Shown: piece by piece, positions 1 to 64,000 of the stretch
Position numbering within the stretch: the first letter of the stretch is position 1
Layout of the letters: every line of letters starts with the position of its first letter
Source of the DNA: a virus
Length of the DNA: 64,000 bases
IMG/VR virus record: IMGVR_UViG_3300042453_003033
Location: 1 to 64,000 of that record
Strand: one strand, 5' to 3'
The notes under the pieces: generated by a model
Told to the model about the DNA's origin: nothing
Database searches by the model: none
Seen by the model: only the letters and a program-made list of their open reading frames with translations
Position numbers and translations under genes: made by a program

Positions 1-1
1 A

Positions 2-913
2 CTATATAAACATAGTATGTTTACTTGTTTGGTAAAAAGTTATAGTTTAGAAGACTTTGTTAACAAACAAGAAATTGCATATGGAAATTATTGTGCGGTT
101 AGTAGTGGAACCAGTGACAAAGATTGGACTAAGTTACAGCAAATTCTAAATACATTTCCAGAATTTCATTTTATTTGCATTGATGTTGCAAATGGTTATA
201 GTGAACATTTTGGAGACTTTGTTGCTAAAGTTCGCGCTACATATCCTAAGCATACTATTATTGCTGGCAATGTTGTTACCTCAGATATGACACAAGAACT
301 TATTCTACGAGGAGCAGATATTGTCAAAGTCGGAATCGGGCCGGGATCGGTATGTACAACTAGGATACAAACTGGGATTGGCTATCCGCAGCTTAGTGCG
401 ATTATTGAGTGTGCTGATGCGGCGCATGGCCTCGGTGCCCATATTATTGCTGATGGGGGCTGTACTTGCCCAGGCGATGTGGCTAAAGCATTTGGTGCCG
501 GCGCAGATTTTGTTATGTTGGGTGGTATGTTAGCCGGACATGACGAAGGCGGTGGGGAAGTAATTACAAACTATTTTAAAACCAATGAAGTGTTAACTAG
601 CGAAGTTGATGAAAATGGTGTTTTACAAATTCATAACTATAAAATTGACTGGAAAAAATCTGTTCAATTTTACGGCATGAGTAGCGATACTGCCATGGAT
701 AAACATCATGGTGGCATTGCAAATTATCGTAGTAGCGAAGGTAGAACAGTTAAAATCCCATACCGAGGCAATGTAAATGATACTGTATTAGATTTGTTAG
801 GTGGACTACGTAGTGCATGTACCTATGTTGGTGCGCCAAGTCTAAAACAACTTAGTAAGTGTACCACGTTTGTGCGAGTTAATAGACAAGCAAATGATAT
901 ATTTTTAAAGTAA
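2..913 (+). CDS. guaC: GMP reductase, 5'-truncated by window edge
   Basis: GMP reductase converts GMP to IMP with NADPH and belongs to the IMPDH/GMPR TIM-barrel family. The motif [11 protein letters not shown] carries the catalytic Cys (residue 113 counted from the ATG at 17), and [28 protein letters not shown] and FYGMSS match E. coli GuaC closely. The frame stays open left of the ATG at 17, and the residues there (LYKHS) align with the GuaC interior. The true start is therefore outside the window and about 65 N-terminal residues are missing. An insertion of about 20 residues precedes FYGMSS. The next gene follows after 10 bp. Likely role: purine salvage for phage DNA synthesis. The family is certain; GMPR rather than IMPDH is favoured by overall similarity and the lack of a CBS domain. 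Confidence 0.93.
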
Positions 914-923
914 AGGAACATTA

Positions 924-1442
924 ATGACAGCTTGGGTTGATGCTCTTAAAGAGCAAAGCATTCCAGATTATGCCAAAGATACTAGGCTAAATTTGGATGC
1001 AGTAATTAAACGTAGTAGTCTTCCAGTTGAAGAAGCGGAAGCAATTGCATTGGCTGCTGCTTTTGCAACAGGCAAAAGTGGATTCTGGACATGGCTACAT
1101 TCACAACTAGCCGATCGTAAAGAAGCAGATGCAGCTATTACCGCTGCTAGTATCATGGCTATGAACAACGTGTGGTATCCATATGTTGAAATGACTGATG
1201 ATGAGCAACTAAAAGGTCTGCCTGCACAATTGCGCATGAATGCTATCGCAACACATGGCGGCACAACAAAGGCCAGATTTGAAGCCTATAGTTTGGCAGC
1301 TAGCATTGTGGGTAAGTGCCATTTTTGTGTTAAAGCACATTATGAAACTCTAAAGAAGGAAGGATATACCGTAGAACAACTGCGTGATATTGGTAGAATT
1401 AGTGCAGTGATTGCTGCCGTAAGTAAAATTTTAAGCTCATAA
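924..1442 (+). CDS. ahpD: AhpD-like alkylhydroperoxidase
   Basis: A 172-residue protein of the AhpD/carboxymuconolactone decarboxylase fold, close to the usual AhpD length (about 175). The C-terminal half has the thiol active site KCHFCVKAH (C132, C135, H139), preceded by a Glu (E120) in RFEAYSLA at the spacing of the AhpD proton-relay Glu. AhpD proteins reduce peroxides or recycle AhpC using the CxxC pair. The start is preceded by AAGGAA. It lies 10 bp after the GMP reductase and shares TAATG with the next gene, so all are probably co-transcribed. It is one of three oxidative-stress functions in the window (with superoxide dismutase and Dps). The substrate is inferred, not shown. Confidence 0.88.
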   Translation: MTAWVDALKEQSIPDYAKDTRLNLDAVIKRSSLPVEEAEAIALAAAFATGKSGFWTWLHSQLADRKEADAAITAASIMAMNNVWYPYVEMTDDEQLKGLPAQLRMNAIATHGGTTKARFEAYSLAASIVGKCHFCVKAHYETLKKEGYTVEQLRDIGRISAVIAAVSKILSS

Positions 1443-1852
1443 TGTTTAGCAAAGTAGATAAAATCGGTCTTTTTCTTGTAGGCTTATTTCACAATTTAGC
1501 CCTATTTTCAATAGGTGCAGCTACTGTTTATGCTGCTGGGTTTGAATTTTTAAATATATGGCAGAAACATCATGCTTCTGTAAGTGATCTACTACTGATG
1601 TTTATCTACTTAGAAATTGGAGCTATGGTAGGCATATATTTTAAAACAAATCATATGCCTGTCAGATTTCTGCTATATATTGCAATTACGGCGTTAACTC
1701 GTCACATGGTAGATATCATGAGCCATCTGCCTATAAATGTCACAGAAATGATGGCAGTTGCAGGCTCTACATTTATCATTGCAATTAGTGTATTAATAAT
1801 CAGATATACTAGTAACAGATTTCCCAGCGATAAACGCGATGAGATAGTTTAA
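1442..1852 (+). CDS. psiE: PsiE-like four-helix membrane protein
   Basis: A 136-residue integral membrane protein with about four hydrophobic helices, the same length as E. coli PsiE (phosphate-starvation-inducible E). Shared signatures are the acidic motif in helix 2 (YLEIGAMVGIYFK) and MPVRFLLYIAITALTRHMV, which corresponds to FPLRYFVYIGITAIVR in PsiE. PsiE's biochemical role is unknown; it responds to low phosphate. The ATG overlaps the ahpD stop (TAATG), indicating translational coupling. A phosphate-stress link is inferred from family naming only, though the phage also carries PhoH. Confidence 0.75.
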   Translation: MFSKVDKIGLFLVGLFHNLALFSIGAATVYAAGFEFLNIWQKHHASVSDLLLMFIYLEIGAMVGIYFKTNHMPVRFLLYIAITALTRHMVDIMSHLPINVTEMMAVAGSTFIIAISVLIIRYTSNRFPSDKRDEIV

Positions 1853-1864
1853 AAGGAATTAAAA

Positions 1865-2467
1865 ATGCTAGAAACTATAAGCGAACTTTTTCAAGAAGCA
1901 TATCGGCGTAATTGGATTACTGCCAGAGATGGTAATGCCAGTATTCGTTGGCATGATCGTGATCATTTTTATGTTACACCTAGTGGTATTCGCAAACAAA
2001 CTCTACAACCAGAGATGTTTAAGAAAATGAATCTACATGGCGACGAGTTATCATATACTGATATTAGTTCCAAGTTAAAACCCAGTGGCGAACTGCCTAT
2101 GCATATGGCTCTTCAAAGTAAAATTGACACTGAGGTTAGAGTTGTATTACACTTTCATCCTACATATACAGTGGCTGCTATGTATGCTGGTATTCAACTT
2201 CCGGATCTACTAAAAGAATTCCCAGAATTGAGTAGATATACTAGTGTTGGGCCAAATGTGCCAATAATTCCACCGATCACCAAAGAACTAGCAGATGCCT
2301 GTGTTAAAAATATTGGGTATCATCCAGTAGCTGGCACAGTAAAGTACAACATTGTTGGAATGGATCGTCACGGAGTAGTAGCGGTTGACACTAGTCCGTG
2401 GCGGGCATTTGAACATATAGAAAGAACCGAACATGTGGCCAAGATAATTATGACGGGACGTAAATAA
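1865..2467 (+). CDS. Class II aldolase/adducin family protein
   Basis: A 200-residue protein of the fuculose-1-phosphate aldolase (FucA/AraD) family. It has the phosphate-binding GN near the N-terminus (DGNASIR), TPSG (residues 38-41), the catalytic-Glu segment SGELPMH (E76) and the zinc-binding HFHP (H96, H98), with a third candidate ligand in RHGVVAV (H169). Such enzymes cleave or epimerise sugar phosphates using zinc. The start is preceded by AAGGAATTAAAA. It ends the first operon-like block; a sigma70-type promoter begins immediately after the stop. The exact substrate cannot be read from the sequence. Confidence 0.85.
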   Translation: MLETISELFQEAYRRNWITARDGNASIRWHDRDHFYVTPSGIRKQTLQPEMFKKMNLHGDELSYTDISSKLKPSGELPMHMALQSKIDTEVRVVLHFHPTYTVAAMYAGIQLPDLLKEFPELSRYTSVGPNVPIIPPITKELADACVKNIGYHPVAGTVKYNIVGMDRHGVVAVDTSPWRAFEHIERTEHVAKIIMTGRK

Positions 2468-2469
2468 AT

Positions 2470-2498
2470 TTGACAAATAATAATGGCTGATGTATACT
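2470..2498 (+). promoter_or_regulatory. Sigma70-like promoter
   Basis: TTGACA at 2470-2475 and TATACT at 2493-2498 are separated by exactly 17 bp. This is a near-consensus host promoter in the short gap before the SWIM/ligase pair. The predicted start is near 2505, giving a leader of about 20 nt. Confidence 0.85.
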
Positions 2499-2526
2499 AC
2501 GTGCATCAGTCAATAAAGCACACGAC

Positions 2527-2886
2527 ATGCAATTTTTTCAAGAAACCACCATCTGGAATTCTGAAAACGTTCCCAATCATACCTATCTCTTGAATGATAG
2601 CAAGAGCAAAATGATTGGGTATGTTCGTGCTGGCACTAGAAAGCTGGTAATCTTCAGCAAGCCCATGAGCTTTGATGTTCGTGGTCGTAAATTCAAGCGT
2701 GTTGAAAACACGTTTGGTAAATTGCCTGCACAAGAAAAGCCTATCTATCCTACCTGGACCGTCAGCGGCAGCAAAGGCGACAGTTATACTGTCAGTCGTA
2801 TTGACGGTCGTTATTCTTGCACCTGCACTGGGTTCAAGTTCCATGGCCGTTGCAAGCATGCAACTCAAATCGAGAATCAACAATGA
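2527..2886 (+). CDS. SWIM zinc-finger protein
   Basis: A 119-residue protein with a C-terminal SWIM-type finger: C98, C100, C109 and H111 form CxC-x8-CxH in YSCTCTGFKFHGRCKH. SWIM domains bind zinc and usually contact DNA or protein. The N-terminal 80 residues are not recognised. It starts about 20 nt after the predicted transcription start, and its stop shares ATGA with the ligase start. Partnership with the DNA ligase is a plausible inference from the coupling. Confidence 0.72.
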   Translation: MQFFQETTIWNSENVPNHTYLLNDSKSKMIGYVRAGTRKLVIFSKPMSFDVRGRKFKRVENTFGKLPAQEKPIYPTWTVSGSKGDSYTVSRIDGRYSCTCTGFKFHGRCKHATQIENQQ

Positions 2887-4202
2887 TCAATTCAACTGTA
2901 CACCGTGTAATCTCCAGTCTGGAGATGCATAATAGTCGTCTAAACAAAGAGGCTATTGTTTTGGCAGAAGCCAAAGCTGGTAATCATGAATTCTTTGCTG
3001 GCTGCAAGCTGGCACTGGATTCAATGATTACGTTCGGTATCAAACAGATACCCGAACGAGCTGGAACTGATGGTCCAGGTCTTAGCTGGCATGCGTTTGA
3101 AACAAACGTGCAGAAACTCATTACTAGGCAAATCACTGGTAATGCTGCACGTGACCTGATCGAAGAACTGATGGATCATGCTACCAATGATCAATGGAAT
3201 GGCTGGTATCGTCGCATTCTGATCAAGGATCTTCGCTGCGGTGTTAGCGATAAAACAATTAACAAAGTCGTAGAAAAGGAGTTCCCTCAATATGTGGTAC
3301 CTGTATTTGCTTGTCAACTCGCACATGACAGTGCTAATCACGAAGCTAAAGTCACTGGCTCTAAACTTGTTGAAGTCAAGTTGGACGGTGTTCGTGTGCT
3401 TACTGTCGTATACCCAGACGGCCGTGTTAATCAGTATAGCCGCAATGGCAAAGAACTGGTAAATTTTGAACATATCAAAGAACAATTTGCCCGTACCTGC
3501 GCTGGCATTACTGAACCCGTAGTCTTCGATGGCGAAGTGATGAGCAGCAGTTTTCAGGACCTGATGAAGCAAATTCATCGTAAGAGTAATGTTAACGCCA
3601 ATGACGCAGTGTTACATCTGTTTGATTTTCTTACGCTAGCTGCATTTGAGCAAGGTGTGTGGCATCGTAGGCAAATTGAACGTAGTGAAAAACTACGTGC
3701 TTGGAAGGATCTATGGCGAGAAGAAACACCCAATATTGAAGTTCTTGATCAAGAATTGATCGATCTTGATACTCAACAAGGGCAGACACGATATAAAGAA
3801 ATCAACGAACAGGCCATTGACGGTGGCTACGAGGGAATCATGATCAAGGATCCCGATGCATCTTATGAATGCAAGCGTACTGCCAGTTGGCTGAAGCTTA
3901 AGCCATTTATTGAAGTTAGTCTGGAGGTAGTCGATGTTGAAGAAGGCACTGGAAGAAATGTCGGACGCTTGGGCGCACTGGTTTGCTCCGGATCCGATCT
4001 CGGGAAAACTATTACCGTCAATGTTGGCAGTGGCTTTAGCGATAGTGATCGTGATAGTTTTTGGACTAACCGTCATCTATTGCCTGGGCAGATTGTTGAA
4101 ATTCGTGCTGATGCTATTACAATGAATCAGGACGGCACATACAGTCTACGATTCCCACGTTTCCTTCGTTTTCGTGGTTTTTTCGCTGGTGAAAAGATTT
4201 AA
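2883..4202 (+). CDS. ATP-dependent DNA ligase (T4 gp30-like)
   Basis: ATP-dependent DNA ligase of 439 residues, compared with 487 in T4 gp30. The adenylation motif I is VEVKLDGVR with Lys about residue 166. Motif III is VFDGEVM, motif IV YEGIMIKD and motif V KRTASWLKLKP, followed by an OB-fold region with VGRLGALVC and PGQIVEIRAD. It seals nicks during replication and recombination. The ATG at 2883 is chosen because it overlaps the SWIM stop as ATGA; an upstream in-frame ATG at 2817 would overlap the SWIM gene by 70 bp. The pair shares the promoter at 2470. Confidence 0.93.
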   Translation: MINSTVHRVISSLEMHNSRLNKEAIVLAEAKAGNHEFFAGCKLALDSMITFGIKQIPERAGTDGPGLSWHAFETNVQKLITRQITGNAARDLIEELMDHATNDQWNGWYRRILIKDLRCGVSDKTINKVVEKEFPQYVVPVFACQLAHDSANHEAKVTGSKLVEVKLDGVRVLTVVYPDGRVNQYSRNGKELVNFEHIKEQFARTCAGITEPVVFDGEVMSSSFQDLMKQIHRKSNVNANDAVLHLFDFLTLAAFEQGVWHRRQIERSEKLRAWKDLWREETPNIEVLDQELIDLDTQQGQTRYKEINEQAIDGGYEGIMIKDPDASYECKRTASWLKLKPFIEVSLEVVDVEEGTGRNVGRLGALVCSGSDLGKTITVNVGSGFSDSDRDSFWTNRHLLPGQIVEIRADAITMNQDGTYSLRFPRFLRFRGFFAGEKI

Positions 4203-4232
4203 GATTAAATAATATTTAAAAGGAGTATTACA

Positions 4233-4910
4233 ATGTACGCAACCGCAATATATAAAACCGCAAGTGAAATCAATGATTCAATGATTCGTGTTTATAACAA
4301 CATGTTTTTAGCTGTATTAAATAGCATGTTAGTAAGTATGCTGGTCAGTTCAAGTCCAGGGCTTATGGCATTTCTATTTACTGGTGTTATGAAATGGATC
4401 GTAATTTTTGCACCATTAGTTGCCGTGCTAGCACTAAGCTTTGGCATTCATAAACTTTCTAAAAGTCAGGCAGTACTTGCACTTCACGCATTTGCCGCAC
4501 TAATGGGAGTAAGTTTTGCCACTATTTTTATTGTATACACACTAGGTAGTATCGTATCCGCCTTTATGGGTGCTGCGGTTCTATTTGGTACCATGAGTTT
4601 TTATGGCTATTTCACTAAAAAGGATTTGACTTCTATTGGTCAATTCTTGTTCGTTGGATTGATTGCAATTGTGATTGCAAGCATTATCAACATTTTCATC
4701 GGTAGTTCAATCGTCGCTACTGTAATATCAGCCCTAGCTATCATTATCTTTATGGGTTTGACAGCCTATGATACTCAACGTATTAGGGAAGAAGTATCAG
4801 TAAGTGGCGGCGAAGGCAAAGAAGAAGTTATTGGTGCACTGAGTCTTTATCTGAATTTCATCAATATTTTCTTGAGTTTGCTACAACTTTTCGGCAATAA
4901 AAACGATTAA
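4233..4910 (+). CDS. Bax inhibitor-1/YccA family membrane protein
   Basis: A 225-residue polytopic protein with about seven hydrophobic segments. It shows the BI-1/YccA signatures FGTMSFYGYFTKKDLTSIG and TAYDTQRIREE. Bacterial relatives (YccA, YetJ) are membrane proteins tied to FtsH control or calcium leak. A strong AAGGAG lies before the ATG. A 30-bp gap separates it from the ligase. Its role in phage infection is unknown; protecting the phage or membrane proteins from FtsH is one inference from E. coli YccA. Confidence 0.88.
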   Translation: MYATAIYKTASEINDSMIRVYNNMFLAVLNSMLVSMLVSSSPGLMAFLFTGVMKWIVIFAPLVAVLALSFGIHKLSKSQAVLALHAFAALMGVSFATIFIVYTLGSIVSAFMGAAVLFGTMSFYGYFTKKDLTSIGQFLFVGLIAIVIASIINIFIGSSIVATVISALAIIIFMGLTAYDTQRIREEVSVSGGEGKEEVIGALSLYLNFINIFLSLLQLFGNKND

Positions 4911-4928
4911 AAATGCGACCTCGATAAT

Positions 4929-4957
4929 TTGACAAATATTTCTATTTTTGTTATACT
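4929..4957 (+). promoter_or_regulatory. Sigma70-like promoter
   Basis: TTGACA (4929-4934) and TATACT (4952-4957) with a 17-bp spacer. It lies between the BI-1 family gene and a run of small genes. The predicted start is near 4964, so the ATG at 4987 fits better than upstream start codons. Confidence 0.85.
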
Positions 4958-4986
4958 GTGAAAACAGTAAGCAAACAGGATCAGAA

Positions 4987-5307
4987 ATGAACAAGGGTCA
5001 AATTATCGAACTGCTCCGCAACAACGACAAGGCTGTTGCACGTGCGTTGGTCGTTCTTCATCAACGTCAAACCAATACTGAACAAAATTGCAAAACTACC
5101 ATCAATCGCAACGGCGAAGGCTTTCGGCCCTGCCATGCTCGCATGGGCAGCAGCATGGCACAATTCTACAGCCGCAATGGCTACCTGAGTCCCAAGCAAG
5201 TTTCTTACTGGCGTCAATCTCAACGTGACGGTAAGATGCGTATTGAAATCTATGCCTCTCAACTTCTCGAAGTCGCTATGTCCCGTGCTGTTGCACAATC
5301 TGTTTAA
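4987..5307 (+). CDS. Conserved phage hypothetical protein
   Basis: 106 residues. The start at 4987 (after AGGATCAGAA) lies downstream of the predicted transcription start; an in-frame start at 4948 would lie inside the promoter. The C-terminal part, GYLSPKQVSYWR, resembles a short motif I associate with small phage proteins of unknown function in which LSPKQ follows a Gly-rich stretch (here NRNGEGF). There are no membrane segments and the protein is moderately basic. No function is assigned. Confidence 0.75.
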   Translation: MNKGQIIELLRNNDKAVARALVVLHQRQTNTEQNCKTTINRNGEGFRPCHARMGSSMAQFYSRNGYLSPKQVSYWRQSQRDGKMRIEIYASQLLEVAMSRAVAQSV

Positions 5308-5331
5308 TCCTGTTACAATCTAAAAATCATC

Positions 5332-5514
5332 ATGAGCAAGTCTGTTAGCAAGTCGGTTCAACCTCAACGTTTTAGCGAACGCCAATTCGCATCTGAGTGG
5401 GGCAATGCTGCAAAGCATAGTCGTGGCACTAAGAAGGTACTACGGAACCGTGTTCGTGCAAAAGAAAATCAAATGCTACGTAGCGGCAAATTCAATTTTG
5501 ATTCCGACGAATAA
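5332..5514 (+). CDS. Small basic hypothetical protein
   Basis: 60 residues, rich in Lys and Arg in the middle (KKVLRNRVRAKENQ) with an acidic tail (DSDE). It sits 24 bp after one small gene and 2 bp before the next, consistent with one transcript from the 4929 promoter. It may bind nucleic acid, judged only by charge. Confidence 0.6.
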   Translation: MSKSVSKSVQPQRFSERQFASEWGNAAKHSRGTKKVLRNRVRAKENQMLRSGKFNFDSDE

Positions 5515-5516
5515 CT

Positions 5517-5894
5517 ATGAGTGAAAATATTGAAGAAATCGTAGATACTGGTATTCCATTTCTGAATGCCATTACTACTCATTATGGAACAGAAACTGGA
5601 TTTGCTCTTTGGACCAAACTATGTGAGTCCATGCCTACAGAAGTTCGTGATGGAATTTTTCTGGCAATGTTGTCGGGGCAATCCCCACGAACTGTCCGTG
5701 TTAAAGGTTATTCTGGTAATAACAAAATTGAAAGAATTAAAGCGATTAGAACGGTGTCGGGTCTAGGGCTAAAAGAGGCCAAAGACCTGGATGATAATAT
5801 AGTTAATGGTCAAGCGTTTAATTTGACCTATAAGCCTCAATATTCTCGTCGCACTGTTTGTGACACACTAAAAATGACAGGTTATGTCCTATGA
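5517..5894 (+). CDS. Protein with ribosomal L7/L12 C-terminal-like domain
   Basis: 125 residues. Positions about 67-95 (NNKIERIKAIR...GLGLKEAKDL) match the ribosomal protein L7/L12 C-terminal domain, whose signature is K-x-x-x-IK-x-R-x-x-x-GLGLKEAKDLV. In the ribosome that domain recruits translational GTPases (EF-Tu, EF-G, IF2). The N-terminal 60 residues are not an L12 dimerisation domain and are unrecognised. The last 4 bp overlap the metallophosphoesterase (ATGA). A role in diverting host translation factors is inference; L12-like domains in phage proteins have been reported. Confidence 0.72.
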   Translation: MSENIEEIVDTGIPFLNAITTHYGTETGFALWTKLCESMPTEVRDGIFLAMLSGQSPRTVRVKGYSGNNKIERIKAIRTVSGLGLKEAKDLDDNIVNGQAFNLTYKPQYSRRTVCDTLKMTGYVL

Positions 5895-6733
5895 AAATTC
5901 AAGTTTGCAGTGATCTTCACTTAGAATTTAGTGATATCAATATCAAGAACGAACACTCGGCTGACGTTCTTATCCTATCTGGCGACATCATGGTGGCCCA
6001 GGATCTCCATGATCACCCTGAGCCAGTAACTAGCCCATATGCGCCATACGTTCAACTTGGACGACGACAGGAATCGGCTCAACGTTTTCGTAATTTCTTG
6101 CAGCGAGTGTCATTGACATTCTCACATGTTATCTACGTTGCGGGCAATCATGAGTTCTATCATGGCAAGTTCGTTGATAGCATTCGCGTTCTTCGTGAAG
6201 AATGCGCAAAGTTTCCCAACATCTACTTCATGGAAGATGATTACAAGAAAATCGGCGATTTCCTATTCATCGGTTGCACCTTGTGGACTGACATGAATCG
6301 TGGTGATCCCGTAACACTGTACACTGTTGCCGGTGCAATGAATGACTATCGTGTAATTCGTCATGATGGTCAGGGTTATACTAAATTGCGACCAGCTCAC
6401 ACAGTAAGCCGACATCGTCACAGCTTGGAATTTATTCGTGACGCGATCAAAAATCATTCAACTGATCGAGTAATTTTGGTGAATCACATGGCTCCAAGTG
6501 TGTTGTCCATTAACGAACGATATAAGAGTGATCGTGTGATGAATGGTGCATATTTTTCTGATCTATCAGAATTTATTCTAGATCATCCACAAATCGTAAT
6601 GATCACACATGGACACGTGCATAATCCTTGTGATTACATGATCGGATCAACTAGAGTTGTTTGTAACCCACGAGGTTATGAGGGATTTGAACCAGACAGT
6701 GGTTGGGATCCTAATCTTACAATTGAACTTTAA
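5891..6733 (+). CDS. Calcineurin-like metallophosphoesterase
   Basis: 280 residues with all metallophosphoesterase blocks: SDLHLEF (D-x-H), LILSGDI (GD), YVAGNHEFYHG (GNHE), VILVNHMAP and ITHGHVHNP (GHxH). These coordinate two metal ions for phosphomonoester or phosphodiester hydrolysis. The start overlaps the preceding stop by ATGA. The target (nucleotides, RNA ends, protein phosphates) cannot be derived from the sequence; T4-like and jumbo phages carry varied members. Confidence 0.9.
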   Translation: MKIQVCSDLHLEFSDINIKNEHSADVLILSGDIMVAQDLHDHPEPVTSPYAPYVQLGRRQESAQRFRNFLQRVSLTFSHVIYVAGNHEFYHGKFVDSIRVLREECAKFPNIYFMEDDYKKIGDFLFIGCTLWTDMNRGDPVTLYTVAGAMNDYRVIRHDGQGYTKLRPAHTVSRHRHSLEFIRDAIKNHSTDRVILVNHMAPSVLSINERYKSDRVMNGAYFSDLSEFILDHPQIVMITHGHVHNPCDYMIGSTRVVCNPRGYEGFEPDSGWDPNLTIEL

Positions 6734-6735
6734 CT

Positions 6736-7140
6736 ATGTCAAAAGCAACGCCAGTTTTTTCTGGAAATATACTTCAAAGCAACACTTTTGTATCGTCAAA
6801 TACGTTAATAACCAATGCTTACAATAACAACGATATTGGCAAGTATGCAACTAATGTTACTTCAACATTCACTATAAGAGACGATAATTCAAATGTTTTG
6901 GTGAATTTGGATTTACCAAATAAAAGTTTTAATTTGTCCAAAGATTGTGATCTTAAACTAGGTAATATCAGTATTCGTACATTTTTAGAACGAATAGAAC
7001 AACGTCTTGAGATATTACACATTAATCCAGAATTGGAATCACAATGGGATGAACTTAAAGAACTTGGTGATCGTTACAGGCAACTAGAAAAAGAACTACT
7101 AGAAAAAAATAAAGTATGGGATATTCTGAAAAAAACTTAA
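6736..7140 (+). CDS. Hypothetical protein with C-terminal coiled coil
   Basis: 134 residues. The Ser/Asn/Thr-rich N-terminal half (to about 70) reads like small beta-rich virion proteins. The last 45 residues (WDELKELGDRYRQLEKELLEK) form a probable coiled coil. It starts 2 bp after the metallophosphoesterase stop and overlaps the next gene by 25 bp. Function unknown. Confidence 0.7.
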   Translation: MSKATPVFSGNILQSNTFVSSNTLITNAYNNNDIGKYATNVTSTFTIRDDNSNVLVNLDLPNKSFNLSKDCDLKLGNISIRTFLERIEQRLEILHINPELESQWDELKELGDRYRQLEKELLEKNKVWDILKKT

Positions 7141-7310
7141 TAAAACTAAAAGTAAAAAGTCCTAAACATTTTCATAATGTAATAAATTGGTGTCAATCTC
7201 ATCTTTCTTCTAAATATACCATATTGCCTGATGATTTTTTGCTTAGCATCTATCGTTTTGAATTTACTGATGCCAAAGACAGTATGCTATTTAAGTTAAA
7301 GTGGAGCTAA
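7116..7310 (+). CDS. Small hypothetical protein
   Basis: 64 residues, with the start nested in the end of the previous gene (25-bp overlap). Composition is mixed (KHFHNVINWCQSHL), with no membrane segment and no recognised domain. The next gene begins 1 bp after its stop, which supports a translated frame. Confidence 0.55.
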   Translation: MGYSEKNLIKLKVKSPKHFHNVINWCQSHLSSKYTILPDDFLLSIYRFEFTDAKDSMLFKLKWS

Positions 7311-7311
7311 C

Positions 7312-7605
7312 ATGTCAAATTACGAAAAGTATTTCCAAAAAGATGCATATAAACCGACCTATCATTTAGGCGACAGAGTTTTTGGTCATCACAATGGTAC
7401 ACCTTATATCGGATATGTGTATAATGACAGCAGAGTATACGTTGACAGTGAGCCAAGCATTACCGTACATCTTTACCTGCCTATCAAAATTGACGGTAAA
7501 TTTGTATCTGTCATAAGTACGACACATGACAAAGTTAAATCACTTGTAGATATTGATGAAATAGGAAAAAAGAAAAAAAATGTTAGAACTACGTTGGTTA
7601 AATAA
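7312..7605 (+). CDS. Hypothetical protein
   Basis: 97 residues, with a possible small beta-barrel centre (LGDRVFGHHNGTPYIGYVY, then alternating hydrophobics) and a Lys-rich tail (GKKKKNVRT). GDRVFG and YIGYV suggest an SH3-like strand pattern, but no family is recognised. It overlaps the next gene by 26 bp. Confidence 0.6.
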   Translation: MSNYEKYFQKDAYKPTYHLGDRVFGHHNGTPYIGYVYNDSRVYVDSEPSITVHLYLPIKIDGKFVSVISTTHDKVKSLVDIDEIGKKKKNVRTTLVK

Positions 7606-7771
7606 AGGAACATCTAAAGTGTTGCAATACAGAACCATTGAAACGGTAACTGTCAGTGATCATACATATTCTGAAGGAGAAGTTTTTCTTCGCACTGAAA
7701 AGATTCCTAGTAAATGGAAAAATGTCCCTGAATTTACAGAAGAATCAGTAAATGTCCCAGGATACGAATAA
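7580..7771 (+). CDS. Small hypothetical protein
   Basis: 63 residues, predicted beta-rich (LRWLNKGTSKVLQYRTIETVTV). It overlaps both neighbours (26 bp upstream, 20 bp downstream). No recognised family; the gene call rests on the tight packing and protein-like composition. Confidence 0.55.
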   Translation: MLELRWLNKGTSKVLQYRTIETVTVSDHTYSEGEVFLRTEKIPSKWKNVPEFTEESVNVPGYE

Positions 7772-8165
7772 TTATAAAGAGTCATTTCGCCTAGATGAAG
7801 AACTAAAATCAACTGATTGGATCGTTGAAAAAGTTCTTGAAAACGAAAGCTATGCTCAGAATTTATATGCAGCATTGTGTAATAATGAATTCATGAAAAA
7901 TGAAGTTTGGCCAGTACTAAGTGATGCTAAGTGGAGTTGTTCGTGGCGATATGCTGGAGGTATTGTTGCAGATATTCGCCAGGAAGGAGACTATATCGAT
8001 TGGTACTGTTCTGGAATGGGCGGACTGAATCAAGAGTATGATGGCAAAGAAACCAACGAACAATGGCAAATTAGAACCAAATACGTGCCAGAAGGCATAG
8101 TAACAGAAGAAATTCGTGAAGACTTGAAAAAACTAAATTGGATAGTTATAACATACAAGGAATAA
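7752..8165 (+). CDS. Conserved phage hypothetical protein
   Basis: 137 residues. The central motif WRYAGGIVADIRQEGDYIDW followed by YCSG is one I associate with a conserved phage family of unknown function. The C-terminal part has TEEIREDLKKLNW. No catalytic motif is evident. The stop overlaps the next start (TAATG). Confidence 0.7.
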   Translation: MSQDTNNYKESFRLDEELKSTDWIVEKVLENESYAQNLYAALCNNEFMKNEVWPVLSDAKWSCSWRYAGGIVADIRQEGDYIDWYCSGMGGLNQEYDGKETNEQWQIRTKYVPEGIVTEEIREDLKKLNWIVITYKE

Positions 8166-9016
8166 TGATGGCACAAAGAGTACATTATTGGAGTTGTAGC
8201 AGATTTGCGGACTGGGTTCGTGGTAAACCTAAAGCAGGCGCACTAACAAGTGAAGGCTGGCGTGATTGGCGTATTGAAGCCAAAACAGCACACCCAGTGC
8301 GTTATTGGATAGCTGAGGAAGCACTAGATAGAATTCAGAATTTTATCTGGTGGCCGTTAGATAAACTATACGATCTAAAGTACTATATCAACAATCGGTA
8401 CATTACTAAGACTCATTGTCTCACCTCTCATCCCAGGGACATCAAACCTGGACAGTGGTGTGATGTTGGTAATCGCTTTTTACCATGTTTATTCAATGAA
8501 CTAGTAGATTTTGTTGAAATTGAACAAGCATGGTGGAATATTGCCTGGGACAAAGAAGCAAGAGCAAAGTATGCTGCACCTTTTTGGTCTAGTGGTTGGT
8601 TTCGATGGAGAACTTGGCGCAGTCCAGAAGCAGGACTTGACAGTCTTAAATGGCAAAGCGAACTTGTTTGGAAAGAAGATGAAGTGGGCGAAAATACTGG
8701 CATGATAGGTAAGCCCACTTACCAGGCAGAAAAAGCCCAGGAAATCCTAGCACTATACAAGTGGTGGACCGAAGTTTATTCAAATCGTCCAGATGTACAT
8801 GATGCTAGTGGTTGGACTGAATACTGCAAGCGTAAACGTGAAATCAATGGTGACAAAGATTTAGATTTTTTCTGCGATGACAAGACACCGAAAGAACTGA
8901 AAGAATTTGGAGATTGTGCTCTTAAAAAGAGTCATGAAATCGAAGAAGCATATGAACGAGAAGATGAAGAAATGATGATTCGTCTTATAAAAATTCGTAA
9001 TTCACTTTGGACTTAA
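8165..9016 (+). CDS. Conserved Trp-rich phage protein
   Basis: 283 residues, unusually rich in Trp and Tyr. The N-terminus HYWSCSRFADWVRG plus HPVRYWIAEEALD resembles a phage protein family that recurs across unrelated phages but has no known function. The start at 8165 is chosen because it overlaps the upstream stop (TAATG) behind AAGGAA; the frame is open to 8138. A helical acidic tail (EEAYEREDEEMM) ends the protein. Confidence 0.78.
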   Translation: MMAQRVHYWSCSRFADWVRGKPKAGALTSEGWRDWRIEAKTAHPVRYWIAEEALDRIQNFIWWPLDKLYDLKYYINNRYITKTHCLTSHPRDIKPGQWCDVGNRFLPCLFNELVDFVEIEQAWWNIAWDKEARAKYAAPFWSSGWFRWRTWRSPEAGLDSLKWQSELVWKEDEVGENTGMIGKPTYQAEKAQEILALYKWWTEVYSNRPDVHDASGWTEYCKRKREINGDKDLDFFCDDKTPKELKEFGDCALKKSHEIEEAYEREDEEMMIRLIKIRNSLWT

Positions 9017-9025
9017 GGAAGTAAA

Positions 9026-9376
9026 ATGGCAGACTTTGTTATTCACACAGTATTATGGTTTGTATTTTTTTGGGTAGCGCACAAAATTATAGAAGGACAT
9101 ATTCAAACCAAAATTAAGGCAGAAAATGAACTTATTAAAGAAATAATGGATAAGACTCATATTGTAAAGGCAGAAAATCATGGCGAAATGATATATTGGT
9201 TTGAGGTTAATAACGATTCCTTCGTTGCTCAAGGCAAAAATATGTCAGAGTTGATTCAACATTGCAAACTAAGGTATCCGCCCACACATCATTTCTTAAT
9301 AATTGAAGGTGAAAAGGTAATTTTCAAAGTGTCAGCGCCAGATTGGATGCCTGTACCAGTGGATTTGAAAACTTGA
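9026..9376 (+). CDS. Membrane-anchored hypothetical protein
   Basis: 116 residues with one N-terminal membrane segment (VIHTVLWFVFFWVAHKII), a short charged helix, then a soluble domain of about 70 residues with predicted strands (YWFEVNNDSFVAQG). It probably sits in the inner membrane with the C-terminal domain in the cytoplasm. The C-terminal domain resembles small phage proteins in which a residue string like FVAQG is followed by a helix. Function unknown. The promoter at 9373 overlaps its last codons. Confidence 0.65.
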   Translation: MADFVIHTVLWFVFFWVAHKIIEGHIQTKIKAENELIKEIMDKTHIVKAENHGEMIYWFEVNNDSFVAQGKNMSELIQHCKLRYPPTHHFLIIEGEKVIFKVSAPDWMPVPVDLKT

Positions 9377-9401
9377 CAAAAAATGGCAAATACGTTATAC
9401 T
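9373..9401 (+). promoter_or_regulatory. Sigma70-like promoter
   Basis: TTGACA (9373-9378) and TATACT (9396-9401) with a 17-bp spacer. The -35 box overlaps the preceding stop codon. It would drive the following three genes, including IF-1 and superoxide dismutase, up to the terminator at 10632. Confidence 0.85.
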
Positions 9402-9429
9402 TACAACTTAGCTAACTGAGGTAAATTGC

Positions 9430-9810
9430 ATGAGTATGCATCTTGAAGGCGCCTGGCTGTCTACTACTGGCAAGCGCAAAGGCAAAATTAAATACAAGTC
9501 TGCTGAAGCAAAACGGCAGGCAGAACAATTGGCACGCGATTGGGAAACGCTTAAGAACAAGCATAAAAGCACTCCGACGATCACCAAGTCAGTATCTACA
9601 AAGAAACCCGTGAATGTCCCACGAGACAACACAGTATCTGAAACACGACCGCCTAGTCTTGGCAGCTGGATTACAGGGCCTGTTAGTAGCAAGCCCAGTC
9701 AACAATATACTGGTGATAAAGTTAAAGGTATTACCGTCATGCACAAGAGTTGCTTGCAGCCTGTGTTCTCCAATCAAGAGGCGATTGACGCCGCGCACAT
9801 GCGTCGATAA
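9430..9810 (+). CDS. Conserved phage hypothetical protein
   Basis: 126 residues. The N-terminal half is basic and helical (YKSAEAKRQAEQLARDWETL). After a disordered linker the C-terminus has KPSQQYTGDKVKGI and VMHKSCLQPVFSNQEA. This combination resembles a small-protein family I associate with diverse phages, without known function. It is the first gene after the promoter at 9373. Confidence 0.75.
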   Translation: MSMHLEGAWLSTTGKRKGKIKYKSAEAKRQAEQLARDWETLKNKHKSTPTITKSVSTKKPVNVPRDNTVSETRPPSLGSWITGPVSSKPSQQYTGDKVKGITVMHKSCLQPVFSNQEAIDAAHMRR

Positions 9811-9843
9811 AACATAAGAAAAGGATTCATTAAAAAGGAATAT

Positions 9844-10062
9844 ATGGCAAAAGAAGAAGGTATGAGAGTTAATGGCATTGTCGAACAAGTATTAGGCAAT
9901 GCTATGTTTAGAGTAAAATTAGAAAACAGCGATTTCTTGGTTACCGCCTATGTGGGTGGAAAACTTAGAAAGAATGAGATTAAAATTATCACGGGTGATC
10001 AAGTAGTTCTTGAGATGAGTCCATACGATACCACAAAAGCCAGAATCATGTATCGTGACTAA
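9844..10062 (+). CDS. infA: Translation initiation factor IF-1
   Basis: 72 residues, exactly the length of bacterial IF-1, and collinear with it. It has MAKEEG, GIVEQVLGNAMFRVKLENSD, the strand VTAYVGGKLRKNEIKIITGD (S1/OB-fold core with the KxRKNxIxIxxGD motif) and SPYDTTKARIMYR. IF-1 binds the 30S A site and helps IF2 and IF3 in initiation. A strong AAAAAGGAA precedes the start. It lies between a conserved phage gene and superoxide dismutase on the 9373 transcript. A phage copy may bias initiation toward phage messages; that is inference. Confidence 0.93.
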   Translation: MAKEEGMRVNGIVEQVLGNAMFRVKLENSDFLVTAYVGGKLRKNEIKIITGDQVVLEMSPYDTTKARIMYRD

Positions 10063-10070
10063 ATACATAC

Positions 10071-10622
10071 ATGTCCGAACATGTTAAAGAATTAATTCAG
10101 TTAGTTGAAAGTAGTGGCAAAGAACTTGTCTTAGAGAAGTTGCCATATAGTAGAACAGCACTATCTCCAGTTCTGGGTAAATCATCTATTGATTATCATT
10201 ATGGTGAACTAGCTAAGGGTTATGTAGAAAGATATAACAAAAAAGAAGGTGATCGTAAGTTTAACGAGGCTGGTGCCTTCTTACATAATATATTTTTCCC
10301 ACAGTTAATGCCACCAAAAAGTGGCAATAAGCCCAATGGAATCAGTTTATCTGTGATCAACAAAAAGTACGGAGATTTTGATAAGTTTAAAAAAGAATTG
10401 AAGCAAGAAGCCATGAAAATTCAGGGCTCTGGATGGATATATATGGCTAAGAACGGTGAAATAAAAACCATAACGAATCATCAAATAAAAAATGATATTG
10501 CACTGTTGATTGATTGGTGGGAGCATGCATGGGCAAAAGACTATGGTGCTAATAAGTCGAAATATCTCGATAACATATGGAAAATAATAAATTGGGATAA
10601 AGTAAACGCTAGAATGTATTAA
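10071..10622 (+). CDS. sod: Iron/manganese superoxide dismutase
   Basis: 183 residues, slightly shorter than usual (about 195-205). The Fe/Mn-SOD layout is clear: LPYSRTAL, DYHYG (ligand H43), AGAFLHNIFF (H72), GSGWIYM and IDWWEHAW (D148, H152), then DYGANKSKYLDNIWKIINW. It converts superoxide to peroxide and oxygen. Metal preference is not decidable by eye. It ends the 9373 transcript, with a terminator 10 bp downstream. Together with AhpD and Dps it suggests the phage manages reactive oxygen in its host. Confidence 0.9.
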   Translation: MSEHVKELIQLVESSGKELVLEKLPYSRTALSPVLGKSSIDYHYGELAKGYVERYNKKEGDRKFNEAGAFLHNIFFPQLMPPKSGNKPNGISLSVINKKYGDFDKFKKELKQEAMKIQGSGWIYMAKNGEIKTITNHQIKNDIALLIDWWEHAWAKDYGANKSKYLDNIWKIINWDKVNARMY

Positions 10623-10631
10623 AATCAAGAA

Positions 10632-10657
10632 TGGCAATTTTAGATTGCCATTTTTTT
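10632..10657 (+). terminator. Rho-independent terminator
   Basis: Perfect 7-bp stem TGGCAAT (10632-10638) / ATTGCCA (10644-10650) with a 5-nt loop and seven T residues at 10651-10657. It separates the superoxide dismutase transcript from the fibre genes. Confidence 0.92.
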
Positions 10658-10668
10658 CGTCTGCCATA

Positions 10669-10676
10669 GATAAATA
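10669..10676 (+). promoter_or_regulatory. Candidate late promoter box GATAAATA
   Basis: GATAAATA ends 20 bp before the ATG of the first fibre gene and follows a terminator. It resembles the T4 late -10 element TATAAATA, which needs no -35 box. The same box at the same distance occurs at 20819, 29171 and 30303. Confidence 0.6.
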
Positions 10677-10696
10677 AATAAAAACGAGTTTTATTT

Positions 10697-11464
10697 ATGG
10701 CAATATTTTCAAATGTTAATGTAGGTTCTGCACCCAATGACGGTACAGGAGATTCACTACGTACTAGTTTTACAAAAGTAAACGAAAATTTTCAGGACGT
10801 ATTGTCAATATGGCCTAATATAAGTCAAAATGAATTGACTGCCAATATTACTAGCACGTACATATCTTATTTTAACTTAATAGAAGCAGAAACATTAGAC
10901 AGTAATGTTTTAACATCTCCTAGTGGAAATATAAACGTATCTAGCACCAATGTTAACATTAGTGGTGGCAATTTAAATGTATCTGGAACTATTACTACTT
11001 CTGGTAATTTAAATGTTTCTACAGTCAATGGTAATATCGTAGGCACAACTGCTACTTTTAGCGGAAATATCAATGGAACATCTTCCAATTTAAAATCTAT
11101 CAATCATTTCATACGTAGTCCATCCGGTAACAGTATAGGCACAGCTATTAACGGCGGCGGTGATGCATATGAATTTGTAATCAATGAAACAGATTCTGTA
11201 GGTTCAACCGTTGCATTTAAAATCAATAATGCAACTAACGTCGCAGGCACACTAAATGCGACCATAACGTCAGGGATAGAAAGAACTTACATTATTTTTA
11301 ATCCTGGTCCAAGTACAAGTAATTTAATACTACCGTTTTATCCTAACAGAACCAATATTAATACTAATGTTGTGGCAATTTCTGGCAATACTACTGCTTT
11401 CATAATAGTTCGTGCGGTTAGCAATGACATTGGTAATGTATTTGCACAGGTAGCTAACATATAA
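10697..11464 (+). CDS. Virion fibre/adhesin-type protein
   Basis: 255 residues. The N-terminal motif NVGSAPNDGTGDSLRTSF followed by KVNENF is characteristic of phage structural proteins that trimerise at fibre bases. The middle is a low-complexity Ser/Asn/Thr repeat (VSSTNVNISGGNLNVSGT), typical of beta-helical shafts. The C-terminus is a small beta domain. The stop overlaps the next start (TAATG). Probably part of a tail fibre or baseplate appendage; exact position unknown. Confidence 0.75.
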   Translation: MAIFSNVNVGSAPNDGTGDSLRTSFTKVNENFQDVLSIWPNISQNELTANITSTYISYFNLIEAETLDSNVLTSPSGNINVSSTNVNISGGNLNVSGTITTSGNLNVSTVNGNIVGTTATFSGNINGTSSNLKSINHFIRSPSGNSIGTAINGGGDAYEFVINETDSVGSTVAFKINNATNVAGTLNATITSGIERTYIIFNPGPSTSNLILPFYPNRTNINTNVVAISGNTTAFIIVRAVSNDIGNVFAQVANI

Positions 11465-14073
11465 TGAGTATTCCAATTTGGCTTACACCAGCTGGTGATC
11501 TTGGCATAATCCCAGAAGAAGAATATTATGAATTTAACTTTGATTCGTATGTTGTCGGTGGTGGCACGCCAATTTATAGTTTAGTTGCGGGACGTTTGCC
11601 AAATGGTCTAGAAATAAAATCTGATGGAACAATGGCGGGTATGCCACTTGGAAGCATAGGTGGAGTACCTTCAGCGTCAAATAAAATTACAACAAGTACA
11701 TTTACTTTAAGAATTACTAGCCCATCACTTGAGGTAGCAGATCGAACATTTAGTCTTACAATCGCTGGAATATTACCACAGATAATTACTCCGGCTTCTG
11801 CAAATTTAGGTTCATATATCGATGGCACTTTTATATCAATAGATATCAACACGATTGAATCTAATTCATTTCTAACTTCAACGTTCAGTATTATTGATGG
11901 TGAATTACCTCCTGGAGTAACTTTAGATTCAACCACTGGTATAATATCTGGCTATATCAGACCTTTTATTTCAGATCAAACAGCAGCAAACACTGGTTAT
12001 GATAACAGTCAGTTTGATGAATATCTTTTTGATTTCACTGGCACCAGCACTAGTAAAAACTATCAATTTACAATTAAAGCAGATAACGGCATTACTGTAG
12101 ATACAAAAATATACACAATATATGTATTTGCATTATCAAGTATTACTGCCGATAGTACTTTAATTACCGCTGACTCTGACTCTTTGATCACTGCTGATTC
12201 TGCTGCACCAAAACATACACCCGTTATTTTAGATACTTCAGGATTAATAGGAAGAGTTCGTCAAGACACAAATGTAAACATCAAAATAAACGGTATTGAT
12301 TTTGATGATGATACTATAGATTATGCAATAGCTAGCGGTTCATTGCCGTCTGGACTAACTTTAAACACTGCTTCTGGTTGGATTTCTGGATTAGTTCCTA
12401 GTGGTTCATTAGGCACGGCAACTTATAATTTTTCAGTAGTAGTTTATAAACGCAATTATCCTATTTACGTTAGTTCGCCAAAATCATTTTCAATAAGAGT
12501 ATTAGGACAAATTAGTAACGACGTTGAATGGATAACTCCAGTTGATCTAGGCACAATTTTTGCAGGACAAGTATCAGAACTTTTTGTTGAGGCAGAAACA
12601 CAAAGTGGTAGATATTTAAATTATCGCCTAGATAATAGTTTTGGCACACTGCCACCTGGATTAAAACTACTAGATAATGGATTAATATCTGGTAGAATTA
12701 CTTTTGATACTTTCATGTTAGACAGTGGTACTACAACATTTGATAGTGGCACCACATTTTTTGATAGAGTTTATAACTTTACCGTTGCAGTATATGATGC
12801 AAATAACTTTGTTTATAGCACACGTACATTTACATTGACAGTCTTAGCGCCAATAATTGAACCATATGAAAATTTGTATATACAAATACTTCCAGATATT
12901 GATCAAAGAAATAGCTATAGTTCTTTAATTGACAATACCGATATTTTTCCACAAGATTATTTGTATAGATCAAATGATCCTTGGTTTGGTAAAAATACAA
13001 CCAGAAGAAGTTTATTCTTAGCCGGATTAAGGCCCAGAGAGGCAGCAATTTATGCTCAGTCAATGACGTTTAACCATTACTGGAAAACATTACGATTTGG
13101 AGATATCAAAACAGCAAGAGCAGTAGACAGTAATTTTAACACCAAATACGAAGTTGTTTATGCTGAAATTATCGATGAACAGGTAAATATTGAAGGTCTG
13201 GGACCTAATTTAGCAGTGTCACTTCCCACAAATAGTCAAAATATTACTACGATTTATCCAAATAGTTTTCCGAATATGGAACAACGAATAGTGTCAGGTG
13301 TAGGATATTCGAATAGAGGCGTATTACCAGACTGGATGACTAGTAGACAAGAAGATGGTACTGTTCTTGGATTTAAAAGAGTTTTAATTCTATGTTATAC
13401 TGTTCCAGGTAAAGGTAAAGAGGTAGCATATCGAGTTAAACAAAACATAAACTTATTAAATCGTGTTGATTTTACAATAGATCGTTATCTATGGGATAGT
13501 AGTATGAGTGCTAGCTATAACAAAGTGGCCAACACTTTTATATCTAACAACTTTGTTTTAGGCACAGGAACTATTAATGCAAACACAAACAGCAATATTA
13601 TTGTAGGCTTAACCTTGACGATTAACGGCGCAGGTACCATTAGCGCACCATTAGGAAATACTATCATAAATGGAACTGGTACTAGTTTTGCTACTGAATT
13701 AAGAGCAGGAAGAGCTTTATTTAGATCCGATACTGGAGAAGAATTAGGCGACATTTTACGAATTATAAATTCAGAAACTCTAATAATAGATACACCGTTG
13801 GCAAATACATTGTCCGCGGTATCGTACTCATCAATTTCCAGTAAAACCATATTTTCTAACGAAATATACGTTAATGACACAATAATAGTAAATACTAATG
13901 TCAAAGTCGGAACAGTAAAAAGTATAAACAGTGACTCAAATATTACTCTTTATACTAATGCTCTGGTTACCGTGTCGAATGTAAGTTTCCTACACAACTA
14001 CAGAGAACAATATAAAGAGCCAGGTGATGGAGATAAATACCTTAAGTATCCCCAAGTTGGAGTAATATCATAA
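11464..14073 (+). CDS. Large fibre protein with putative Ig (He_PIG) repeats
   Basis: 869 residues. At least four copies of the putative-Ig signature LPxGLxLxxxTGxIxG occur in the first 440 residues (LPNGLEIKSDGTMAG, LPPGVTLDSTTGIISG, LPSGLTLNTASGWISG, LPPGLKLLDNGLISG). These domains often mediate surface binding. The second half changes to a domain beginning near EPYENLYIQILPDIDQRNS, followed by a beta-rich C-terminal part. The stop overlaps the next start. Probably an elongated, receptor-binding or baseplate-associated virion protein. Confidence 0.78.
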   Translation: MSIPIWLTPAGDLGIIPEEEYYEFNFDSYVVGGGTPIYSLVAGRLPNGLEIKSDGTMAGMPLGSIGGVPSASNKITTSTFTLRITSPSLEVADRTFSLTIAGILPQIITPASANLGSYIDGTFISIDINTIESNSFLTSTFSIIDGELPPGVTLDSTTGIISGYIRPFISDQTAANTGYDNSQFDEYLFDFTGTSTSKNYQFTIKADNGITVDTKIYTIYVFALSSITADSTLITADSDSLITADSAAPKHTPVILDTSGLIGRVRQDTNVNIKINGIDFDDDTIDYAIASGSLPSGLTLNTASGWISGLVPSGSLGTATYNFSVVVYKRNYPIYVSSPKSFSIRVLGQISNDVEWITPVDLGTIFAGQVSELFVEAETQSGRYLNYRLDNSFGTLPPGLKLLDNGLISGRITFDTFMLDSGTTTFDSGTTFFDRVYNFTVAVYDANNFVYSTRTFTLTVLAPIIEPYENLYIQILPDIDQRNSYSSLIDNTDIFPQDYLYRSNDPWFGKNTTRRSLFLAGLRPREAAIYAQSMTFNHYWKTLRFGDIKTARAVDSNFNTKYEVVYAEIIDEQVNIEGLGPNLAVSLPTNSQNITTIYPNSFPNMEQRIVSGVGYSNRGVLPDWMTSRQEDGTVLGFKRVLILCYTVPGKGKEVAYRVKQNINLLNRVDFTIDRYLWDSSMSASYNKVANTFISNNFVLGTGTINANTNSNIIVGLTLTINGAGTISAPLGNTIINGTGTSFATELRAGRALFRSDTGEELGDILRIINSETLIIDTPLANTLSAVSYSSISSKTIFSNEIYVNDTIIVNTNVKVGTVKSINSDSNITLYTNALVTVSNVSFLHNYREQYKEPGDGDKYLKYPQVGVIS

Positions 14074-15323
14074 TGGCAAGTCAAATTAATTACAATATCA
14101 TTGATGGCACATATCCTATCGCAGGACAGGATAATAGCAGTCAAGGATTTAGAGATAACTTTACTAATATTAAAAATAATTTCGAATCAGCATACGATGA
14201 AATTACGGATTTACAAAATAAAGTTTTATTAGCAAGTCCTTTAACAAATGGCACATTCAATAACAATATGCAAGGCAATGTTATTACGAATGCGCAAATG
14301 CAAGGTATGCGTGAAAAATATTTCAATGTTGGCAATGCCGTGTCTGGGGCGATAAATGTTGACTTTAACGTTGGTGCATTCCAAACAATGACACTAGCTG
14401 GATCTACCTCAATAAGTGGTTTTACTAGTTTTACCGCAACAAACGGAAGTTTTGCCAAAATCGTATTACAAATTGTTGTATCAGACACATCCCATACTGT
14501 TACTATGCCAGCAACAGTGACCAGAGCATACGACATAGCAGGATACAATACAACTAGTAGGGTACTTACTTTTGATGGTGCAGGAACTTTTACATATGAA
14601 ATTGGCACTTATGACGGTGGCACAAATTTCTATTTAATTGACTTAACAAATAATAAAACCAGAGTCATGGGAGGCAATTTAGTTGTAACCACTGCGGTGA
14701 GTGGTGTTGCAACTACTGGTATCACAATGACTGTTACTAATGTGGGTGGAGTTGCAATAGGCAATATTACCGCAAATAACTTCATAGGTAATATGATTAG
14801 CTCCGGGACAAGTGCAACATTTACTGGAAACGTCACCGCCAACTATCTTATAGCAAATAGTGGCATACAAGGTAATTTAACTACTGCTATTCAACCTAAT
14901 GTGACATTGTTAGGTACATTGACCGCACTATCTGTGTCAGGCAATGCCAATGTAGGTAACTTAACTGTTAATGGAATAACCGATCTTTGCGGCGGCGATG
15001 CGTACGGCGTTGAATTAGTAACTGCCACAAATGGCGGTTCAACTGTTTTATCAAACGTCGCTGGCTTTGCTGTTATAAATCCAACAACATCAACAATCGC
15101 AACATATACCGTAATAATGCCTGCCAATCCAATGCAGGGACAAATGATGCGTATTTCATTTGCAAATACTGTTACTACACTAACACATAGCGGCTCTGGT
15201 TCAGATACCGTATATGGCAGCTTAAATGGCACAACTGTCAACACTACAGTAGGTGGTAGTTGGATTTATTTTGCCAATAGTGCTATCAACAGCGGTAATG
15301 GTGTTTGGTATAGAGTTGGCTAA
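14073..15323 (+). CDS. Virion fibre protein
   Basis: 416 residues. The N-terminus INYNIIDGTYPIAGQDNSSQ followed by GFRDNFTNIKNNF parallels that of the first fibre gene, suggesting a shared attachment or trimerisation module. The middle has repeated Gly/Asn/Thr strands (ATFTGNVTANYLIANSGIQG) typical of shafts; the end is a compact beta domain with many aromatic residues. TAATG coupling with the Ig-repeat protein indicates co-production. Likely a tail fibre; host receptor unknown. Confidence 0.75.
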   Translation: MASQINYNIIDGTYPIAGQDNSSQGFRDNFTNIKNNFESAYDEITDLQNKVLLASPLTNGTFNNNMQGNVITNAQMQGMREKYFNVGNAVSGAINVDFNVGAFQTMTLAGSTSISGFTSFTATNGSFAKIVLQIVVSDTSHTVTMPATVTRAYDIAGYNTTSRVLTFDGAGTFTYEIGTYDGGTNFYLIDLTNNKTRVMGGNLVVTTAVSGVATTGITMTVTNVGGVAIGNITANNFIGNMISSGTSATFTGNVTANYLIANSGIQGNLTTAIQPNVTLLGTLTALSVSGNANVGNLTVNGITDLCGGDAYGVELVTATNGGSTVLSNVAGFAVINPTTSTIATYTVIMPANPMQGQMMRISFANTVTTLTHSGSGSDTVYGSLNGTTVNTTVGGSWIYFANSAINSGNGVWYRVG

Positions 15324-15328
15324 TAGTC

Positions 15329-15823
15329 ATGCGACTCAGCGAAGTTTTAGATTTTAACGATCCTAATGCTAGATATCCATATACTACATCTTATCATGGT
15401 AGTACATTAGCAGCAGAATTTAATACCGAAAATAATCAAAAAATTATCGCTCTGATTGTAGTCTACGGTAAAAATATGTGGGATGTTAGTTTCGCACGAA
15501 ATGGAATGTATTCATTAACCGGTGAGGGTAATCAATTTAAAATATTCAATACCATATTTCATTTTATTTTAATGGCAATACGGACATATTATGCTCCAAA
15601 GTACATAACATTCACTGCTAATAACAAAGAACGCGGACGAGTTAAATTCTATAACACGATCATACGAAAACTGGCACCGAGATATTTACCAGGATTTGTG
15701 TCAGTTTCTAATTCTGGATTAGAAAGAATTGCATTGCCAGGCAGACTCAAACGGTCAGCCGATTCAGAATCTGGACAATTGTTTATTTTAAAAAACACTA
15801 AATTTACTAAACCAAATAATTGA
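15329..15823 (+). CDS. Conserved phage hypothetical protein
   Basis: 164 residues, mixed alpha/beta, with a central hydrophobic stretch (FNTIFHFILMAIRTYY), then KYITFTANNKERGRVKFYN. The ERGRVKFY / IIRKLAPRY arrangement resembles an uncharacterised phage family with some similarity to acetyltransferase-like folds; I do not assign an activity. It lies 5 bp after the last fibre gene and could be a fibre-associated factor. Confidence 0.62.
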   Translation: MRLSEVLDFNDPNARYPYTTSYHGSTLAAEFNTENNQKIIALIVVYGKNMWDVSFARNGMYSLTGEGNQFKIFNTIFHFILMAIRTYYAPKYITFTANNKERGRVKFYNTIIRKLAPRYLPGFVSVSNSGLERIALPGRLKRSADSESGQLFILKNTKFTKPNN

Positions 15824-15848
15824 CAAGTTGACGATTCTATACTAAAAT
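15820..15848 (+). promoter_or_regulatory. Sigma70-like promoter
   Basis: TTGACA (15820-15825) with TAAAAT (15843-15848) at 17 bp. An overlapping TATACT at 15838 is only 12 bp from the -35 box, so TAAAAT is the better partner. It precedes the MazG gene by about 20 bp, with AGGAG before that ATG. Confidence 0.7.
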
Positions 15849-15869
15849 TCTAAAACTTTAGGAGTAAGT

Positions 15870-16277
15870 ATGCAAATTGACTTAAATAAATATCAGGACT
15901 TCGTAGAAGCTGTTACCAGTAAGCCTAGCAAGGACGTTGCCGTACTGATTCAGCGTCTACACGATCTATCTCAGGAACCCGATCTTAATATCAGTTTATT
16001 GATGACCGCTAGCATTGGTCTAGCAAGTGAGGGCGGAGAGTTCAGTGAGATTGTTAAGAAGATGGTATTTCAGGGAAAGCCATTCAACGAAGACAATCGT
16101 TTTCACATGAAACGTGAACTAGGTGATATCATGTGGTATTGGGTTAATGCATGTCGTGCATTAGGATACGATCCCAATGATGTTATCGCTGAGAACGTAA
16201 AGAAGTTAGAATCAAGATATCCTGGCGGCAAATTTGATGTTTATCACAGTGAAAACAGAATGGAGAACGATCTATGA
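15870..16277 (+). CDS. MazG-like nucleotide pyrophosphohydrolase
   Basis: 135 residues, all-alpha. The MazG metal-binding pattern appears as SEGGEFSEIVKK (EGGE-xx-E) and, about 35 residues later, RELGDIMWYW (ELGD). MazG-family enzymes hydrolyse NTPs or dNTPs (or ppGpp) to monophosphates. The start is supported by AGGAG and the promoter at 15820. The stop overlaps the next small gene by ATGA. Likely roles are nucleotide-pool sanitising or altering host starvation signalling. Confidence 0.88.
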   Translation: MQIDLNKYQDFVEAVTSKPSKDVAVLIQRLHDLSQEPDLNISLLMTASIGLASEGGEFSEIVKKMVFQGKPFNEDNRFHMKRELGDIMWYWVNACRALGYDPNDVIAENVKKLESRYPGGKFDVYHSENRMENDL

Positions 16278-16411
16278 ATTTTGAACCAAAATTTAATTCT
16301 GTTACATATGAACTTTTAATGGAAGTTTATGAATACATGTGTGATGGTAGAATCTTTATAGCTAGAGAAAAGCTTGAACAACTTCTACAGATTGAAGTGG
16401 AGAAAAAATAA
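16274..16411 (+). CDS. Small hypothetical protein (45 aa)
   Basis: 45 residues in the gap between MazG and the next gene. The ATG overlaps the MazG stop (ATGA) and the stop lies 1 bp before the next ATG. The helical C-terminus (IAREKLEQLLQIEVEKK) is protein-like. Tight packing is the main support; no function is recognised. Confidence 0.6.
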   Translation: MNFEPKFNSVTYELLMEVYEYMCDGRIFIAREKLEQLLQIEVEKK

Positions 16412-16412
16412 T

Positions 16413-16649
16413 ATGCATCCTTTAACTGAAGATTTATCTAAAATCAATGATCAAGAATTGTTTAAGAAAATATCTGATCTAACAAATTATTTGACACAAA
16501 GTTATCGTCTAGGTAATTATAGTGTAGTTGGTCAAATTCATATGCTACTTGATGACTACAACGCAGAAGCCAATCGTAGGCATCAGAAAACTCTAGAAGA
16601 AACAAATAAAAAGAACGAATCGTTGAAAGATTTAATTCAATCTAAATGA
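16413..16649 (+). CDS. Small helical hypothetical protein
   Basis: 78 residues, helical and charged (INDQELFKKISDLTNYL; NAEANRRHQKTLEETNKKN). The ATG at 16413 is preferred because it follows the previous stop by 1 bp; the frame is open further upstream to 16374. The stop overlaps the DnaE-like gene as ATGA. Unknown function. Confidence 0.62.
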   Translation: MHPLTEDLSKINDQELFKKISDLTNYLTQSYRLGNYSVVGQIHMLLDDYNAEANRRHQKTLEETNKKNESLKDLIQSK

Positions 16650-17161
16650 AATTTGATGAGTATGGCAGTGCATACGTATCGTCTAATGATTTATGCACTT
16701 TGTTATATAAAAAACCTGATTTGAATCTTGAAAACTTTCTGGTGGAAGACCCAGATCAATATAATCATTCAGTTTCTAAGTTCTATCTTGATCTTACAAC
16801 TTTAAAAAAATATAGTAAATTATCTAATGTATCAATTGAAGACTTTGATCTTAAAAATACAAGCAATTGGTACATGCCAGATGAATATAAAAAATTAGAT
16901 ATAGCTGAGTATATTGTAAATCTATGCACTAATGATATTGAATTATCTAGAGTCGCTGAAGAACTTATTTTATTCCAAGAAAGAAATCTGTTTGACTTAT
17001 TAAGATTTCTTAAATATATGGTAGATGTTTTCAAAGAGCACGACGTTGTTTATGGAATAGGTCGTGGTTCTAGCACTTCAAGTTATGTTTTATATTTACT
17101 AAATGTACATAAAATTAACAGCATTCAGTATGAGTTAGATATACGTGAATTCCTAAAATAG
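16646..17161 (+). CDS. DnaE-like (family C polymerase) N-palm fragment
   Basis: 171 residues. The C-terminal 70 residues parallel the palm entry of bacterial DNA polymerase III alpha: a helix FDLLRFLKYMVDVFKEHD, then VVYGIGRGSSTSSYVLYLLN and a segment ending in IREFLK. DnaE has VGPGRGSGAGSLVAYAL and FERFLN in the same order. The protein stops just before the position of the catalytic PDxDxD aspartates, so it cannot polymerise by itself. The N-terminal 95 residues are unrecognised. It may bind nucleotide or host polymerase components; that is inference. The gene appears intact, not decayed. Confidence 0.65.
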   Translation: MKFDEYGSAYVSSNDLCTLLYKKPDLNLENFLVEDPDQYNHSVSKFYLDLTTLKKYSKLSNVSIEDFDLKNTSNWYMPDEYKKLDIAEYIVNLCTNDIELSRVAEELILFQERNLFDLLRFLKYMVDVFKEHDVVYGIGRGSSTSSYVLYLLNVHKINSIQYELDIREFLK

Positions 17162-17170
17162 AGAGATAAA

Positions 17171-17365
17171 ATGCCAAAAATTTATAAAACTGCCCAAGGA
17201 AAAACTATTGATATGGATAGATTGCGTTTACTGCATGAAAAAGAACGTGCGGTTGGCAATATGGGTGTAAATGCTCAAGGTGATCAAGTTGATCAATATG
17301 GTAATATTATTAAGAAAAAAAATGATATAATTAAGGACAAATATAATCAACGAGGACAAAAATGA
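17171..17365 (+). CDS. Conserved small phage protein
   Basis: 64 residues. MPKIYKTAQGKTIDMDRLRL and AVGNMGVNAQGDQ resemble a small protein I associate with T4-like phages of aquatic bacteria, where it precedes other core genes. The C-terminus is highly basic. The stop overlaps the co-chaperonin start (ATGA). No known activity. Confidence 0.72.
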   Translation: MPKIYKTAQGKTIDMDRLRLLHEKERAVGNMGVNAQGDQVDQYGNIIKKKNDIIKDKYNQRGQK

Positions 17366-17769
17366 AATTAAATAATCCGTTCGATACAACCATCAAATAT
17401 CAATTTACAAACAAGATCAAGGGTATTATACCAATTAAAAATCATGTTATCGTGGCTGAAATGAATTTCGGCGAACGAAAATTATCTAGTGGACTCATTC
17501 TACTTGGAGATGACGCAAAATCTTCAGGCATCAGACCTCGTTGGGCAAAAGTATATGCTATAGGTCCTGAACAACATGACGTTGTTCCAGGTCAATGGAT
17601 TTTGGTTGAGCATGGTCGTTGGACACGAGGCATAAACGTTGAAATCGATAACGTTGCATTTACAATCAGACGAGTCGATGCTGATGCTATTATGGCAGTA
17701 TCGGATGAACAGCCAGATAGCGATGATATTCTTTCTTCAGCACTTTTAGTAGATCAAAAATCAAGATGA
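17362..17769 (+). CDS. GroES-like co-chaperonin (gp31-type)
   Basis: 135 residues. The GroES-type barrel is seen in IIPIKNHVIVAEMNFGERKL, a mobile-loop region with SSGLILLGDD, then RPRWAKVYAIGPEQHDVVPG and WILVEHGRW. In GroES the order is P-x-x-DRVLV, a GGIVL mobile loop, then G-x-V-x-A-x-G-x-G. Phage versions (T4 gp31, 111 residues) replace GroES on host GroEL to fold phage proteins, including the large capsid protein. The C-terminal acidic tail (SDEQPDSDDI) is extra. Overlapping ATGA joins flank it on both sides. Confidence 0.78.
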   Translation: MKLNNPFDTTIKYQFTNKIKGIIPIKNHVIVAEMNFGERKLSSGLILLGDDAKSSGIRPRWAKVYAIGPEQHDVVPGQWILVEHGRWTRGINVEIDNVAFTIRRVDADAIMAVSDEQPDSDDILSSALLVDQKSR

Positions 17770-17948
17770 GCAAATCATATACTCTACCAGTAGAAACTGA
17801 TCCTGATAACCCTGAAAATTTTATCATAACTTTTCCAGATGAATTGTTAGAAAGTGTCGGATGGAAAATAGGTGATACTCTAATTTGGAATGTCGAGGAC
17901 GATGGAACAATCATACTAAAGAAAAAAGATGATATTCAACAAAGTTAA
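17766..17948 (+). CDS. AbrB/SpoVT-type small DNA-binding protein
   Basis: 60 residues with the swapped-hairpin AbrB/MazE pattern: YTLPVETD...NFIITFPDELLESVGWKIGDTLIWNVED and TIILKKK. Such proteins dimerise and bind DNA as transition-state regulators or antitoxins. No toxin gene is adjacent. It overlaps the co-chaperonin stop by ATGA and the cytidylyltransferase by 20 bp. A role in regulating phage transcription is inferred. Confidence 0.7.
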   Translation: MSKSYTLPVETDPDNPENFIITFPDELLESVGWKIGDTLIWNVEDDGTIILKKKDDIQQS

Positions 17949-18417
17949 AGAACTTAAGGAAAAAGGTCTAAAGATAGGCATTACATTTTCTACTTTTGAT
18001 TTAGGACCACATGCCGGTCATATCGCAATGCTTTCAGAGGCAAAAAATCACTGCGATTATTTGATTGCAGGGTTACAAACTAATCCAACAATTGATCGTC
18101 CAGATACCAAAAATCGTCCAGTACAAAGTATAGTTGAACGACAAATTCAATTAGCCGCAACACGATATGTAGATGAAATTATTGTTTACGAAACTGAAAA
18201 AGATTTAGAGGATATATTGCTAACACTGCCAATAGATGTTAGAATATTAGGTGTTGAATACGTAGACAAAAACTTTACTGGAAAAGAAATTTGTGCTAAG
18301 CGTAACATCAAACTCATATTTAATGAACGTGATCATAGCTTTAGTTCTAGTAATTTGCGCCGTCGTGTAGCACAAGCTGAATCTGAAAAAAATCATAGTA
18401 CGTCTTCACATTTATAA
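17929..18417 (+). CDS. Cytidylyltransferase-like nucleotidyltransferase (TagD type)
   Basis: 162 residues. The nucleotidyltransferase alpha/beta fold is shown by GITFSTFDLGPHAGHI, an HxGH motif, and the C-terminal SFSSSNLRRRV, corresponding to the ISTT-x-LR signature; ILGVEYVDKNF lies between. Glycerol-3-phosphate cytidylyltransferases and related enzymes activate small phosphates as CDP derivatives. The first 14 residues are a helix preceding the core. Substrate unknown; the phage also encodes a second, different HxGH enzyme at 29202. Confidence 0.8.
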   Translation: MIFNKVKELKEKGLKIGITFSTFDLGPHAGHIAMLSEAKNHCDYLIAGLQTNPTIDRPDTKNRPVQSIVERQIQLAATRYVDEIIVYETEKDLEDILLTLPIDVRILGVEYVDKNFTGKEICAKRNIKLIFNERDHSFSSSNLRRRVAQAESEKNHSTSSHL

Positions 18418-18441
18418 ACTTTACAATAGACTGGAATTTAA

Positions 18442-19365
18442 ATGAAGAATTTATGGACCGAACTGTATCGTCCAAAAACAGTAGGGGATTATGTTTTTAC
18501 GGATGATACTACGAAAAAACAAGTAGAACAATGGATAGCTGAAAGAAATATTCCGCACCTACTGTTATATGGCCCTGCAGGCACAGGTAAAACCACACTC
18601 GCAAAAATTCTAATTAATGAATTAGAAATACATGACTATGATGTAATGCAAGTCAATGCAAGTCGTGATAACGGTGTTGATTTTATTAAAACCAAGATTG
18701 AAGGTTTTATCAGCACAATGCCATTCGGCGAACTTAAAATTGTCTTACTAGATGAGGCAGATTATCTAAGTCCAAACGCGCAAGGTCTGCTACGTGGTCT
18801 AATTGAAGAATATCAAGCACAGGCTAGATTCATACTAACATGTAATTTAGCACATAAGATAATTCCGCCACTTAAGAGCAGATGTTATGAATTACATATC
18901 GATAAAACTGATCAAACAGAATTCACTGCCCGTGCTGCAACAGTATTGGTCAATGAAAGTATAGAATTTGATTTGGAAACACTTGACACATATGTCAAAG
19001 TAACTTATCCAGATTTAAGAAAATGTTTGAATCTCTTACAGAGTAATTCAAATACAGGTAAGCTTTTAAATCCCAAAGAAAACGATACTGGAACTACAGA
19101 TTACAAATTTGCGTTAGTAGATTTGATTAAGGCCAGAAAGCTACGAGATGCACGAAAGTTACTATGTTCTCAAGTTCGACCAGATGAAATGGAAGAACTA
19201 TTCAGATGGTGTTATGATAATCTACAATTGTGGAGCGCCAGCGATGAAGGCCAAGACGAAGCTATTTTAGTTATTCGAAAAGCACTAGTAAATCATAGTT
19301 TAGTCGCAGATCCAGAAATAAACATTAGTGCAATGATGGTGGAATTGTCTCAAATTGAAAAATAA
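18442..19365 (+). CDS. Clamp-loader ATPase (gp44/RFC small-subunit type)
   Basis: 307 residues, AAA+ sliding-clamp loader. It begins with LWTELYRPKTVGDYVF (the RFC box), then Walker A GPAGTGKTT, Walker B IVLLDEADYL, sensor 1 FILTCN and the arginine-finger SRC motif LKSRCYEL. T4 gp44 is 319 residues. It opens the sliding clamp and loads it on primer-template DNA together with a gp62-type subunit, which I cannot recognise here. The next gene overlaps by 11 bp and occupies the position expected for a partner. Confidence 0.92.
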   Translation: MKNLWTELYRPKTVGDYVFTDDTTKKQVEQWIAERNIPHLLLYGPAGTGKTTLAKILINELEIHDYDVMQVNASRDNGVDFIKTKIEGFISTMPFGELKIVLLDEADYLSPNAQGLLRGLIEEYQAQARFILTCNLAHKIIPPLKSRCYELHIDKTDQTEFTARAATVLVNESIEFDLETLDTYVKVTYPDLRKCLNLLQSNSNTGKLLNPKENDTGTTDYKFALVDLIKARKLRDARKLLCSQVRPDEMEELFRWCYDNLQLWSASDEGQDEAILVIRKALVNHSLVADPEINISAMMVELSQIEK

Positions 19366-19660
19366 AAAAGATTTATATTTGATTGCGTTTTATGTATTAA
19401 AACCAATTGATCCCAAAATGACCAAAGTTAAGGGATACATGTCAGATCCTGCTAACGTATACTTTGATGAGACCGTGAACATCACTCGTGGACTAAAGCC
19501 GTCCGATCATATAAATTCTAAGATAGTTCTAAATTTATCAAAAAAAGAAGTTGTTAAAAACACATTAGATTCAAAAACTTCGTGGGATGAGTTACTATTG
19601 TACTTTGAAGATGGGTATGGTAAGTATATAAATACTGTATTAAATAAGGACTCAACATGA
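19355..19660 (+). CDS. Hypothetical protein next to clamp loader
   Basis: 101 residues. It overlaps the clamp-loader gene by 11 bp and the next gene by ATGA. There is a beta-rich start (DLYLIAFYVLKP) and a short helical end. It is smaller than T4 gp62 (187 residues), and I see no convincing similarity to it. A clamp-loader accessory role is only suggested by position. Confidence 0.6.
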   Translation: MKNKKDLYLIAFYVLKPIDPKMTKVKGYMSDPANVYFDETVNITRGLKPSDHINSKIVLNLSKKEVVKNTLDSKTSWDELLLYFEDGYGKYINTVLNKDST

Positions 19661-19896
19661 GTTTGAATATGTATACTAAGCCAAAAAAGAAAAGGGAAGT
19701 TGATCCTAATGCTCCACCACGTCCTACACTACTGGGTCACGAAAAAGAAATGAAAGTTTGGCGAGAGCAATTTGGAAAACTTGCAAACACTAATACAGAA
19801 CAAGCAATTGAATTATCCTTTCTTAAAAGAAAAATGAATAGAATGCAGGGTCAAATTGATGCTCTTGTTTCACGCCAAAATAGAACGGCTCGTTAA
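19657..19896 (+). CDS. Small coiled-coil protein
   Basis: 79 residues: a Pro/Lys-rich start (KPKKKREVDPNAPPRP) followed by a helix with a heptad-like pattern (IELSFLKRKMNRMQGQIDAL). It starts by ATGA overlap with the preceding gene and is the last plus-strand gene before the convergent phoH. Function unknown. Confidence 0.6.
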   Translation: MSLNMYTKPKKKREVDPNAPPRPTLLGHEKEMKVWREQFGKLANTNTEQAIELSFLKRKMNRMQGQIDALVSRQNRTAR

Positions 19897-19921
19897 TTGA
19901 ACCGTTCTACTGGATCTTTTT
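19881..19921 (+). terminator. Possible terminator between convergent genes
   Basis: TAGAACGG (19881-19888) and CCGTTCTA (19902-19909) form an 8-bp stem, extended after a one-base mismatch by TC/GA. A run of five T residues occurs at 19917-19921, eight bases beyond the stem, so termination efficiency is doubtful. It overlaps the end of the upstream gene and lies between convergent transcripts. Confidence 0.5.
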
Positions 19922-20654
19922 AAGCAATCTCCTTATAAATTTTCAATATCTCTAGTACCGCAGGATGTCGTTGGATATCCTTGCCAGTCAACTCTATACC
20001 GCTGACATACATGCAATTAGCATAGCGTTCGACTAATTGTTTAAAGTCTAATAATCCATTGTCCGGATCTTTTCTATCTGCTTGTTTTGTGTCACCCGTG
20101 ACAATCATTTTGCTACCTTCACCTAATCTAGTCAATAACATTTTCATTTGATTAGGTGTTGCATTTTGCATTTCATCAGCAATTATCCATGAATTTTTAA
20201 AAGTCCTTCCTCTCATAAATGCTAGTGGAGATATCTCTATTATTTGTTCGTCTAGCATTCTTACAATGTCTTTTTTATCATAGTATTCAGAAAGTACATC
20301 GAAAAGAGGACGTGTCCATGGTTCCATTTTCTGATTTAAATCACCAGGTAAAAAGCCATGACGTTCGTCGTCTACTCCAACAGCGGGTCGTGTTAAAACT
20401 ATTTTTGTAATTTCTCCTTCTTTTAAAGCTTTAATACCAGCCAACATCGCTAACATAGTTTTACCTGTGCCTGCCGGACCAGTTGCAAATACTATTAGTT
20501 TAGATGGATCTGTTAGTAAATTTATATAAGTTTCTTGATTGAGTGTTTTTGGTAATAAATGTACTTGTCGTTTCTTTGTGTAATATGAACTTAGACTAAC
20601 TACATTATTTTCTATCGCTTGTGCTTGAAATTCCCTACGATTTCTCTTTGACAA
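19920..20654 (-). CDS. phoH: PhoH-like ATPase
   Basis: 244 residues. PhoH-family P-loop ATPase with Walker A FATGPAGTGKTMLA and a Walker B in SWIIADEMQNAT, plus LTRPAVG and ITGDTKQ. PhoH is frequent in aquatic phages and is related to RNA-binding helicase-like ATPases; its role in infection is unclear. The start codon is TTG at 20654, preceded by AGGAG at good spacing, giving SKRNRREF at the N-terminus. It is alone on the minus strand, with an inverted repeat in its leader. Confidence 0.92.
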   Translation of the reverse strand: MSKRNRREFQAQAIENNVVSLSSYYTKKRQVHLLPKTLNQETYINLLTDPSKLIVFATGPAGTGKTMLAMLAGIKALKEGEITKIVLTRPAVGVDDERHGFLPGDLNQKMEPWTRPLFDVLSEYYDKKDIVRMLDEQIIEISPLAFMRGRTFKNSWIIADEMQNATPNQMKMLLTRLGEGSKMIVTGDTKQADRKDPDNGLLDFKQLVERYANCMYVSGIELTGKDIQRHPAVLEILKIYKEIA

Positions 20655-20677
20655 AGTTTTCTCCTATCTTATAGAGT

Positions 20678-20699
20678 TGTTGTGAGACTGCTCACAACA
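20678..20699. promoter_or_regulatory. Perfect inverted repeat in the phoH leader
   Basis: TGTTGTGAG (20678-20686) and CTCACAACA (20691-20699) form a 9-bp perfect stem with a 4-nt loop. It lies 24-45 bp upstream of the phoH TTG start. There is no T-run in either direction, so it is not a standard terminator. It could be an operator or a leader hairpin controlling phoH. Confidence 0.55.
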
Positions 20700-20818
20700 T
20701 TATTTAAACACATTAAAATATGTTAAAAAACGTATATTAGAAACTTTTTTCTGTACTAAATATTAAGTTAACCGCATCATTTTTTTAGGATAATGGATTC
20801 TTCTTTTGTTAAATCAAT

Positions 20819-20826
20819 GATAAATA
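20819..20826 (+). promoter_or_regulatory. Candidate late promoter box GATAAATA
   Basis: GATAAATA ends 18 bp before the ATG at 20845, in the divergent gap between phoH and the next plus-strand block. No TTGACA-like -35 sequence is present. It matches the boxes at 10669, 29171 and 51292. Confidence 0.6.
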
Positions 20827-20844
20827 AAATAAAACACTAACAAA

Positions 20845-21420
20845 ATGGCTGCCGATCTTAAAAGTATATTAACTAACACCAAAAATGTATACATGTCTGA
20901 TAGTAATTTAAACACACTATTGGACTATGAACGTGTACTAGATGAATTTGATCTATATACATTCAAACATTGGAAATTAGGCGAGCTAGTTGAAGGTCCA
21001 ACATACGAAAAGTACTTTGTCACTTGTAAATGGATGTATCCTTATAGAAAAATGCCTGATCCTTCTGGCGGCAAGAGATTATTGGATTATGGCTGTGAAA
21101 TATCTTACGAAAAAGATACCTATGAATATCCAGTTGAAGTAAAAAGCCCTGATGATTTTAAACCTGGCACCAAAGTTCCTAGACTAGTAAGTAAGCCAGT
21201 ATGGGTCGTTACTATAACTATGCCAAAACGTTTAATGAGTGATATAGAACGTGGAAGTATTGAATTAGAAAATGAAACATTAAATGCCGAAGATATCGAA
21301 GACGCATACGAAGAGGGATTAGATGACGATACAGGCAATGAGAATAACAAGGTAGAAAACAATGTCGCAGCACCAGCACCAGAACAAATTCCAGGACAAC
21401 CACCCGCACCAACTTTATGA
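20845..21420 (+). CDS. Conserved phage protein, probable virion component
   Basis: 191 residues: a folded N-terminal 150 residues (YERVLDEFDLYTFKHWKLGE; FVTCKWMYPYRKMPDP) and an acidic then Pro/Ala-rich tail (AAPAPEQIPGQPPAPT). I recognise the type from T4-like aquatic phages but no function is known. The candidate late box before it suggests late, structural expression. Its 3' end overlaps the next gene by 59 bp in another frame. Confidence 0.7.
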   Translation: MAADLKSILTNTKNVYMSDSNLNTLLDYERVLDEFDLYTFKHWKLGELVEGPTYEKYFVTCKWMYPYRKMPDPSGGKRLLDYGCEISYEKDTYEYPVEVKSPDDFKPGTKVPRLVSKPVWVVTITMPKRLMSDIERGSIELENETLNAEDIEDAYEEGLDDDTGNENNKVENNVAAPAPEQIPGQPPAPTL

Positions 21421-21964
21421 AGGTCTAGAACACGGCGATTTAGCCAGATTAGTTCATAACAAACTTCATATTGATGAATTCAGAAGTAAAATGGGCGAAG
21501 ACGCTGATATACTTGTTCTAAGTATTAAAACTGTAGAGAAAAAAGCAGCAGAAGATTTAATGAACTTTATCGAGCGCGGTTACGAATGGGTGCTAGATGC
21601 AGATATAAGTACTGGCGAATTAGATGACGGCGATTATTTAGTGTTCGTAGAATTAGAAAGAACTCCAGCTGCCGCTGAACATATCGTAGAACTCATTGAG
21701 GATATCATAAATCTAACTAAACAAAAAATATCAGACTGGCATTTTCAATATCAAAAGAACGACAAAGAATATCCATTACTTAAACGATTTATACGTCAGG
21801 TAGTACCATTAACACCAGATCAGTATATAGAAAAGTATGACGCTGATGAAATGTTCGATAAAGAAATCGAACAGATGAAAGAATCTGCTAGGATTTCAAT
21901 AAAAAAGAAAGCACAAGTAAATGATTATACTAACAAACTTAGAGAGTTGGCTAGAATACTCTAA
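21362..21964 (+). CDS. Conserved phage protein, unknown function
   Basis: 200 residues. Segments LVHNKLHIDEFRSKMGEDAD and DDGDYLVFVELERTP resemble a protein family I associate with marine phages, where the domain starts close to here; this supports the start inside the previous gene despite a 59-bp overlap. The His/Gln-rich first 15 residues may be linker. The C-terminus is a long charged helix. It lies directly before the lysis cassette. Confidence 0.7.
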   Translation: MSQHQHQNKFQDNHPHQLYEGLEHGDLARLVHNKLHIDEFRSKMGEDADILVLSIKTVEKKAAEDLMNFIERGYEWVLDADISTGELDDGDYLVFVELERTPAAAEHIVELIEDIINLTKQKISDWHFQYQKNDKEYPLLKRFIRQVVPLTPDQYIEKYDADEMFDKEIEQMKESARISIKKKAQVNDYTNKLRELARIL

Positions 21965-21985
21965 GTTTATTTTTATAATCACTTA

Positions 21986-21992
21986 ATAAATA
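21986..21992 (+). promoter_or_regulatory. Candidate late promoter box ATAAATA
   Basis: ATAAATA ends 24 bp before the endolysin ATG, the same distance range as other candidate late boxes in this window. The preceding base is A rather than G or C. Late timing would suit lysis genes. Confidence 0.5.
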
Positions 21993-22016
21993 TCCGAGTA
22001 GTAATAAGGATATTTT

Positions 22017-22661
22017 ATGGCTACTCAATTTAGCTTTGATTTTACACTAAATCATCTTAAACAAATCGTATCAAACAATCCGCATATAGGTGATTGGTAT
22101 AACGCATTAGTTGCTATATTACCAGAATACGACATTGAAACCGAGCATAGAGTTGCTGCATTTATAGCACAGTGTGCTCATGAATCTGGTAATTTTAGAT
22201 TTATCACTGAGAATTTAAATTATAAATGGCAATCGCTAAGAAAAGTATTTCCTAAGTATTTCCCAGACGATGCAATTGCACAGCAATATGCAAACATGCC
22301 AAATCGCCAAGAAGCAATAGCCAATCGTGTATATGCAAATCGTATGGGAAATGGATCAGAAGCAAGTGGTGATGGTTTTAAGTACAGAGGCAGAGGACTA
22401 ATACAACTTACTGGTAAGACGAACTATGAAAATTATGCCATGAGTTTAGAAATCGATGTTGATGAAGCAGTAGAACATCTTAAAACATTTGAAGGGTGTG
22501 TTCAAAGTGCTGCCTGGTTCTGGGATGAAAATAAGCTAAACACGTTTGCGGATCGTAAAGATATTGTTACATTGAGTAAACGTATAAACGGCGGTACAAT
22601 AGGACTAGAGGACAGAATTAAACATTATAATCATGCACTACATGTCTTAGGAGTGGATTAA
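22017..22661 (+). CDS. GH19 endolysin
   Basis: 214 residues of the glycoside hydrolase family 19 (chitinase-like lysozyme) fold: VAAFIAQCAHESGNFRF holds the likely catalytic Glu, then FKYRGRGLIQLTGKTNYENY and a C-terminal FADRKDIVTLSKRINGG. It degrades peptidoglycan glycan strands at lysis. There is no signal peptide, so it needs a holin, which is two genes downstream of the next gene. The stop overlaps the next start (TAATG). It is the first gene of the lysis cassette. Confidence 0.92.
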   Translation: MATQFSFDFTLNHLKQIVSNNPHIGDWYNALVAILPEYDIETEHRVAAFIAQCAHESGNFRFITENLNYKWQSLRKVFPKYFPDDAIAQQYANMPNRQEAIANRVYANRMGNGSEASGDGFKYRGRGLIQLTGKTNYENYAMSLEIDVDEAVEHLKTFEGCVQSAAWFWDENKLNTFADRKDIVTLSKRINGGTIGLEDRIKHYNHALHVLGVD

Positions 22662-23164
22662 TGTGGCTACTACACATGCTGCCTATTTCAATTATTGAAT
22701 ATATAGTTAACTCTATACTAATTATAGGCATCACACTTACTGTACTTAGTTTTGTATTTTTATCTCCTATACTTAGACTTTTACCAGCTATTGCTGGTTA
22801 TTATAGATTAATTCAAATCATTAGTATAGTCATATTGTGTGCTGGTATATATGTAAAAGGTGGTTATAGCACAGAAAAAATGTGGCGTGATAGAGTGCAG
22901 GAAATGGAAGAAAAGTTAAAGATAGCTGAGGCAAAATCTGAAGAAGTAAATGATGTAGTTAAAGAAAAAATAGTGTATAAGAATACAATCATAAAACAAA
23001 AAGGTGATGAGATAATCAAATACATTGATAGAGAAGTAATTAAAAAAGAAGAAGTTGTTAAATTTTTAGAAGTTTGCCCTATACCCGTAGATATAATAAA
23101 ACTTCACAATGAAGCAACTAGAATTAATATTCTACTTGAAGAAGCAAATAAGGCAAAGAAATGA
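22661..23164 (+). CDS. Inner-membrane spanin (Rz-like)
   Basis: 167 residues: one or two N-terminal membrane segments (IIEYIVNSILIIGITLTVLS and LIQIISIVILCAGIYV), then a long charged coiled coil (RVQEMEEKLKIAEAKSEEVN) reaching the periplasm. That layout and the adjacent lipoprotein identify an i-spanin. With the outer-membrane partner it fuses inner and outer membranes at lysis. It overlaps the o-spanin start by ATGA. Confidence 0.82.
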   Translation: MWLLHMLPISIIEYIVNSILIIGITLTVLSFVFLSPILRLLPAIAGYYRLIQIISIVILCAGIYVKGGYSTEKMWRDRVQEMEEKLKIAEAKSEEVNDVVKEKIVYKNTIIKQKGDEIIKYIDREVIKKEEVVKFLEVCPIPVDIIKLHNEATRINILLEEANKAKK

Positions 23165-23424
23165 AATACATTCTGTTAGTCTTACCTCTATTATTGTCTG
23201 GCTGCTTTACAACTGTGCCAGTCAAACAAAAATTCCCAAATGCTCCTGCAATTCTATTAGAGCGTTGTCCTCAGTTAATGGAGTTGCCTGAAGATCAAAA
23301 TAATATAAAAAACTTTATGGGTATCGTAATACAAAATTACGGAACTTATTATCAATGTGCTGAAAAAGTACAAGGATGGCAAGAGTGGTATAAAGAAAAC
23401 CAAAAAATTATGAATGGAAAATAA
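23161..23424 (+). CDS. Outer-membrane spanin lipoprotein (Rz1-like)
   Basis: 87 residues with a short signal and lipobox LLLSGC (Cys15). The mature part is short and polar (CPQLMELPEDQ; YQCAEKVQGWQEW), typical of o-spanins. It would be anchored to the outer membrane by lipid and bind the inner-membrane spanin in the periplasm. Its presence indicates a Gram-negative host. ATGA overlap with the i-spanin. Confidence 0.85.
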   Translation: MKYILLVLPLLLSGCFTTVPVKQKFPNAPAILLERCPQLMELPEDQNNIKNFMGIVIQNYGTYYQCAEKVQGWQEWYKENQKIMNGK

Positions 23425-23426
23425 AA

Positions 23427-23906
23427 ATGAGTAATTCTAAAAAAGAAAAAGAAAAAGAAGACTGGATGCAAAGAAAATGGCGTCCGATGATGGCCGTAAT
23501 GTATATGGTCGTGTGTATTTTTGATTTCATTTTATTTCCTATAATGTTCACTATCGTACAATTCTGGGAAGTTGAAGCTGTCAACGATGCATTCAGACAA
23601 TGGCAGCCACTGACTCTTATAGGAGCTGGTTTATTTCACATGGCTATGGGAGCAGTGTTAGGCATATCAGCATGGAGCAGAGGACAGGAAAAAATAGCAG
23701 GTGTAGCAGCTACACCTAATGCACCAGCGGCGCCAGCGGCACCATTGGGATTGTCCATGTCACCAAGTATGACTCCTAGCGTTCCTACTCAGTCATTTGC
23801 GCCCGCACCAATGATGCCTGCAAGTCGTTCTGACACTTATACTCAACCTCAAACTGATTACAAGGGCAGAAAACTTGTGCCAGATCAAGAATTTCCAGAA
23901 AGGTAA
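23427..23906 (+). CDS. Holin-like membrane protein
   Basis: 159 residues: a Lys/Glu-rich N-terminus, hydrophobic segments at about 20-45 (MAVMYMVVCIFDFILFPIMF) and 62-82 (LIGAGLFHMAMGAVLGISAW), then a Pro/Ala-rich tail. This resembles phage holins of the 3TM gene-transfer-release type, and its position two bases after the o-spanin supports the call. Holins open the inner membrane and release the endolysin. Assignment by topology and context. Confidence 0.75.
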   Translation: MSNSKKEKEKEDWMQRKWRPMMAVMYMVVCIFDFILFPIMFTIVQFWEVEAVNDAFRQWQPLTLIGAGLFHMAMGAVLGISAWSRGQEKIAGVAATPNAPAAPAAPLGLSMSPSMTPSVPTQSFAPAPMMPASRSDTYTQPQTDYKGRKLVPDQEFPER

Positions 23907-23912
23907 ATTATT

Positions 23913-24125
23913 ATGAAACTACAAACTTTATTACTTAGTGCAGCATTAATGTTACCACTATCACTATATGCTGAACCAACGACAAAAAAAGTATGCACGG
24001 ATGTTAAAGATAAAAATGGTCAAGTTGTAAAAACTAAAGACGGCAAAGCTAAACAAACATGCAAGGAAATCAAAGTTAGAAAGAAAGTTGAAGGTAAAGA
24101 CGTACCTGATACTGCTAAAAAGTAA
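23913..24125 (+). CDS. Small secreted Lys-rich protein
   Basis: 70 residues with a probable signal peptide (LQTLLLSAALMLPLSLYAEP, cleavage after YA) and a mature part of about 50 residues rich in Lys with two Cys (KKVCTDVKDKNG; KQTCKEIKV). It ends the lysis cassette, before the terminator at 24144. A periplasmic role, perhaps in lysis timing or disruption of the outer membrane, is inferred from position and charge. Confidence 0.65.
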   Translation: MKLQTLLLSAALMLPLSLYAEPTTKKVCTDVKDKNGQVVKTKDGKAKQTCKEIKVRKKVEGKDVPDTAKK

Positions 24126-24143
24126 AACAATTTATTGAAACAG

Positions 24144-24173
24144 AAAAAGGGCAGTTGACTTCTGCCCTTTTTT
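24144..24173 (+). terminator. Rho-independent terminator
   Basis: GGGCAG (24149-24154) pairs with CTGCCC (24162-24167) around a 7-nt loop. It is flanked by five A residues and followed by TTTTTT (24168-24173), which can extend the stem. It ends the lysis cassette. Its loop contains TTGACT, the -35 box of a candidate dnaJ promoter. Confidence 0.9.
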
Positions 24174-24183
24174 ACTTTATAAT
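24155..24183 (+). promoter_or_regulatory. Promoter embedded in terminator, before dnaJ
   Basis: TTGACT (24155-24160) lies in the terminator loop, and TATAAT (24178-24183) follows at exactly 17 bp. Transcription would begin at or near 24190, the A of the dnaJ ATG, implying a leaderless message. No Shine-Dalgarno precedes that ATG, in agreement. Confidence 0.6.
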
Positions 24184-24189
24184 GTACAA

Positions 24190-25011
24190 ATGGACTACTA
24201 TAAAATTTTAAACATAGAAGAAAATGCATCAAAAGATGAAATAAAAACTGCATATAGAAAACTAGCATCTAAACATCATCCAGACCGTGGCGGTGACACT
24301 GCTACCTTTCAAAACATTCAACAAGCATATGATGTATTAAGCGATGATAGAAAACGTGCAGAATACGACGCTAGTAAACACGGCGCGTTTGCTGGGCAGG
24401 GTCAACCATCAATGGAAGACATTTTTAATTCTTTTGGTTTTAGTTTTGGACAAAATGATATTTTTTCACAGTTTATGCGAAATCAAAGGCGTAATCCAGA
24501 TATCAAAACATCAATCAGTATAGAATTAAAAGATACTCTATATGAAACAACTAAATTTGTTAACATTAGAACTAAAAACAATGAAAACAAAACATTAGAA
24601 ATTAAAATACCACGTGGTATCAAATCTGGAACTGTGATGAAATTTGGTGGTGGCGGTGAGACCATTTTTCCAAATGCCCCACCAGGAGATTTATACATTT
24701 CTATTAATGTTGAGGAGAATCAAAAGTATGTTCAACGTGGCCTAGATTTAGAAACCGTGTTAGATGTAAATTGTTTTGATGCCATTTTAGGTTGTGAGAT
24801 GGAAATAAAAACTCTATCTGACAAAGTATTTTCTATAAAGATTCCATCAAATACTCAACAAGCTACTAGATTTAAAATACCAGGAGAAGGACTATATGAA
24901 TTTCAAAAAGACATAAAAGGTAGTCTTTACATAAAAATAAATGTCAATATACCCACTCAACTAACATCTGAGCAATTAGATTTAGTTAGAAAAATAAAAC
25001 TTTCTCAATAA
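24190..25011 (+). CDS. DnaJ-family co-chaperone (no zinc finger)
   Basis: 273 residues. J domain at 1-65 with the HPD motif (KHHPDRGGD) that stimulates DnaK ATPase. A Gly/Phe-rich linker follows (FNSFGFSFGQNDIFSQF), then two beta-rich client-binding domains (IKIPRGIKSGTVMKFGGGGE; LKTLSDKVFSIKIP-like segment). There is no CxxCxGxG zinc region, so it is a CbpA/class B type. The MDYYKIL start is canonical. It precedes a ClpA-like gene by 8 bp. Likely delivers clients to host DnaK and perhaps to ClpA. Confidence 0.92.
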   Translation: MDYYKILNIEENASKDEIKTAYRKLASKHHPDRGGDTATFQNIQQAYDVLSDDRKRAEYDASKHGAFAGQGQPSMEDIFNSFGFSFGQNDIFSQFMRNQRRNPDIKTSISIELKDTLYETTKFVNIRTKNNENKTLEIKIPRGIKSGTVMKFGGGGETIFPNAPPGDLYISINVEENQKYVQRGLDLETVLDVNCFDAILGCEMEIKTLSDKVFSIKIPSNTQQATRFKIPGEGLYEFQKDIKGSLYIKINVNIPTQLTSEQLDLVRKIKLSQ

Positions 25012-25019
25012 ATATTCTT

Positions 25020-27314
25020 ATGCTACAAACACAACCAGAAATTGATAAAATAATCGAAGAAGCCACAAAGCTGGCTATTAAGAAGAATCATGAATATGTA
25101 ACACTTGAACACTTATTATATGGTTTACTTACACATGACATTTTTAAAGAATTAATAGTAAAACTGGAAATTAAAGGCGATGATCTTCTGACTGAGTTAG
25201 AAGACTATATAGATTCACAAAGTTATCTGATTAGCAATGGATATGATATTGTTCCTAAAAAGACACATACTCTAGAGCGTGTGTTTAATCGAGCATTTAC
25301 CCAGGTACTTTTTAGTGGCAGATCAAACTTACAAATTATTGATATTTACTTAAGCATTTGCGCCGAAGACAAAAGTCATGCTAGGTATTTCTTACTGAAA
25401 TATGGCTTAGATAAAGATAAAGTAATCAATTACTGGAATAATACATTTGTAGAACAAAAGCCCAAGAAAAAAAGCAAGTCACATCTAGATACTCTGTTAG
25501 AGTCTTATTGTGACAACTTATCCGAGATGGCTAAAAACGATAAACTAGATCCAGTAATAGGCAGAGAATCTGAAATAGAAGAAATTGTAAATGTGTTAGC
25601 TAAACGTAATAAATGCAATGTATTAATGGTAGGTGACCCGGGTGTGGGTAAAACTGCTATCGCCGAAGGACTAGCAGTTAAGATAGTTCAAGGTGAAGTG
25701 CCAGAATATCTTAAAAACTATACAGTTTACAGTTTAGACATACCTTCGTTGCTCGCGGGTAGTAAATATCGCGGTGAATTTGAAGAAAAATTAAAGCATG
25801 TAATTAAAGCACTTGAGTTAAAGGGTGATACCTTACTTTTCATAGATGAGGCGCATCAGATGCGCGGTGCTGGTAGTGGATCAAATAGCAATGTGGATTT
25901 TGCAAACATGATTAAACCTGTATTGTCCAAGGGCAATATAAAAATTATTGCTAGCACTACATGGGAAGAATACAATCAAAGTTTTGAAAAAGATCGTGCT
26001 CTGATGCGTAGATTTTATAGATTAAACGTTGATGAACCAAGTATCGAAACTGCAAAGAAAATAATATTCGAACTAAAAGATATATTTGAAGATTTTCATG
26101 GTGTTGAAATAAACAGTGACTCAATTGTTGCTGCTGTAGAATTAAGTGCCAAATATCAAACTGATAAAAAATTACCTGATAAAGCAATTGATCTAATAGA
26201 CACAGCATGTGCGAAAGCTAAGGTATTAGGAAGTAATTTAATTATTAAGAAGAGTGATATCATCAGTGTATTAAGTCAATATATCAAAGTGCCTATTGAA
26301 CAATTAGATTCGCAAAACAATACTGTGGTTGAAAATATAGAATCAATTATAAAGTCAAAACTATTTGGTCAAGATCATGCTGTAAACACAGTGCTTGAAA
26401 AAATTTATGTAAGCAGAGCAGGACTAAAATCGTTGAATAAGCCTGTAGGTAGCTTTTTATTATCTGGACCAACTGGTACAGGGAAAACAGAACTTGCCAA
26501 ACTATTAGCAGAGAATTTAGGCATGAAATTAATTCGCTATGATATGAGTGAATATCAAGAAAAGCATGCGCTAGCTAAATTAATTGGTGCACCGCCTGGC
26601 TATGTAGGTTATGACGATGGAAATATTGGCGGTGGGTTGTTAATTAGTGATATTGAAAAAAATCCAAACGCTGTTGTGCTATTTGATGAAATCGAAAAAG
26701 CACATCCCGATGTGGCGCATATTTTGTTAACTATGATGGACGAAGGTATTGTAACAAGCAGTAATGGCAAAAAAGCTAATTGTAGACAGTGCATTTTGTT
26801 GCTTACTAGTAATTTGGGCGCCGTAGAAAATGAGGCACACAACATAGGTTTTGGAACAAGTCTTGAAAAAACTAACGAGGATGATCGTGTTATCAAAGAA
26901 TTCTTTAAGCCTGAATTCAGAAATAGATTAGATGCAATTGTAAAATTCAATAAGTTATCAAAGGATAATATTAAATTGATCGTGAACAAATTTATAAAAG
27001 AACTAAATGATTTGTTACTAGATAAGGAAATATCAATATCAGTTACCGAAGATGCCGTTAATCATATCATCGAAAAAGGCTATGATAGTAAAATGGGCGC
27101 CAGACCTTTATCTAGAACAATTTCTGATTTAATCAAAGTTCCACTTAGTAAAAAAATACTTTTTGAAAAAATTGCCAGATGCAATGTGAAAGTGATATAC
27201 GATGGAACAATTTGCTTTGAAATTGAACCGAAGTCTTATACAATATTCAAAACCAATAACCTAGTGGACGAAAATGGATACATCATTCTGGACGCAATTA
27301 AATCAAATTGTTAA
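25020..27314 (+). CDS. clpA: ClpA-like AAA+ unfoldase
   Basis: 764 residues, close to E. coli ClpA (758). The N-terminal Clp repeat (HEYVTLEHLLYGLL) is followed by D1 with Walker A GDPGVGKTA (about 205-213) and Walker B LLFIDEAHQM. D2 has Walker A GPTGTGKTE (about 483) and Walker B VVLFDEIEKAHPD, then FRNRLDAIVKF and GYDSKMGARPLSR. There is no ClpB-type middle domain. A ClpP-docking tripeptide IGF (about 608-610) sits where ClpA has IGL. It probably feeds proteins to host ClpP. No ClpP gene is seen in the window. Confidence 0.9.
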   Translation: MLQTQPEIDKIIEEATKLAIKKNHEYVTLEHLLYGLLTHDIFKELIVKLEIKGDDLLTELEDYIDSQSYLISNGYDIVPKKTHTLERVFNRAFTQVLFSGRSNLQIIDIYLSICAEDKSHARYFLLKYGLDKDKVINYWNNTFVEQKPKKKSKSHLDTLLESYCDNLSEMAKNDKLDPVIGRESEIEEIVNVLAKRNKCNVLMVGDPGVGKTAIAEGLAVKIVQGEVPEYLKNYTVYSLDIPSLLAGSKYRGEFEEKLKHVIKALELKGDTLLFIDEAHQMRGAGSGSNSNVDFANMIKPVLSKGNIKIIASTTWEEYNQSFEKDRALMRRFYRLNVDEPSIETAKKIIFELKDIFEDFHGVEINSDSIVAAVELSAKYQTDKKLPDKAIDLIDTACAKAKVLGSNLIIKKSDIISVLSQYIKVPIEQLDSQNNTVVENIESIIKSKLFGQDHAVNTVLEKIYVSRAGLKSLNKPVGSFLLSGPTGTGKTELAKLLAENLGMKLIRYDMSEYQEKHALAKLIGAPPGYVGYDDGNIGGGLLISDIEKNPNAVVLFDEIEKAHPDVAHILLTMMDEGIVTSSNGKKANCRQCILLLTSNLGAVENEAHNIGFGTSLEKTNEDDRVIKEFFKPEFRNRLDAIVKFNKLSKDNIKLIVNKFIKELNDLLLDKEISISVTEDAVNHIIEKGYDSKMGARPLSRTISDLIKVPLSKKILFEKIARCNVKVIYDGTICFEIEPKSYTIFKTNNLVDENGYIILDAIKSNC

Positions 27315-27984
27315 AATCAAGAGTACCAAAAAACTGTTTCATGACACATATCTATATAAATTAAAGGTGTTCGCTCCTGGTGTAAGACTATTACGTTATG
27401 ACAGTGATTTGCCAATGCAAGAACGTCTTGATTCATTAATCAAGTATGTAAATAATTTTACTAAAAATCAATACTATTTTGGTATTGCAACAAATAGTAA
27501 TTTACAATTAAGTGATCCCGAACAATTAGATGATTTAAAAAAATTTATAGTAGACAATAAAGATGTCAAGGTACGCATTGAAGAACCAGCTATAAGTTTT
27601 TACAGTAATAACATTGAAAAACTAAAAACGATAGCTAATTTACGTTATGAACGGGTTGAAGAGATTCATATGCCTGAATCAGATTCGGAATGTAAAATAT
27701 TGACAGAAGGTAATATCATTGCCAGTAAATATAATGAATACAAATACAAAATTATGTTGAATGGGTTTTATGATAAGCAACTTATTCCTACAATTCAAAA
27801 TATTTTCGCCAATTCAGATATAGATTTATATGCTATCAAACGAATTCGTAAACAATTACGACATGGATATTATCCGGGCGGGTACATTTACACTAATGAT
27901 CTTCAAATAACATTTCTGCTTAATTTAGTAAAACCAAACTTTGTAAGAAAAATTTATAACTTAGTTTCTTCAACTACTAAATAA
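27274..27984 (+). CDS. Conserved phage hypothetical protein
   Basis: 236 residues, overlapping the ClpA gene by 41 bp. Features are an aromatic/basic N-terminus (KLKVFAPGVRLLRY), RIEEPAISFYSNN and a C-terminal HGYYPGGYIYTND. This combination resembles a family I associate with aquatic viral genomes, with no assigned function. No membrane segment or catalytic motif is evident. The overlap may indicate coupling to the unfoldase. Confidence 0.7.
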   Translation: MDTSFWTQLNQIVKIKSTKKLFHDTYLYKLKVFAPGVRLLRYDSDLPMQERLDSLIKYVNNFTKNQYYFGIATNSNLQLSDPEQLDDLKKFIVDNKDVKVRIEEPAISFYSNNIEKLKTIANLRYERVEEIHMPESDSECKILTEGNIIASKYNEYKYKIMLNGFYDKQLIPTIQNIFANSDIDLYAIKRIRKQLRHGYYPGGYIYTNDLQITFLLNLVKPNFVRKIYNLVSSTTK

Positions 27985-28011
27985 AGTTATTCTATCAAGG
28001 CGTTATCAAGT

Positions 28012-28179
28012 ATGGCAAAAATCTATGAAGAAATCATAACAATAAAACTAAACAAATTAATAAAGAATTCAGAAACTTCATTACCGCAAATTGCTAGTTC
28101 TGAAACTTTAATGTCGCTTGAGCAAATTGTTCAAGAATTAGTCGGCAATGACATTATTGTCGAAATAGAAACTAAATGA
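28012..28179 (+). CDS. Small hypothetical protein (55 aa)
   Basis: 55 residues in the gap before the glycosyltransferase; the stop overlaps that gene's ATG as ATGA. Sequence such as IYEEIITIKLNKLIKNS and ETLMSLEQIVQELVG reads as a short helix-turn protein. The coupling and length support a real gene. No function is recognised. Confidence 0.62.
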   Translation: MAKIYEEIITIKLNKLIKNSETSLPQIASSETLMSLEQIVQELVGNDIIVEIETK

Positions 28180-29117
28180 AAGATATATCAATGAGCGAAA
28201 AAGAACCAACCGAAGTAAAACTTATTACTCCACAAAGCACTGGAACATCGGCACCTAAGCTAACTAAGCCAATTATGCCAGTCCCAAATCTACCAAAGAC
28301 TGAACCTGCTACGCAACAAACAACTTTTGACTACAAAAAGGTGCATGTGCATTTTGCAGTTCCTTGTTATGGTGGAATGGTCAGTGAACCAACAATGACT
28401 AGCTTCTTACGTTTCACGTTGCTAGCTGCCAAAGTTGGACTAAATTGGAGTCTTGACACAATGGTAAACGAAAGTTTAGTTACCCGTGCAAGAAACAATC
28501 TATGTGCAAAAATGATGACTAACGCCGCAGCAACACATTTTATGTTCATTGATGCCGATATTAGATTCGAACCCGAGTCTATATTTGGAATGATTGCTGC
28601 TGATAAAGACGTTATCGGCGGACTATATCCAAAGAAAAGTTTACCAATTGATTATGTAATTAATCTAAAGAATGGTGGAAGAATTGAAGGGCCAATCTTT
28701 CAAGTAGATACACAAGGCACTGGATTCTTACTTTTCAAGAAACACGTATATGAAAAGCTAATCGCAACACATCCAGAGTGCAAATACGTTGATGATATAG
28801 GTCTAGGCAAACAATACGAACCATTCATGTACAGTATATTTGATACCGTTATTGACGAAAAGGGTCACTATCTTAGCGAAGACTGGACGTTCTGCCGTCG
28901 TTGGCAAGCAATTGGCGGTGACATCTGGGCAGACAGTAGAGTATTATTGAATCACATAGGCCACTATGAATTCAAGGGTGATCTATCCGCATTAGAGCGT
29001 AGAGGTCTTAAGCGTGTAGATGCTAATAGTCCCGAAGGGAAAGCGGCACTTGAAGCACAGAAAAAAGCAGCAGAGGCTGCTCTGGCACAAAAAAGCGCAG
29101 AACCAGCAGCAACTTAA
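28176..29117 (+). CDS. GT-A fold glycosyltransferase-like protein
   Basis: 313 residues. A disordered N-terminus (about 55 residues) precedes a GT-A-like domain: VHVHFAVPCYGGMVSEPTM, then NESLVTRARNNLCAKM, and a DxD motif in FMFIDADIRFEP. LSEDWTFCRRWQAIGGDIWA supplies the distal acidic and aromatic motif. Found in many T4-like aquatic phages. The acceptor may be DNA, protein or cell-surface glycan. The C-terminus is an Ala-rich helix. An ATG at 28191 is an alternative start; 28176 is favoured by ATGA overlap. Confidence 0.8.
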   Translation: MKDISMSEKEPTEVKLITPQSTGTSAPKLTKPIMPVPNLPKTEPATQQTTFDYKKVHVHFAVPCYGGMVSEPTMTSFLRFTLLAAKVGLNWSLDTMVNESLVTRARNNLCAKMMTNAAATHFMFIDADIRFEPESIFGMIAADKDVIGGLYPKKSLPIDYVINLKNGGRIEGPIFQVDTQGTGFLLFKKHVYEKLIATHPECKYVDDIGLGKQYEPFMYSIFDTVIDEKGHYLSEDWTFCRRWQAIGGDIWADSRVLLNHIGHYEFKGDLSALERRGLKRVDANSPEGKAALEAQKKAAEAALAQKSAEPAAT

Positions 29118-29138
29118 AAAGTAAATAAACTAAGTAAT

Positions 29139-29162
29139 ACGGGACCATTGGTCCCGTTTTTA
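29139..29162 (+). terminator. Rho-independent terminator
   Basis: CGGGACC (29140-29146), loop ATT, GGTCCCG (29150-29156), then a run of five T residues, with an additional A-T pair at the base. A strong terminator after the glycosyltransferase gene. Confidence 0.93.
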
Positions 29163-29170
29163 TTTGTACA

Positions 29171-29178
29171 GATAAATA
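29171..29178 (+). promoter_or_regulatory. Candidate late promoter box GATAAATA
   Basis: GATAAATA between the terminator at 29139 and the ATG at 29202, ending 23 bp before the start codon. No -35 box is present. Confidence 0.62.
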
Positions 29179-29201
29179 TAATATTAACAATTAATTTATC
29201 T

Positions 29202-30302
29202 ATGTATGCATATGAGCTTTATGAGCAAATTAAGCCACAAATAGTTGTGACTTACCCTGGTAGATTTCAACCATTTCATCAAGGCCATGCCGGTGTATTT
29301 GAAATACTGCAAAAAAGATTCGGCAGTGAAAATGTCTATATTTTAACTAGCAACGATACCAGCAGTGCAAAGAGTCCATTTAGCTTCAGTGACAAATATC
29401 AATTAATGACAGCGGCTGGTGTGCCTGGTGATAGAATTATTGAAACAAACAAGATGTATGAACTGCCAGCAGATTTTGATCGAAAAAATACTATCTTTAT
29501 AACAGTTGTTGGTGGACCAGATGCCGATCGATTAAATCCTGATAGCTATACTAAACGCGATCAAAAAGATGCAGATGGCAATGTAATAAAGCCTGCAGGC
29601 AGTCCTAGTTACTACCAAACTTTTAAAGAAAAAGAACAACCTGTTACGGCTGATAAACATGGTTATGTTATAGTAATTCCAGAATTACAAAAAAGAATTA
29701 CGATTGGTGGTGAATCATACGATGTTAGTCATGGCACAGATGCAAGAAATTTGTGGAATAAAATTCGTAATAAACCAGAGTTAAGAAAAGAGTTTCTAAC
29801 AAAGATGTATAAACGTCCTCATATGGAATTAGGTAACATTTTTGATAAGATTCAACAAACAACATCGGAAGATATTGCTGGCGTAAGTAATGATACTGCA
29901 AGTCCAATTAGCGGAAAAATTTACGAAGATATAGATACGATTGATAATCTAAAACAATCAATTAGAAAATTCATACCTATCGCAATGCGTGTGTTAGATA
30001 TTTCCAATTTGCCTAAAATAAAATTTAAGCTAAAAGTAGAAACTGGCGATGGTGTTCAATCTAGTTTTGGTCAGTTTATTCCAAGAAAGAATACCATATT
30101 AGTTGGTTGTTCAAACAGACATCCAGTAGATATACTTAGAACTTTAGCACATGAACTAGTTCACTATAAACAACACTTAGATAAAGAGCTAGACGCACAA
30201 TCTGGCAATACTGGTAGTGACGAAGAAAACGATGCAAATGCTATGGCAGGAGTTATAATGCGATATTATAATAAACAGAACCCAGCAGCAATTAACGATT
30301 AA
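29202..30302 (+). CDS. Nucleotidyltransferase / metallopeptidase-like fusion
   Basis: 366 residues. N-terminal nucleotidyltransferase domain with VVTYPGRFQPFHQGHAGV (HxGH motif) and SPFSFSDKYQLMTAAG, similar to NMN or pantetheine-phosphate adenylyltransferase folds. The C-terminal 100 residues contain TLAHELVHYKQH, a zinc metallopeptidase-type HExxH. The start at 29202 is preferred because the upstream ATG at 29148 lies inside a terminator hairpin. Candidate late box before it. Joining these two folds suggests a virion or late protein acting on NAD-like or protein substrates; inference. Confidence 0.75.
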   Translation: MYAYELYEQIKPQIVVTYPGRFQPFHQGHAGVFEILQKRFGSENVYILTSNDTSSAKSPFSFSDKYQLMTAAGVPGDRIIETNKMYELPADFDRKNTIFITVVGGPDADRLNPDSYTKRDQKDADGNVIKPAGSPSYYQTFKEKEQPVTADKHGYVIVIPELQKRITIGGESYDVSHGTDARNLWNKIRNKPELRKEFLTKMYKRPHMELGNIFDKIQQTTSEDIAGVSNDTASPISGKIYEDIDTIDNLKQSIRKFIPIAMRVLDISNLPKIKFKLKVETGDGVQSSFGQFIPRKNTILVGCSNRHPVDILRTLAHELVHYKQHLDKELDAQSGNTGSDEENDANAMAGVIMRYYNKQNPAAIND

Positions 30303-30310
30303 CATAAATA
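30303..30310 (+). promoter_or_regulatory. Candidate late promoter box CATAAATA
   Basis: CATAAATA ends 21 bp before the ATG at 30332 of the giant repeat protein. It matches the box series and differs from the T4 late consensus TATAAATA at the first base. Confidence 0.58.
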
Positions 30311-30331
30311 CAATAAATAGGATTTACTGTA

Positions 30332-33300
30332 ATGAATAGCAAACAATTTTTAAAAGAGGGTTTTATCGAGGACGCTCACGAAGCACATATGGATCATGAG
30401 GTTCAAATGGCACGTGTAGATTGTTATTACGCCGCCGAACATGCAATAGTTTTGCATAAATTACTACGTAACATATCTGAAGAGCAAGGCCTAGAAGGTT
30501 GGGTTGCTTCAAAAATTACATTAGCAAATGACTATTTAAAATCAGTTAGAGAACATCTTGAATATCAAATGATGAACACAGATGCTGATGAGGAAGATTT
30601 TCTTCCTCTAGCAGAAGGATTAACTTCCGTAAAAAAAAAGTTAAGTGAGGCAGCAGACAGCAAAGATATTCAAGAATTTGAACGTGGCCCATGGTATATC
30701 ATAGTCAAGGGTGAAGTAGTTCCTGAAGACGATGGCAGCCCAAGAAAATTTAATTGGTTAAATGCTGCTAAAGTGTTCTTTAGAAAAATGTTGGACGATG
30801 ATCCAACCACAGCAGCACAATTAAAAAGTGAATATGACAACGCTACTGATAAAAAGTCAGTAGTTTACTATAGTAAAAAACTCCCATCTGTATCATCAGA
30901 TAATTCTTCTCTAGAAGAATCAGAAAAAAGACCTGGTCTGTGGGCTAATATAAGAGCAAAGCGTGAACGTATAAAAGCCGGTAGTGGTGAACGTATGCGC
31001 AAACCAGGTAGTAAAGGTGCACCTACCAATAAAGACTTAAAGAGCATTCGTGCTAGTTCAGAGTCGATGCATGAAGATGGATTAAACTTAGATCAACAAA
31101 AATCAGATTTTAAAAACCCACTAAATTTGAATCTTGGTTCTGTTCGAGGTTTGCCTATTAATGCTGGTATTCAATCTACTCAAACTCCGCAATCATATTC
31201 AAATCGTCCTGGCGCTACTGGTATGGGATTGCAACCATCGTTAAGTATTGGTAATCCAGAGAGTGGTCCATTTGCTCAAATTAGTAAGCAAGGTGGAATG
31301 ATAGGTTATAAAAAGACATTTGAAGGTTTGGGACCAGAACAAAAACGTGTTGGTCAACTTGGTCCAACTGAAAATGTTAAGAAAAATAGTGGTGCCAGAG
31401 GTAAACTAGTTGGTGCCAATGAAAGTGTAGAGCAAGGTGTGGCGGAAGGCTCTGATAGCCTTAGAGGAACCAACGAACCAAAGAAAAAAGATGCATGGGG
31501 TGAGGGTTATTGGGTAGGACATAGACGGGAAGATAGAGATTGCCCATATCCACCTGGTTCATTTGACGCAGAAATGTGGGAACTTGGTTATCACGAAGGT
31601 AACAAAGATAGAAAAAATGAAATGACTGGTCGTGTGGCGGAAGGCAAGTGGTCGCACAATGCTATCACAGGACAGAAACTTGACCCAAGAACAGGTGAGA
31701 TTCTACCAGTTAAAGAAAAGCCATTAACAATGAAGCAAATGTTTGCACCGAAGGCACAACCTAAACTAACATTGGATGATGTGTGGCGTAAAGTAGAGAA
31801 TGTAGTATCCCAAATCTATCCAGACGGTGATCCAAACGATTACATGGCTCCATGGTTAGAAAAGCATGGCATTAGAGATTTCAAGATCGGTGAAATATTA
31901 GACCGTGCCGCAAAGAAGAATGGCTACAAAGATATGTATGATTATTGGAATAGCATGGGCGAGCAAGGTGTGGCGGAAGGCTCGGAAGATTTAGTTCAGA
32001 TTGAATACTGGAAACAAGATTCAATAGAAGCAGGTAGATGGGTTAAAACACAACCAATGCCAAGAGAAGTCGCAGAAGAACTACTACATTCACATCCAGG
32101 TGCCTTTTCAAGAGTTGAGATTGTTGATGTAAAGCAAGGTGTGGCGGAAGATATTGCTAGCACAAGACGAGAAGTAAATCTCAAGAAGAAAATAGACAAA
32201 GGTATCGCTACTCCTGAACAGAAAAAAGAATATCAAGAACTAAAAGCAAAGAATATGGGACGAAAACTTGATAAAAAGCAAGGTGTGGCGGAAGGCTATA
32301 AAGAGCCTACTACTGCTGCCGGACATGCTAAAATGGCAGCTAAGATTAAGAAAATGTTAGACGACACATTGGCAGACAGAGGCGACAGGCACGGTAATCC
32401 AGATCCACAACGACTAGCCAGTGCATATGAATATCACACGCAAAAAGCTAAAGAGAAATCGCAAGGTGTGGCGGAAGGCTCATTAAAAGAAGACGAATAC
32501 GATAAGTATGAAACTGGTAAAATGGGCCAGGAAGAAGCAGTTACTGCTATGTTTACAAGACTTGCCCGTCAAGGCATTGATCCTATCGATATGATTGCAA
32601 ACAGATTCGGTTGGAGCACATACGAACTTGACGATTTGGCACAGCAGCAAGGTTTTAAAAATACCGCAGAATGGTTGAATAGTTTTGATCAAGGTGTGGC
32701 GGAAGGCTGGAAAGAAAAAGCAGCAGGCGCCGCATTAGCAGGAGCAATGGCTGCTAGTCCAACACATGCAGGCTTTGGAGGTGAGTTAGCAGGTGCCGTA
32801 GCACAAGGTCTGGGCCGTGGTGTTGTATCTGGGGCAATTGGCCCAAAAGTGTTTGAGGAAAGAAATAAACGAGATTTAGAGTTTGCCGAACAGATTCCAG
32901 ACGAGGCCGATAAAGCAAGATATCTAAAAGCAGTTAAAAAAATCATGCACTCTAGAAATATGTCACTAGGTAGTAATGCTATGATGGGTGCAAATGCTGT
33001 GGATGAAATAGTCTTTAAGAAATTTAAGAAAAAATTGTCCGAAAAATACAATATACCATTGACGCAGGTAAAAGAACAAGGTGTGGCGGAAGGCTCAAAT
33101 GATTTATATCAAAAAGCCATTCGCAAGTATGCCCAACAAGTAGCAAATGATTATCTAAACGGCGGAAACGAATATCTTTATGGTGCCAACAAGTTTGATG
33201 CTGAAATGTTCGGTGTAAGCCAAGAAAAAGCAAATAAAGACTTTAAGACATGGTTTACTATGATTGTACGTTCTCAAGCAGTAAGACCACGACGAGGTGT

Positions 33301-34336
33301 GGCGGAAGGCTCAGAGTCTAAAATTTCTAAGTGTGCTTCTTTAGCGGCAAAGTATTTTAATAGTGAAGGTCTTCAAAGACAATATGATATTGACGAGTAT
33401 ATTAAAAACAACGCAGGGAATGATCCAATTGTCAATAAATGTGCTTCTTTAGCGGCAAAGTATTTTAATAGTGAAGGTCTTCAAAGACAATATGATATTG
33501 ACGAGTATATTAAAGCAAATGCCAAGCAAGGTGTGGCGGAAGGCTATTCACTAAAGAAAACTAATGTTGAAAAAACATTTCATCCAGGTGACCCAGAGGA
33601 TTTCGGCAGTGTTGATATGACACAAAAAGATACAGATTACGAAATTATTAATAATAAAACAGGTCAAGTAGTAGGTACTGCAAGTTGGACTACTAATGAT
33701 TATTTTGGACCAGGGGCAATAAAGATTACCATGAAAAATGGTGCTACACGTTATCTTGATATTAAGAATAGTGACAAGGGTAATCCACAAAGTGCCTTCA
33801 ATCGTTTTGTAAAAGATCCAAGTACTTCTAAAAAATATAAAGAGCAAGGTGTGGCGGCAGGCTATGTCAACGATGCAAGTGAAGGTACAAAATTCATGAT
33901 AGTTTATAACAAACATCATCCTAATCCAGCGGCTCATGGTAAGCCTGTTACCGGCGATGGAAAGCCATGGATAATAACTGCCACTGATAGGAGAGCAGCA
34001 TTAGACAAAGCGCATGAATATTTTGTACGATCACAAACTGTATCGTCATTTCGTGGGTATGTAGATGCAGTTCCTGTTGAGCAAGATGTGGCTGAAGGCT
34101 TCAGTGATGTTGTTAAGGGCATCAAGCGTAAAGTAGCAGGTAAGGACAATCCCAAAGATGTAGAACATACTTATGCTCGTATTGCCCGTAGAGATATAGA
34201 AGATGCTAACAAACTTAATAATCAAGCAGCATATGATGCTAGAGATAAATCAACAAAGCGTTGGAAAAAGGTCAATAAAGTTGTCAACAAGCAAGGTGCG
34301 GCGGGAAGCAAAGATAAATCTGAAAAGAAATCTTGA
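30332..34336 (+). CDS. Giant modular protein with QGVAEG boundaries
   Basis: 1334 residues. The first 110 residues form a conserved domain (HMDHEVQMARVDCYYAAEHA; EEQGLEGWVASKITLA) seen in aquatic phage proteins. After residue 365 the protein becomes a chain of short, mostly unrelated modules of about 45-130 residues. Most junctions carry QGVAEG encoded by nearly the same DNA each time. Some modules contain recognisable folds only vaguely (a hydrophobic Ala/Gly segment at 32720-32850; small alpha/beta pieces). Probably a virion or injected protein; function unknown. Candidate late promoter upstream. Confidence 0.75.
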   Translation: MNSKQFLKEGFIEDAHEAHMDHEVQMARVDCYYAAEHAIVLHKLLRNISEEQGLEGWVASKITLANDYLKSVREHLEYQMMNTDADEEDFLPLAEGLTSVKKKLSEAADSKDIQEFERGPWYIIVKGEVVPEDDGSPRKFNWLNAAKVFFRKMLDDDPTTAAQLKSEYDNATDKKSVVYYSKKLPSVSSDNSSLEESEKRPGLWANIRAKRERIKAGSGERMRKPGSKGAPTNKDLKSIRASSESMHEDGLNLDQQKSDFKNPLNLNLGSVRGLPINAGIQSTQTPQSYSNRPGATGMGLQPSLSIGNPESGPFAQISKQGGMIGYKKTFEGLGPEQKRVGQLGPTENVKKNSGARGKLVGANESVEQGVAEGSDSLRGTNEPKKKDAWGEGYWVGHRREDRDCPYPPGSFDAEMWELGYHEGNKDRKNEMTGRVAEGKWSHNAITGQKLDPRTGEILPVKEKPLTMKQMFAPKAQPKLTLDDVWRKVENVVSQIYPDGDPNDYMAPWLEKHGIRDFKIGEILDRAAKKNGYKDMYDYWNSMGEQGVAEGSEDLVQIEYWKQDSIEAGRWVKTQPMPREVAEELLHSHPGAFSRVEIVDVKQGVAEDIASTRREVNLKKKIDKGIATPEQKKEYQELKAKNMGRKLDKKQGVAEGYKEPTTAAGHAKMAAKIKKMLDDTLADRGDRHGNPDPQRLASAYEYHTQKAKEKSQGVAEGSLKEDEYDKYETGKMGQEEAVTAMFTRLARQGIDPIDMIANRFGWSTYELDDLAQQQGFKNTAEWLNSFDQGVAEGWKEKAAGAALAGAMAASPTHAGFGGELAGAVAQGLGRGVVSGAIGPKVFEERNKRDLEFAEQIPDEADKARYLKAVKKIMHSRNMSLGSNAMMGANAVDEIVFKKFKKKLSEKYNIPLTQVKEQGVAEGSNDLYQKAIRKYAQQVANDYLNGGNEYLYGANKFDAEMFGVSQEKANKDFKTWFTMIVRSQAVRPRRGVAEGSESKISKCASLAAKYFNSEGLQRQYDIDEYIKNNAGNDPIVNKCASLAAKYFNSEGLQRQYDIDEYIKANAKQGVAEGYSLKKTNVEKTFHPGDPEDFGSVDMTQKDTDYEIINNKTGQVVGTASWTTNDYFGPGAIKITMKNGATRYLDIKNSDKGNPQSAFNRFVKDPSTSKKYKEQGVAAGYVNDASEGTKFMIVYNKHHPNPAAHGKPVTGDGKPWIITATDRRAALDKAHEYFVRSQTVSSFRGYVDAVPVEQDVAEGFSDVVKGIKRKVAGKDNPKDVEHTYARIARRDIEDANKLNNQAAYDARDKSTKRWKKVNKVVNKQGAAGSKDKSEKKS
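31430..34309 (+). repeat. Dispersed 18-bp repeat CAAGGTGTGGCGGAAGGC
   Basis: Copies begin at 31433, 31964, 32279, 32462, 32690, 33077 and 33527 (exact), and at 32135, 33293, 33845, 34082 and 34292 (variant); a shorter piece lies near 31632. All full copies are in frame and read Gln-Gly-Val-Ala-Glu-Gly. Codons are identical in the exact copies, though synonymous changes would be silent. The repeat is 12/18 GC in AT-rich surroundings. The 31430 and 31961 copies extend to GAGC...GCTC ends. Distances are irregular (144-531 bp). Confidence 0.95.
33332..33514 (+). repeat. 75-bp perfect tandem duplication
   Basis: The 75 bp at 33332-33406 recur without change at 33440-33514, a period of 108 bp (36 residues). 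They encode CASLAAKYFNSEGLQRQYDI followed by DEYIK. The module lies between two QGVAEG repeats. Identity at silent sites implies recent duplication. Confidence 0.93.
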
Positions 34337-34346
34337 AAGAACAATC

Positions 34347-35276
34347 ATGAGATTAAATGAGTTTGCAAGCGGAGGCGGCGATGATCGCAACGATTTACAA
34401 CTTTACCTGAATGTTGCTTTAAAGTTAAAGATGAAGAAATTCAAGCCGGAAACGATGCGCGCCATAATTACAAAGAAGATGTCAGAGTTAGTCAATGTCG
34501 TTGATGCTGATAAAGTAGATTGGGCATATCAAATGCTTCGTAAAGAACAGAGACTATCAAATATGTTAGATCAACACGGTGTGACAGAAGGTGAAATCGT
34601 AAAGGGTACGTTTGGACAAAAATTTAAACCCAATTTGGGCAGAACAGTACAAACATCTCCTTATGAACACAGACCAGATATAGATATACCACAGTATGAC
34701 CCTGTAAGAAAAACCAACTGGATCAAAGGAATCAGTAAAGAAAACAATAAAGAACCTTATGATCATTTTGAACTAGATCAAACTAAACCAAATATTGCTC
34801 ATATAATAGGTGTTACTAAAGATGGGCTGCAAGTAAAAATCAGCACATCGAATCTAAAACTAGCTGAAATTCTTGTTGATCTTTACAATCGTGGTGGCTT
34901 TACTGATGCCGATATAGAAAAAATACCAATGAAATCTCCTGAAAGAGAAAAGCCAAAACTTAAATTAGTAAAATCAGACGACATTGAAGAAGATACTACA
35001 TCACCATCAGAAAAAGTAGAGGCATATGGCTATGTATATAACAATCGTGATCAACGTATAGTGTGGCGTAAAATATTTTCAAGTGAAGATGAAGCAAATC
35101 GCTGGGCAGATCGTCGCAATGCCACAGTGTTAGGAATTAAACCGTTAAAACCATCAGATAAAATATCTGAAACCAGTGCAGGCAGTGTAGCAACTGTCGT
35201 GAATCCAAAAATGAAAGATCGTTCAAAAGTAGGCACACTATTTGGTGGAACATATAAACAGCGGAAAGATAAATAA
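34347..35276 (+). CDS. Hypothetical protein with HGVTEG boundary
   Basis: 309 residues. The start at 34347 follows the giant gene by 10 bp; the frame is open upstream to 34203 but would overlap. The N-terminal 75 residues are helical (RAIITKKMSELVNVVDADKV) and end in QHGVTEG, a degenerate form of the QGVAEG boundary. The remainder has HFELDQTKPNIAHIIG and KSDDIEEDTTSPSEK, mostly polar. It belongs to the virion-like low-complexity block. Function unknown. Confidence 0.7.
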   Translation: MRLNEFASGGGDDRNDLQLYLNVALKLKMKKFKPETMRAIITKKMSELVNVVDADKVDWAYQMLRKEQRLSNMLDQHGVTEGEIVKGTFGQKFKPNLGRTVQTSPYEHRPDIDIPQYDPVRKTNWIKGISKENNKEPYDHFELDQTKPNIAHIIGVTKDGLQVKISTSNLKLAEILVDLYNRGGFTDADIEKIPMKSPEREKPKLKLVKSDDIEEDTTSPSEKVEAYGYVYNNRDQRIVWRKIFSSEDEANRWADRRNATVLGIKPLKPSDKISETSAGSVATVVNPKMKDRSKVGTLFGGTYKQRKDK

Positions 35277-35280
35277 ATTT

Positions 35281-36975
35281 ATGGACGATATAAAAAATAC
35301 CTTATCTAAATTAGATGCTTTGTCACATAATAATACATCGCAAAGTAATAAACATTTAACAGAAGGCAATACTGGTGCAATAGTCAAAGATATTGCTGGT
35401 AAAGCAGTTCGAAGAGCAGTTCCGGTAGTTGGAACTGCGTTAAGCTGGGACGAAGCTTATGATCGTTGGAAACAAGGTGATAGAACAGGTGCTGTTATAT
35501 CTGGATTGGCCGGTGGTGCTTATTTAATTCCAGGTGTAGGACTAGCAGCGGGCGCTGCATTAGATGCTGCAAACGTTGGTAGAGACATAAAAGCAGGTCA
35601 ATATGACGATTTACCACAGCAAGCAAAAGATTGGTATGACGAGAAAAGTAAATCAGTTAAAGATTTAGGTCAAAGTATTCAAAATGCTGGACAAAAATTA
35701 AAAAGTGTTGATGGCTATGTAAGTGGCGGCGTTAAGGAAAACACAATGAAAAATATTGAAAGAAAATCCAATACAAAAAACAAAGTTAATCAACGTTCTT
35801 TGACCGAAGAAGAACAATTAAATGAAATTTTAGGTTGGTTGAGAAATTTAGTTAGGGGTCGCAAGAAAGCTACACCTACTCCTAGACCTACTCCTAGACC
35901 TGCACCAGGAACTCGTCCATCGAAATCTGATGATGTGGTTGATATCCAAGCCAGAGATGTATCAGATCGTCAAGTACCAGCTATAAGACAATCAACCGCT
36001 GTAGGTAGTCCTACAAGTATTAGACCTGCCGGTGGTGGCACAACTGGTGCTAGACCTGTCAGTGGTGGTGGAGGCGGTGTTACTCCAGGTAGAGCAGCAG
36101 CCAGCGTGGGGGGTGCCGCCGCGGCAGGAGGTGGTTTAGGATATGCTCTTAGTAGCGATGACACTGATAGCAAAAAAACAAATAACAGGACTGATACCTT
36201 ACAAAATCCTCCAATAAATTATAGTGCTGCCGCTACTGATATGCAAGGCATATCACCTTCAGCAGATGCTTTGCCTGGTGGTAGACCAGCAGCAGATGCG
36301 GCAGTAACTGCCACTCAGCCCGCTGCCACTAGCTCAACACCAGCGGCCACATCCTCAGCTACTACTGCCGCATCTGCCGCTCCAGTAGCGACAGCACCTG
36401 CCGCAGTAGAACCACCAAGAGGTTCTGGTATACGTCCGACATCTACTTTTCAGATACCTAATCTACCTCAAGTACCTCAAGGTTCAGCACTATCTCCAGA
36501 CTTTGAATCTAGAACTGGTCCATTTGATTTTACAAATGCTCAGAAACAATGGTTACGTGGTGCAAACCGCCAAGATCCTTATATCATAGCGCGCATGAGA
36601 AGAGAAGTTGGAGGACCTTTACCACCAGTTGACTATTTTAAAAATCCAGAAGATCAAGCAATAGCTCGTCAGTTAAATGTCGGTAGAGACAATCTTAACA
36701 GAGTTCGCGGTGCAGTAGGCAGTAAACCACTTGGAACTGATGGGTATTTTCCTGATCAAAATCAACCACCTCCAGCTAAAAAACCTCGATGGCAGCCGAC
36801 GGAACCACTTCCAACTAATTTAGAAAGTGTTTATCCAAACAAAAGACAGTTGAATTTCAGAGAAAATCGCCATAGTGCTGTAAATCGTCTAACAAGAAAA
36901 TTTGAAAACTATATAGAAAACAAATTTAATATAGTTGAAAATAATTACGTTCCTAAAAAAAAAAATTTAAGGTAG
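35281..36975 (+). CDS. Low-complexity virion-type protein, probably frameshifted at its end
   Basis: 564 residues from the ATG at 35281 (4 bp after the previous stop). A hydrophobic Gly/Ala segment (AVISGLAGGAYLIPGVGLAA) near residue 75 resembles membrane-active regions. It is followed by Pro/Thr- and Gly-rich linkers and a WLRGANRQDPYIIARM motif shared with the next large protein. The frame ends at TAG 36973 just after an 11-A run (36955-36965). The -1 frame continues without a stop to 37325. Probably an injected or virion-internal protein; function unknown. Confidence 0.7.
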   Translation: MDDIKNTLSKLDALSHNNTSQSNKHLTEGNTGAIVKDIAGKAVRRAVPVVGTALSWDEAYDRWKQGDRTGAVISGLAGGAYLIPGVGLAAGAALDAANVGRDIKAGQYDDLPQQAKDWYDEKSKSVKDLGQSIQNAGQKLKSVDGYVSGGVKENTMKNIERKSNTKNKVNQRSLTEEEQLNEILGWLRNLVRGRKKATPTPRPTPRPAPGTRPSKSDDVVDIQARDVSDRQVPAIRQSTAVGSPTSIRPAGGGTTGARPVSGGGGGVTPGRAAASVGGAAAAGGGLGYALSSDDTDSKKTNNRTDTLQNPPINYSAAATDMQGISPSADALPGGRPAADAAVTATQPAATSSTPAATSSATTAASAAPVATAPAAVEPPRGSGIRPTSTFQIPNLPQVPQGSALSPDFESRTGPFDFTNAQKQWLRGANRQDPYIIARMRREVGGPLPPVDYFKNPEDQAIARQLNVGRDNLNRVRGAVGSKPLGTDGYFPDQNQPPPAKKPRWQPTEPLPTNLESVYPNKRQLNFRENRHSAVNRLTRKFENYIENKFNIVENNYVPKKKNLR

Positions 36976-37325
36976 AGGCTGCCACTTACGGAAATGCACA
37001 GGATCCTAATATACAAGTAACTAGCACTCCGCAGCAAAAAGAAAAAGCTGCAATGGCTAAAAATCAAGAACAAAGAGTTGATGTAGCTACTGCAAAGAAC
37101 ACAATGAGTGGACTTAAAAATATATTAGGACCTAAATATGATATCAATCAAGCTGCAAGTGCAGTTGTGAAAATTAACGATCAAAAACCACTTACTGGAC
37201 CAGAACAGCAAGCTATGAGTGCGCTAACCCCACTTATCGCCAAAGCAGCCGAAACACCACAAACCGCAAGTGCATTAAAAACTTCATTAACTAATGCGGG
37301 TTATCTAGCAAAGATAGGAAAATAA
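36963..37325 (+). CDS. -1 frame extension of the preceding protein
   Basis: From the A-run, the -1 frame reads KFKVEAATYGNAQDPNIQ and on to a helical C-terminal domain (TAKNTMSGLKNILGPKYDIN; TGPEQQAMSALTPLIAKAA) ending at 37325. If translated separately it would start at the ATG at 37053 (90 residues). It is most likely the C-terminus of the upstream protein, joined by programmed -1 frameshifting on A11 or separated by a homopolymer error. The helical part resembles carbohydrate/peptidoglycan-associated phage modules only vaguely. Confidence 0.6.
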   Translation, partial: KFKVEAATYGNAQDPNIQVTSTPQQKEKAAMAKNQEQRVDVATAKNTMSGLKNILGPKYDINQAASAVVKINDQKPLTGPEQQAMSALTPLIAKAAETPQTASALKTSLTNAGYLAKIGK

Positions 37326-37327
37326 AA

Positions 37328-40300
37328 ATGAATTTGTACGATTTTTTTTCTAACAATAAAAAATTAAACATTAAAGAAAATATTCCTACCGCAAATGAAG
37401 TAGAAAAACAAGTCGTTAATGAAAATTTACATAAATGGTTTAAAGAAAAATGGGTTCGTTTTGGCCCAGATGGAAAAATACGCGGTGATTGTGCTCGAGG
37501 TGATGATAGCGAAGGCAAACCAAAATGTTTACCACGTGCTAAAGCACATAGCCTAGGGAAAAAAGGTCGTGCCAGTGCTGCTGCCAGAAAACGTCGTGAG
37601 GACCCAAATCCAGAACGCAGTGGATCAGCAATAAATGTTGCAACAAAAAGTAAAAGAAAAATAGACGAACAGACTGGTAAAGCAGCATCTATCAAATCAG
37701 AAAGCATAAAATCACTAGCTGAACAAATTGGACCTAGAGGCGAGACGGTGCGATTACCACCAACTCCGGCAGATGCTAATTTTGAACGATATCTTAGCAC
37801 ATTACCAAAAGCATCTGATCCTGCGTCGGCACAATCTCAACCTCAACGTAGAGGTACAATGCCAAGGGTTGGTACAGATTTTTACTATGTGCCTGGTGCT
37901 GCACCGAACGCGAGAAGTCAAGCAGCGGCAGTTGCGTCACCTGTCTCATCACCTCAAATAGTCGGCAGCACTGGCGCAGGCGCTAGAGCAGCAAGGGCTG
38001 CGGATTCGGCAGCGGCGGCCAGAGTAACACCACCTATCAATCAACCTCCACGCAGAGTCTCACCACCTAAAGTTGATACGGATTCTTATTCTGTGCAAGA
38101 TGGTAATATCAAACCAGATGCAAGACATCAAGCAAGAATAGCATCTCAGGCTATCCAGCGAGACACAGAGGCACAAAAACAAGCTGCCAGAGAAAAAGAA
38201 TATGCCGCCTCAGTAGATAGTGCAGATGCTGAATTAGGCACTGCTATAAAAGCAAATGCACAAGCTGCCAGAGAAAAAGAATATGCTACTAGTTCAGATC
38301 AAGAAGATACTGATTTAGCTACTGCAATGAATAAAATGGCTGCCGATCTTGCAAAAACCGCGTCAACAGATGATCAATTAGCCGCTGCTGCGAATGTAGC
38401 AACAGGTGGTTATTCGGGTGGCAGAGGTCAACCTACTACAGTATCAACTCCTACTTCTTATACATTACGTCGCGGTGACACATTAAGTCAACTAGCATCA
38501 AAATTTGACACAACAACACAAGAACTGATGCGATTAAATCCAGACATAAAAGATCCAAATAAAATATATGCAGGGATGACATTAAATGTGTCGAAACCAA
38601 CAGATGCTGCTACGGGACAAACAATAGCTCCAGATCAAAGTAGTGCGGAAACACAAAGACTTGATAGACAGCCAGTAAAAATTCGAACTGCTACGGGACA
38701 AACAATAGCTCCAGATCAAAGTAGTGCGGAAACACAAAGACTTGATAGACAGCCAGTAAAAATTCGAACTGCTACTGGACAAACAATAGCTCCAGATCAA
38801 AGTAGTGCGGAAACACAAAGACTTGATAGACAGCCAGTAAAAATTATGCCTGGCACAGTAGGAACTTCTTCTGGCCAACTTACAACGTTGGATGGTACAC
38901 CATGGTTCACTGGATATCCACCAGAACAAGAAATACCTGTTAGCCCACCATCCATACGTCCCGGAGAAAAAAGAGCGGATCGTGCTGGAGGATCAGCAGA
39001 CTTAGCGGGTGATATTGGACGCGGAGAATTTTCTGCTGCTGGTAAACCATCCGTCAGACCAGATAGAGTAGTCCCACCTAGCAGTGCTGGTTCAGCATCA
39101 TCAACTCAAACAGGATCAGGATTAAGACTGCCGTCTCAATCAGGATCAGGATTAAGACTACCACCAGCTCAAACAGGTGCAGCAAAACCACCCGCTGCTG
39201 AACCAACGTCACCGCCTAAACCAGGAGCAGCAAAACCACCCGCTGCTGAACCAACGACACCAGTTAAACCAGGAGCAACAAAACCACCCGCTGCTGAACC
39301 AACGACACCAGTTAAACCAGGAACAACAAAACCACCCGCTGCTGAACCAACGACACCAGTTAAACCAGGAGCAACAACAGATGATCAAGCTAAATTAAGA
39401 CAAAATTTGACACCCGGGCAACTAAAATATGCCGGTGATGCTGATTTAAGTAGACCAGCTACAGGCACAAATCGTGTTATCGAGAAAATGCCATTACCAG
39501 ATTCAGATAGAATTGTAAAAGCATTCTCGACTGCGGAAGCTTCAAAAAATCCAAATTTGGCATATGGTGACGCCATAGATAAAAATGGTAACATTGTTAG
39601 TACTGTAAGAGCCAATAGAGGAATTAAAATTGGTCGAAGATTACTAACTGCTGAACAGTGGAGTGAAAAAGAGTTAGGTCAAGCTAAAAAGCTATCTAAT
39701 ATGACAATATCTGAAGTTCAGCAATTTCAAAAATACAGAGAAGCCAATCATAAGAATGCTAATGCTGTAGGTGCTTATCAATTTGTTGGTGACACTCTTG
39801 ATAATCTTGTAAAGAAACTAGGTCTTGATCCAAAAACAACAATATTTAATCAAAAAACTCAAAATTTATTGCTTAGCGAACTTACAAAAGATAATGCTAA
39901 CACTTTAAAAAGAAATGGTATTTTACCAGATATAGTAAATATTTACATGGCACATGCTGTTGGAGGTCGTGGTGCTGTAGGTATATATGACGATTTACGC
40001 AAAGATTCAAATAAAACGGTTATTGATTCAATAATGGACACGTGGGAACAAAATAATCCAAGAGATGCTGGCAATCCAAGAAAAGTGGCAATGCAGAGAA
40101 AAATTTTATTAGCTGGTAATCCTCACATGACCGATATGAGAATTGGTGAGTACTATGACTATCTTAAAAACGCCACTGAAGGTAAAACAAGAAATTCAGC
40201 ATATACACAAAGATCAAACGCCGCACAGCAAAGTCTCGGATTACGTGACGAATCAGGTCGACCAAATGAACAAGAGATTAGGAAATATCAAAAAAGTAAT

Positions 40301-41389
40301 GGCCTAAGACAGACTGGCGAAATTAATTGGCAAACAATTCATCATGTTAATAAAAATGTAGCAAGACAACCCGTAAGAGAAAATTTTGAATTTAGTCCTG
40401 AACAAGAAAAATGGCTAGGGAACGCAAATCGTCAAGATCCATACATAATAGCCAGAATGCCTGGACCTAAGCCACCAGCCGAATATTTTACAAACCCAGA
40501 AGATCAACGTGTTGCACAACAAATAGTTAGATCACAAGATTTAGCAAACAAATGGCAAGAATTTAGACAAGGTGGTTCACTGGCAAGCAAAGCAGTTAGT
40601 AGAATACCAGGTGTAAGTCAAGCAGCAAACGTTGTAGATATCGGAGCAAATCTAGCTAAAGGTGATTTGCCTGCCGCTGGTAGACAAGCGTTAGGCATGA
40701 TACCTGCCGCTAGACCAATTAATTTAGCATTACAAGCAGGTGATGTCGCAAGTAATCTTCAACAAGGTAATTTAGCTGCCGGAGCAAAAGGTGCATTAGG
40801 TATTGCAGCAGGTACCGGAAGTGAAACAGCTGGTCGAGCACTTAAAGGATGGAATTTATTTAATAGACTACAAAAAACTACACAGTCATTAGCTGACAAG
40901 CAAAATCAACCAACAATGGAAAACACTTGCCCACATTGCGGTGGTTTATCAGTAGATGATGAAATGTTAGCTGAGAAGAAAGATGCTTGCTATCACAAGG
41001 TTAAAAGTAGATATAAAGTATGGCCCAGCGCATATGCCAGTGGTGCTTTAGTAAAATGTCGTAAAAAAGGCGCTAAAAACTGGGGTAAATCAAAAGCCAA
41101 TGAAGATAGCAATCTATACTTCAATATATCAGGCACCGACAAGAAAACTTTAATATCCGAGTTTAAACTAAATCGCAATAATAAAGGATGGTATTTAAAA
41201 GAAGATTCACCATCATCTGTTAAACTAGATGCAATACGCGCATTTGGTATGCCTTTAAGCGAAGAAGAATTAAACCCAACGGCATATAGCGGCACTGCTG
41301 CAACAATAGGTGTAGATAATCCTAGAAGTCCAGTTGGTTCGGTTCCAAAAAGCCAAAGAATAAATAGTAAACAAAAGGGTAAAAAATAA
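37328..41389 (+). CDS. Giant LysM / lysozyme-like virion protein
   Basis: 1353 residues. N-terminal basic Cys-containing motif (KWVRFGPDGKIRGDCARGDD). A LysM domain (YTLRRGDTLSQLASKFD, about 378-425). Tandem repeats of 27 and 16 residues. A lysozyme/transglycosylase-like domain (about 700-960) with STAEASKNPNLAYGDAI, NAVGAYQFVGDTL and YMAHAVGG. Then a peptidoglycan-binding-like helix pair (EIRKYQKSNGLRQTGEINW), WLGNANRQDPYIIARM, a hydrophobic segment, and a CPHCGG / ACYHKVKSRYKVWPSAYASG tail. Probably a tail-associated cell-wall hydrolase; catalytic residues not proven. Confidence 0.75.
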   Translation: MNLYDFFSNNKKLNIKENIPTANEVEKQVVNENLHKWFKEKWVRFGPDGKIRGDCARGDDSEGKPKCLPRAKAHSLGKKGRASAAARKRREDPNPERSGSAINVATKSKRKIDEQTGKAASIKSESIKSLAEQIGPRGETVRLPPTPADANFERYLSTLPKASDPASAQSQPQRRGTMPRVGTDFYYVPGAAPNARSQAAAVASPVSSPQIVGSTGAGARAARAADSAAAARVTPPINQPPRRVSPPKVDTDSYSVQDGNIKPDARHQARIASQAIQRDTEAQKQAAREKEYAASVDSADAELGTAIKANAQAAREKEYATSSDQEDTDLATAMNKMAADLAKTASTDDQLAAAANVATGGYSGGRGQPTTVSTPTSYTLRRGDTLSQLASKFDTTTQELMRLNPDIKDPNKIYAGMTLNVSKPTDAATGQTIAPDQSSAETQRLDRQPVKIRTATGQTIAPDQSSAETQRLDRQPVKIRTATGQTIAPDQSSAETQRLDRQPVKIMPGTVGTSSGQLTTLDGTPWFTGYPPEQEIPVSPPSIRPGEKRADRAGGSADLAGDIGRGEFSAAGKPSVRPDRVVPPSSAGSASSTQTGSGLRLPSQSGSGLRLPPAQTGAAKPPAAEPTSPPKPGAAKPPAAEPTTPVKPGATKPPAAEPTTPVKPGTTKPPAAEPTTPVKPGATTDDQAKLRQNLTPGQLKYAGDADLSRPATGTNRVIEKMPLPDSDRIVKAFSTAEASKNPNLAYGDAIDKNGNIVSTVRANRGIKIGRRLLTAEQWSEKELGQAKKLSNMTISEVQQFQKYREANHKNANAVGAYQFVGDTLDNLVKKLGLDPKTTIFNQKTQNLLLSELTKDNANTLKRNGILPDIVNIYMAHAVGGRGAVGIYDDLRKDSNKTVIDSIMDTWEQNNPRDAGNPRKVAMQRKILLAGNPHMTDMRIGEYYDYLKNATEGKTRNSAYTQRSNAAQQSLGLRDESGRPNEQEIRKYQKSNGLRQTGEINWQTIHHVNKNVARQPVRENFEFSPEQEKWLGNANRQDPYIIARMPGPKPPAEYFTNPEDQRVAQQIVRSQDLANKWQEFRQGGSLASKAVSRIPGVSQAANVVDIGANLAKGDLPAAGRQALGMIPAARPINLALQAGDVASNLQQGNLAAGAKGALGIAAGTGSETAGRALKGWNLFNRLQKTTQSLADKQNQPTMENTCPHCGGLSVDDEMLAEKKDACYHKVKSRYKVWPSAYASGALVKCRKKGAKNWGKSKANEDSNLYFNISGTDKKTLISEFKLNRNNKGWYLKEDSPSSVKLDAIRAFGMPLSEEELNPTAYSGTAATIGVDNPRSPVGSVPKSQRINSKQKGKK
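38609..38845 (+). repeat. 81-bp tandem repeat, 2.9 copies
   Basis: Starts at 38609, 38690 and 38771, period 81 bp (27 residues), encoding ATGQTIAPDQSSAETQRLDR then QPVKIRT. The copies differ at about one base (acggga versus actgga). Located between the LysM domain and the Pro-rich repeats. Confidence 0.95.
39179..39370 (+). repeat. 48-bp tandem repeat, four copies
   Basis: Copies at 39179, 39227, 39275 and 39323 encode AAKPPAAEPTTPVKPG with few changes (first copy SPPKPG). It is a Pro/Ala-rich extended linker. An upstream 24-residue-scale repeat of SGSGLRLP occurs at about 39112-39160. Confidence 0.93.
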
Positions 41390-41823
41390 TGGACGAATTA
41401 GCAAAAGCACTGAAAATAGCATTCAGTACCGAATTTAGTTTTTATCTAAAATCTCATTACTACCATTGGAATGTAGAAGGTCCAAACTTCGCACAATATC
41501 ATAAATTGTTCAGTAAAATATATGAAGAAGTTTATGGTAGTATTGATGCATTTGCTGAAAATATAAGAAAATTAGGCAGTTACACTCCTGGTAGCTATAC
41601 AAGACTAAGTATGCTATCTCAGATAGAGGACGAACTGACCGTTCCTCCAGCACTTGATATGATCAATGATTTATTAGGTGATAGTGAAAAATGCATTAAA
41701 ATTTTCAAAATGGTATATGATTTAGCCGAACGTGAAGGCGAACATGGATTAAGTAATTTTCTAGCAGAACGCATGGATTCACATAAAAAACACAGCTGGA
41801 TGCTCAGCGCAACACTCAAATGA
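41389..41823 (+). CDS. dps: Dps-family ferritin-like protein
   Basis: 144 residues. The Dps ferroxidase pattern is intact: YYHWNVEGPNF (H26), QYHKLF (H38), then SIDAFAENIRKLG (D53, E57). Dps dodecamers oxidise and store iron and can bind DNA, limiting hydroxyl-radical damage. A TAATG overlap joins it to the giant LysM protein, so it may be expressed late and even packaged. It completes the SOD/AhpD/Dps oxidative-stress set. Confidence 0.9.
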   Translation: MDELAKALKIAFSTEFSFYLKSHYYHWNVEGPNFAQYHKLFSKIYEEVYGSIDAFAENIRKLGSYTPGSYTRLSMLSQIEDELTVPPALDMINDLLGDSEKCIKIFKMVYDLAEREGEHGLSNFLAERMDSHKKHSWMLSATLK

Positions 41824-41972
41824 ACAACAATACAACTTCTATACATGACACGTTAACATTTATAAATAATGATGAAGTCGTCACAAAAGAACTTGTGTTA
41901 GAACAAATAGAATTTACCGACAATTTAGATAGCGCAAATATAAATTATTTAACATATCTGATAGTCGGTTAA
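41820..41972 (+). CDS. Small hypothetical protein (50 aa)
   Basis: 50 residues, with its ATG overlapping the dps stop (ATGA). Sequence such as DTLTFINNDEVVTKELVLEQ is acidic and protein-like. A perfect T4 late box (TATAAATA, 41861-41868) lies inside it but 262 bp before the next gene, so it is probably coincidental. Function unknown. Confidence 0.55.
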   Translation: MNNNTTSIHDTLTFINNDEVVTKELVLEQIEFTDNLDSANINYLTYLIVG

Positions 41973-42130
41973 CAGTCTTGGCCTTAGGACCGAGTAGGTC
42001 GCCTCATACCTCAATACGCAATGAATTCGCTACTCATTCTATTCAAAATGGGGCATTTTCAAAAAATTTGATTTCCATATTCAAGCTGTATTATAATACA
42101 CAAACCACAACTTATAGGAGTTTTCATCAC
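41973..42130 (+). other. 158-bp intergenic region with hairpins and promoter
   Basis: Contains CTTGG/CCGAG around 41978-41995, the perfect hairpin AAAATG/CATTTT (42045-42059, loop GGG) and the promoter at 42068-42097. There is no T-arm consensus, so it is not a tRNA. It may hold a structured leader or small RNA; evidence is limited to visible hairpins. Confidence 0.4.
42068..42097 (+). promoter_or_regulatory. Sigma70-like promoter
   Basis: TTGATT (42068-42073) and perfect TATAAT (42092-42097), 18-bp spacer. Start near 42104; the DsbA-like ATG is at 42131 with AGGAG in between. It would drive the DsbA-like and polymerase genes. Confidence 0.75.
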
Positions 42131-42397
42131 ATGAGTGATTACAATCGTACATTTAACCACGAGGCAAAAATTAAACTAAGTCAAGTGATCAACGAGGGAA
42201 TTAAAGTTCTTCAAGAAATAGAAGACTTAAATGCTGGTCTGTCTGACACAGTTAAAGCAATCGCCGAAGAACTTGAAATTAAGCCATCTGTTCTAAAAAA
42301 AGCTATCAAGATTGCTAACAAGAGTAAGCTAGGCGAAGTCAACCGTGACATGGAAGAATTGAACACAATTCTAGAAACGGTCGGTCGTACTCTATGA
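42131..42397 (+). CDS. DsbA-like dsDNA-binding transcription regulator (T4 type)
   Basis: 88 residues, the same size as T4 DsbA (89). Segments VLQEIEDLNAGLSDTVKAIA and EELEIKPSVLKKAIKIANKS mirror the T4 protein's helical layout. T4 DsbA binds double-stranded DNA near late promoters. The ATG at 42131 follows AGGAG and lies downstream of the promoter at 42068; an ATG at 41978 in frame would lie upstream of that promoter and code atypical sequence. ATGA overlap with the polymerase gene. Confidence 0.65.
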   Translation: MSDYNRTFNHEAKIKLSQVINEGIKVLQEIEDLNAGLSDTVKAIAEELEIKPSVLKKAIKIANKSKLGEVNRDMEELNTILETVGRTL

Positions 42398-45333
42398 GTT
42401 ATATTGACGCTGTCCTTAACAAAGACCGCGATATAATTCACGTAGTTGAACGTGACGAAAATGGTGTTCGACGCTATGTTGATTACCCAACAAATTACGT
42501 GTTGTACTATGAAGATGCAAAGGGCAAATACCGTAGCGTATTTGGTGATCCTCTAAGCAAATTCAGCACCAGAAAGCATAGTGAATTTCAAAAAGAAAAA
42601 CGTATTTTATCAAATAAAAAATTGTTTGAAAGTGATGTGAACGTAGTTTTCAGATGTCTAGCGGATAACTATCTAGATCGTCCATCACCAAAACTACATA
42701 CTGCGTTTTTCGACATTGAATCTGATATGCAACCATACGCATATCCTAATTCTCATATAGTAGAAATTCAAACAAAAAATTCAAAAATTAAGAAAAAAAT
42801 AACTGTTCATGAGCTAAGTTATTTGCCTAACAAAGATGACTACTTAGTTTATAGTCAAGAAAATGATTCATGGATTAGTATCTATGGTTGTGAATATCTA
42901 AAGTTAGGACCAGGTTTTGCTCCTACTACCGATCCGTTCAATAAAGTCACAGCAATAACACTGTATCTGGATTGGCTAGAACAACTGATTACACTATGTA
43001 TACCACCAGCACATATCTCTATAGATCAGGCAACTGAACTAGTAAAAGACATTGATAATGTATTCATTTTTGACAACGAAGTTGATCTATTTGAAACATT
43101 TTTCTTACTAATTGAAGATGCTGATGTACTTACTGGCTGGAACAGTGAAATCTACGATATACCATATCTAGTAAATCGTGTCACTAAAGTAATGAGCAAA
43201 AATGATACCAGACGTTTTTGTCTGTTCGATCACTTGCCTATGCCAAAAACTATTAACAAGTTCGGCAAAATAGAAAATGTTTATGAACTAGTTGGCAGAG
43301 TTCACATGGACTATCTTGTATTGTACAAAAAATACAACTATGAACAACGTCATAGCTATAAGCTTGATTACATCGGTGAAATGGAGGTAGGCGAAAATAA
43401 AACACAATATGAAGGTACACTCGATCAATTGTATAATCGTGATTGGCGAAAATTTATAGTTTATAACCGCCAGGACACATTACTAGTATTTAAAATTCAT
43501 AATAAGCTAAAGTTCTTGGACTTAGCTAATCAACTCGCACATGAAAACACTGTACCACTAAAAAAGGTTATGGGCAGTGTTGCCATGATTGAGCAAGCTG
43601 TTGTTAATGAAGCTCATCAAAGAAATTTGATTGTTCAAAATAAACCAATTGACTATAAGGACGATGAATATGATGACGAGAATGAAGAGGAAGATATCAC
43701 AGCCGCCGGTGCCTATGTTGCTACGCCCAAAAGAGGCATGCACGAATGGATCGCGGCGTGTGATATTAACAGTCTATACCCATCAGTTATCCGCGCTCTT
43801 AACATGGCCCCAGAAACAATTATCGGACAACTTAGACAAGACTTAACAGAAAAATATATCGAGGATAAAAAAACAAAGTTAGCGCGAGAAAAGAAAAACA
43901 AAACTGCCAAAGATATCACCGGCCCAATCTTATGGGAAGGGCTATTCGGTTCATTAGAGTACACAGCAGTAATGAATCAAGAACGCGATACCATGATAAC
44001 CATAGACTGGGAGCGTGGTGGTAGTGATACGTATAGTGCCGCTGAAATATGGAAAATGATCTACGATAGTAATCAACAATGGGTATTGTCAGCAAATGGT
44101 ACTATTTTTACATACGCACAGGAAGGTGTAATTCCTGGATTGTTGTCTAGATGGTATCAAGAACGTAAACAGATTCAAGCAAAGTTAAAGAAAGCTACTA
44201 CTAAAGAAGAACAAGAATTCTTAGATAAACGCCAATTAGTTAGAAAAATTTTGCTTAATTCGGCGTACGGCGCTCTACTAAATCGTCATTGTAAATTCTA
44301 CGATTTACGCATAGGCCAAAGTGTAACGTTATCCGGTAGACAAATTGTAAAACACATGGGATCAAAATTAAACGAGTTGGTAACAGGTGAATACAGTATT
44401 ACTGGAGATGCTGTAATATACGGAGATACAGATTCCATTTACTACACCATATGGCCAATCATCAAAGAAAGTGTATTATCAAATTCCACAGAGTGGACAA
44501 AAGAAAAGGCAATCGAAATTTATGATGAATTGGCAAACGATACTAATAAAAGTTTTCCCGCATTCATGAACACAGCATTTCATTGTCCACAACGTAATGG
44601 CGAAATCATAAAAGCAGGTAGAGAACTGGTAGGTGATCGTGCTTTGTTTATTACGAAAAAACGTTATGCGGTAAACATCTATGACAAAGAAGGTAAACGT
44701 CTTGATGTAAATGGTAAACGTGGGAAAATCAAAGCTATGGGTTTGGATCTAAAACGTAGTGATACACCTAAATTCGTTCAAGAGTTTCTAATGGAAGTTC
44801 TAGAGGAAGTATTAGCTGGTAAAAATAAAGAATTCATCGTTGAAAAGATAAAAGAATTCAAAAAGAAATTATCAGACATGAACAGTTGGATGAAAGGCAG
44901 TCCAAAGTCCGTAAACAATTTAACGCTATATGCTGACAAAGCCAAGGCAAATTCTAAAAAGATGAACAAAGATTTGTTCGTTTCTGATGACAGTGATGGT
45001 GACACCAATATGCCAGGTCATGTCCGTGCTAGCTTAAATTGGAATTATTTGCGATCTATAAATAATGATAACTACAGTATGCAAATCGTGGACGGAATGC
45101 GAGTAGTTATTTGTAAACTCAAATCAAATCCATATGGTTTTACAAGTATTGCTTATCCAACAGATGAACTAAGATTGCCTCAATGGTTTTTATCTTTGCC
45201 ATTTGATGATAAAAGCATGGAAACAACTCTAGTAGATGAAAAAATTGACAACTTATTATCGGTCCTGGACTGGAATTTACGAGAGTTAACCTCAGTTGAT
45301 GAAGCTATAAGTGACCTATTTGTTTTTGAATAA
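42394..45333 (+). CDS. Family B DNA polymerase (gp43-like)
   Basis: 979 residues, longer than T4 gp43 (898). Exonuclease motifs: ExoI FFDIESD (D107, E109), ExoII GWNSEIYDIPYL (about 249) and ExoIII YNRQDTLLV (about 356). Polymerase motifs: A DINSLYPSVI (about 456), B KILLNSAYGAL (about 618) and C IYGDTDSIYYT (about 675). All catalytic acids are present, so it is proofreading and active. An extra segment of about 50 residues follows ExoI (KIKKKITVHELSYLPNKDDY onward). It is translationally coupled to the DsbA-like gene; the sliding clamp follows. Confidence 0.95.
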   Translation: MSYIDAVLNKDRDIIHVVERDENGVRRYVDYPTNYVLYYEDAKGKYRSVFGDPLSKFSTRKHSEFQKEKRILSNKKLFESDVNVVFRCLADNYLDRPSPKLHTAFFDIESDMQPYAYPNSHIVEIQTKNSKIKKKITVHELSYLPNKDDYLVYSQENDSWISIYGCEYLKLGPGFAPTTDPFNKVTAITLYLDWLEQLITLCIPPAHISIDQATELVKDIDNVFIFDNEVDLFETFFLLIEDADVLTGWNSEIYDIPYLVNRVTKVMSKNDTRRFCLFDHLPMPKTINKFGKIENVYELVGRVHMDYLVLYKKYNYEQRHSYKLDYIGEMEVGENKTQYEGTLDQLYNRDWRKFIVYNRQDTLLVFKIHNKLKFLDLANQLAHENTVPLKKVMGSVAMIEQAVVNEAHQRNLIVQNKPIDYKDDEYDDENEEEDITAAGAYVATPKRGMHEWIAACDINSLYPSVIRALNMAPETIIGQLRQDLTEKYIEDKKTKLAREKKNKTAKDITGPILWEGLFGSLEYTAVMNQERDTMITIDWERGGSDTYSAAEIWKMIYDSNQQWVLSANGTIFTYAQEGVIPGLLSRWYQERKQIQAKLKKATTKEEQEFLDKRQLVRKILLNSAYGALLNRHCKFYDLRIGQSVTLSGRQIVKHMGSKLNELVTGEYSITGDAVIYGDTDSIYYTIWPIIKESVLSNSTEWTKEKAIEIYDELANDTNKSFPAFMNTAFHCPQRNGEIIKAGRELVGDRALFITKKRYAVNIYDKEGKRLDVNGKRGKIKAMGLDLKRSDTPKFVQEFLMEVLEEVLAGKNKEFIVEKIKEFKKKLSDMNSWMKGSPKSVNNLTLYADKAKANSKKMNKDLFVSDDSDGDTNMPGHVRASLNWNYLRSINNDNYSMQIVDGMRVVICKLKSNPYGFTSIAYPTDELRLPQWFLSLPFDDKSMETTLVDEKIDNLLSVLDWNLRELTSVDEAISDLFVFE

Positions 45334-45350
45334 TTTTGTAAAAATCATTC

Positions 45351-45379
45351 TTGACAATTCAGAACTCACAGCTTAAACT
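45351..45379 (+). promoter_or_regulatory. Sigma70-like promoter
   Basis: TTGACA (45351-45356) and TAAACT (45374-45379), 17-bp spacer, between the polymerase and clamp genes. The predicted start is near 45386, so the clamp begins at the ATG at 45405. Confidence 0.75.
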
Positions 45380-45404
45380 ATCAATAATAAAAACAGGAAT
45401 ATCA

Positions 45405-46139
45405 ATGAAAGACATATTAAACGACATAATTCATCATACTTTACCTTTGGGTGGTATTGAACTAATTAAAATTGTTGGTACGGCAAACGAAACATCGTTG
45501 TCAGCCGTCACAGAAAACAAAACTGTTATCCTAAATGCAAAGTTCAAAACTCCTATACCACAGTTCAGCGGTGTGTTTGGCATGCCCTCACTTGAAAAAT
45601 TACGCACTATCCTAAGTTTTGACGACGAATATGACGGTGATGCAAAAATATCAGTTGTCTCTGAGAAGAAAGACGGTGAAGATCATCCTAGCGTGATTCA
45701 CTTCGAAAACAAGTCTGGTGATTTCGTTAACGACTATCGTCTTATGGGTAAAACTCTAGTAGAACAGAAAATCAAAAATGTAATTTTCAAGGGCGCTGCC
45801 TGGAACTTGAACTTTAAGCCAACTATCCCAGGTATTACCAGACTGAAAAAGCAGTCCAGTGTTCATAATGACGAACCTAACTTTAATGGCTTCTATGAAA
45901 ATAATGCATTAGTGATGTCGTTTGGTAATGTTTCCACTCATGCAGGTAAATTTATTTTCCAAACAGGTGTTAGTGGTTCACTGACTAAGTCCTTTCACTG
46001 GCCAGTAAAACAGTTCTTGTCTATTATGGATCTAGTTGGTGATAAACATATCTACATCAGTGATCAGGGCGTTATGCGTGTAACACTAGATAGTGGCATA
46101 GCAGAATACGAATATCTACTACCAGTTCAAAAACAATAA
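45405..46139 (+). CDS. Sliding clamp (gp45-like)
   Basis: 244 residues. Position directly after the polymerase, and segments FGMPSLEKLRTILSFDDEY, IHFENKSGDFVNDYRLMGK and WPVKQFLSIMDLVGDKHIYI, match the phage processivity clamps of aquatic T4-like phages; T4 gp45 is 228 residues. Clamps encircle DNA and in T4 also activate late transcription. The frame is open to a TTG at 45351, but that codon is the -35 box, so the ATG at 45405 is used. Confidence 0.78.
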   Translation: MKDILNDIIHHTLPLGGIELIKIVGTANETSLSAVTENKTVILNAKFKTPIPQFSGVFGMPSLEKLRTILSFDDEYDGDAKISVVSEKKDGEDHPSVIHFENKSGDFVNDYRLMGKTLVEQKIKNVIFKGAAWNLNFKPTIPGITRLKKQSSVHNDEPNFNGFYENNALVMSFGNVSTHAGKFIFQTGVSGSLTKSFHWPVKQFLSIMDLVGDKHIYISDQGVMRVTLDSGIAEYEYLLPVQKQ

Positions 46140-46140
46140 T

Positions 46141-46401
46141 ATGGACTCTACCAATACTGATATCGAAGATATCATTGAATGGCCGCCAGAATTTTATGAT
46201 AAACACTGGCAAAACATGCCATCGTACAATCAACCAGATAATGGTGCATATAGACAGTTAATCATTAATTTCGAAGATGAAGCGGCAGTAAAAGCTTTTT
46301 CAGAATTAGTTGGTCAAACTCTAACAAAGAAAACTAAAAGCATCTGGTTTCCAAAACGTGAACAAAACAACGTAAGTGATTTGTTCTGGATTGAAGAATG
46401 A
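46141..46401 (+). CDS. Small conserved phage protein
   Basis: 86 residues. The core LIINFEDEAAVKAFSELVGQ then TLTKKTKSIWFP is one I associate with a short phage domain, sometimes at the end of larger modification or nuclease proteins. It begins 1 bp after the clamp stop and overlaps the next gene by ATGA. Its coupling to the glycosyltransferase suggests a joint task; not proven. Confidence 0.68.
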   Translation: MDSTNTDIEDIIEWPPEFYDKHWQNMPSYNQPDNGAYRQLIINFEDEAAVKAFSELVGQTLTKKTKSIWFPKREQNNVSDLFWIEE

Positions 46402-47294
46402 GTAATCCACAATTTCCAATCTACATAGTTAGTAAAGGTCGTGCAGACAGTAGACTAACTAGTAAGGCTCTTACTCTAATGAAAGTGCCGCACTACATGG
46501 TAGTAGAGTCACAAGAATATGACATTTATGTTGAAGCTTGTAAGGGATCTACTGCTACTGTAATCATACTTGATCTAGACTATAAAAAGCAGTATGACTG
46601 TTTTGACAATCTAGGACTAACAAAATCTACTGGTCCTGGACCCGCAAGAAACTTTGCATGGGATCATAGTATTTCCAATGGGTTTACGTGGCATTGGGTG
46701 ATGGATGATAACATTGCAGAATTTCTTCGTTTAACTGATAATAAAAAAATCAGATTTGGCGATGGTACCTGTTTTAGAATCATGGAAGATTTTGTTCTAC
46801 GATACAAGAATATAGGTATGGCAGGTCCTCAATACAGAGCATTTGCTCCACAAAACTCAAAAATACCTCCATTTGTAGCTAATACACGCATCTATAGTTG
46901 TAATCTTATTCGAAATGATGTGCCATTCAGATGGCGTGGCAGATACAATGAAGACACTGACTTAAGTTTACGTATGCTTAAAGCTGGATGGGCTACAGTG
47001 CAATTCAATGCATTTTTACAAGATAAACTACGTACACAAGTACTAGGAGGTGGTAATACCGCAGAATTCTATGCACGTGAAGGTACTGCTGCTAAAAGTC
47101 AAATGCAAGTAGATATGCATCCTGATGTTAGTAGATTGACATGGAAATTCGGCAGAATACATCACGAAGTAAATTACAATCCATTTAAAGACATACCATT
47201 AATATTCAAAGATGACTATGTATCTACGAAGTCAGTAAATGAATACGGTCTTAAATTGAAATCAGGCTGGCAAGAAATAAAAGGTCAGCAATGA
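46398..47294 (+). CDS. TET-associated-type glycosyltransferase
   Basis: 298 residues. A GT-A domain with FPIYIVSKGRADSRLTSKAL, STGPGPARNFAWDHS, HWVMDDNIAEFLRL (DD motif) and RGRYNEDTDLSLRMLKAG resembles the TET/JBP-associated glycosyltransferases, proposed to glycosylate hydroxymethylated pyrimidines in phage DNA. No TET dioxygenase or hydroxymethylase occurs in this window; the thymidylate synthase here is of the dTMP type. DNA modification is therefore a family-based inference. Coupled by ATGA to both neighbours. Confidence 0.75.
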   Translation: MSNPQFPIYIVSKGRADSRLTSKALTLMKVPHYMVVESQEYDIYVEACKGSTATVIILDLDYKKQYDCFDNLGLTKSTGPGPARNFAWDHSISNGFTWHWVMDDNIAEFLRLTDNKKIRFGDGTCFRIMEDFVLRYKNIGMAGPQYRAFAPQNSKIPPFVANTRIYSCNLIRNDVPFRWRGRYNEDTDLSLRMLKAGWATVQFNAFLQDKLRTQVLGGGNTAEFYAREGTAAKSQMQVDMHPDVSRLTWKFGRIHHEVNYNPFKDIPLIFKDDYVSTKSVNEYGLKLKSGWQEIKGQQ

Positions 47295-47551
47295 GATTGT
47301 TTCCAATTACAATTGACGTTAAAGAAATCACTGAGGAAATGCTAAAATGGGCAGAAGTTCAAAATGCTAAGATTGAGCATAAAAGATACATTACATTTCC
47401 AAATAGTAAACAATCTACTAGCACAAGATTGCATTTTAACTACACCGAAAAATCAACGGCACTATTATTCTTAATGATTTTTAATCAGCATGTTATAAGT
47501 CATAATATGAAAGAACTTGAAGGAGTGAAGGAACTATATGCTACAACGTGA
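47291..47551 (+). CDS. Small hypothetical protein
   Basis: 86 residues. Starts by ATGA overlap with the glycosyltransferase. Segments FPITIDVKEITEEMLKWAEV and STRLHFNYTEKSTALLFLMI look like a small alpha/beta protein. It overlaps the next gene by 14 bp. No recognised family. Confidence 0.62.
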   Translation: MRLFPITIDVKEITEEMLKWAEVQNAKIEHKRYITFPNSKQSTSTRLHFNYTEKSTALLFLMIFNQHVISHNMKELEGVKELYATT

Positions 47552-47906
47552 ACAAACGCTTATCGAACAGCGCCAAAGAATTATTAAACAATCAGATAAA
47601 AAATTCTGGATAAAGTTTAATAGAACCATTAATAACGAAACAGTAAAATTCAAAGTATGGGTTGATTGTAATTTATCAAATAATAAAGTCATTGATATTA
47701 ATGATGTATTCAATTCAATTTCAAATTTATCTCCGAGCACCTCGGAAGAATTAAATAATAATTATCATCTCATAGTTGATGATTTATACGAGCAGTTGGC
47801 TTCTGCTTATCCAGATACATCTATATGGATAGAAATAGCTAACGGCAATTTCGGCTTACTTGCAAAATACGAAACGCACCGGCCAAGTACATTACTAAAA
47901 ATTTAA
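47538..47906 (+). CDS. Hypothetical protein
   Basis: 122 residues. The N-terminal helix (REQTLIEQRQRIIKQSDKK) is basic and amphipathic, followed by beta strands (FWIKFNRTINNETVKFKVWV) and an acidic helix. It overlaps the upstream gene by 14 bp. No known domain. Confidence 0.6.
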   Translation: MLQREQTLIEQRQRIIKQSDKKFWIKFNRTINNETVKFKVWVDCNLSNNKVIDINDVFNSISNLSPSTSEELNNNYHLIVDDLYEQLASAYPDTSIWIEIANGNFGLLAKYETHRPSTLLKI

Positions 47907-47919
47907 AGGATAAAAACTT

Positions 47920-48099
47920 ATGTCAATGCCAAAATATATTGAACGTCATCTAACAATGAAACCAGAAGTATCTAAAATCTTTGATGATTTGGATGCTTAT
48001 AGGAATTATTGCAGGGAAAACATGCTCAAGTTTGATGAACGTGACTTGTATAAGTCAGATCAATATAAAAAATTTGAAAAGCAACGTATCTTAGGATAA
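47920..48099 (+). CDS. Small conserved phage protein (59 aa)
   Basis: 59 residues following AAAGGA. MSMPKYIERHLTMKPEVSKI then FDDLDAYRNYCRENMLKFDE and KFEKQRILG resembles a small protein I associate with T4-like phages, without known function. Two bases separate its stop from the next ATG. The three-base packing and codon pattern support it. Confidence 0.66.
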   Translation: MSMPKYIERHLTMKPEVSKIFDDLDAYRNYCRENMLKFDERDLYKSDQYKKFEKQRILG

Positions 48100-48101
48100 T
48101 A

Positions 48102-48386
48102 ATGTATAATTTTCTCAATAAACTATTCAATAGAAATTCTAGAGCTAATCTGATTAAACAATCTCGACCGTTTAACGACGAGGTGGAAGTTGGGGAACCA
48201 AGAACTTTTTCAAGACATCCATTAACTATAACAATTCATTATGCTCACGGTGGTATAATTCTTCATAGTAGACAGTACGACAAAAAACTACAAGAATACG
48301 ACAATATGAATTATGTAGTTCATGATGATGAAGAGATTTCAAAGACCATCGAAAAAATAATATTCATGAATAGCCTTAAACAATGA
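48102..48386 (+). CDS. Hypothetical protein
   Basis: 94 residues. A basic N-terminus (LNKLFNRNSRANLIKQSRPF), a beta segment (PLTITIHYAHGGIILHSRQY) and a short C-terminal helix. It begins 2 bp after the preceding stop and overlaps the MazG-like gene by ATGA. No family recognised. Confidence 0.6.
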   Translation: MYNFLNKLFNRNSRANLIKQSRPFNDEVEVGEPRTFSRHPLTITIHYAHGGIILHSRQYDKKLQEYDNMNYVVHDDEEISKTIEKIIFMNSLKQ

Positions 48387-48658
48387 ACAAGACAACAGAA
48401 ATTCTTCAAATCACACAGGAAGAATGTGCCGAAGTTATACAATCTATAGCCAAGTGCTTTAGATTTGGCGTAGATAATCACTATCCACTGTCCGATAAAA
48501 ATAACAGAGAACATCTTACCGAAGAGATAGGTGATTTACTTTGTATGATTGATTTGATTAAGGAACATAATATTGTTGATTCCGTTAAAGTTGAAGAATA
48601 CAAAAATCAAAAGCGAATCAAACTTTCAAAATGGTCTAATATTATGGAAGTTATCTAA
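48383..48658 (+). CDS. Short MazG-like nucleotide pyrophosphohydrolase
   Basis: 91 residues. MazG-type metal ligands are EECAEVIQSIAKCFRFG (EExxE) and LTEEIGDLLCMIDLI (EExxD). It is shorter than the MazG protein at 15870 and clearly different. It would hydrolyse NTPs or dNTPs to monophosphates. Two MazG-type enzymes plus GMP reductase, DHFR, thymidylate synthase and dCMP deaminase show strong control of nucleotide pools. Confidence 0.8.
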   Translation: MNKTTEILQITQEECAEVIQSIAKCFRFGVDNHYPLSDKNNREHLTEEIGDLLCMIDLIKEHNIVDSVKVEEYKNQKRIKLSKWSNIMEVI

Positions 48659-48660
48659 TT

Positions 48661-48789
48661 ATGTTCGACAATATAATTTATCTAGGAATTCCAATTACAA
48701 TACTAGGCATTGCATATTTACTTAGTTCAGCCAAGCTTCACAAAGCTTTAGTAAAAATATCTTCTAGAATAAATAAAAGACATCAATGA
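48661..48789 (+). CDS. Small membrane protein (42 aa)
   Basis: 42 residues, 2 bp after the MazG-like stop. A single hydrophobic segment (IIYLGIPITILGIAYLLSS) followed by a basic tail (LHKALVKISSRINKR) implies an inner-membrane anchor with cytoplasmic C-terminus. Supported by context and composition; function unknown. Confidence 0.58.
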   Translation: MFDNIIYLGIPITILGIAYLLSSAKLHKALVKISSRINKRHQ

Positions 48790-48798
48790 ACTTTGAAT

Positions 48799-49035
48799 AT
48801 GCTCGATCCAATAGCACTAGACTATATAGACTACCTTACTCCATATTTGAAATATGTAAAAAACTGGCAACTACATTTTTGTATAGTACCAAGGAAATGT
48901 GCGTTGACAGAAAAAATTATGTGGTTTAAAACCTGCTATAGAGGCACAAGAGTTATTGGCACACGGAATGAATCACTCAAAGAGCATTGGTACATTGATA
49001 AAAATGAATTTATTGTCTGGTCACTAAAAACTTAA
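48799..49035 (+). CDS. Small hypothetical protein
   Basis: 78 residues from the ATG at 48799 (a TTG at 48793 is also in frame). LDPIALDYIDYLTPYLKYVK and RVIGTRNESLKEHWYIDKNE are protein-like, with several Trp, Cys and Arg residues. No Shine-Dalgarno is evident, so the start is uncertain. An alternative frame starting at 48786 is shorter and less protein-like. Confidence 0.52.
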   Translation: MLDPIALDYIDYLTPYLKYVKNWQLHFCIVPRKCALTEKIMWFKTCYRGTRVIGTRNESLKEHWYIDKNEFIVWSLKT

Positions 49036-49039
49036 AATT

Positions 49040-49522
49040 ATGATTGATATTTTTAAAAAACTGTTTAATGAAAATAAACCTACCGAAGCTAAAGAAATTT
49101 CAGTAGAATCTGCGCCACCACCAGCGCCAGTTGTATCCACACAGCCATCAGCACCACCAGTACCGAAAAAGTCAGTTCAAAGAAAAAAACGAACAGTTGC
49201 TCGCCCAAAGGTAGAAAAAACTCCCAAAGAATACGCAACGGAAAAACGTGAACCATATGTTAGTGTTATAAAAGTTGATCTAGACCCAGAAAACATAGGT
49301 GCAGGTTCTTTTGAACTGGATTGGAATGAGTATTTCATAGCAAAACTAATCAAATCAGGATACAAAGGCACTGATGACTCACAAATTGTCGATCAATGGT
49401 TTCAAGATGTGTGCAGAAATGTAGTAATGGAGACATTTGAACAGTATGAAGCCAATAATCCTAGGCCAGTAAGTGGCGTTCAAAAAAGAGACATAGGCAG
49501 CGGTAGAACAGAAATTTCTTGA
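49040..49522 (+). CDS. Conserved phage hypothetical protein
   Basis: 160 residues: a Pro-rich and then basic linker (KKSVQRKKRTVARPKVEKTP) before a C-terminal domain SVIKVDLDPENIGAGSFELD and SGYKGTDDSQIVDQWFQDVC. The C-terminal domain resembles one I associate with T4-like phages of aquatic bacteria. No enzymatic motif is seen. The promoter for RNase H overlaps its last codons. Confidence 0.7.
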   Translation: MIDIFKKLFNENKPTEAKEISVESAPPPAPVVSTQPSAPPVPKKSVQRKKRTVARPKVEKTPKEYATEKREPYVSVIKVDLDPENIGAGSFELDWNEYFIAKLIKSGYKGTDDSQIVDQWFQDVCRNVVMETFEQYEANNPRPVSGVQKRDIGSGRTEIS

Positions 49523-49548
49523 CGAAAAAATAATAGTTATGCTACAAT
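49519..49548 (+). promoter_or_regulatory. Sigma70-like promoter
   Basis: TTGACG (49519-49524) and TACAAT (49543-49548) with an 18-bp spacer; the -35 box overlaps the preceding stop. Start near 49555, about 22 bp before the RNase H ATG. Confidence 0.68.
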
Positions 49549-49576
49549 ATAGTATTAACTACTCATATCAAATGTC

Positions 49577-50569
49577 ATGACCAAATATCTTCTCGTTGAT
49601 ACCGCTAATACTTTTTTTCGTGCTAGGCATACTGCTTCTAGACAAAGTGATACCTGGGACAAATTAGGTTTCGCTATCCATGTAACACTGGCAAGTGTTA
49701 ATAAAGCCTACCGTGATTTTGGTGCTAAACATGTAGTCTTTTGTTTAGAAGGTCGTAGTTGGCGCAAAGATTTCTATGAGCCGTACAAGAAAAATCGTGC
49801 AGTAGCTAAGGCAGCACTATCTGAAAAAGAACTAGAAGAAGATAAGCTTTTTTGGGAAACTTTTGAGAATCTTAAAAATTTCCTCATCGAAAAGACGAAC
49901 TGCACTGTATTGCGCCATGATCATCTAGAAGCTGATGATCTAATAAGTGGATGGATTCAACATCATCCATCAGACGATCATATCATTGTCAGTAGTGATA
50001 CTGATTTTCATCAATTGCTTGCTTCGAACGTTTCTCAATACAATGGTATTACCGAAGAACTACATACAATCAATGGCATCTTTGACAAGAAAAACAAATT
50101 AGTCATTGATAAGAAAACAAAACAACCAAAAACTATTCCAGATCCAGAATGGATTCTGTTTGAAAAGTGCATTCGCGGCGATAGTTCCGACAATGTTTTT
50201 AGTGCTTATCCAGGTGTGCGAGTTAAAGGTTCAAAAAACAAAGTAGGACTAACTGAAGCATTCGAAGATCGAAAAACAAAAGGTTTCAATTGGAACAATT
50301 TGATGTTACAGCGTTGGACTGATCACAATATGATAGAACATCGTGTAATGGACGATTATGAACGCAATCGAACGCTTATTGATCTAAAAGCACAACCATC
50401 ACACGTTAAAGATTGGATTCATCAAACTATTGTTGAAGGCACTGAGCCAAAAGAAAAATCTATGATTGGCATTCAATTCTTGAAGTTCTGCGGCAAGTAT
50501 GAACTTAATCGTCTGAGCGAAATGTCAAATAATATTGCTGACATTTTCTCAAACTCTTACCCAACATAA
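49577..50569 (+). CDS. T4 RNase H-like 5'-3' exonuclease (FEN-1 family)
   Basis: 330 residues. The FEN-1/T4 Rnh acidic core is visible: YLLVDTANTFF, RSWRKDFYEPYKKNR (helical arch), HLEADDLISGW, VSSDTDFHQLL and CIRGDSSDNVFSAYPG. It removes RNA primers and 5' flaps at Okazaki fragments. The N-terminal Asp and the DD and DxD clusters are intact. It overlaps nothing upstream and is expressed from the 49519 promoter. Confidence 0.9.
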   Translation: MTKYLLVDTANTFFRARHTASRQSDTWDKLGFAIHVTLASVNKAYRDFGAKHVVFCLEGRSWRKDFYEPYKKNRAVAKAALSEKELEEDKLFWETFENLKNFLIEKTNCTVLRHDHLEADDLISGWIQHHPSDDHIIVSSDTDFHQLLASNVSQYNGITEELHTINGIFDKKNKLVIDKKTKQPKTIPDPEWILFEKCIRGDSSDNVFSAYPGVRVKGSKNKVGLTEAFEDRKTKGFNWNNLMLQRWTDHNMIEHRVMDDYERNRTLIDLKAQPSHVKDWIHQTIVEGTEPKEKSMIGIQFLKFCGKYELNRLSEMSNNIADIFSNSYPT

Positions 50570-50573
50570 CAAT

Positions 50574-51053
50574 ATGAATAAAGTAAAAGATATAGTAGCT
50601 AAATCAATACTGTCTGATAAGTACTGGATTCTAGAATCAAACGGTAAAAAAATAGGCACAATTCAGGCCATAGATGATGGCGGGTTTACGTTGGTTAAAG
50701 ATGAACAACGTAAAAAATATGCAACTATTAATGCATTAGGTGCTGAAAATAATATCTTATTTGATAAGAAGAAATACCATAAAAAATCTGTAACAGTTAA
50801 TTTAATTGGAGATTATCCAATTTCTGGCAATGCTTACAATGTAATATGGAATATTAGAAAAAAATTCGCGGCATATACGAAAACTAAAAAAAGTAAGTGT
50901 CATTATTGTGCTGGATATTTCATTGTTAAATTTCAAAATGAGTGGCAAATAATGTTTTGTCCAAAACTAATTATGGTAAATAGATATCAAATCAGTGGTC
51001 CTTATAAATCAAAAGCAGAAGCAGAAAATGCATTGAAAAATGGATCCTACTAA
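50574..51053 (+). CDS. Conserved phage hypothetical protein
   Basis: 159 residues from the ATG at 50574; the frame is open to 50535 but would overlap RNase H. Segments DKYWILESNGKKIGTIQAID, DYPISGNAYNVIW and YCAGYFIVKFQNEWQIMFCP resemble a family I associate with phages, without function. It is a basic, beta-rich protein with four Cys. It overlaps the next gene by 14 bp. Confidence 0.68.
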   Translation: MNKVKDIVAKSILSDKYWILESNGKKIGTIQAIDDGGFTLVKDEQRKKYATINALGAENNILFDKKKYHKKSVTVNLIGDYPISGNAYNVIWNIRKKFAAYTKTKKSKCHYCAGYFIVKFQNEWQIMFCPKLIMVNRYQISGPYKSKAEAENALKNGSY

Positions 51054-51270
51054 TCTAACCTTACACATTAAAAAGTTTAACGATAAGCTTAAAATAATGA
51101 ATCAGTCAGGGTCAAAAGACTTGACCCTATCAGCACAAGAAGCAAGAGGGCTACATGCTGATATATTCGAACTGTTAGCACACATAGCCAGATTATCTAA
51201 CAAGCCACAATTCACTGACGATACAAACAAAGTGATTCAAGTATCAATGTCAGGTGGAAGTTTTAAGTAA
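51040..51270 (+). CDS. Small conserved phage protein
   Basis: 76 residues. The central motif DLTLSAQEARGLHADIFELL resembles small helical phage proteins of unknown role. It overlaps the previous gene by 14 bp. No membrane segment. Confidence 0.66.
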   Translation: MDPTNLTLHIKKFNDKLKIMNQSGSKDLTLSAQEARGLHADIFELLAHIARLSNKPQFTDDTNKVIQVSMSGGSFK

Positions 51271-51291
51271 AAAGATTTTTCATCTAAATTT

Positions 51292-51299
51292 GATAAATA
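51292..51299 (+). promoter_or_regulatory. Candidate late promoter box GATAAATA
   Basis: GATAAATA between two genes, ending 42 bp before the ATG at 51342. This spacing is longer than in the other cases (18-24 bp), so it is the weakest member of the set. Confidence 0.42.
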
Positions 51300-51341
51300 A
51301 TAATAGTATATTATTGAATTTATCAATTTAGAGGTGAAAAA

Positions 51342-51641
51342 ATGAGTCGGCCAAAGCCTAATGTATTAACAGAATATGTAAACAAAAGTAATTATAAGAC
51401 AGAGCAAATCTTAAGTAGTGAAGGCATCTGGGCTGTTTTCTATAATGGTCAACCTTTCAATCTTAAATCTAGTAACATGCTCGTTAATTATCCAGGACCA
51501 AAATATAAAAAAGTTGCCTTTTCTAACAAAGGACACGCCATTAATTTGGCAAAAAAGTTAAATACTTTATTCAAAACTAATAAGTTTGAAGTAATATTAT
51601 TAAAACAAGGTGAAAAAATATACCCAAACTCAGTTGAATAA
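51342..51641 (+). CDS. Small hypothetical protein
   Basis: 99 residues after GAGGTGAAAAA. Beta-rich N-terminal half (EGIWAVFYNGQPFNLKSSNM) followed by a helix (KGHAINLAKKLNTLFKTNKF). Domain of the type FxVVxDGxPFxLK seen in small phage proteins; unknown function. Its end overlaps the following gene by 32 bp. Confidence 0.62.
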   Translation: MSRPKPNVLTEYVNKSNYKTEQILSSEGIWAVFYNGQPFNLKSSNMLVNYPGPKYKKVAFSNKGHAINLAKKLNTLFKTNKFEVILLKQGEKIYPNSVE

Positions 51642-51969
51642 GATATTTGCTATTCAATCTAACAAACCTCTTATTAAGTTCAAAAATGTTATTTGGTTCA
51701 ATAGTACCAATGATACTAGTTTAAGACTTACCCTGGCGGGATATAATTTTTTAGTCAAAGAATGTAATTTGAAATCTTATTCTTTCAAGTTAAACACACC
51801 TTTTACAAATAAAATGTTGTTGCAACTAGAGAGATATTATCCAACATTTTATTTTTTAATTCCCTCTAATCACATTTTTATAACGTTTGAGGACGAATTC
51901 ACCACCTTGCTCATACTACAAGATGGTGATTTAAAAACACTGCTTTCTAATCTTGAAAATACAAATTAA
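51610..51969 (+). CDS. Conserved phage protein, GTG start
   Basis: 119 residues with a GTG start at 51610 inside the previous gene. LRLTLAGYNFLVKECNLKSY, NKMLLQLERYYPTFYFLI and EDEFTTLLILQDGDLKTLL make a compact alpha/beta domain resembling a phage family of unknown function. Its stop overlaps the convergent minus-strand stop by 4 bp. Confidence 0.66.
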   Translation: MKKYTQTQLNKIFAIQSNKPLIKFKNVIWFNSTNDTSLRLTLAGYNFLVKECNLKSYSFKLNTPFTNKMLLQLERYYPTFYFLIPSNHIFITFEDEFTTLLILQDGDLKTLLSNLENTN

Positions 51970-52277
51970 TCTTTGTTTTCCTTACAATTATTTTTGCTAT
52001 TGTCTTTACCGCCGGACAATATAAATCCAGATAGTGTTCCAGTTAAAAACGTAGCGATAGGAATAATCAATTCAAAAAACTTTGCATCTACGGGACTTAT
52101 GGCATCTAGTGGTTGAATCACAAATATTATACTGTACAACACCACAAACACGATACCCATCAACGTCAATGCTAAACAAGTAACAATAACGGCTTTTACT
52201 CTAGCATTAAGCTCTTCAATTGTTAATCTCACACTATTTTTCTTATCTTTATCAATTACGGTAATATCTTCGGACAT
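51966..52277 (-). CDS. Two-TM membrane protein
   Basis: 103 residues. A short cytoplasmic N-terminus (ITVIDKDKKNSVRLTIEELN) precedes a hydrophobic segment (VIVTCLALTLMGIVFVVLYS) and a second one (LIIPIATFLTGTLSGFILSG). It is the last of three co-oriented minus-strand genes and overlaps the lipoprotein gene by 22 bp. Membrane proteins of this type recur beside tail or lysis genes in marine phages; role unknown. Confidence 0.7.
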   Translation of the reverse strand: MSEDITVIDKDKKNSVRLTIEELNARVKAVIVTCLALTLMGIVFVVLYSIIFVIQPLDAISPVDAKFFELIIPIATFLTGTLSGFILSGGKDNSKNNCKENKD

Positions 52278-52426
52278 GTTCTAGTTTCCTTGCAAATTTC
52301 TGGCTTACATTCATGTAAGTGTCTTTTCTCTGGATCTTGACAAGGATATCTATATCCTTCTTGACATCCAACGAGAATCACAACACTTAGTATTGATAAA
52401 ATATATTTAGTGGCATAATTTATCAT
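52256..52426 (-). CDS. Small lipoprotein (56 aa)
   Basis: 56 residues. Signal sequence ending in a lipobox (VVILVGC, Cys21), then a Cys-rich mature part (YRYPCQDPEKRHLHECKPEI, CPKILP). The pattern YPCQDP...C.P.IC resembles small lipoproteins I associate with marine T4-like phages. It would be anchored in a membrane facing the periplasm. It lies between two membrane-protein genes, overlapping one by 22 bp. Function unknown; superinfection exclusion is one possibility. Confidence 0.65.
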   Translation of the reverse strand: MINYATKYILSILSVVILVGCQEGYRYPCQDPEKRHLHECKPEICKETRTCPKILP

Positions 52427-52445
52427 TTAAAAACTCCTAAAATTA

Positions 52446-52964
52446 TTAGCTATTTGTTTGCATTCCAACATCATATACTATGATGCTTATCCAGGCTAAA
52501 ATTAAAATGCAAATAACTATAACTATGGTTGCTAGGCCATAATTTATTACAGCATCAAAAAATGCTTTACGTCTTCTCATTTGTTCGTAAATCATTTTCT
52601 CTCTTTTTTCTTTAATACTTCTACGTATTTGTACAAATTCTCTGTATCCTTCCTGGCCTAAATGTTGTAAATTTCCATATAAGAACATTTGATAAATTTC
52701 TTTTTCCATCGAGTGAATTTTTTGCTTTGCTATAAATGTATCAAAGGCTTCAGATGTTTCACTTTTAGAAAACCCTATTTTCTCAAACAGTCCTGGTCTT
52801 TTATTTTCCTGTTGCCTTATACATTCTTGTAAATCACTTGCTGCGTCTGCCCACTGACTTAGTTGTGAATATACATCTTGAACTTCTCTGCCTATCTCCA
52901 CGGCTCTTTTTACTCCATTAAACGCAGTAGTTACCATCGCAAGTGCTGATACTGGATCAATCAT
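52446..52964 (-). CDS. Conserved helical protein with C-terminal membrane anchor
   Basis: 172 residues. MIDPVSALAMVTTAFNGVKR and VEIGREVQDVYSQLSQWADA start a long helical region; residues 140-165 are a membrane segment (FFDAVINYGLATIVIVICIL). Two glycines and a small-residue start recall a conserved protein I associate with T4-like marine phages. It leads the minus-strand trio. A TATTTACA element at 53030-53037 (plus-strand reading) is a weak possible late promoter for it. Confidence 0.72.
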   Translation of the reverse strand: MIDPVSALAMVTTAFNGVKRAVEIGREVQDVYSQLSQWADAASDLQECIRQQENKRPGLFEKIGFSKSETSEAFDTFIAKQKIHSMEKEIYQMFLYGNLQHLGQEGYREFVQIRRSIKEKREKMIYEQMRRRKAFFDAVINYGLATIVIVICILILAWISIIVYDVGMQTNS

Positions 52965-53066
52965 ATTTTTCCTTTTTTGGAGAATTTTTGAAATTCAATG
53001 TACCAGTATGTAAACTTCCTCCTTGCATTTATTTACATAATTTTTGATTTTTTTAAAGTGCTGACT

Positions 53067-53095
53067 TTGACAAAAAATCGGCAATGCTATAGAAT
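53067..53095 (+). promoter_or_regulatory. Sigma70-like promoter
   Basis: TTGACA (53067-53072) and TAGAAT (53090-53095), 17-bp spacer. Start near 53102; the next ATG is at 53123. Confidence 0.75.
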
Positions 53096-53122
53096 AGCAC
53101 CATCTTAACTCTGAAAATCTTT

Positions 53123-53320
53123 ATGAACAGTCTTCCCATCAAAATCGGCAATGTCATCAATAGCATTGACCCAGAATTTAGGATTCCGATCATGAATGCA
53201 CTATCGTGCAGTGACGGTACCTATCTAAGCTTTCATAGCGAACTAATTTCCCAACAATGGGACTATCCAGAACTACCGATTGAAAAAATCATTGACGATA
53301 TTTGCTGGGATGTTGCATAA
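53123..53320 (+). CDS. Small hypothetical protein
   Basis: 65 residues, first gene after the promoter at 53067. Segments KIGNVINSIDPEFRIPIMNA and ELPIEKIIDDICWDVA are protein-like and acidic at the end. No domain recognised; it precedes the MoxR ATPase. Confidence 0.6.
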   Translation: MNSLPIKIGNVINSIDPEFRIPIMNALSCSDGTYLSFHSELISQQWDYPELPIEKIIDDICWDVA

Positions 53321-53326
53321 AAACAA

Positions 53327-53355
53327 CAGACAGAAAATACGGTTAGCTATACAAT
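53327..53355 (+). promoter_or_regulatory. Possible sigma70-like promoter
   Basis: CAGACA (53327-53332, 4 of 6 to consensus) and TACAAT (53350-53355, 5 of 6), 17-bp spacer, with the MoxR ATG 34 bp further and AGGAG in between. Confidence 0.5.
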
Positions 53356-53389
53356 ATCTTCATTACCTCAATTTTACAGGAGCATTTAA

Positions 53390-54499
53390 ATGGCAAAAGA
53401 AACTATCACCGAAAATCGTACCGTTACCGCAGTTACTGCCCGTCGCGCCATTATGGCGTGCTTTAAGCACCAACGTCCAGTATTTCTATGGGGTCCCCCA
53501 GGTATTGGCAAGAGTGAGATTGTTGCCAACATTGCTCAAGAACTGAATGGCGCATTCATTGATTTGCGTCTGGCTCAAATGGAGCCTACCGATCTTCGCG
53601 GCATTCCATTTTTCAACAAAGATAATGGCAAGATGGACTGGGCTCCTCCTATCGATCTGCCGGATGAAGAATTTGCTAGTAAGTACCCAGTGGTAGTTCT
53701 TTTCCTTGATGAAATGAACTCCGCCGCACCTAGCATTCAAGCTAGTGCATATCAACTAATTCTTAATCGTGGCGTCGGCAAATATAAGCTGCCAGAGAAT
53801 GTGGTAATGGTTGCAGCGGGTAATCGTGAAAGCGATAAGGGCGTTACCTACCGTATGCCTGCTCCACTTGCCAATCGATTTATTCACCTGGAAATGCGGG
53901 TCGATCACGGTAGTTGGGAATTGTGGGCTACTCAAAATCGAATCCACAAGGACGTGGTAGGCTATGTTGGCTTTGCAAAGCAAGACCTACACGATTTTGA
54001 TCCACGTAGTTCTAGCCGTAGTTTCGCTACACCTCGTAGCTGGTCGTTCGTATCTTCACTACTATATGATGACACCATCAGTGATACCGATCTTACCGAT
54101 CTGATTTCGGGCGCCGTAGGCGAAGGTGTTGCGGTTAAGTTTATGGCTCATCGCAAGATTTCTGGTCTTCTGCCAACACCTGAACATGTCCTATCAGGTA
54201 AAATTACCACACTGAACACCAAAGAAATCAGTGCCATGTACTCACTGACTATTTCTTTGTGCTATACTCTACAGGATGAGCTAAAGAAACTTAACGGTAA
54301 GCCAAACGAAGAATGGTTCAAAATGTGCGATTACTTCTTCCGTTTTGCGATGGACAATTTCACAACCGAACTTTCAGTGATGGGAGCCCGAGTAGCACTA
54401 ACTACCTACGCACTACCAATTATTCCGAATAAGTTGAAGAACTTTGATGAATTCTTCAAGCGTTTTGGTAAGTACATCACTAACGCAAACAATAAATAA
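53390..54499 (+). CDS. MoxR-type AAA+ ATPase
   Basis: 369 residues. Walker A LWGPPGIGKSE (residues 35-42 core), Walker B VVLFLDEMNSA, sensor VVMVAAGNRE and PLANRFIHLEM are the MoxR signatures. MoxR ATPases work with VWA-domain partners as chaperone-like complexes that mature metalloenzymes or remodel protein assemblies. The next gene encodes a VWA protein 9 bp downstream, so the pair probably acts together. A phage role is undescribed to my knowledge. Confidence 0.92.
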   Translation: MAKETITENRTVTAVTARRAIMACFKHQRPVFLWGPPGIGKSEIVANIAQELNGAFIDLRLAQMEPTDLRGIPFFNKDNGKMDWAPPIDLPDEEFASKYPVVVLFLDEMNSAAPSIQASAYQLILNRGVGKYKLPENVVMVAAGNRESDKGVTYRMPAPLANRFIHLEMRVDHGSWELWATQNRIHKDVVGYVGFAKQDLHDFDPRSSSRSFATPRSWSFVSSLLYDDTISDTDLTDLISGAVGEGVAVKFMAHRKISGLLPTPEHVLSGKITTLNTKEISAMYSLTISLCYTLQDELKKLNGKPNEEWFKMCDYFFRFAMDNFTTELSVMGARVALTTYALPIIPNKLKNFDEFFKRFGKYITNANNK

Positions 54500-54508
54500 G
54501 GTCTATAT

Positions 54509-55789
54509 ATGGCAACTACTTCTTCAGAAAAACGTATCGGTGGCAGACTGTCAGAGCGGGTAGACCCTGCCGCAGACACCGCCGCGCGTGAAAAACTAAT
54601 TACCGCAAGAATTGCGCTACTTCTGACCGCGCCGTTTTTCGGAAATCTAGCAACCAGGCTCAAGTTGGTAAATGCCGATGATTGGCTGACTACTGCCGCG
54701 ACTGACGGACGTAGTTTTTACTACAATACCGAATTTGTCAACGGTCTGACGGCTGGAGAATTGCAATTCCTGTTTGGCCATGAAGTGCTGCACAATGTAT
54801 ATGATCATATCGGCCGAACTGGTGATTTTCGTGATCGGCGTCTATTTAATTGTGCTGCTGATTTTTGTGTAAATGCTGATCTTATCGATCAAAAGATTGG
54901 CACTCAAATTAATCCGTGCCTATACGATAAAAAGTATAATGGCTGGAGTGCCGAAGAGGTATACGATGATCTATACAAAAACGCCGAAAAAATTGATCTA
55001 GAAGGTCTTATCTCGAAAATGCTCGATGAGCATATGGAAGATGATAGCAACGGATCTGGAGATAACGATCAAGACGGAGACGAAAAAGGTTCTTCTGGAA
55101 AGAAGAAACTGTCTCTATCTGAGGAAGAAAAGAAACAACTTCGTGATGAAATTCGCCAATCGGTACTACAAGCAGCACAAAGTGCAGGTAGTGGTAATGT
55201 TCCAATGGGAGTAAAACGGCTAATCAACGAATTGACCAAGCCAGTGGTTAATTGGCGCGAATTGCTACAACAACAAATCCAATCAACTATTAAGGACGAT
55301 TTTAGCTGGCTTAAGCCTAATCGTCGTGGCTGGCATATGGACGCCGTGATGCCTGGTATGAAGCCAGGCACTCAAATTGACGTATGTATTGCTATCGATA
55401 CTTCAGGTAGTATTGGTGAAGATGATATTAAGGCTTTTCTGAGTGAGATTCGTGGTATCATGGAATCCTACGATGAATATAACATTCAAGTATGGAGTTT
55501 TGACACCGATATTTACAATCATCAGACCTTTTCATCAGATAATATGGAAAGTATTGAAACTTATCAGCCAGCTGGTGGTGGCGGTACAGATTTCACGGTA
55601 AACTGGAAATACATGAAAGAAAACAACATTGAACCCAAGAAGTTCATCATGTTCACGGACGGTATGCCATTTGCTTCATGGGGTGATCCAGACTATTGCG
55701 ACACTGTATTTATCATCAAGGGTAATCAAAATGCAGAGCCACCATTTGGCGTATGGGCTATCTATGAACGGGAAAAAGAAGCAGCCTAA
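54509..55789 (+). CDS. VWA protein with N-terminal metallopeptidase-like domain
   Basis: 426 residues. The N-terminal half has FGHEVLHNVYDH (H91, E92, H95; HExxH) and FNCAADFCVNA, a pattern of the putative metallopeptidase domain of the VWA-like family. An acidic linker (GSGDNDQDGDEKGS) follows. The C-terminal VWA-like domain has a MIDAS IAIDTSGSIGEDD and MFTDGMPF. It is the partner of the MoxR ATPase. Possibly a metal-dependent protein remodeller; the substrate is unknown. Confidence 0.88.
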   Translation: MATTSSEKRIGGRLSERVDPAADTAAREKLITARIALLLTAPFFGNLATRLKLVNADDWLTTAATDGRSFYYNTEFVNGLTAGELQFLFGHEVLHNVYDHIGRTGDFRDRRLFNCAADFCVNADLIDQKIGTQINPCLYDKKYNGWSAEEVYDDLYKNAEKIDLEGLISKMLDEHMEDDSNGSGDNDQDGDEKGSSGKKKLSLSEEEKKQLRDEIRQSVLQAAQSAGSGNVPMGVKRLINELTKPVVNWRELLQQQIQSTIKDDFSWLKPNRRGWHMDAVMPGMKPGTQIDVCIAIDTSGSIGEDDIKAFLSEIRGIMESYDEYNIQVWSFDTDIYNHQTFSSDNMESIETYQPAGGGGTDFTVNWKYMKENNIEPKKFIMFTDGMPFASWGDPDYCDTVFIIKGNQNAEPPFGVWAIYEREKEAA

Positions 55790-56056
55790 ATGTTAAAGTA
55801 TGGCATTATTAATCCACTAAATGTGCATGGACAGAGAAAATTAGATTTCTGTCCACCACATTTTGAGCGAATTTATTTTGATATAAAAACAGATCAAAAA
55901 AATATAATTTTGTGGATTCTAGAAAATCTGGAAGGTAGATTTTTTATTGGCGAAGTTACTGACGACAAACACTTTAGAAAATGTGTTGCATTTGAAAATC
56001 ATTCTGAAAAAATGATTTTTGCACTTCAACTTGACGTTATTAATACGTGGAAATAA
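55790..56056 (+). CDS. Small hypothetical protein
   Basis: 88 residues immediately after the VWA stop. KYGIINPLNVHGQRKLDFCP and IILWILENLEGRFFIGEV suggest an alpha/beta fold. No recognised family. The direct abutment implies co-transcription with the MoxR/VWA pair. Confidence 0.6.
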   Translation: MLKYGIINPLNVHGQRKLDFCPPHFERIYFDIKTDQKNIILWILENLEGRFFIGEVTDDKHFRKCVAFENHSEKMIFALQLDVINTWK

Positions 56057-56106
56057 AAATATTTCATTCTTTTACGTCGAGCTTAAATATATAAAAGGAA
56101 TACATT

Positions 56107-56310
56107 ATGTCTGATACTGATACAAAAAATACAAATGAGGTGCAAATTCCTGCTTCAGAAATGTTAACACTACTTAGTAGCATTCAACTTGCTAGTACTA
56201 GGGGCGCCTTTCGTCCTGAAGAGTTTGTGAACATTGGTTCAGCATATGAAAAATTGTTTTCATTTCTAACAGATATTGGTGTCTTAAAAAGAGCCACTGA
56301 TCAAAACTAA
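56107..56310 (+). CDS. Small helical conserved phage protein
   Basis: 67 residues after AAAAGGAA. QIPASEMLTLLSSIQLASTR and GAFRPEEFVNIGSAYEKLFS resemble a short helical protein I associate with aquatic phages. No function is assigned. The next gene starts 16 bp later. Confidence 0.65.
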   Translation: MSDTDTKNTNEVQIPASEMLTLLSSIQLASTRGAFRPEEFVNIGSAYEKLFSFLTDIGVLKRATDQN

Positions 56311-56326
56311 TTTTAAGGAAAAATAG

Positions 56327-57016
56327 ATGTCCAATGTTATAAAACATGTAGGTAAACATAGCAGTAAAAGGGTTATTGTTTTATTTAAAACTGTTCCCGG
56401 CGAAGAACATATGTGCTTAGTAGTATATCCAGAAACTTTGCCAAAGCATATTCATGATGATATTATGAAAGCCTTGGAAAGTGATGCTGGGCAACAAGCA
56501 AAAGAATTTAGTGATTATCTTTTTAGATATACACTAAGTGATGGCAATAATGCTCTAGCTACCCTGCATAAAGAAGGCATGATTAAAAAAGTTCCAACCA
56601 ATCAAGTAATAATTACTCCTAATGCCAAGAGTACTGTTCGATTAGATGAACTTAATAACATCCTAATAAAGTTAGAGCAGGGCGAAGCTGCGGTAAAAGA
56701 ACTAGCAGAATTAGACGCTAATGCTGGATTGGTCGGCAAAAAACGTGTTAGAGAACAAAAAGACTTGGGTGAAGTAAGGGTTCCGTCAGTAAGTAGAAGT
56801 CAGCCTGCACAAGTAAATACTAATATTGCACTAAACGAAGTACTAAGTGATGCTGATTTGGCAAAACAACGTCTTGAACAAGCTAGAAAAATGCAATCTG
56901 ATGCGAAGGCATTGCTTGCAGAGGCAGAAAGGCTTCAAAATGAAGCAGCACAATTAGACGGATCCACTACAGTAAATGCCAGCAAACCAAAAAAGACCAA
57001 AGTCAAAGAAACTTAA
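56327..57016 (+). CDS. Conserved phage protein with coiled-coil tail
   Basis: 229 residues. N-terminal alpha/beta domain (KRVIVLFKTVPGEEHMCLVV; ALESDAGQQAKEFSDYLFRY) and a C-terminal coiled coil with heptads (AKQRLEQARKMQSDAKALLA). The layout resembles phage structural or scaffold-associated proteins. Its 3' end overlaps the next gene by 41 bp. Confidence 0.68.
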   Translation: MSNVIKHVGKHSSKRVIVLFKTVPGEEHMCLVVYPETLPKHIHDDIMKALESDAGQQAKEFSDYLFRYTLSDGNNALATLHKEGMIKKVPTNQVIITPNAKSTVRLDELNNILIKLEQGEAAVKELAELDANAGLVGKKRVREQKDLGEVRVPSVSRSQPAQVNTNIALNEVLSDADLAKQRLEQARKMQSDAKALLAEAERLQNEAAQLDGSTTVNASKPKKTKVKET

Positions 57017-57308
57017 TACAAGTATAAGAAAACGCTGGCAAGAAATACTTAAGGATGTCGAGAAGAAAGAAGTTCCTATTCATGTTTTAGATAAATTGAT
57101 CATCAATTTACATGATGGAACTTCTATAATTATTGAAATAAAAAATCTCATCGATGAAGGTATAGATCCAGAAGTTATAGAGGATCAAATTTCAGAACAT
57201 CTAGAAAATCTAGCAGATAATGTCTTTAACGTAGATTTTTTTGTAGACGTAAAACTTGTAGAAAAAACTGTTCAACCAGAAACTGATAAACTTTTATCTA
57301 AATTATGA
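56976..57308 (+). CDS. Conserved phage hypothetical protein
   Basis: 110 residues. KRWQEILKDVEKKEVPIHVL, DKLIINLHDGTSIIIEIKNL and VQPETDKLLSKL resemble a small family I associate with T4-like aquatic phages. The start lies in the end of the preceding gene. ATGA overlap with DHFR suggests a role in the nucleotide/replication block, otherwise unknown. Confidence 0.66.
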   Translation: MPANQKRPKSKKLNTSIRKRWQEILKDVEKKEVPIHVLDKLIINLHDGTSIIIEIKNLIDEGIDPEVIEDQISEHLENLADNVFNVDFFVDVKLVEKTVQPETDKLLSKL

Positions 57309-57811
57309 TTAAATCTATTTTCGCCGTAGATTACTGGGGTAATCTGGGCCATAAAGGATCATTGCCATGGCCTCATCTTAAAGAAGATATGAAATATTTT
57401 AAAGAGATGACGACCGGCCACGTAGTAGTAATGGGTAGAAAAACATGGGATGATCCTAAATTTCCTAAGCCACTGCCAGACAGAATCAACTACGTTATAA
57501 CTAATAAGCCACTTACGGGTTATGATGATGTAAAAACTATCAGTGGTGATTTGACCAAAGAAATAAAAAAATTAGAGTTGATATATCCATCTAAAATTAT
57601 TTGGATTATAGGTGGTGCAAAAATTCTTGAGTCAACTAAAAATTTGGTAGATGAAGCACATGTCACACACATAAAAGGTCAGTATTTTGCTGATACGAAA
57701 GTAGATTTAAAAAACTATCTTCGTTGGTTTAGGGCATTCAGTGCTTGTCCTAGTAAGGACGGCCGCTGTAATTGGACTTCTTATAAAAACATTGACATTT
57801 TTAGAGCCTAA
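57305..57811 (+). CDS. Dihydrofolate reductase
   Basis: 168 residues. DHFR features: IFAVDYWGNLGHKGSLPWP (substrate loop), TGHVVVMGRKTWDD (cofactor), YVITNKPL and IIWIIGGAKI. It regenerates tetrahydrofolate for thymidylate synthase, whose gene starts 3 bp later, the same pairing as T4 frd-td. ATGA overlap with the upstream gene. Confidence 0.93.
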   Translation: MIKSIFAVDYWGNLGHKGSLPWPHLKEDMKYFKEMTTGHVVVMGRKTWDDPKFPKPLPDRINYVITNKPLTGYDDVKTISGDLTKEIKKLELIYPSKIIWIIGGAKILESTKNLVDEAHVTHIKGQYFADTKVDLKNYLRWFRAFSACPSKDGRCNWTSYKNIDIFRA

Positions 57812-57814
57812 TCT

Positions 57815-58738
57815 ATGCAACAATATCACGATGCACTATCCTATGTGCTAAATCATGGCACAAAAGCAATTGACAGGACAGGCGTAGGCACTATACGAAC
57901 ATTTGGTCAACAATTGACTTTTGATCTTTCTGAAGGATTTCCTGCGGTAACTACCAAAAAGTTAGCATGGAAATCTGTAGTAAGTGAATTGCTATGGTTT
58001 ATTGAAGGCAGCAACGATGACAATAGACTAAAAGAAATATTGTATGGTGATCGTAATAGTACAAAAAATACTATATGGACTGCTAATGCGAATGCTCCTT
58101 ATTGGAAGAGTAAAAGTAAGCATAGTGGCGATCTTGGCAGAATCTATGGTGTACAGTGGAGACACTGGCTTAAGTATATTCCAAGGCAGCTAGGTACATT
58201 CAGAGATGATTTTGGCAACGTATACCGTCGTACTAATACTACTCAAGTAGTAGAAATAGATCAATTAAAACAACTAATTTTCAACTTAAAAAATGATCCA
58301 TTCAGTAGACGACATATTTTAACAGCATGGAATGTAGGCGAATTAGATCAAATGGCATTGCCACCATGTCATTGCTTTGCACAGTTTTTTGTAGAACAAG
58401 ATGGTGATGATTACAAACTTAGTTGCCAAATGTATCAACGTAGCTGTGATCTATTTTTAGGTGTTCCATTCAATATTGCTAGCTATAGTCTGCTTACACA
58501 TATGATTGCACAAGTATGTGATATGAAAGTTGGCAAATTTATTCATGTTTTAGGTGATTCACATATCTATCTAAATCATATTGAACAAGTAAAAGAACAA
58601 CTAAGTAGAGAACACTATAAACTGCCAACATTAAAGTTGAATCCTAGTATCAAAAATATTGATGGATTTAAAATGTCAGATATAGAGTTAGTTGACTATG
58701 TAAGTCATCCAGCAATTAACGCTGTAATGGCAGTTTAA
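57815..58738 (+). CDS. thyA: Thymidylate synthase (ThyA type)
   Basis: 307 residues. The catalytic Cys is in ALPPCHCFAQF, with CQMYQRSCDLFLGVPFNIAS and GDSHIYLNHIEQV. The Asn in PFNIAS is typical of dTMP synthases; dCMP and dUMP hydroxymethylases usually have Asp there. A 45-residue insertion (IEGSNDDNRLKEILYGDRNS onward) is usual for phage and bacterial forms. It makes dTMP from dUMP supplied by the dCMP deaminase, whose gene is convergent and overlaps the stop by 4 bp. Confidence 0.94.
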   Translation: MQQYHDALSYVLNHGTKAIDRTGVGTIRTFGQQLTFDLSEGFPAVTTKKLAWKSVVSELLWFIEGSNDDNRLKEILYGDRNSTKNTIWTANANAPYWKSKSKHSGDLGRIYGVQWRHWLKYIPRQLGTFRDDFGNVYRRTNTTQVVEIDQLKQLIFNLKNDPFSRRHILTAWNVGELDQMALPPCHCFAQFFVEQDGDDYKLSCQMYQRSCDLFLGVPFNIASYSLLTHMIAQVCDMKVGKFIHVLGDSHIYLNHIEQVKEQLSREHYKLPTLKLNPSIKNIDGFKMSDIELVDYVSHPAINAVMAV

Positions 58739-59232
58739 ACTTTAGTGACTTTAATATTACAACGTTTTAAGAAGTTTAAACCATCTAAGGATCTATATTC
58801 TGTACTGTAGAAAACTTCTTTAATACCTGATCCAAAAATACTTTTGGCACATTCTAAGCAAGGCGCATGTGTGATAAACATATATGCGCCTTCTCCGCTT
58901 TCGTGGCTACGTCCTAATTTATCTAATGCATTACGTTCTGCATGCATAACTTCCGGCTTTGTCTTTAGTTTGTATCGCTTACCAGCATCGTCGGTATATG
59001 GGAACGCAGCATCAAATTGATCCGAATATTTCTCGTAGTCACCTAGAAGTTCATCTGGATAAATTCTATCCTCACATGTATTGTCCCACCCAACGGGTGT
59101 GCCATTATATCCTATAGAAATTATTCTATTGTCTTTGACTACAATCGCACCTACTTTAAGTCTTATCGCAGTGCTGCAATCGGCAAATGTTTTTGCAGTC
59201 TGCATATATGCTTGTAACAGTTTTTCTTTCAT
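58735..59232 (-). CDS. dCMP deaminase
   Basis: 165 residues. Zinc deaminase motifs: EVMHAERNALDKLG (H-A-E) and THAPCLECAKSIFGSG (PCxxC). The sequence between them includes a long segment with YDDAGKRYK-like polar residues, as in T4 Cd. It makes dUMP for thymidylate synthase, the convergent neighbour. It overlaps the next minus-strand gene by ATGA. Confidence 0.92.
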   Translation of the reverse strand: MKEKLLQAYMQTAKTFADCSTAIRLKVGAIVVKDNRIISIGYNGTPVGWDNTCEDRIYPDELLGDYEKYSDQFDAAFPYTDDAGKRYKLKTKPEVMHAERNALDKLGRSHESGEGAYMFITHAPCLECAKSIFGSGIKEVFYSTEYRSLDGLNFLKRCNIKVTKV

Positions 59233-60332
59233 ACAAAATTATATCCTAAACTTTTACTATACTCTTCTAACCATTGCCAACTGAAACTTAACTTCAATTT
59301 GGCTAAATCGCCAGACACATCTGAGTAGTATTTTAGCGCATCTTTTGCTCCAAGTAAAGAATATTCTGCGTTTTCACCATTTGCGATAGTGGTCCAAATT
59401 TGCAATCTTTCATTTGATTCGTAATCGCCATGATCTGCGCTATACTTTAATTTTAGTACTTCTCTAAAAGCAGTTCGCCATGTTATCAATGATGTAACAT
59501 TAAAACGTGCAATACCAGCACTAATAGGAACTATATCATGTGCTCCGCTCATTGTAAAATCTAATCCGTAGTCTATAGTATTTTTTACAATTTCACAGTT
59601 GTAAGCAACCGGTGCCATATGACCATAACATAATCCGTTAACTGGATTATCCGAATAAAAAATATAATGTTTAGGCGACACTAATCTATTTGGTTGCCAA
59701 GAAAAATCAAAATTTTTGTACACTTCAATTTTAGCAGGAAACACTAATACCCACTGCGTATCACTTACTTCTGCACATTTACGTATTGCGTTTTCTCTAC
59801 CTACTATTCCTCGAACCCACTTTATCTTTCTGTTTGCCGATTCACAAAGTAGTTTGTAATTTCTTTCTTCACAGTCTTCACCATTGCTGAGAAAAACTAT
59901 ATCAATATTTTTTATTTTAACATTTAAATCAGTTTGATATTTAACTTGATCAGATATTCCTTTATACTTAATGCAGGGCAGTTCTTCTACAGAATAAAGT
60001 TGGGAGCCAAACAATTGAACATATGGTTCATAGCTAGGTGGATGCCAACTAAAATCAAAAGTATCTAAATCTAGATCAGATTGAATAATTTCCCAATTAT
60101 CCATATTTGGCAATGCGGTTGCTTTTGGGTGTTTATGATATTTTATTTCTGTTGCGCCACGCACTATATATCTTGGTCCACCATCTTTTTGCCACTGTGT
60201 GCCAAATTGATGTATATATGGCTTGTCTGTTGAATTTGGGCGCCAATTAAAATCCCAACTATCTTTATCAATTTCTACGGTTTCAGGTAATACCCATTTA
60301 CCCGGTAAAATTCGTTGATCATTTGAAAACAT
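59229..60332 (-). CDS. Glycosyltransferase-like protein with FSW repeats
   Basis: 367 residues from the ATG at 60332. A GTG at 60350 is possible but would overlap the divergent gene. Three related segments (WDFNWRPNSTDKPYIHQFGT, FDFSWHPPSYEPYVQLFGSQ, FDFSWQPNRL) alternate with PRYIVRGATEIKYHKHPKAT. The central IDIVFLSNGEDCEERNYKLL and WVRGIVGRENAIRKCAEVSD plus WVLVFPAKIE suggest a GT-A-like fold with an atypical acidic site. The family resembles proteins from marine phages. Function unknown; probably glycan modification. Confidence 0.68.
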   Translation of the reverse strand: MFSNDQRILPGKWVLPETVEIDKDSWDFNWRPNSTDKPYIHQFGTQWQKDGGPRYIVRGATEIKYHKHPKATALPNMDNWEIIQSDLDLDTFDFSWHPPSYEPYVQLFGSQLYSVEELPCIKYKGISDQVKYQTDLNVKIKNIDIVFLSNGEDCEERNYKLLCESANRKIKWVRGIVGRENAIRKCAEVSDTQWVLVFPAKIEVYKNFDFSWQPNRLVSPKHYIFYSDNPVNGLCYGHMAPVAYNCEIVKNTIDYGLDFTMSGAHDIVPISAGIARFNVTSLITWRTAFREVLKLKYSADHGDYESNERLQIWTTIANGENAEYSLLGAKDALKYYSDVSGDLAKLKLSFSWQWLEEYSKSLGYNFV

Positions 60333-60342
60333 AAGTATATTT

Positions 60343-60975
60343 ATGGACACACTAAATCTAACAGATATAATTCATTGGTTTAATGCCATTCGCAATTTGC
60401 CAGAAAATCAAAGATATCGAGCATTAGAAGGCATGTGGGATACTCAACTGCATAGTAAAAAATGGATAGTTGATGAACTTAATGCTATTCTAAGTTCAGA
60501 TTCACGAAATCATAACGTATATGTATTCGGTGGTTGGATTGGAATACTAAGCAGCATGTTATTTCAACGTAGTAAATTTACTATTAACAAAATCCGTAGC
60601 ATTGACATTGATCCTTGGTGCGAATCAGTAGCTGACACTGTTTGTAAGCCTTATGAAATGGACGGCTGGCAATTTAAGGCCCGTACTTCTGATATGTGTG
60701 AATTTGAATATGAACACAACCTGAGCCCATCTATAGTTATTAATACAAGCAGTGAACATATTGATCAAAATACATATGATGTTTGGTATGATTCAATTCC
60801 TAAAAACGTATTAGTGGTTGTACAGAGTAACAATTTTTATGATTGCAGTGAACATATAAGATGCGTATCATCTATTCAAGAGTTCAAGACAAAAAATCAC
60901 GTATCAAACGTTTTATATGAAGGTATGTTAGATTCTAAAAACTATACACGGTATATGTGTATTTGGGTTAAATAA
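60343..60975 (+). CDS. Class I SAM-dependent methyltransferase-like protein
   Basis: 210 residues. The nucleotide-binding core is VYVFGGWIGILSSMLFQRSK (a GxxGxL-like loop) followed by IRSIDIDPWCESVADTV, where the IDIDP acidic strand end fits SAM binding. VINTSSEHI and VVVQSNNFYD resemble a conserved set in phage methyltransferases. Substrate unknown. It is divergent from the FSW-repeat protein, with start codons about 10 bp apart. Confidence 0.75.
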   Translation: MDTLNLTDIIHWFNAIRNLPENQRYRALEGMWDTQLHSKKWIVDELNAILSSDSRNHNVYVFGGWIGILSSMLFQRSKFTINKIRSIDIDPWCESVADTVCKPYEMDGWQFKARTSDMCEFEYEHNLSPSIVINTSSEHIDQNTYDVWYDSIPKNVLVVVQSNNFYDCSEHIRCVSSIQEFKTKNHVSNVLYEGMLDSKNYTRYMCIWVK

Positions 60976-61470
60976 ATGAGATACGCAATAACGGGTCATA
61001 CAAGTGGGATTGGAAAATTCATTTATGAACAACTAAATCTAAATATTGTTGGATTTAGCAAATCATCTGGGTATGATATTACACAATTTTCAGATAGAAA
61101 AAGAATTATAAATGAAGTAAAGGACTGTGATATTTTTATCAACAATGCTCACGACGGATTTGCTCAGACATATTTATTAATTGAATTATTCAAAGAATGG
61201 CACAATAAAAACAAAACTATAATCAACGTTGGTAGTCGTATCACAGAGATAGGTACATTAGAAGAAAATAATTTTCACTTGCTAAATTATCAAGCAGAGA
61301 AATTGGCGCTTAAAGTTGCGTCACAAACTTTAAATAGTTCTTACTGTAAGGTAAAATATAAATGGTTCGGATATGTTGGTACTGAAAAAATAATAAAAAA
61401 ATATCCACACTTTAGCTCTTCGGACTACATAACAATTCCACAAGCTGCTTCCATTATACTAGAACGATAA
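60976..61470 (+). CDS. Short-chain dehydrogenase/reductase
   Basis: 164 residues, shorter than typical SDRs (about 250). ITGHTSGIGKFIYEQL is the Rossmann Gly-rich loop (TGxxxGIG), followed by IFINNAHDG (NNAG-like), NVGSRITE (catalytic Ser) and LLNYQAEKLALKVA (YxxxK). It starts directly after the methyltransferase stop. It could oxidise or reduce a sugar or nucleotide-sugar. Convergent with the radical SAM gene at 61522. Confidence 0.82.
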   Translation: MRYAITGHTSGIGKFIYEQLNLNIVGFSKSSGYDITQFSDRKRIINEVKDCDIFINNAHDGFAQTYLLIELFKEWHNKNKTIINVGSRITEIGTLEENNFHLLNYQAEKLALKVASQTLNSSYCKVKYKWFGYVGTEKIIKKYPHFSSSDYITIPQAASIILER

Positions 61471-61521
61471 ATGCGAGAAAATGACTTATACTATGTGAAT
61501 CATCGTAAACCCATAAATTAT

Positions 61522-62583
61522 TCATGTCGCTTTAATCCTTATGTAATCCTTATAGTATTCTTTATAGTCTTGCTCTGATTTAATTTTTACGCCCGTTGTT
61601 AAGTTTTTGATAATTTCTGAATTAGCTTCTAACATTGGAGCTTTAGTAATCATCACATCAGTAACACAAAAACATTTTCTCTGAACGCAGATTTCACCCG
61701 CTGTTGGCAATTCATTTTTTTCATGATCGTCTATGTGAAACAGATGCCCTCCCTGGCCGCAATTACCCTTTTTAACATAACCGTCAAAACCTATATACAA
61801 ACTTTCTAGTCCTATATTACACGCCCAACCTCTAAAATCATTTTGACCACTAGTAATTAAATAATTACCATTGGCGTTTTTATCTACTGAACCATCACTA
61901 TAATGAAAACTAGAACCTATTTTTTCTTGCCTAAAAAGTGGCGCCTTTGTACTGTCTATTGCTATTTTTCGGTTGACGCCCATTTGATTTTTAAACAACC
62001 ACTCAATATTTTCTGGAGTATAATCATCGCCTATATGTCTATTCGCTATTTCTGGTAGTATTCTAACTGGCTCTGTTCGTATTTCTGAAATTTTAGAACA
62101 CTCTTCATAAAAATGTAATGATTTATCCCAGTATCTACTATCCATCATAACCCTGATTACCACGTGAGTATGTTTAGCGGATTCTAATGCCTTCTCGATT
62201 AGTTGAGGATCATGACTACCCGGGTGATAACTAAAACAAATATAACTTAGTTTAGGTGCCACTGACTTCCAGTAATCTATAGTTCTGACACCGTTAGTAG
62301 TAATACCTACAGTATGACCACTGTCATACAGCATATTAACTATTTCAGGAAAAAATGGACTTACGGTAGGTTCTCCACCACTAATACTACAGTGTATTTT
62401 TTCATAGTGCCCACTTAATCGTTGAATGAAATCTTTCGCACGTTCGATATTATAATTATGATTAGTTCCGTTATGTAGTATAGGCGGACAATAATCACAA
62501 TGATTTGTGCAAATATTATTGATAACCCACGTTAGTCGTAGAATGTTATCATGTTGTCTGATCCTTATTACACGTTTATTCAT
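61522..62583 (-). CDS. Radical SAM protein with SPASM-like C-terminus
   Basis: 353 residues. The radical SAM cluster motif CxxxCxxC is NNICTNHCDYCPP; a GGEP motif (SISGGEPTVS) follows for SAM binding. The C-terminal Cys set (WACNIGLESLYIG, KKGNCGQGG, CVQRKCFC) fits an auxiliary-cluster SPASM/twitch domain. Such enzymes modify peptides or small molecules by radical chemistry. It overlaps the upstream gene in the same direction by ATGA. The substrate is unknown. Confidence 0.85.
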   Translation of the reverse strand: MNKRVIRIRQHDNILRLTWVINNICTNHCDYCPPILHNGTNHNYNIERAKDFIQRLSGHYEKIHCSISGGEPTVSPFFPEIVNMLYDSGHTVGITTNGVRTIDYWKSVAPKLSYICFSYHPGSHDPQLIEKALESAKHTHVVIRVMMDSRYWDKSLHFYEECSKISEIRTEPVRILPEIANRHIGDDYTPENIEWLFKNQMGVNRKIAIDSTKAPLFRQEKIGSSFHYSDGSVDKNANGNYLITSGQNDFRGWACNIGLESLYIGFDGYVKKGNCGQGGHLFHIDDHEKNELPTAGEICVQRKCFCVTDVMITKAPMLEANSEIIKNLTTGVKIKSEQDYKEYYKDYIRIKAT

Positions 62584-63845
62584 GTGTGTTTCTTTAATAG
62601 TTCATAATATTCTGAATATAGTTTACTGAATTTATATGATCTGATACTATCTAACCCATCAATATAATCAAGTAAGGCACTATATTTATTGCTATCATCG
62701 TCAGCTAACATATATTCAAGTTGACTGGATATCCTAGTTCGCCACTTTTCATTAGATTGTAATTCTGGGAAAGAATTCCATCGCTCAACTATTGCCTGTT
62801 TTACCGGTGTCGGTAATACTCTAGTAGACATATACTGCGGCCAATGTGTTGTTCCAACAGAAAAAAGATCACCATTATTTCTACAGATTTTTTTCCAATT
62901 ACGATTTAATATCTCACTAGCGAATTCAGGCAAAGTATAAATATTCATAGCATGAACGGTTGTTAAGATGTTGACTACAATAGTAGACGATGTTTCGTCA
63001 AGCCTGTCTAGATTTTTAACAATATCATTCCAGTCAGAAGGATATCTGATATAGTCATTTCGCTGACCCCAATCGTCTATACTCAGTAATAACTCCACTT
63101 GTTTGAATTGACTCCATAATTCAATAAACTTCTCACTCAACACAGTAGCATTAGTATGATATCTCAATTCAATATTTTTTGAGTGACCTGTTTCTACAAG
63201 TTTAGTAATAAATCGTTCGTGATTTTTAATCAACAAAGGTTCACCACCACCAAAGATGATGTGCCTTATATCACCCATAAACTCGTCAAGAGCCTGTTGT
63301 GTTTCTAAACGTTCGAACCAATCAAAACAATCAGTGTTAGTTATACTGATTGATTTGAATTTCCAATCATTTTTTGCCTCTGGCGAGGTAAGAATGTCTG
63401 CTAAGCGTCGGCTATCTGATAGCCACTTACTACTATCTCTGGGTCTACACATTACACATTGTAGATTACACGTATTACCTATTCTCAGATCAAGAGTAAT
63501 AGGATTATAATTTACACTACCGTCAGGATTTGTGCTAGCTATTAAATTTTCTAGATAGTCAGTACCTAACTTTTTTTGCCACATGAAATTTTCAATCATT
63601 CTGTGACTTTTCATGCCAGCGTCTTCTTCTTTCCAACAACTTCTACATTGAGGTAGTTTTTGTCCAGCAAGAAATTCAAGTCTAGCTTTTTTAAATGGCT
63701 CACTATTCCATACTTTTTCTGGTGTTAAACTGTTTAAATTAATGCCTTGTTCTGGCATAGCTATACAACACAACGGAACTTTACCGTCATTCCAACTAGC
63801 AAGATGTATCCATGGCAAAATACAAAAATTTTGTTTTTCAATCAT
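62580..63845 (-). CDS. Twitch-domain radical SAM protein
   Basis: 421 residues. An N-terminal Cys set (FCILPWIHLASW; VPLCCIAM; LPQCRSCWKEED) is an auxiliary-cluster (twitch-like) region. It is followed by LRIGNTCNLQCVMCRPRDSS, the CxxxCxxC radical SAM motif, and IIFGGGEPLL for SAM. LLLSIDDWGQRNDYIRYP is conserved among these proteins. An overlapping ATGA joins it to the partial upstream gene and to the second radical SAM gene, so the two enzymes are made together. Confidence 0.85.
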   Translation of the reverse strand: MIEKQNFCILPWIHLASWNDGKVPLCCIAMPEQGINLNSLTPEKVWNSEPFKKARLEFLAGQKLPQCRSCWKEEDAGMKSHRMIENFMWQKKLGTDYLENLIASTNPDGSVNYNPITLDLRIGNTCNLQCVMCRPRDSSKWLSDSRRLADILTSPEAKNDWKFKSISITNTDCFDWFERLETQQALDEFMGDIRHIIFGGGEPLLIKNHERFITKLVETGHSKNIELRYHTNATVLSEKFIELWSQFKQVELLLSIDDWGQRNDYIRYPSDWNDIVKNLDRLDETSSTIVVNILTTVHAMNIYTLPEFASEILNRNWKKICRNNGDLFSVGTTHWPQYMSTRVLPTPVKQAIVERWNSFPELQSNEKWRTRISSQLEYMLADDDSNKYSALLDYIDGLDSIRSYKFSKLYSEYYELLKKHT

Positions 63846-64000
63846 TTTAGTAAATTTCCCAATCTGCTATCAATATCTCGTAAATTTTGTTTTCTCTCCT
63901 GATCAAGTGCAGTAGTGTATATAATAAATCTAGACATTTGTTCTTCGCTATCTATAGCTTGTGGGCCATTTAAGTGTCCGATTAATCCTCTTAGTGAATT
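63842..64000 (-). CDS. C-terminal fragment of an unidentified gene
   Basis: The frame is open to the right edge. The visible 51 or so residues end in SEEQMSRFIIYTTALDQERK, then QNLRDIDSRLGNLLK; the stop overlaps the radical SAM start as ATGA. Short C-terminal helices of this type are seen at the ends of other phage radical SAM or epimerase proteins, but family assignment is not possible from this piece. Confidence 0.6.
   Translation of the reverse strand, partial: NSLRGLIGHLNGPQAIDSEEQMSRFIIYTTALDQERKQNLRDIDSRLGNLLK

Follow-up and report, generated by a model that had tools for sequence, protein, structure and literature searches.

A bacterial-type translation initiation factor IF-1 gene followed by a superoxide dismutase gene in a viral record related to jumbo phages

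What does a gene for a bacterial initiation factor do in a virus, and does its neighbourhood offer any clue? IF-1 is among the less studied translation genes of large phages. The window analysed here, i.e. the first 64,000 nucleotides of the 68,468-base IMG/VR virus record IMGVR_UViG_3300042453_003033, carries such a gene as part of a short run of genes on one strand (Table 1). The identity of the product, the origin of the gene and the meaning of the superoxide dismutase (SOD) gene behind it are taken up in turn below.

Table 1. Positions of the IF-1 gene and the elements around it in the window
Feature	Coordinates	Strand	Basis
Sigma-70 type promoter, TTGACA-17-TATACT (11 of 12)	9373..9401	+	sequence; kept in relatives
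Gene of unknown function that opens the unit, 126 aa, phrog_27048	9430..9810	+	ORF; PHROGs
Ribosome-binding site of IF-1, AAGGA	9835..9839	+	from sequence; ATG four bases 3' of AAGGA
IF-1, 72 aa	9844..10062	+	ORF with ATG start, 72 codons; Pfam, NCBIfam, PDB and AF2 matches
Fe/Mn superoxide dismutase, 183 aa; gap of 8 bases to IF-1	10071..10622	+	Pfam
Terminator-like hairpin followed by a U run, end of the unit	10627..10660	+	-13.2 kcal/mol, z -3.87

The IF-1 gene and the record that carries it

The preliminary description had reported an intact, full-length 72-residue IF-1, and this is borne out. The coordinates given for the ORF are exact, and the protein scores 86 bits against the NCBIfam infA equivalog TIGR00008 (cut-off 61.15; model positions 1-68 of 69) and 67.2 bits against Pfam eIF-1a (cut-off 30.2). 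A PDB search matches it to E. coli IF1 (E 7.8e-20), and its AF2 model (pLDDT 86) has an OB fold whose best structural match is 9fco_I, the E. coli IF1 of a 30S-IF1-IF3 complex (TMq 0.93, rmsd 0.9 Å). Judged by sequence and modelled fold, the product is a true bacterial-type IF-1, encoded in a phage. PHROGs assigns it to family 30201, whose listing as unknown function is an annotation gap. The nearest phage IF-1 has 92% amino-acid identity, with a dN of 0.06 and a dS above 4; the coding sequences compared indicate that the gene is under purifying selection, and since the codon-based dS is saturated, no dN/dS ratio is claimed. Furthermore, K3, G11, F22, G39, R42, I46, G51, D52, Y61, D62, R67 and R71 are fixed in all 41 phage IF-1s that are linked to a SOD gene (see below). 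R42, R67 and R71 (window numbering), which belong to the conserved basic side chains on the RNA-binding face of IF-1, are arginine in these 41 and in 73/73 bacteria among the matches listed.

Could the gene nevertheless be bacterial contamination or the result of a misassembly? Such cases exist among records filed as phage: the IF-1 locus of MT835508 (L010) lies in a ribosomal protein operon of a bacterial chromosome, and in Acinetobacter phage MD-2021a (L004) infA is adjoined by the bacterial genes truA and leuB. The window differs from both in that its gene order is identical in two viral contigs (68 and 123 kb) and that its record holds a phage DNA polymerase. The two contigs carry the same region with about 74% DNA identity around IF-1 and an IF-1 that is 92% identical, and they are mutually identical over the 12 kb compared. 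Synteny with other viral contigs contradicts bacterial contamination of the window, and we consider an origin of this gene outside the phage extremely improbable.

The DNA polymerase is T4-like, and its nearest counterparts are those of the jumbo phages Phosso (469 kb; 45%) and Atu_ph07 (490 kb; 41%). Hence the connection to very large phages drawn in the preliminary description holds to the extent that the phage resembles, by its DNA polymerase, a relative of such phages. The 68,468-base record probably represents part of a larger genome. The accompanying claim that phages rarely carry IF-1 does not stand: a pattern scan of viral contigs yields at least 597 confirmed relatives, and IF1 is already present in the huge-phage literature (PMC7162821). 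The novelty of a phage IF-1 by itself is low, since such genes are known and not rare.

Several other genes of the record were observed along the way. A Dps or ferritin-like protein, i.e. an iron/oxidative-stress gene, is encoded at 41389-41823 (E 1.9e-10, below the equivalog cut-off). Radical SAM proteins, one of them a twitch-domain radical SAM (361 bits), lie on the minus strand at 61522-63845, near the end of the record, and a further ORF in the tail of the record (L264, 43-1329) resembles radical SAM proteins by eye. A 1334-aa protein gives an RMF-like Pfam match (E 4e-4) that, with 20.7 bits, is below the cut-off of 27.9.

Phage IF-1s apart from bacterial IF-1s

A phylogeny of the protein against host IF-1 had been proposed; in a rapid tree built from 155 IF-1s (72 columns), 74 phage sequences group together and separate from 73 bacteria (SH-aLRT 86, not starred). 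This group includes all 41 SOD-linked IF-1s as well as that of Phosso, while eight phage rows fall outside it: two Lak rows, LR756511, LR756508, Bacteroides phage DAC19 and three viral contigs. To build the tree, seven bacterial rows whose IF-1 tail was identical were merged (80 to 73). Both the tree and the neighbour maps left out L001 and L002, as duplicates of the window and L003, and nine loci taken for bacterial, of which L004 and L010 were called by gene content and L011, L013, L014, L057, L087, L089 and L090 by GC, contig-end position or record name. Given the few columns and a bacterial set that is mostly Pseudomonadota among the matches listed, the separation of phage from bacterial IF-1s is weakly resolved and suggestive only. 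In identity, the best bacterial IF-1 among the matches listed reaches 59%, versus the 92% of the nearest phage.

The two sets also differ in individual residues. Among the bacterial matches listed, position 8 is E in 63/73, position 36 is H in 70/73 (and Y in 3/73) and position 45 is R or Y in 68/73; the 41 SOD-linked phage IF-1s have R or K at position 8 in 36 cases, H at position 36 in only one, and N, D or E at position 45 in 39. T. thermophilus IF-1 has Y at position 36. Positions 8, 36 and 45 may be regarded as candidates for altered 30S binding. As a separate observation, a 101-aa 'hypothetical protein' of Bacteroides phage DAC19 (L006, 627-932) is an IF-1 that carries some 30 extra residues at its N-terminus.

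The superoxide dismutase neighbour

The gene directly behind IF-1, which, like the first gene of the unit and the hairpin, is absent from the preliminary description, exceeds the cut-offs of both Pfam SOD domains (Sod_Fe_C, 80.4 bits versus 20.9; Sod_Fe_N, 34.4 bits versus 27). By contrast, the NCBIfam SodA/SodB equivalogs give at best 81.9 bits against a cut-off of 348. On these profile scores the product is a SOD-family protein but not orthologous to SodA or SodB. When it is aligned to solved SODs, H43, H72, D148 and H152 are the four metal ligands, whose positions (three His, one Asp) we took from E. coli SodB, and all four are invariant in 41/41. Since both domains are over cut-off and the ligand positions are invariant, the protein is likely to be an active SOD.

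The pair recurs. Across all loci collected, IF-1 followed by SOD on the same strand is found for 41 distinct viral IF-1s, that of the window among them; by called starts, the two genes are within 34 bases of each other or overlap in 35 of these, and are separated by 121 to 1516 bases in the other six. Querying with IF-1, a SOD neighbour is present in 21 and absent in 40 of 61 distinct IF-1s, so that the pairing is not required for having IF-1; querying with SOD, IF-1 lies upstream of 24 of 56 distinct SODs. No SOD was found beside infA at 80 bacterial loci among the matches listed (flanks of up to 4 kb a side, shorter at contig ends). We further examined 36 records selected by IF-1, namely the window, L003 and 34 of 80 viral-scan loci among the matches listed, which were chosen after the gene maps had been seen. 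A SOD occurs anywhere in 20 of them and lies within 1.6 kb of IF-1 in 18 of these 20, where 0.9 are expected under random placement; in the two exceptions, the genes are 8 and 11 kb apart.

Does this proximity reflect a joint function, or chance or hitch-hiking kept by common descent only? As the 41 loci share ancestry, they are not 41 independent events. All paired IF-1s form one single-linkage group at 60% identity, and 32/56 distinct SODs have no IF-1 nearby. IF-1 and SOD distances are correlated (r 0.68, 0/2000 permutations), as is expected of a unit inherited together. Set against a purely genealogical explanation, the pair is kept between IF-1s down to 42% identity while the flanking genes vary, and in Vibrio phage 2.275.O a SOD of the same kind comes three to five genes behind IF-3, S21 and L7/L12-like genes, a second translation context. 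We therefore regard common descent alone as possible but doubtful.

Of 82 representative IF-1 loci, 31 have an A-type Fe-S carrier gene no more than 1.5 kb 3' of IF-1, 24 with SOD and seven without, and the carrier from L020 passes the ErpA model (164 bits, cut-off 117); the window has no such carrier between SOD and the next gene. SODs of this kind are also present in isolated jumbo phages, namely the PA5oct group and Vibrio phage 2.275.O, and in Pseudomonas phage Callisto the SOD is found among clpX, ibpB, clpS and ftsH. Phage SODs that have no IF-1 (L136, L151, L155, L168 and similar loci) often lie 3' of genes belonging to the UvdE (UV endonuclease) cluster and the PTPS cluster, and are then followed by ErpA-like or IscU-cluster genes. 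One 117,666-base viral record holds two IF-1/SOD copies (L100 and L101) with the same scores and in opposite orientation, towards both ends; this duplicate is a terminal repeat or an assembly artefact.

Transcription and proposed role of the pair

The preliminary description had put IF-1 on a sigma70-driven transcript. A near-consensus promoter is indeed present and conserved, but it is sited upstream of the preceding gene, so that IF-1 would be the second cistron. The plain number of promoter matches in 8900-11600 is not above that of shuffles (15 versus 11.1, sd 3.7), and the promoter is credible only because it is conserved in relatives: a match of 11 to 12 out of 12 occurs within 260 bases around the start of the first gene in 21 of the 37 IF-1 loci that have this gene (1/300 shuffles). 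Of 114 representative loci, 37 have the first gene, and each of these 37 is an IF-1 locus; the AF2 model of its product (pLDDT 67) is too poor for structure search. No terminator-like hairpin occurs between IF-1 and SOD in any of the 41 loci, and the hairpin after the unit is present in two of them only, the window and its closest relative, L003. The known biology of T4-like phages is the basis for linking host-type promoters with early transcription, and by this analogy the strong host-type promoter suggests early transcription by the host polymerase.

Taken together, we favour with moderate confidence the explanation that a working IF-1 of a phage lineage, expressed early from a host-polymerase promoter, supports or biases initiation while the SOD protects. 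Host RNA polymerase would transcribe the unit of first gene, IF-1 and SOD early in infection. The phage IF-1 would then bind the A-site side of host 30S subunits, which is the simplest expectation because the conserved basic residues are kept, and would supplement or partly replace the host IF-1, so that initiation stays fast or is shifted in favour of phage mRNAs. The SOD expressed along with it would shield the metalloenzymes and translation capacity of the infected cell from superoxide, and in relatives the ErpA-type Fe-S carrier would presumably join it in this protection.

The changed residues invite another interpretation, in which the phage IF-1 has been retuned, competes with the host IF-1 and shifts start-site choice, instead of being a plain supplement. 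Positions 8, 36 and 45, near-fixed in bacteria, are altered in the 41 SOD-linked IF-1s, and an L7/L12-like gene is also present in the window's record. However, part of these differences may reflect sampling, as Pseudomonadota make up most of the bacterial set and Y occurs at position 36 in some other bacteria; we deem retuning unlikely. The L7/L12-like ORF (5517-5894) contains an L7/L12 C-terminal domain (Pfam 31.6 bits, over cut-off; NCBIfam 31.9 bits, under cut-off) and adds another gene related to translation 4 kb upstream of IF-1. In general, L7/L12 genes do not accompany IF-1, being found in 4/44 records at E 0.001, three of them over cut-off.

RNA chaperone or antiterminator activity is a property of E. 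coli IF1 and of further small proteins with an OB fold, and a small RNA-binding protein with an OB fold in an early-type phage unit might act mainly in this way on phage transcripts. Nevertheless, the ribosome-factor signature is kept, R42, R67 and R71 included, and nothing points to a non-ribosomal role, which leaves this alternative quite improbable. For the role of IF-1, the order of likelihood is dose supplementation, then start-site retuning, then RNA chaperoning.

Returning to the favoured explanation, a bolder extension would join all parts: in large T4-like environmental phages, a conserved early cassette in which an altered, lineage-specific IF-1 redirects host 30S subunits while co-translated SOD and Fe-S carrier keep redox and Fe-S enzymes working, making takeover and oxidative protection one regulated unit. 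We offer this extension only speculatively and hold it to be rather unlikely as a whole. What merits following is the recurrence of IF-1 together with SOD behind a promoter that relatives share. A phage IF-1 that has a close recurrent partner constitutes a testable cassette, which predicts early co-expression and an oxidative-stress phenotype. Phage IF-1s are, moreover, natural variants for probing the effect of IF-1 on start-site choice. If the pair shares descent only, it is still a lineage marker for environmental phages and explains PHROG 30201.

Among known systems, huge phages encode IF1 and IF3 along with S1, S4, S21 and L7/L12 (Al-Shayeb 2020, PMC7162821), Lak phages encode IF-1 (PMC6784885), IF-1A is a conserved gene of Jug phages (PMC12363816), and IF-3 occurs in jumbo phages (PMC7824862; PMC11242549). 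Huge, Lak and Jug phages resemble the window in that IF-1 occurs in a very large or jumbo-related phage; unlike in the window, a SOD partner goes unmentioned in the relevant passages of these papers (PMC7162821, PMC6784885, PMC12363816), and the 2-kb flanks of the Lak and LR756511 IF-1 loci contain no SOD. In the open-access literature, we found no published description of a phage IF-1 and SOD pair, and the portions consulted of PMC12619734, PMC13157829, PMC13282480, PMC9405923 and PMC10747093 hold nothing that bears on it.

Bacterial IF-1 (infA, TIGR00008) shares with the window's protein its length, fold, conserved core residues and above-cut-off family score, but differs in having no downstream SOD in 80 loci among the matches listed and in the near-fixed residues that are changed in phage. 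The IF-1 of Sinorhizobium phage Phosso (PV764938) belongs to the same 74-row phage group, and its DNA polymerase is the closest found (45%); its IF-1, however, is 48% identical to the window's and neighbours a MutT-like gene and opposite-strand genes, with no SOD. Finally, the main text of a study on marine T4-like phages (PMC5332604) contains neither 'superoxide' nor 'initiation factor'; in the parts consulted, these phages carry Fe-S carrier (ATC) and IscU genes, just as the window's relatives often have an ErpA-like carrier directly 3' of SOD.

Follow-up and report, generated by a model that had tools for sequence, protein, structure and literature searches.

An 18-bp coding repeat joins exchangeable small-protein modules in genes of uncultivated viruses

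Hundreds of related uncultivated viruses exchange small protein modules, in the manner of cassettes, at joints formed by one 18-bp repeat. The gene described here lies in the window, a stretch of 64,000 nt from IMG/VR record IMGVR_UViG_3300042453_003033. Comparison with its relatives showed that modules between repeats are inserted, lost and permuted at the repeats, and that the repeat is conserved as DNA, synonymous codons included. But what is such a protein for, and why would its joints be kept to the letter? The explanation that we consider probable as a whole is a capsid-targeted polyprotein, cleaved in the prohead at its joints and shuffled by recombination through the homology of the repeats.

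The array gene and its repeat

The repeat, CAAGGTGTGGCGGAAGGC, occurs in 12 copies between 31433 and 34309, all on the + strand. A search allowing up to three mismatches found seven exact and five near copies, as the earlier note had counted, where shuffled windows gave a mean of 0.01. All 12 are in frame in one ORF of 1334 aa. The irregular spacing of 144–531 nt described before stands as far as these copies go, but a 13th copy had been missed: it reads GRVAEG, is degenerate at its 5' end and splits the 531-nt interval. The G+C content of the repeat (12/18) against about 39–40% locally agrees with the earlier picture of a GC-rich element in AT-rich DNA, and the degenerate relative HGVTEG was confirmed in the next gene. 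The sequence shared at the joints is 18–22 bp long with a sharp edge at 18 bp; nothing longer is common to the copies, and no inverted repeat is present within the 18-bp joint. The layout is given below, with L numbers for the other sequences compared.

30332–34336, +: array gene P0001, predicted capsid-targeted polyprotein, 1334 aa, 13 repeat copies (ORF, translation, repeat search)
30332–30358, +: predicted capsid-targeting sequence MNSKQFLKE, predicted cut after E9 (form as in T4 IPIII, MKTYQEFIAE)
30359–31432, +: N-terminal region, common to L037 (74%, 255 aa) and L296 (DNA ~98.5%) (sequence comparison)
31433–31450, +: repeat 1, exact; a 201-nt cassette is inserted here in L296 (repeat search, L296 comparison)
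31451–31627, +: module W1, RMF-like, 59 aa (Pfam RMF E=4.1e-6, 27.2 bits, slightly below the cut-off of 27.9)
31628–31645, +: degenerate repeat GRVAEG
31646–31963, +: module W2, 106 aa; W1 and W2 travel as a single block in L296 (L296 comparison)
31964–31981, +: repeat, exact; right end of the W1–W2 block common to L296
31982–32134, +: module W3, 51 aa; absent from L296
32135–32152, +: repeat QGVAED, 2 mismatches
32153–32278, +: module W4, 42 aa; absent from L296
32279–32296, +: repeat, exact; left end of the W5–W6 block, transposed in L296
32297–32461, +: module W5, 55 aa
32462–32479, +: repeat, exact, between W5 and W6
32480–32689, +: module W6, 70 aa
32690–32707, +: repeat, exact; right end of the W5–W6 block
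32708–33076, +: module W7, 123 aa; absent from L296
33077–33094, +: repeat, exact; left end of the W8–W9 block
33095–33292, +: module W8, 66 aa; present in L159 and L084, order differs
33293–33310, +: repeat RGVAEG, 1 mismatch
33311–33526, +: module W9, 72 aa; near-exact duplication inside
33527–33544, +: repeat, exact; right end of the W8–W9 block
33545–33844, +: module W10, 100 aa; 88% identical in L159 between repeats; in L060; absent from L296
33845–33862, +: repeat QGVAAG, 1 mismatch
33863–34081, +: module W11, 73 aa
34082–34099, +: repeat QDVAEG, 2 mismatches
34100–34291, +: module W12, 64 aa; homologues elsewhere in the arrays of L037 and L181
34292–34309, +: degenerate repeat QGAAGS; junction with L296
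34347–35276, +: next gene P0002, likely start MRLNEFASG
34575–34592, +: HGVTEG, repeat relative inside P0002; also a breakpoint with L296

No relation was detected among the 12 modules of P0001. The earlier note had called them unrelated, which is right of one to another, but they are not unique, since other phages have them as cassettes too. Pfam mostly gave no match on the modules; RMF-, GNAT- and ADP-ribosyltransferase-like domains are represented among the cassettes. For the ADP-ribosyltransferase-like module, found in relatives, the best Foldseek E was 0.1, and Z scores of at least 8, over ~80–90 residues, came from VIA-align only (maximum 8.6, over ~85 residues). A phrog_16028 module occupies aa 200–237 of P0001, within the N-terminal region, and HExxH is confined to the neighbouring ORF and to relatives. 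Genes for DNA polymerase, a Dps-like protein and the sliding clamp are frequent neighbours of the arrays, and in L037 the C-terminal part of P0002 is fused to the array gene.

Module exchange and conservation of the joint DNA

The earlier note had proposed searching viral genomes and metagenomes for the 18-mer. Exact copies are present in an estimated ~690 IMG/VR stretches, while none of the GenBank phages searched has a full 18/18 match. The 26 exact matches in bacterial and archaeal genomes (257 Gb), scattered and single, are taken as chance. Large contigs hold 1–11 copies, clustered at few places. In every one of the 518 copies tested, taken from two samples, the repeat is inside a long ORF and is read in one sense frame, as QGVAEG. 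A literature search for this peptide gave no paper. A protein family with ggsrQGVAEG, in which the codons vary freely, was set apart as unrelated.

Are the modules really exchanged at the repeat? The comparison of homologues for module gain and loss, also proposed earlier, answers the question directly through breakpoints between near-identical phages, and the idea of module shuffling at the repeat holds. L296, a relative of 98–99% identity, matches the window at 98.5–99% in both flanks of the array, yet cassettes are inserted, missing and permuted, with nearly all junctions within repeats, HGVTEG of the next gene included. L316 differs from L007 by one additional cassette of 288 nt (90 aa plus repeat) between essentially identical flanks. 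Across near-identical pairs, 31 of 67 breaks fall at repeats in both members, where at most 3.5 are expected; half of the breaks are away from any recognised repeat. Of 929 interior ends of DNA matches, 233 coincide with a repeat in each of the two genes (2.6 expected), and neighbours across a repeat were unrelated in 276 of 307.

The joint is kept as DNA. An AT-rich synonymous recode of the 18-mer has 16 matches in the whole viral collection against at least 120 for the native sequence, a ground for rejecting a constraint on the peptide only. Non-exact copies use GTG in 98/112 and GCG in 94/112 cases, whereas these codons have shares of 25% and 11% in the ORFs concerned. Fourfold sites of the repeats differ by ~0.2 regardless of module divergence. 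Synonymous sites in the repeats thus fail to diverge in step with the flanking modules, and the comparison of repeat and flank favours the DNA-level constraint suggested before; freely varying codons in a fixed module order were not seen. Wobble changes do exist, mostly as transitions from a single master sequence.

Could the 18 bp be a dedicated site for a phage recombinase or a homing-type endonuclease, an intragenic analogue of the integron with the peptide secondary? Conserved wobble bases, the sharp edge at 18 bp and the clean insertion of a module with one repeat would all fit, but we think this unlikely. The inverted-repeat structure of integrase sites is absent, degenerate copies (HGVTEG too) act as junctions, and selection has kept particular positions of the peptide, namely V/M/L/I and E. 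No recombinase or integrase is among the gene families most often adjoining arrays, and a GIY-YIG gene is beside them in 9 loci only. A phage enzyme would have to recognise 18 bp that serve recombination as DNA and proteolysis through the encoded peptide, which is doubtful; if true, phages would build and trade injected-effector polyproteins through an enzyme-driven, integron-like cassette system.

Capsid targeting and predicted cleavage

What would the peptide be conserved for? An aliphatic or aromatic residue-x-E at residues 7–15, as in capsid-targeting sequences, is present in 65 of 98 array genes against 236 of 962 others. Modules that are cassettes in the arrays also exist as separate genes that begin with targeting sequences. 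When array modules are paired with such single-gene homologues, the E of the repeat falls opposite the final E of the targeting sequence in 16 of 32 pairs (not all independent). Among 114 distinct repeat peptides, V/M/L/I is kept in 112 and E in 108, and decayed repeats retain [VILM]-x-E. In the rest of the array proteins hydrophobic-x-E-G is enriched 1.72-fold, with no enrichment in other ORFs. The T4 protease gp21 cleaves after L/I-x-E (PMC9026906); the residue three before the predicted cut is V here, where gp21 prefers L/I. As the retained [VILM]-x-E is near the gp21 motif and its E is in register with that of the targeting sequences, QGVAE|G is probably a prohead-protease site. The processing peptide, one of the options raised earlier, is thereby strongly favoured on comparative grounds. 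Taken together, the sequences argue strongly that array proteins are polyproteins made up of fused internal head proteins of the T4 type; from this we infer cleavage, packaging, injection and effector roles of their modules.

An S77 protease, always together with gp23, is present in 10 of 23 array-linked contigs above 100 kb. The other 13, one of them of 343 kb, have neither, and the record of the window (68 kb, a fragment) gave no S77 protease or gp23 match. Fragmentation or divergence may perhaps account for this.

Alternatively, the peptide could remain uncut and connect the domains of an intact virion protein, as a flexible linker or an interaction motif. A low-confidence structural model does place the repeats in coil or low-confidence stretches between modules. 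From such a role one would not expect the register with the cut sites of single-gene homologues, the retention of V/M/L/I and E alone or the enrichment of hydrophobic-x-E-G elsewhere in the array proteins, and we find it improbable.

Proposed mechanism and its meaning

The capsid-targeted polyprotein would work as follows. In a phage of the T4 superfamily, the targeting sequence MNSKQFLKE would bring the precursor into the prohead core, where a prohead protease of the T4 gp21 type (S77) would cleave every QGVAE|G joint behind its E. Some twelve small internal proteins would be freed, remain with the DNA and enter the host by injection. The 18 bp coding for the joint would double as a shared stretch of homology, through which recombination linked to replication or repair could add, remove or relocate cassettes (a module and one repeat) by copying, whether the partners are co-infecting phages or different genes of a single phage. 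Since an exchange from repeat to repeat preserves both frame and cut site, the joint DNA itself would be propagated and homogenised. T4 recombination uses homologies of 2–10 bp (PMC9391042), and we infer that ordinary phage recombination performs the shuffling. Wobble bases fixed across many phages are not obviously explained by general recombination alone.

Might the identical codons instead serve translation, by pausing between domains, or control at the RNA level, with shuffling passive? Their choice is indeed far from that of the ORF, but wobble changes that are mostly transitions from one master are what descent predicts, and this reading is very unlikely. All comparisons rest on metagenome assemblies, every sequence being an assembled contig, and two window-specific junctions were sought in other contigs and not found; chimeric assembly at the repeat is nevertheless extremely improbable. 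The order of L296 recurs identically in L294, from a different sample, the form without the L316 insertion is present in three samples, assemblers usually work with k-mers longer than the repeat, and chimeras would not be expected to keep frame in every copy tested. A mobile element inserting itself into genes, also suggested earlier, would account for many near-identical copies in unrelated contexts, but is scarcely credible given the single sense frame, the few clusters per genome and the want of any longer shared stretch.

How does the proposed polyprotein compare with known systems? Integrons also have exchangeable cassettes, each with one short site, in a single orientation; however, each integron cassette has its own ORF and a structured attC, whereas the arrays form one ORF and one protein, with a joint of 18–22 bp in which no attC-like structure was found. 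The PeSLs of T4-type phages are short shared sequences that mediate module shuffling, but they are promoter/stem-loop elements between genes: a PeSL is an intergenic early promoter with a stem-loop, while all copies of the array repeat are coding, in frame and intragenic. The cyanomyoviruses S-SRM01 and P-TIM68 share module families with the arrays, in long fusion proteins encoded among the late structural genes, but their joints lack the 18-mer.

Like the arrays, IPI, IPII, IPIII and Alt of T4 have an N-terminal targeting sequence with a predicted cut after hydrophobic-x-E (PMC9026906, PMC3012670). The T4 internal proteins are likewise variable small proteins after a conserved signal, and the ADP-ribosyltransferase-fold cassette of the arrays recalls Alt. 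They are single-module genes, whereas the arrays have up to 13 modules per polypeptide, with predicted cut sites and shared joint DNA. The polyvalent proteins of phages and plasmids (2–15 domains) are thought to be delivered with the DNA and partly processed (Iyer et al. 2017, PMC5512222). They resemble the arrays in having several unrelated domains per polypeptide. They carry ADP-ribosyltransferase and metallopeptidase domains (PMC5512222), of which the former may have a counterpart in the cassette of ADP-ribosyltransferase-like fold. Their processing is attributed chiefly to the embedded metallopeptidases and they have no shared joint, in contrast to the uniform 18-bp joint and predicted head-protease site of the arrays. 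In the literature searched we found no equivalent description of module shuffling at a shared joint or of modular capsid-targeted cyanophage proteins.

T4 internal proteins act against restriction systems (PMC3012670, PMC12373910). As each joint encodes an apparent head-protease cut site, a diverse set of small proteins could reach the host from a single array gene. The same 18 bp would provide frame, cut site and homology, so that the product of an exchange is likely to be still functional. If this is true, protein maturation is coupled to recombination through one 18-bp joint, giving a concrete mechanism for a fast turnover of injected anti-host factors. The 18-mer would then mark a large reservoir of small proteins, most of them without annotation and probably injected into bacteria by aquatic T4-like phages.

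Repeat copies, their spread and their codons

The array gene of the window (ORF 30332-34336, 1334 aa) contains seven exact copies of the 18-mer CAAGGTGTGGCGGAAGGC and five with 1-3 mismatches (plus strand, 31433-34309; 0.01 expected), every one in frame; the 18-mer encodes QGVAEG, and the copies separate the modules W1 to W12. Further relatives are:
31628-31645: thirteenth repeat copy, with a degenerate start
Gene following the array gene: HGVTEG relative of the repeat
The source is a 68-kb virus record with T4-type replication genes (names assigned by reading translations), and the window's DNA polymerase has its nearest relatives in the jumbo phages Phosso (45% identity) and Atu_ph07 (41%). 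How widely is the repeat spread? The exact 18-mer occurs in at least 120 IMG/VR stretches; a longer repeat context accompanies 13 of 120 among the matches listed and is found in 75 stretches overall, from which about 690 stretches with the exact 18-mer are extrapolated. Bacterial and archaeal genomes (257 Gb) yield 26 scattered exact matches, taken as chance, and the full 18-mer gave no match among the GenBank phages searched. All copies with up to two mismatches (287/287 in a first sample, 231/231 in a second of 62 loci) lie within long ORFs, in the frame that gives QGVAEG, and 22 of 23 array-linked contigs longer than 100 kb carry 1-11 such copies, often at several genome places.

Conservation drops abruptly at the edges of the 18 bp; beyond them, RAG on the 5' side and T on the 3' side are weakly conserved. 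Of 112 non-exact copies defined by peptide, 98 use GTG for V and 94 use GCG for A, codons whose shares in the ORFs concerned are 25% and 11%; the second sample shows the same preference, and an AT-rich synonymous 18-mer has 16 matches in the entire viral collection. The difference between phages at fourfold sites ranges from 0.33 to 0.67 in homologous modules and stays at 0.17-0.25 in the flanking repeats throughout; admitting repeat copies with up to four mismatches bounds the possible divergence, but this limit alone should not give a flat curve. Because the repeats stay in this range whatever the divergence of the modules, they are constrained or homogenised, not simply diverging along with their neighbours.

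Modules are exchanged at the repeat

A direct comparison is possible with L296, a related locus from a different sample, which matches the window at 98.5% identity across 6284 nt on the upstream side and at 99.0% across 972 nt on the downstream side. The blocks W1-W2, W8-W9 and W5-W6 are common to both at 97-99.6%, with the order of W5-W6 and W8-W9 swapped; L296 lacks W3, W4, W7, W10, W11 and W12 and has four new cassettes (module plus one repeat); the cassette inserted at repeat 1 adds 201 nt (a 61-aa module and one repeat). With one exception, a block that ends near 34372, barely inside the next gene, the junctions inspected fall within repeats; the degenerate copy at 34292 and HGVTEG at 34575 are among them. 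L294, from yet another sample, has the L296 arrangement (100% over 4454 nt). Within W9, also in L296, a 79-nt stretch is duplicated near-exactly, 108 nt apart (33328-33514).

Other phages behave likewise. L316 carries a 288-nt cassette absent from L007, between essentially identical flanks, and from two further samples; L027 and L155 have flanks 97-99% identical and modules differing from repeat 1 on. Cassettes are common, repeat to repeat, to two genes of one phage (L050, 167 nt, 99.4%) and to L007 and L072 (97.8%), and L159 carries W10, W8 and W1 in reverse order (88%, 68% and 76% identity in local alignments). When the near-identical pairs are taken together, 31 of the 67 breaks coincide with a repeat in each of the two partners (at most 3.5 expected); the same holds for 233 of 929 interior ends of the DNA matches, 100 nt or longer, that array genes share (2.6 by chance). 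Repeat spacings in related phages are always multiples of 3 (median 234 nt), and module families reappear at similar length beside different neighbours, the neighbour across the repeat being unrelated in 276 of 307 comparisons.

The cassettes belong mostly to unknown families. W1 is RMF-like (E=4e-6), and other matches are to a GNAT acetyltransferase (E=4e-7), ParB-like (weak), DUF6321 and DUF5872-like domains. One ADP-ribosyltransferase-like module was modelled at a mean pLDDT of 68.5; Foldseek gave a weak match (DarT, E=0.1) and the top VIA-align rows were Tpt1/KptA and DarT (Z 7-8.6), which on this model supports a predicted ADP-ribosyltransferase-like fold, not a function. In a low-confidence model of W8-W10, the repeats fall in coil or low-confidence stretches.

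Predicted targeting sequences and cleavage

Examples of array-gene N-termini are MRAQEFITE/G, MKINEIISE/Q and MRINEILVE/QGVAEG (slashes mark predicted cuts). T4 N-termini have the same form (IPIII MKTYQEFIAE/A, Alt MELITELFDE/D; residues read from T4), their cuts marked as in the T4 literature. Hydrophobic-x-E ends at residues 7-15 in 65/98 array genes versus 236/962 other ORFs, a conservative contrast because some of the latter also resemble internal proteins; the second sample gave 26/44 array genes. The cut made by the T4 prohead protease gp21 follows L/I-x-E, and ten N-terminal residues of IPIII are enough for targeting (PMC9026906). A strict targeting-like pattern, M[KR]xx[EDQK][FLIY]xxE, opens 158 genes or gene starts of the array contigs (e.g. 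L253 2477-3088), the third residue before the predicted cut being I in 85, L in 38 and V in 25 of the 158; given this number, the array phages may, in addition to the arrays, package a very large repertoire of internal proteins from single genes.

Several cassettes also exist as single genes, and the residue past the last E of the targeting sequence then aligns with that past QGVAE:
QGVAE/AFDQPY with MRATEFITE/AFDKPY
QGVAE/DWQKVN with MRATEFITE/DWNKVN
QGVAE/EWSQKYK with MRAKEFISE/KWSKKYK
QAVAE/NFADGK with MRINELFE/NFADGK
E occupies the exact register position in 16 of 32 cassette/single-gene pairs, some of them not independent of one another. L253 has the ADP-ribosyltransferase-like module as a single gene (MRAEEFMVE/AVGGNYLYHAT), whereas in other loci it is a cassette flanked by repeats. 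The register also explains the variable final codon of the repeat, since the joint held in common stops at E. Of 114 distinct repeat peptides, 112 have V, M, L or I at the V position and 108 retain E, other positions being variable, and [VILMF]xEG is enriched 1.72-fold in the remainder of array proteins, with no enrichment in other ORFs. Of the 23 array-linked contigs longer than 100 kb, 10 encode both S77 protease and gp23; the absence of both from the other 13 may be due to fragmentation or divergence.

Recombination, gene neighbourhood and known systems

Cassette exchange could proceed by ordinary phage recombination at the 18-bp homology, for example by strand invasion and template switching. 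A dedicated enzyme would account more directly for the wobble conservation, yet we consider it unlikely; ordinary recombination is favoured because T4 already rearranges at homologies of 2-10 bp (PMC9391042) and imperfect repeats also act as junctions.

In the window, a Dps-like protein, the DNA polymerase and a sliding clamp form one neighbourhood (41389-46139); they are found at 47, 57 and 35, respectively, of some 180 array loci, so that the arrays are often located at a conserved place of one phage clade. The LysM-containing ORF (37328-41389) has tandem repeats of 81 bp x 3.0 (99% matches, 38607-38845) and 48 bp x 4.5 (39162-39377), and its N-terminus, MNLYDFFSNNKKLNIKE, also resembles a targeting sequence. 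The stretch 29148-30302 joins a cytidylyltransferase-like domain to an HExxH metallopeptidase-like region, and its product may be another capsid-targeted protein, judging from the internal start MYAYELYE.

Cultured cyanomyoviruses have some of the same modules fused among late genes, without the repeat: S-SRM01 (L242 2561-4390) and P-TIM68 (L243 2981-4264) encode long hypothetical proteins built from them, with no 18-mer, close to terminase and tail-sheath genes. In the literature searched, which covers only a minority of subscription journals, no account was found of a common DNA joint serving as both recombination junction and predicted protease site. Functionally, array proteins are closest to T4 internal proteins and polyvalent proteins (PMC5512222), and we infer that the array protein would be cleaved, packaged and injected.
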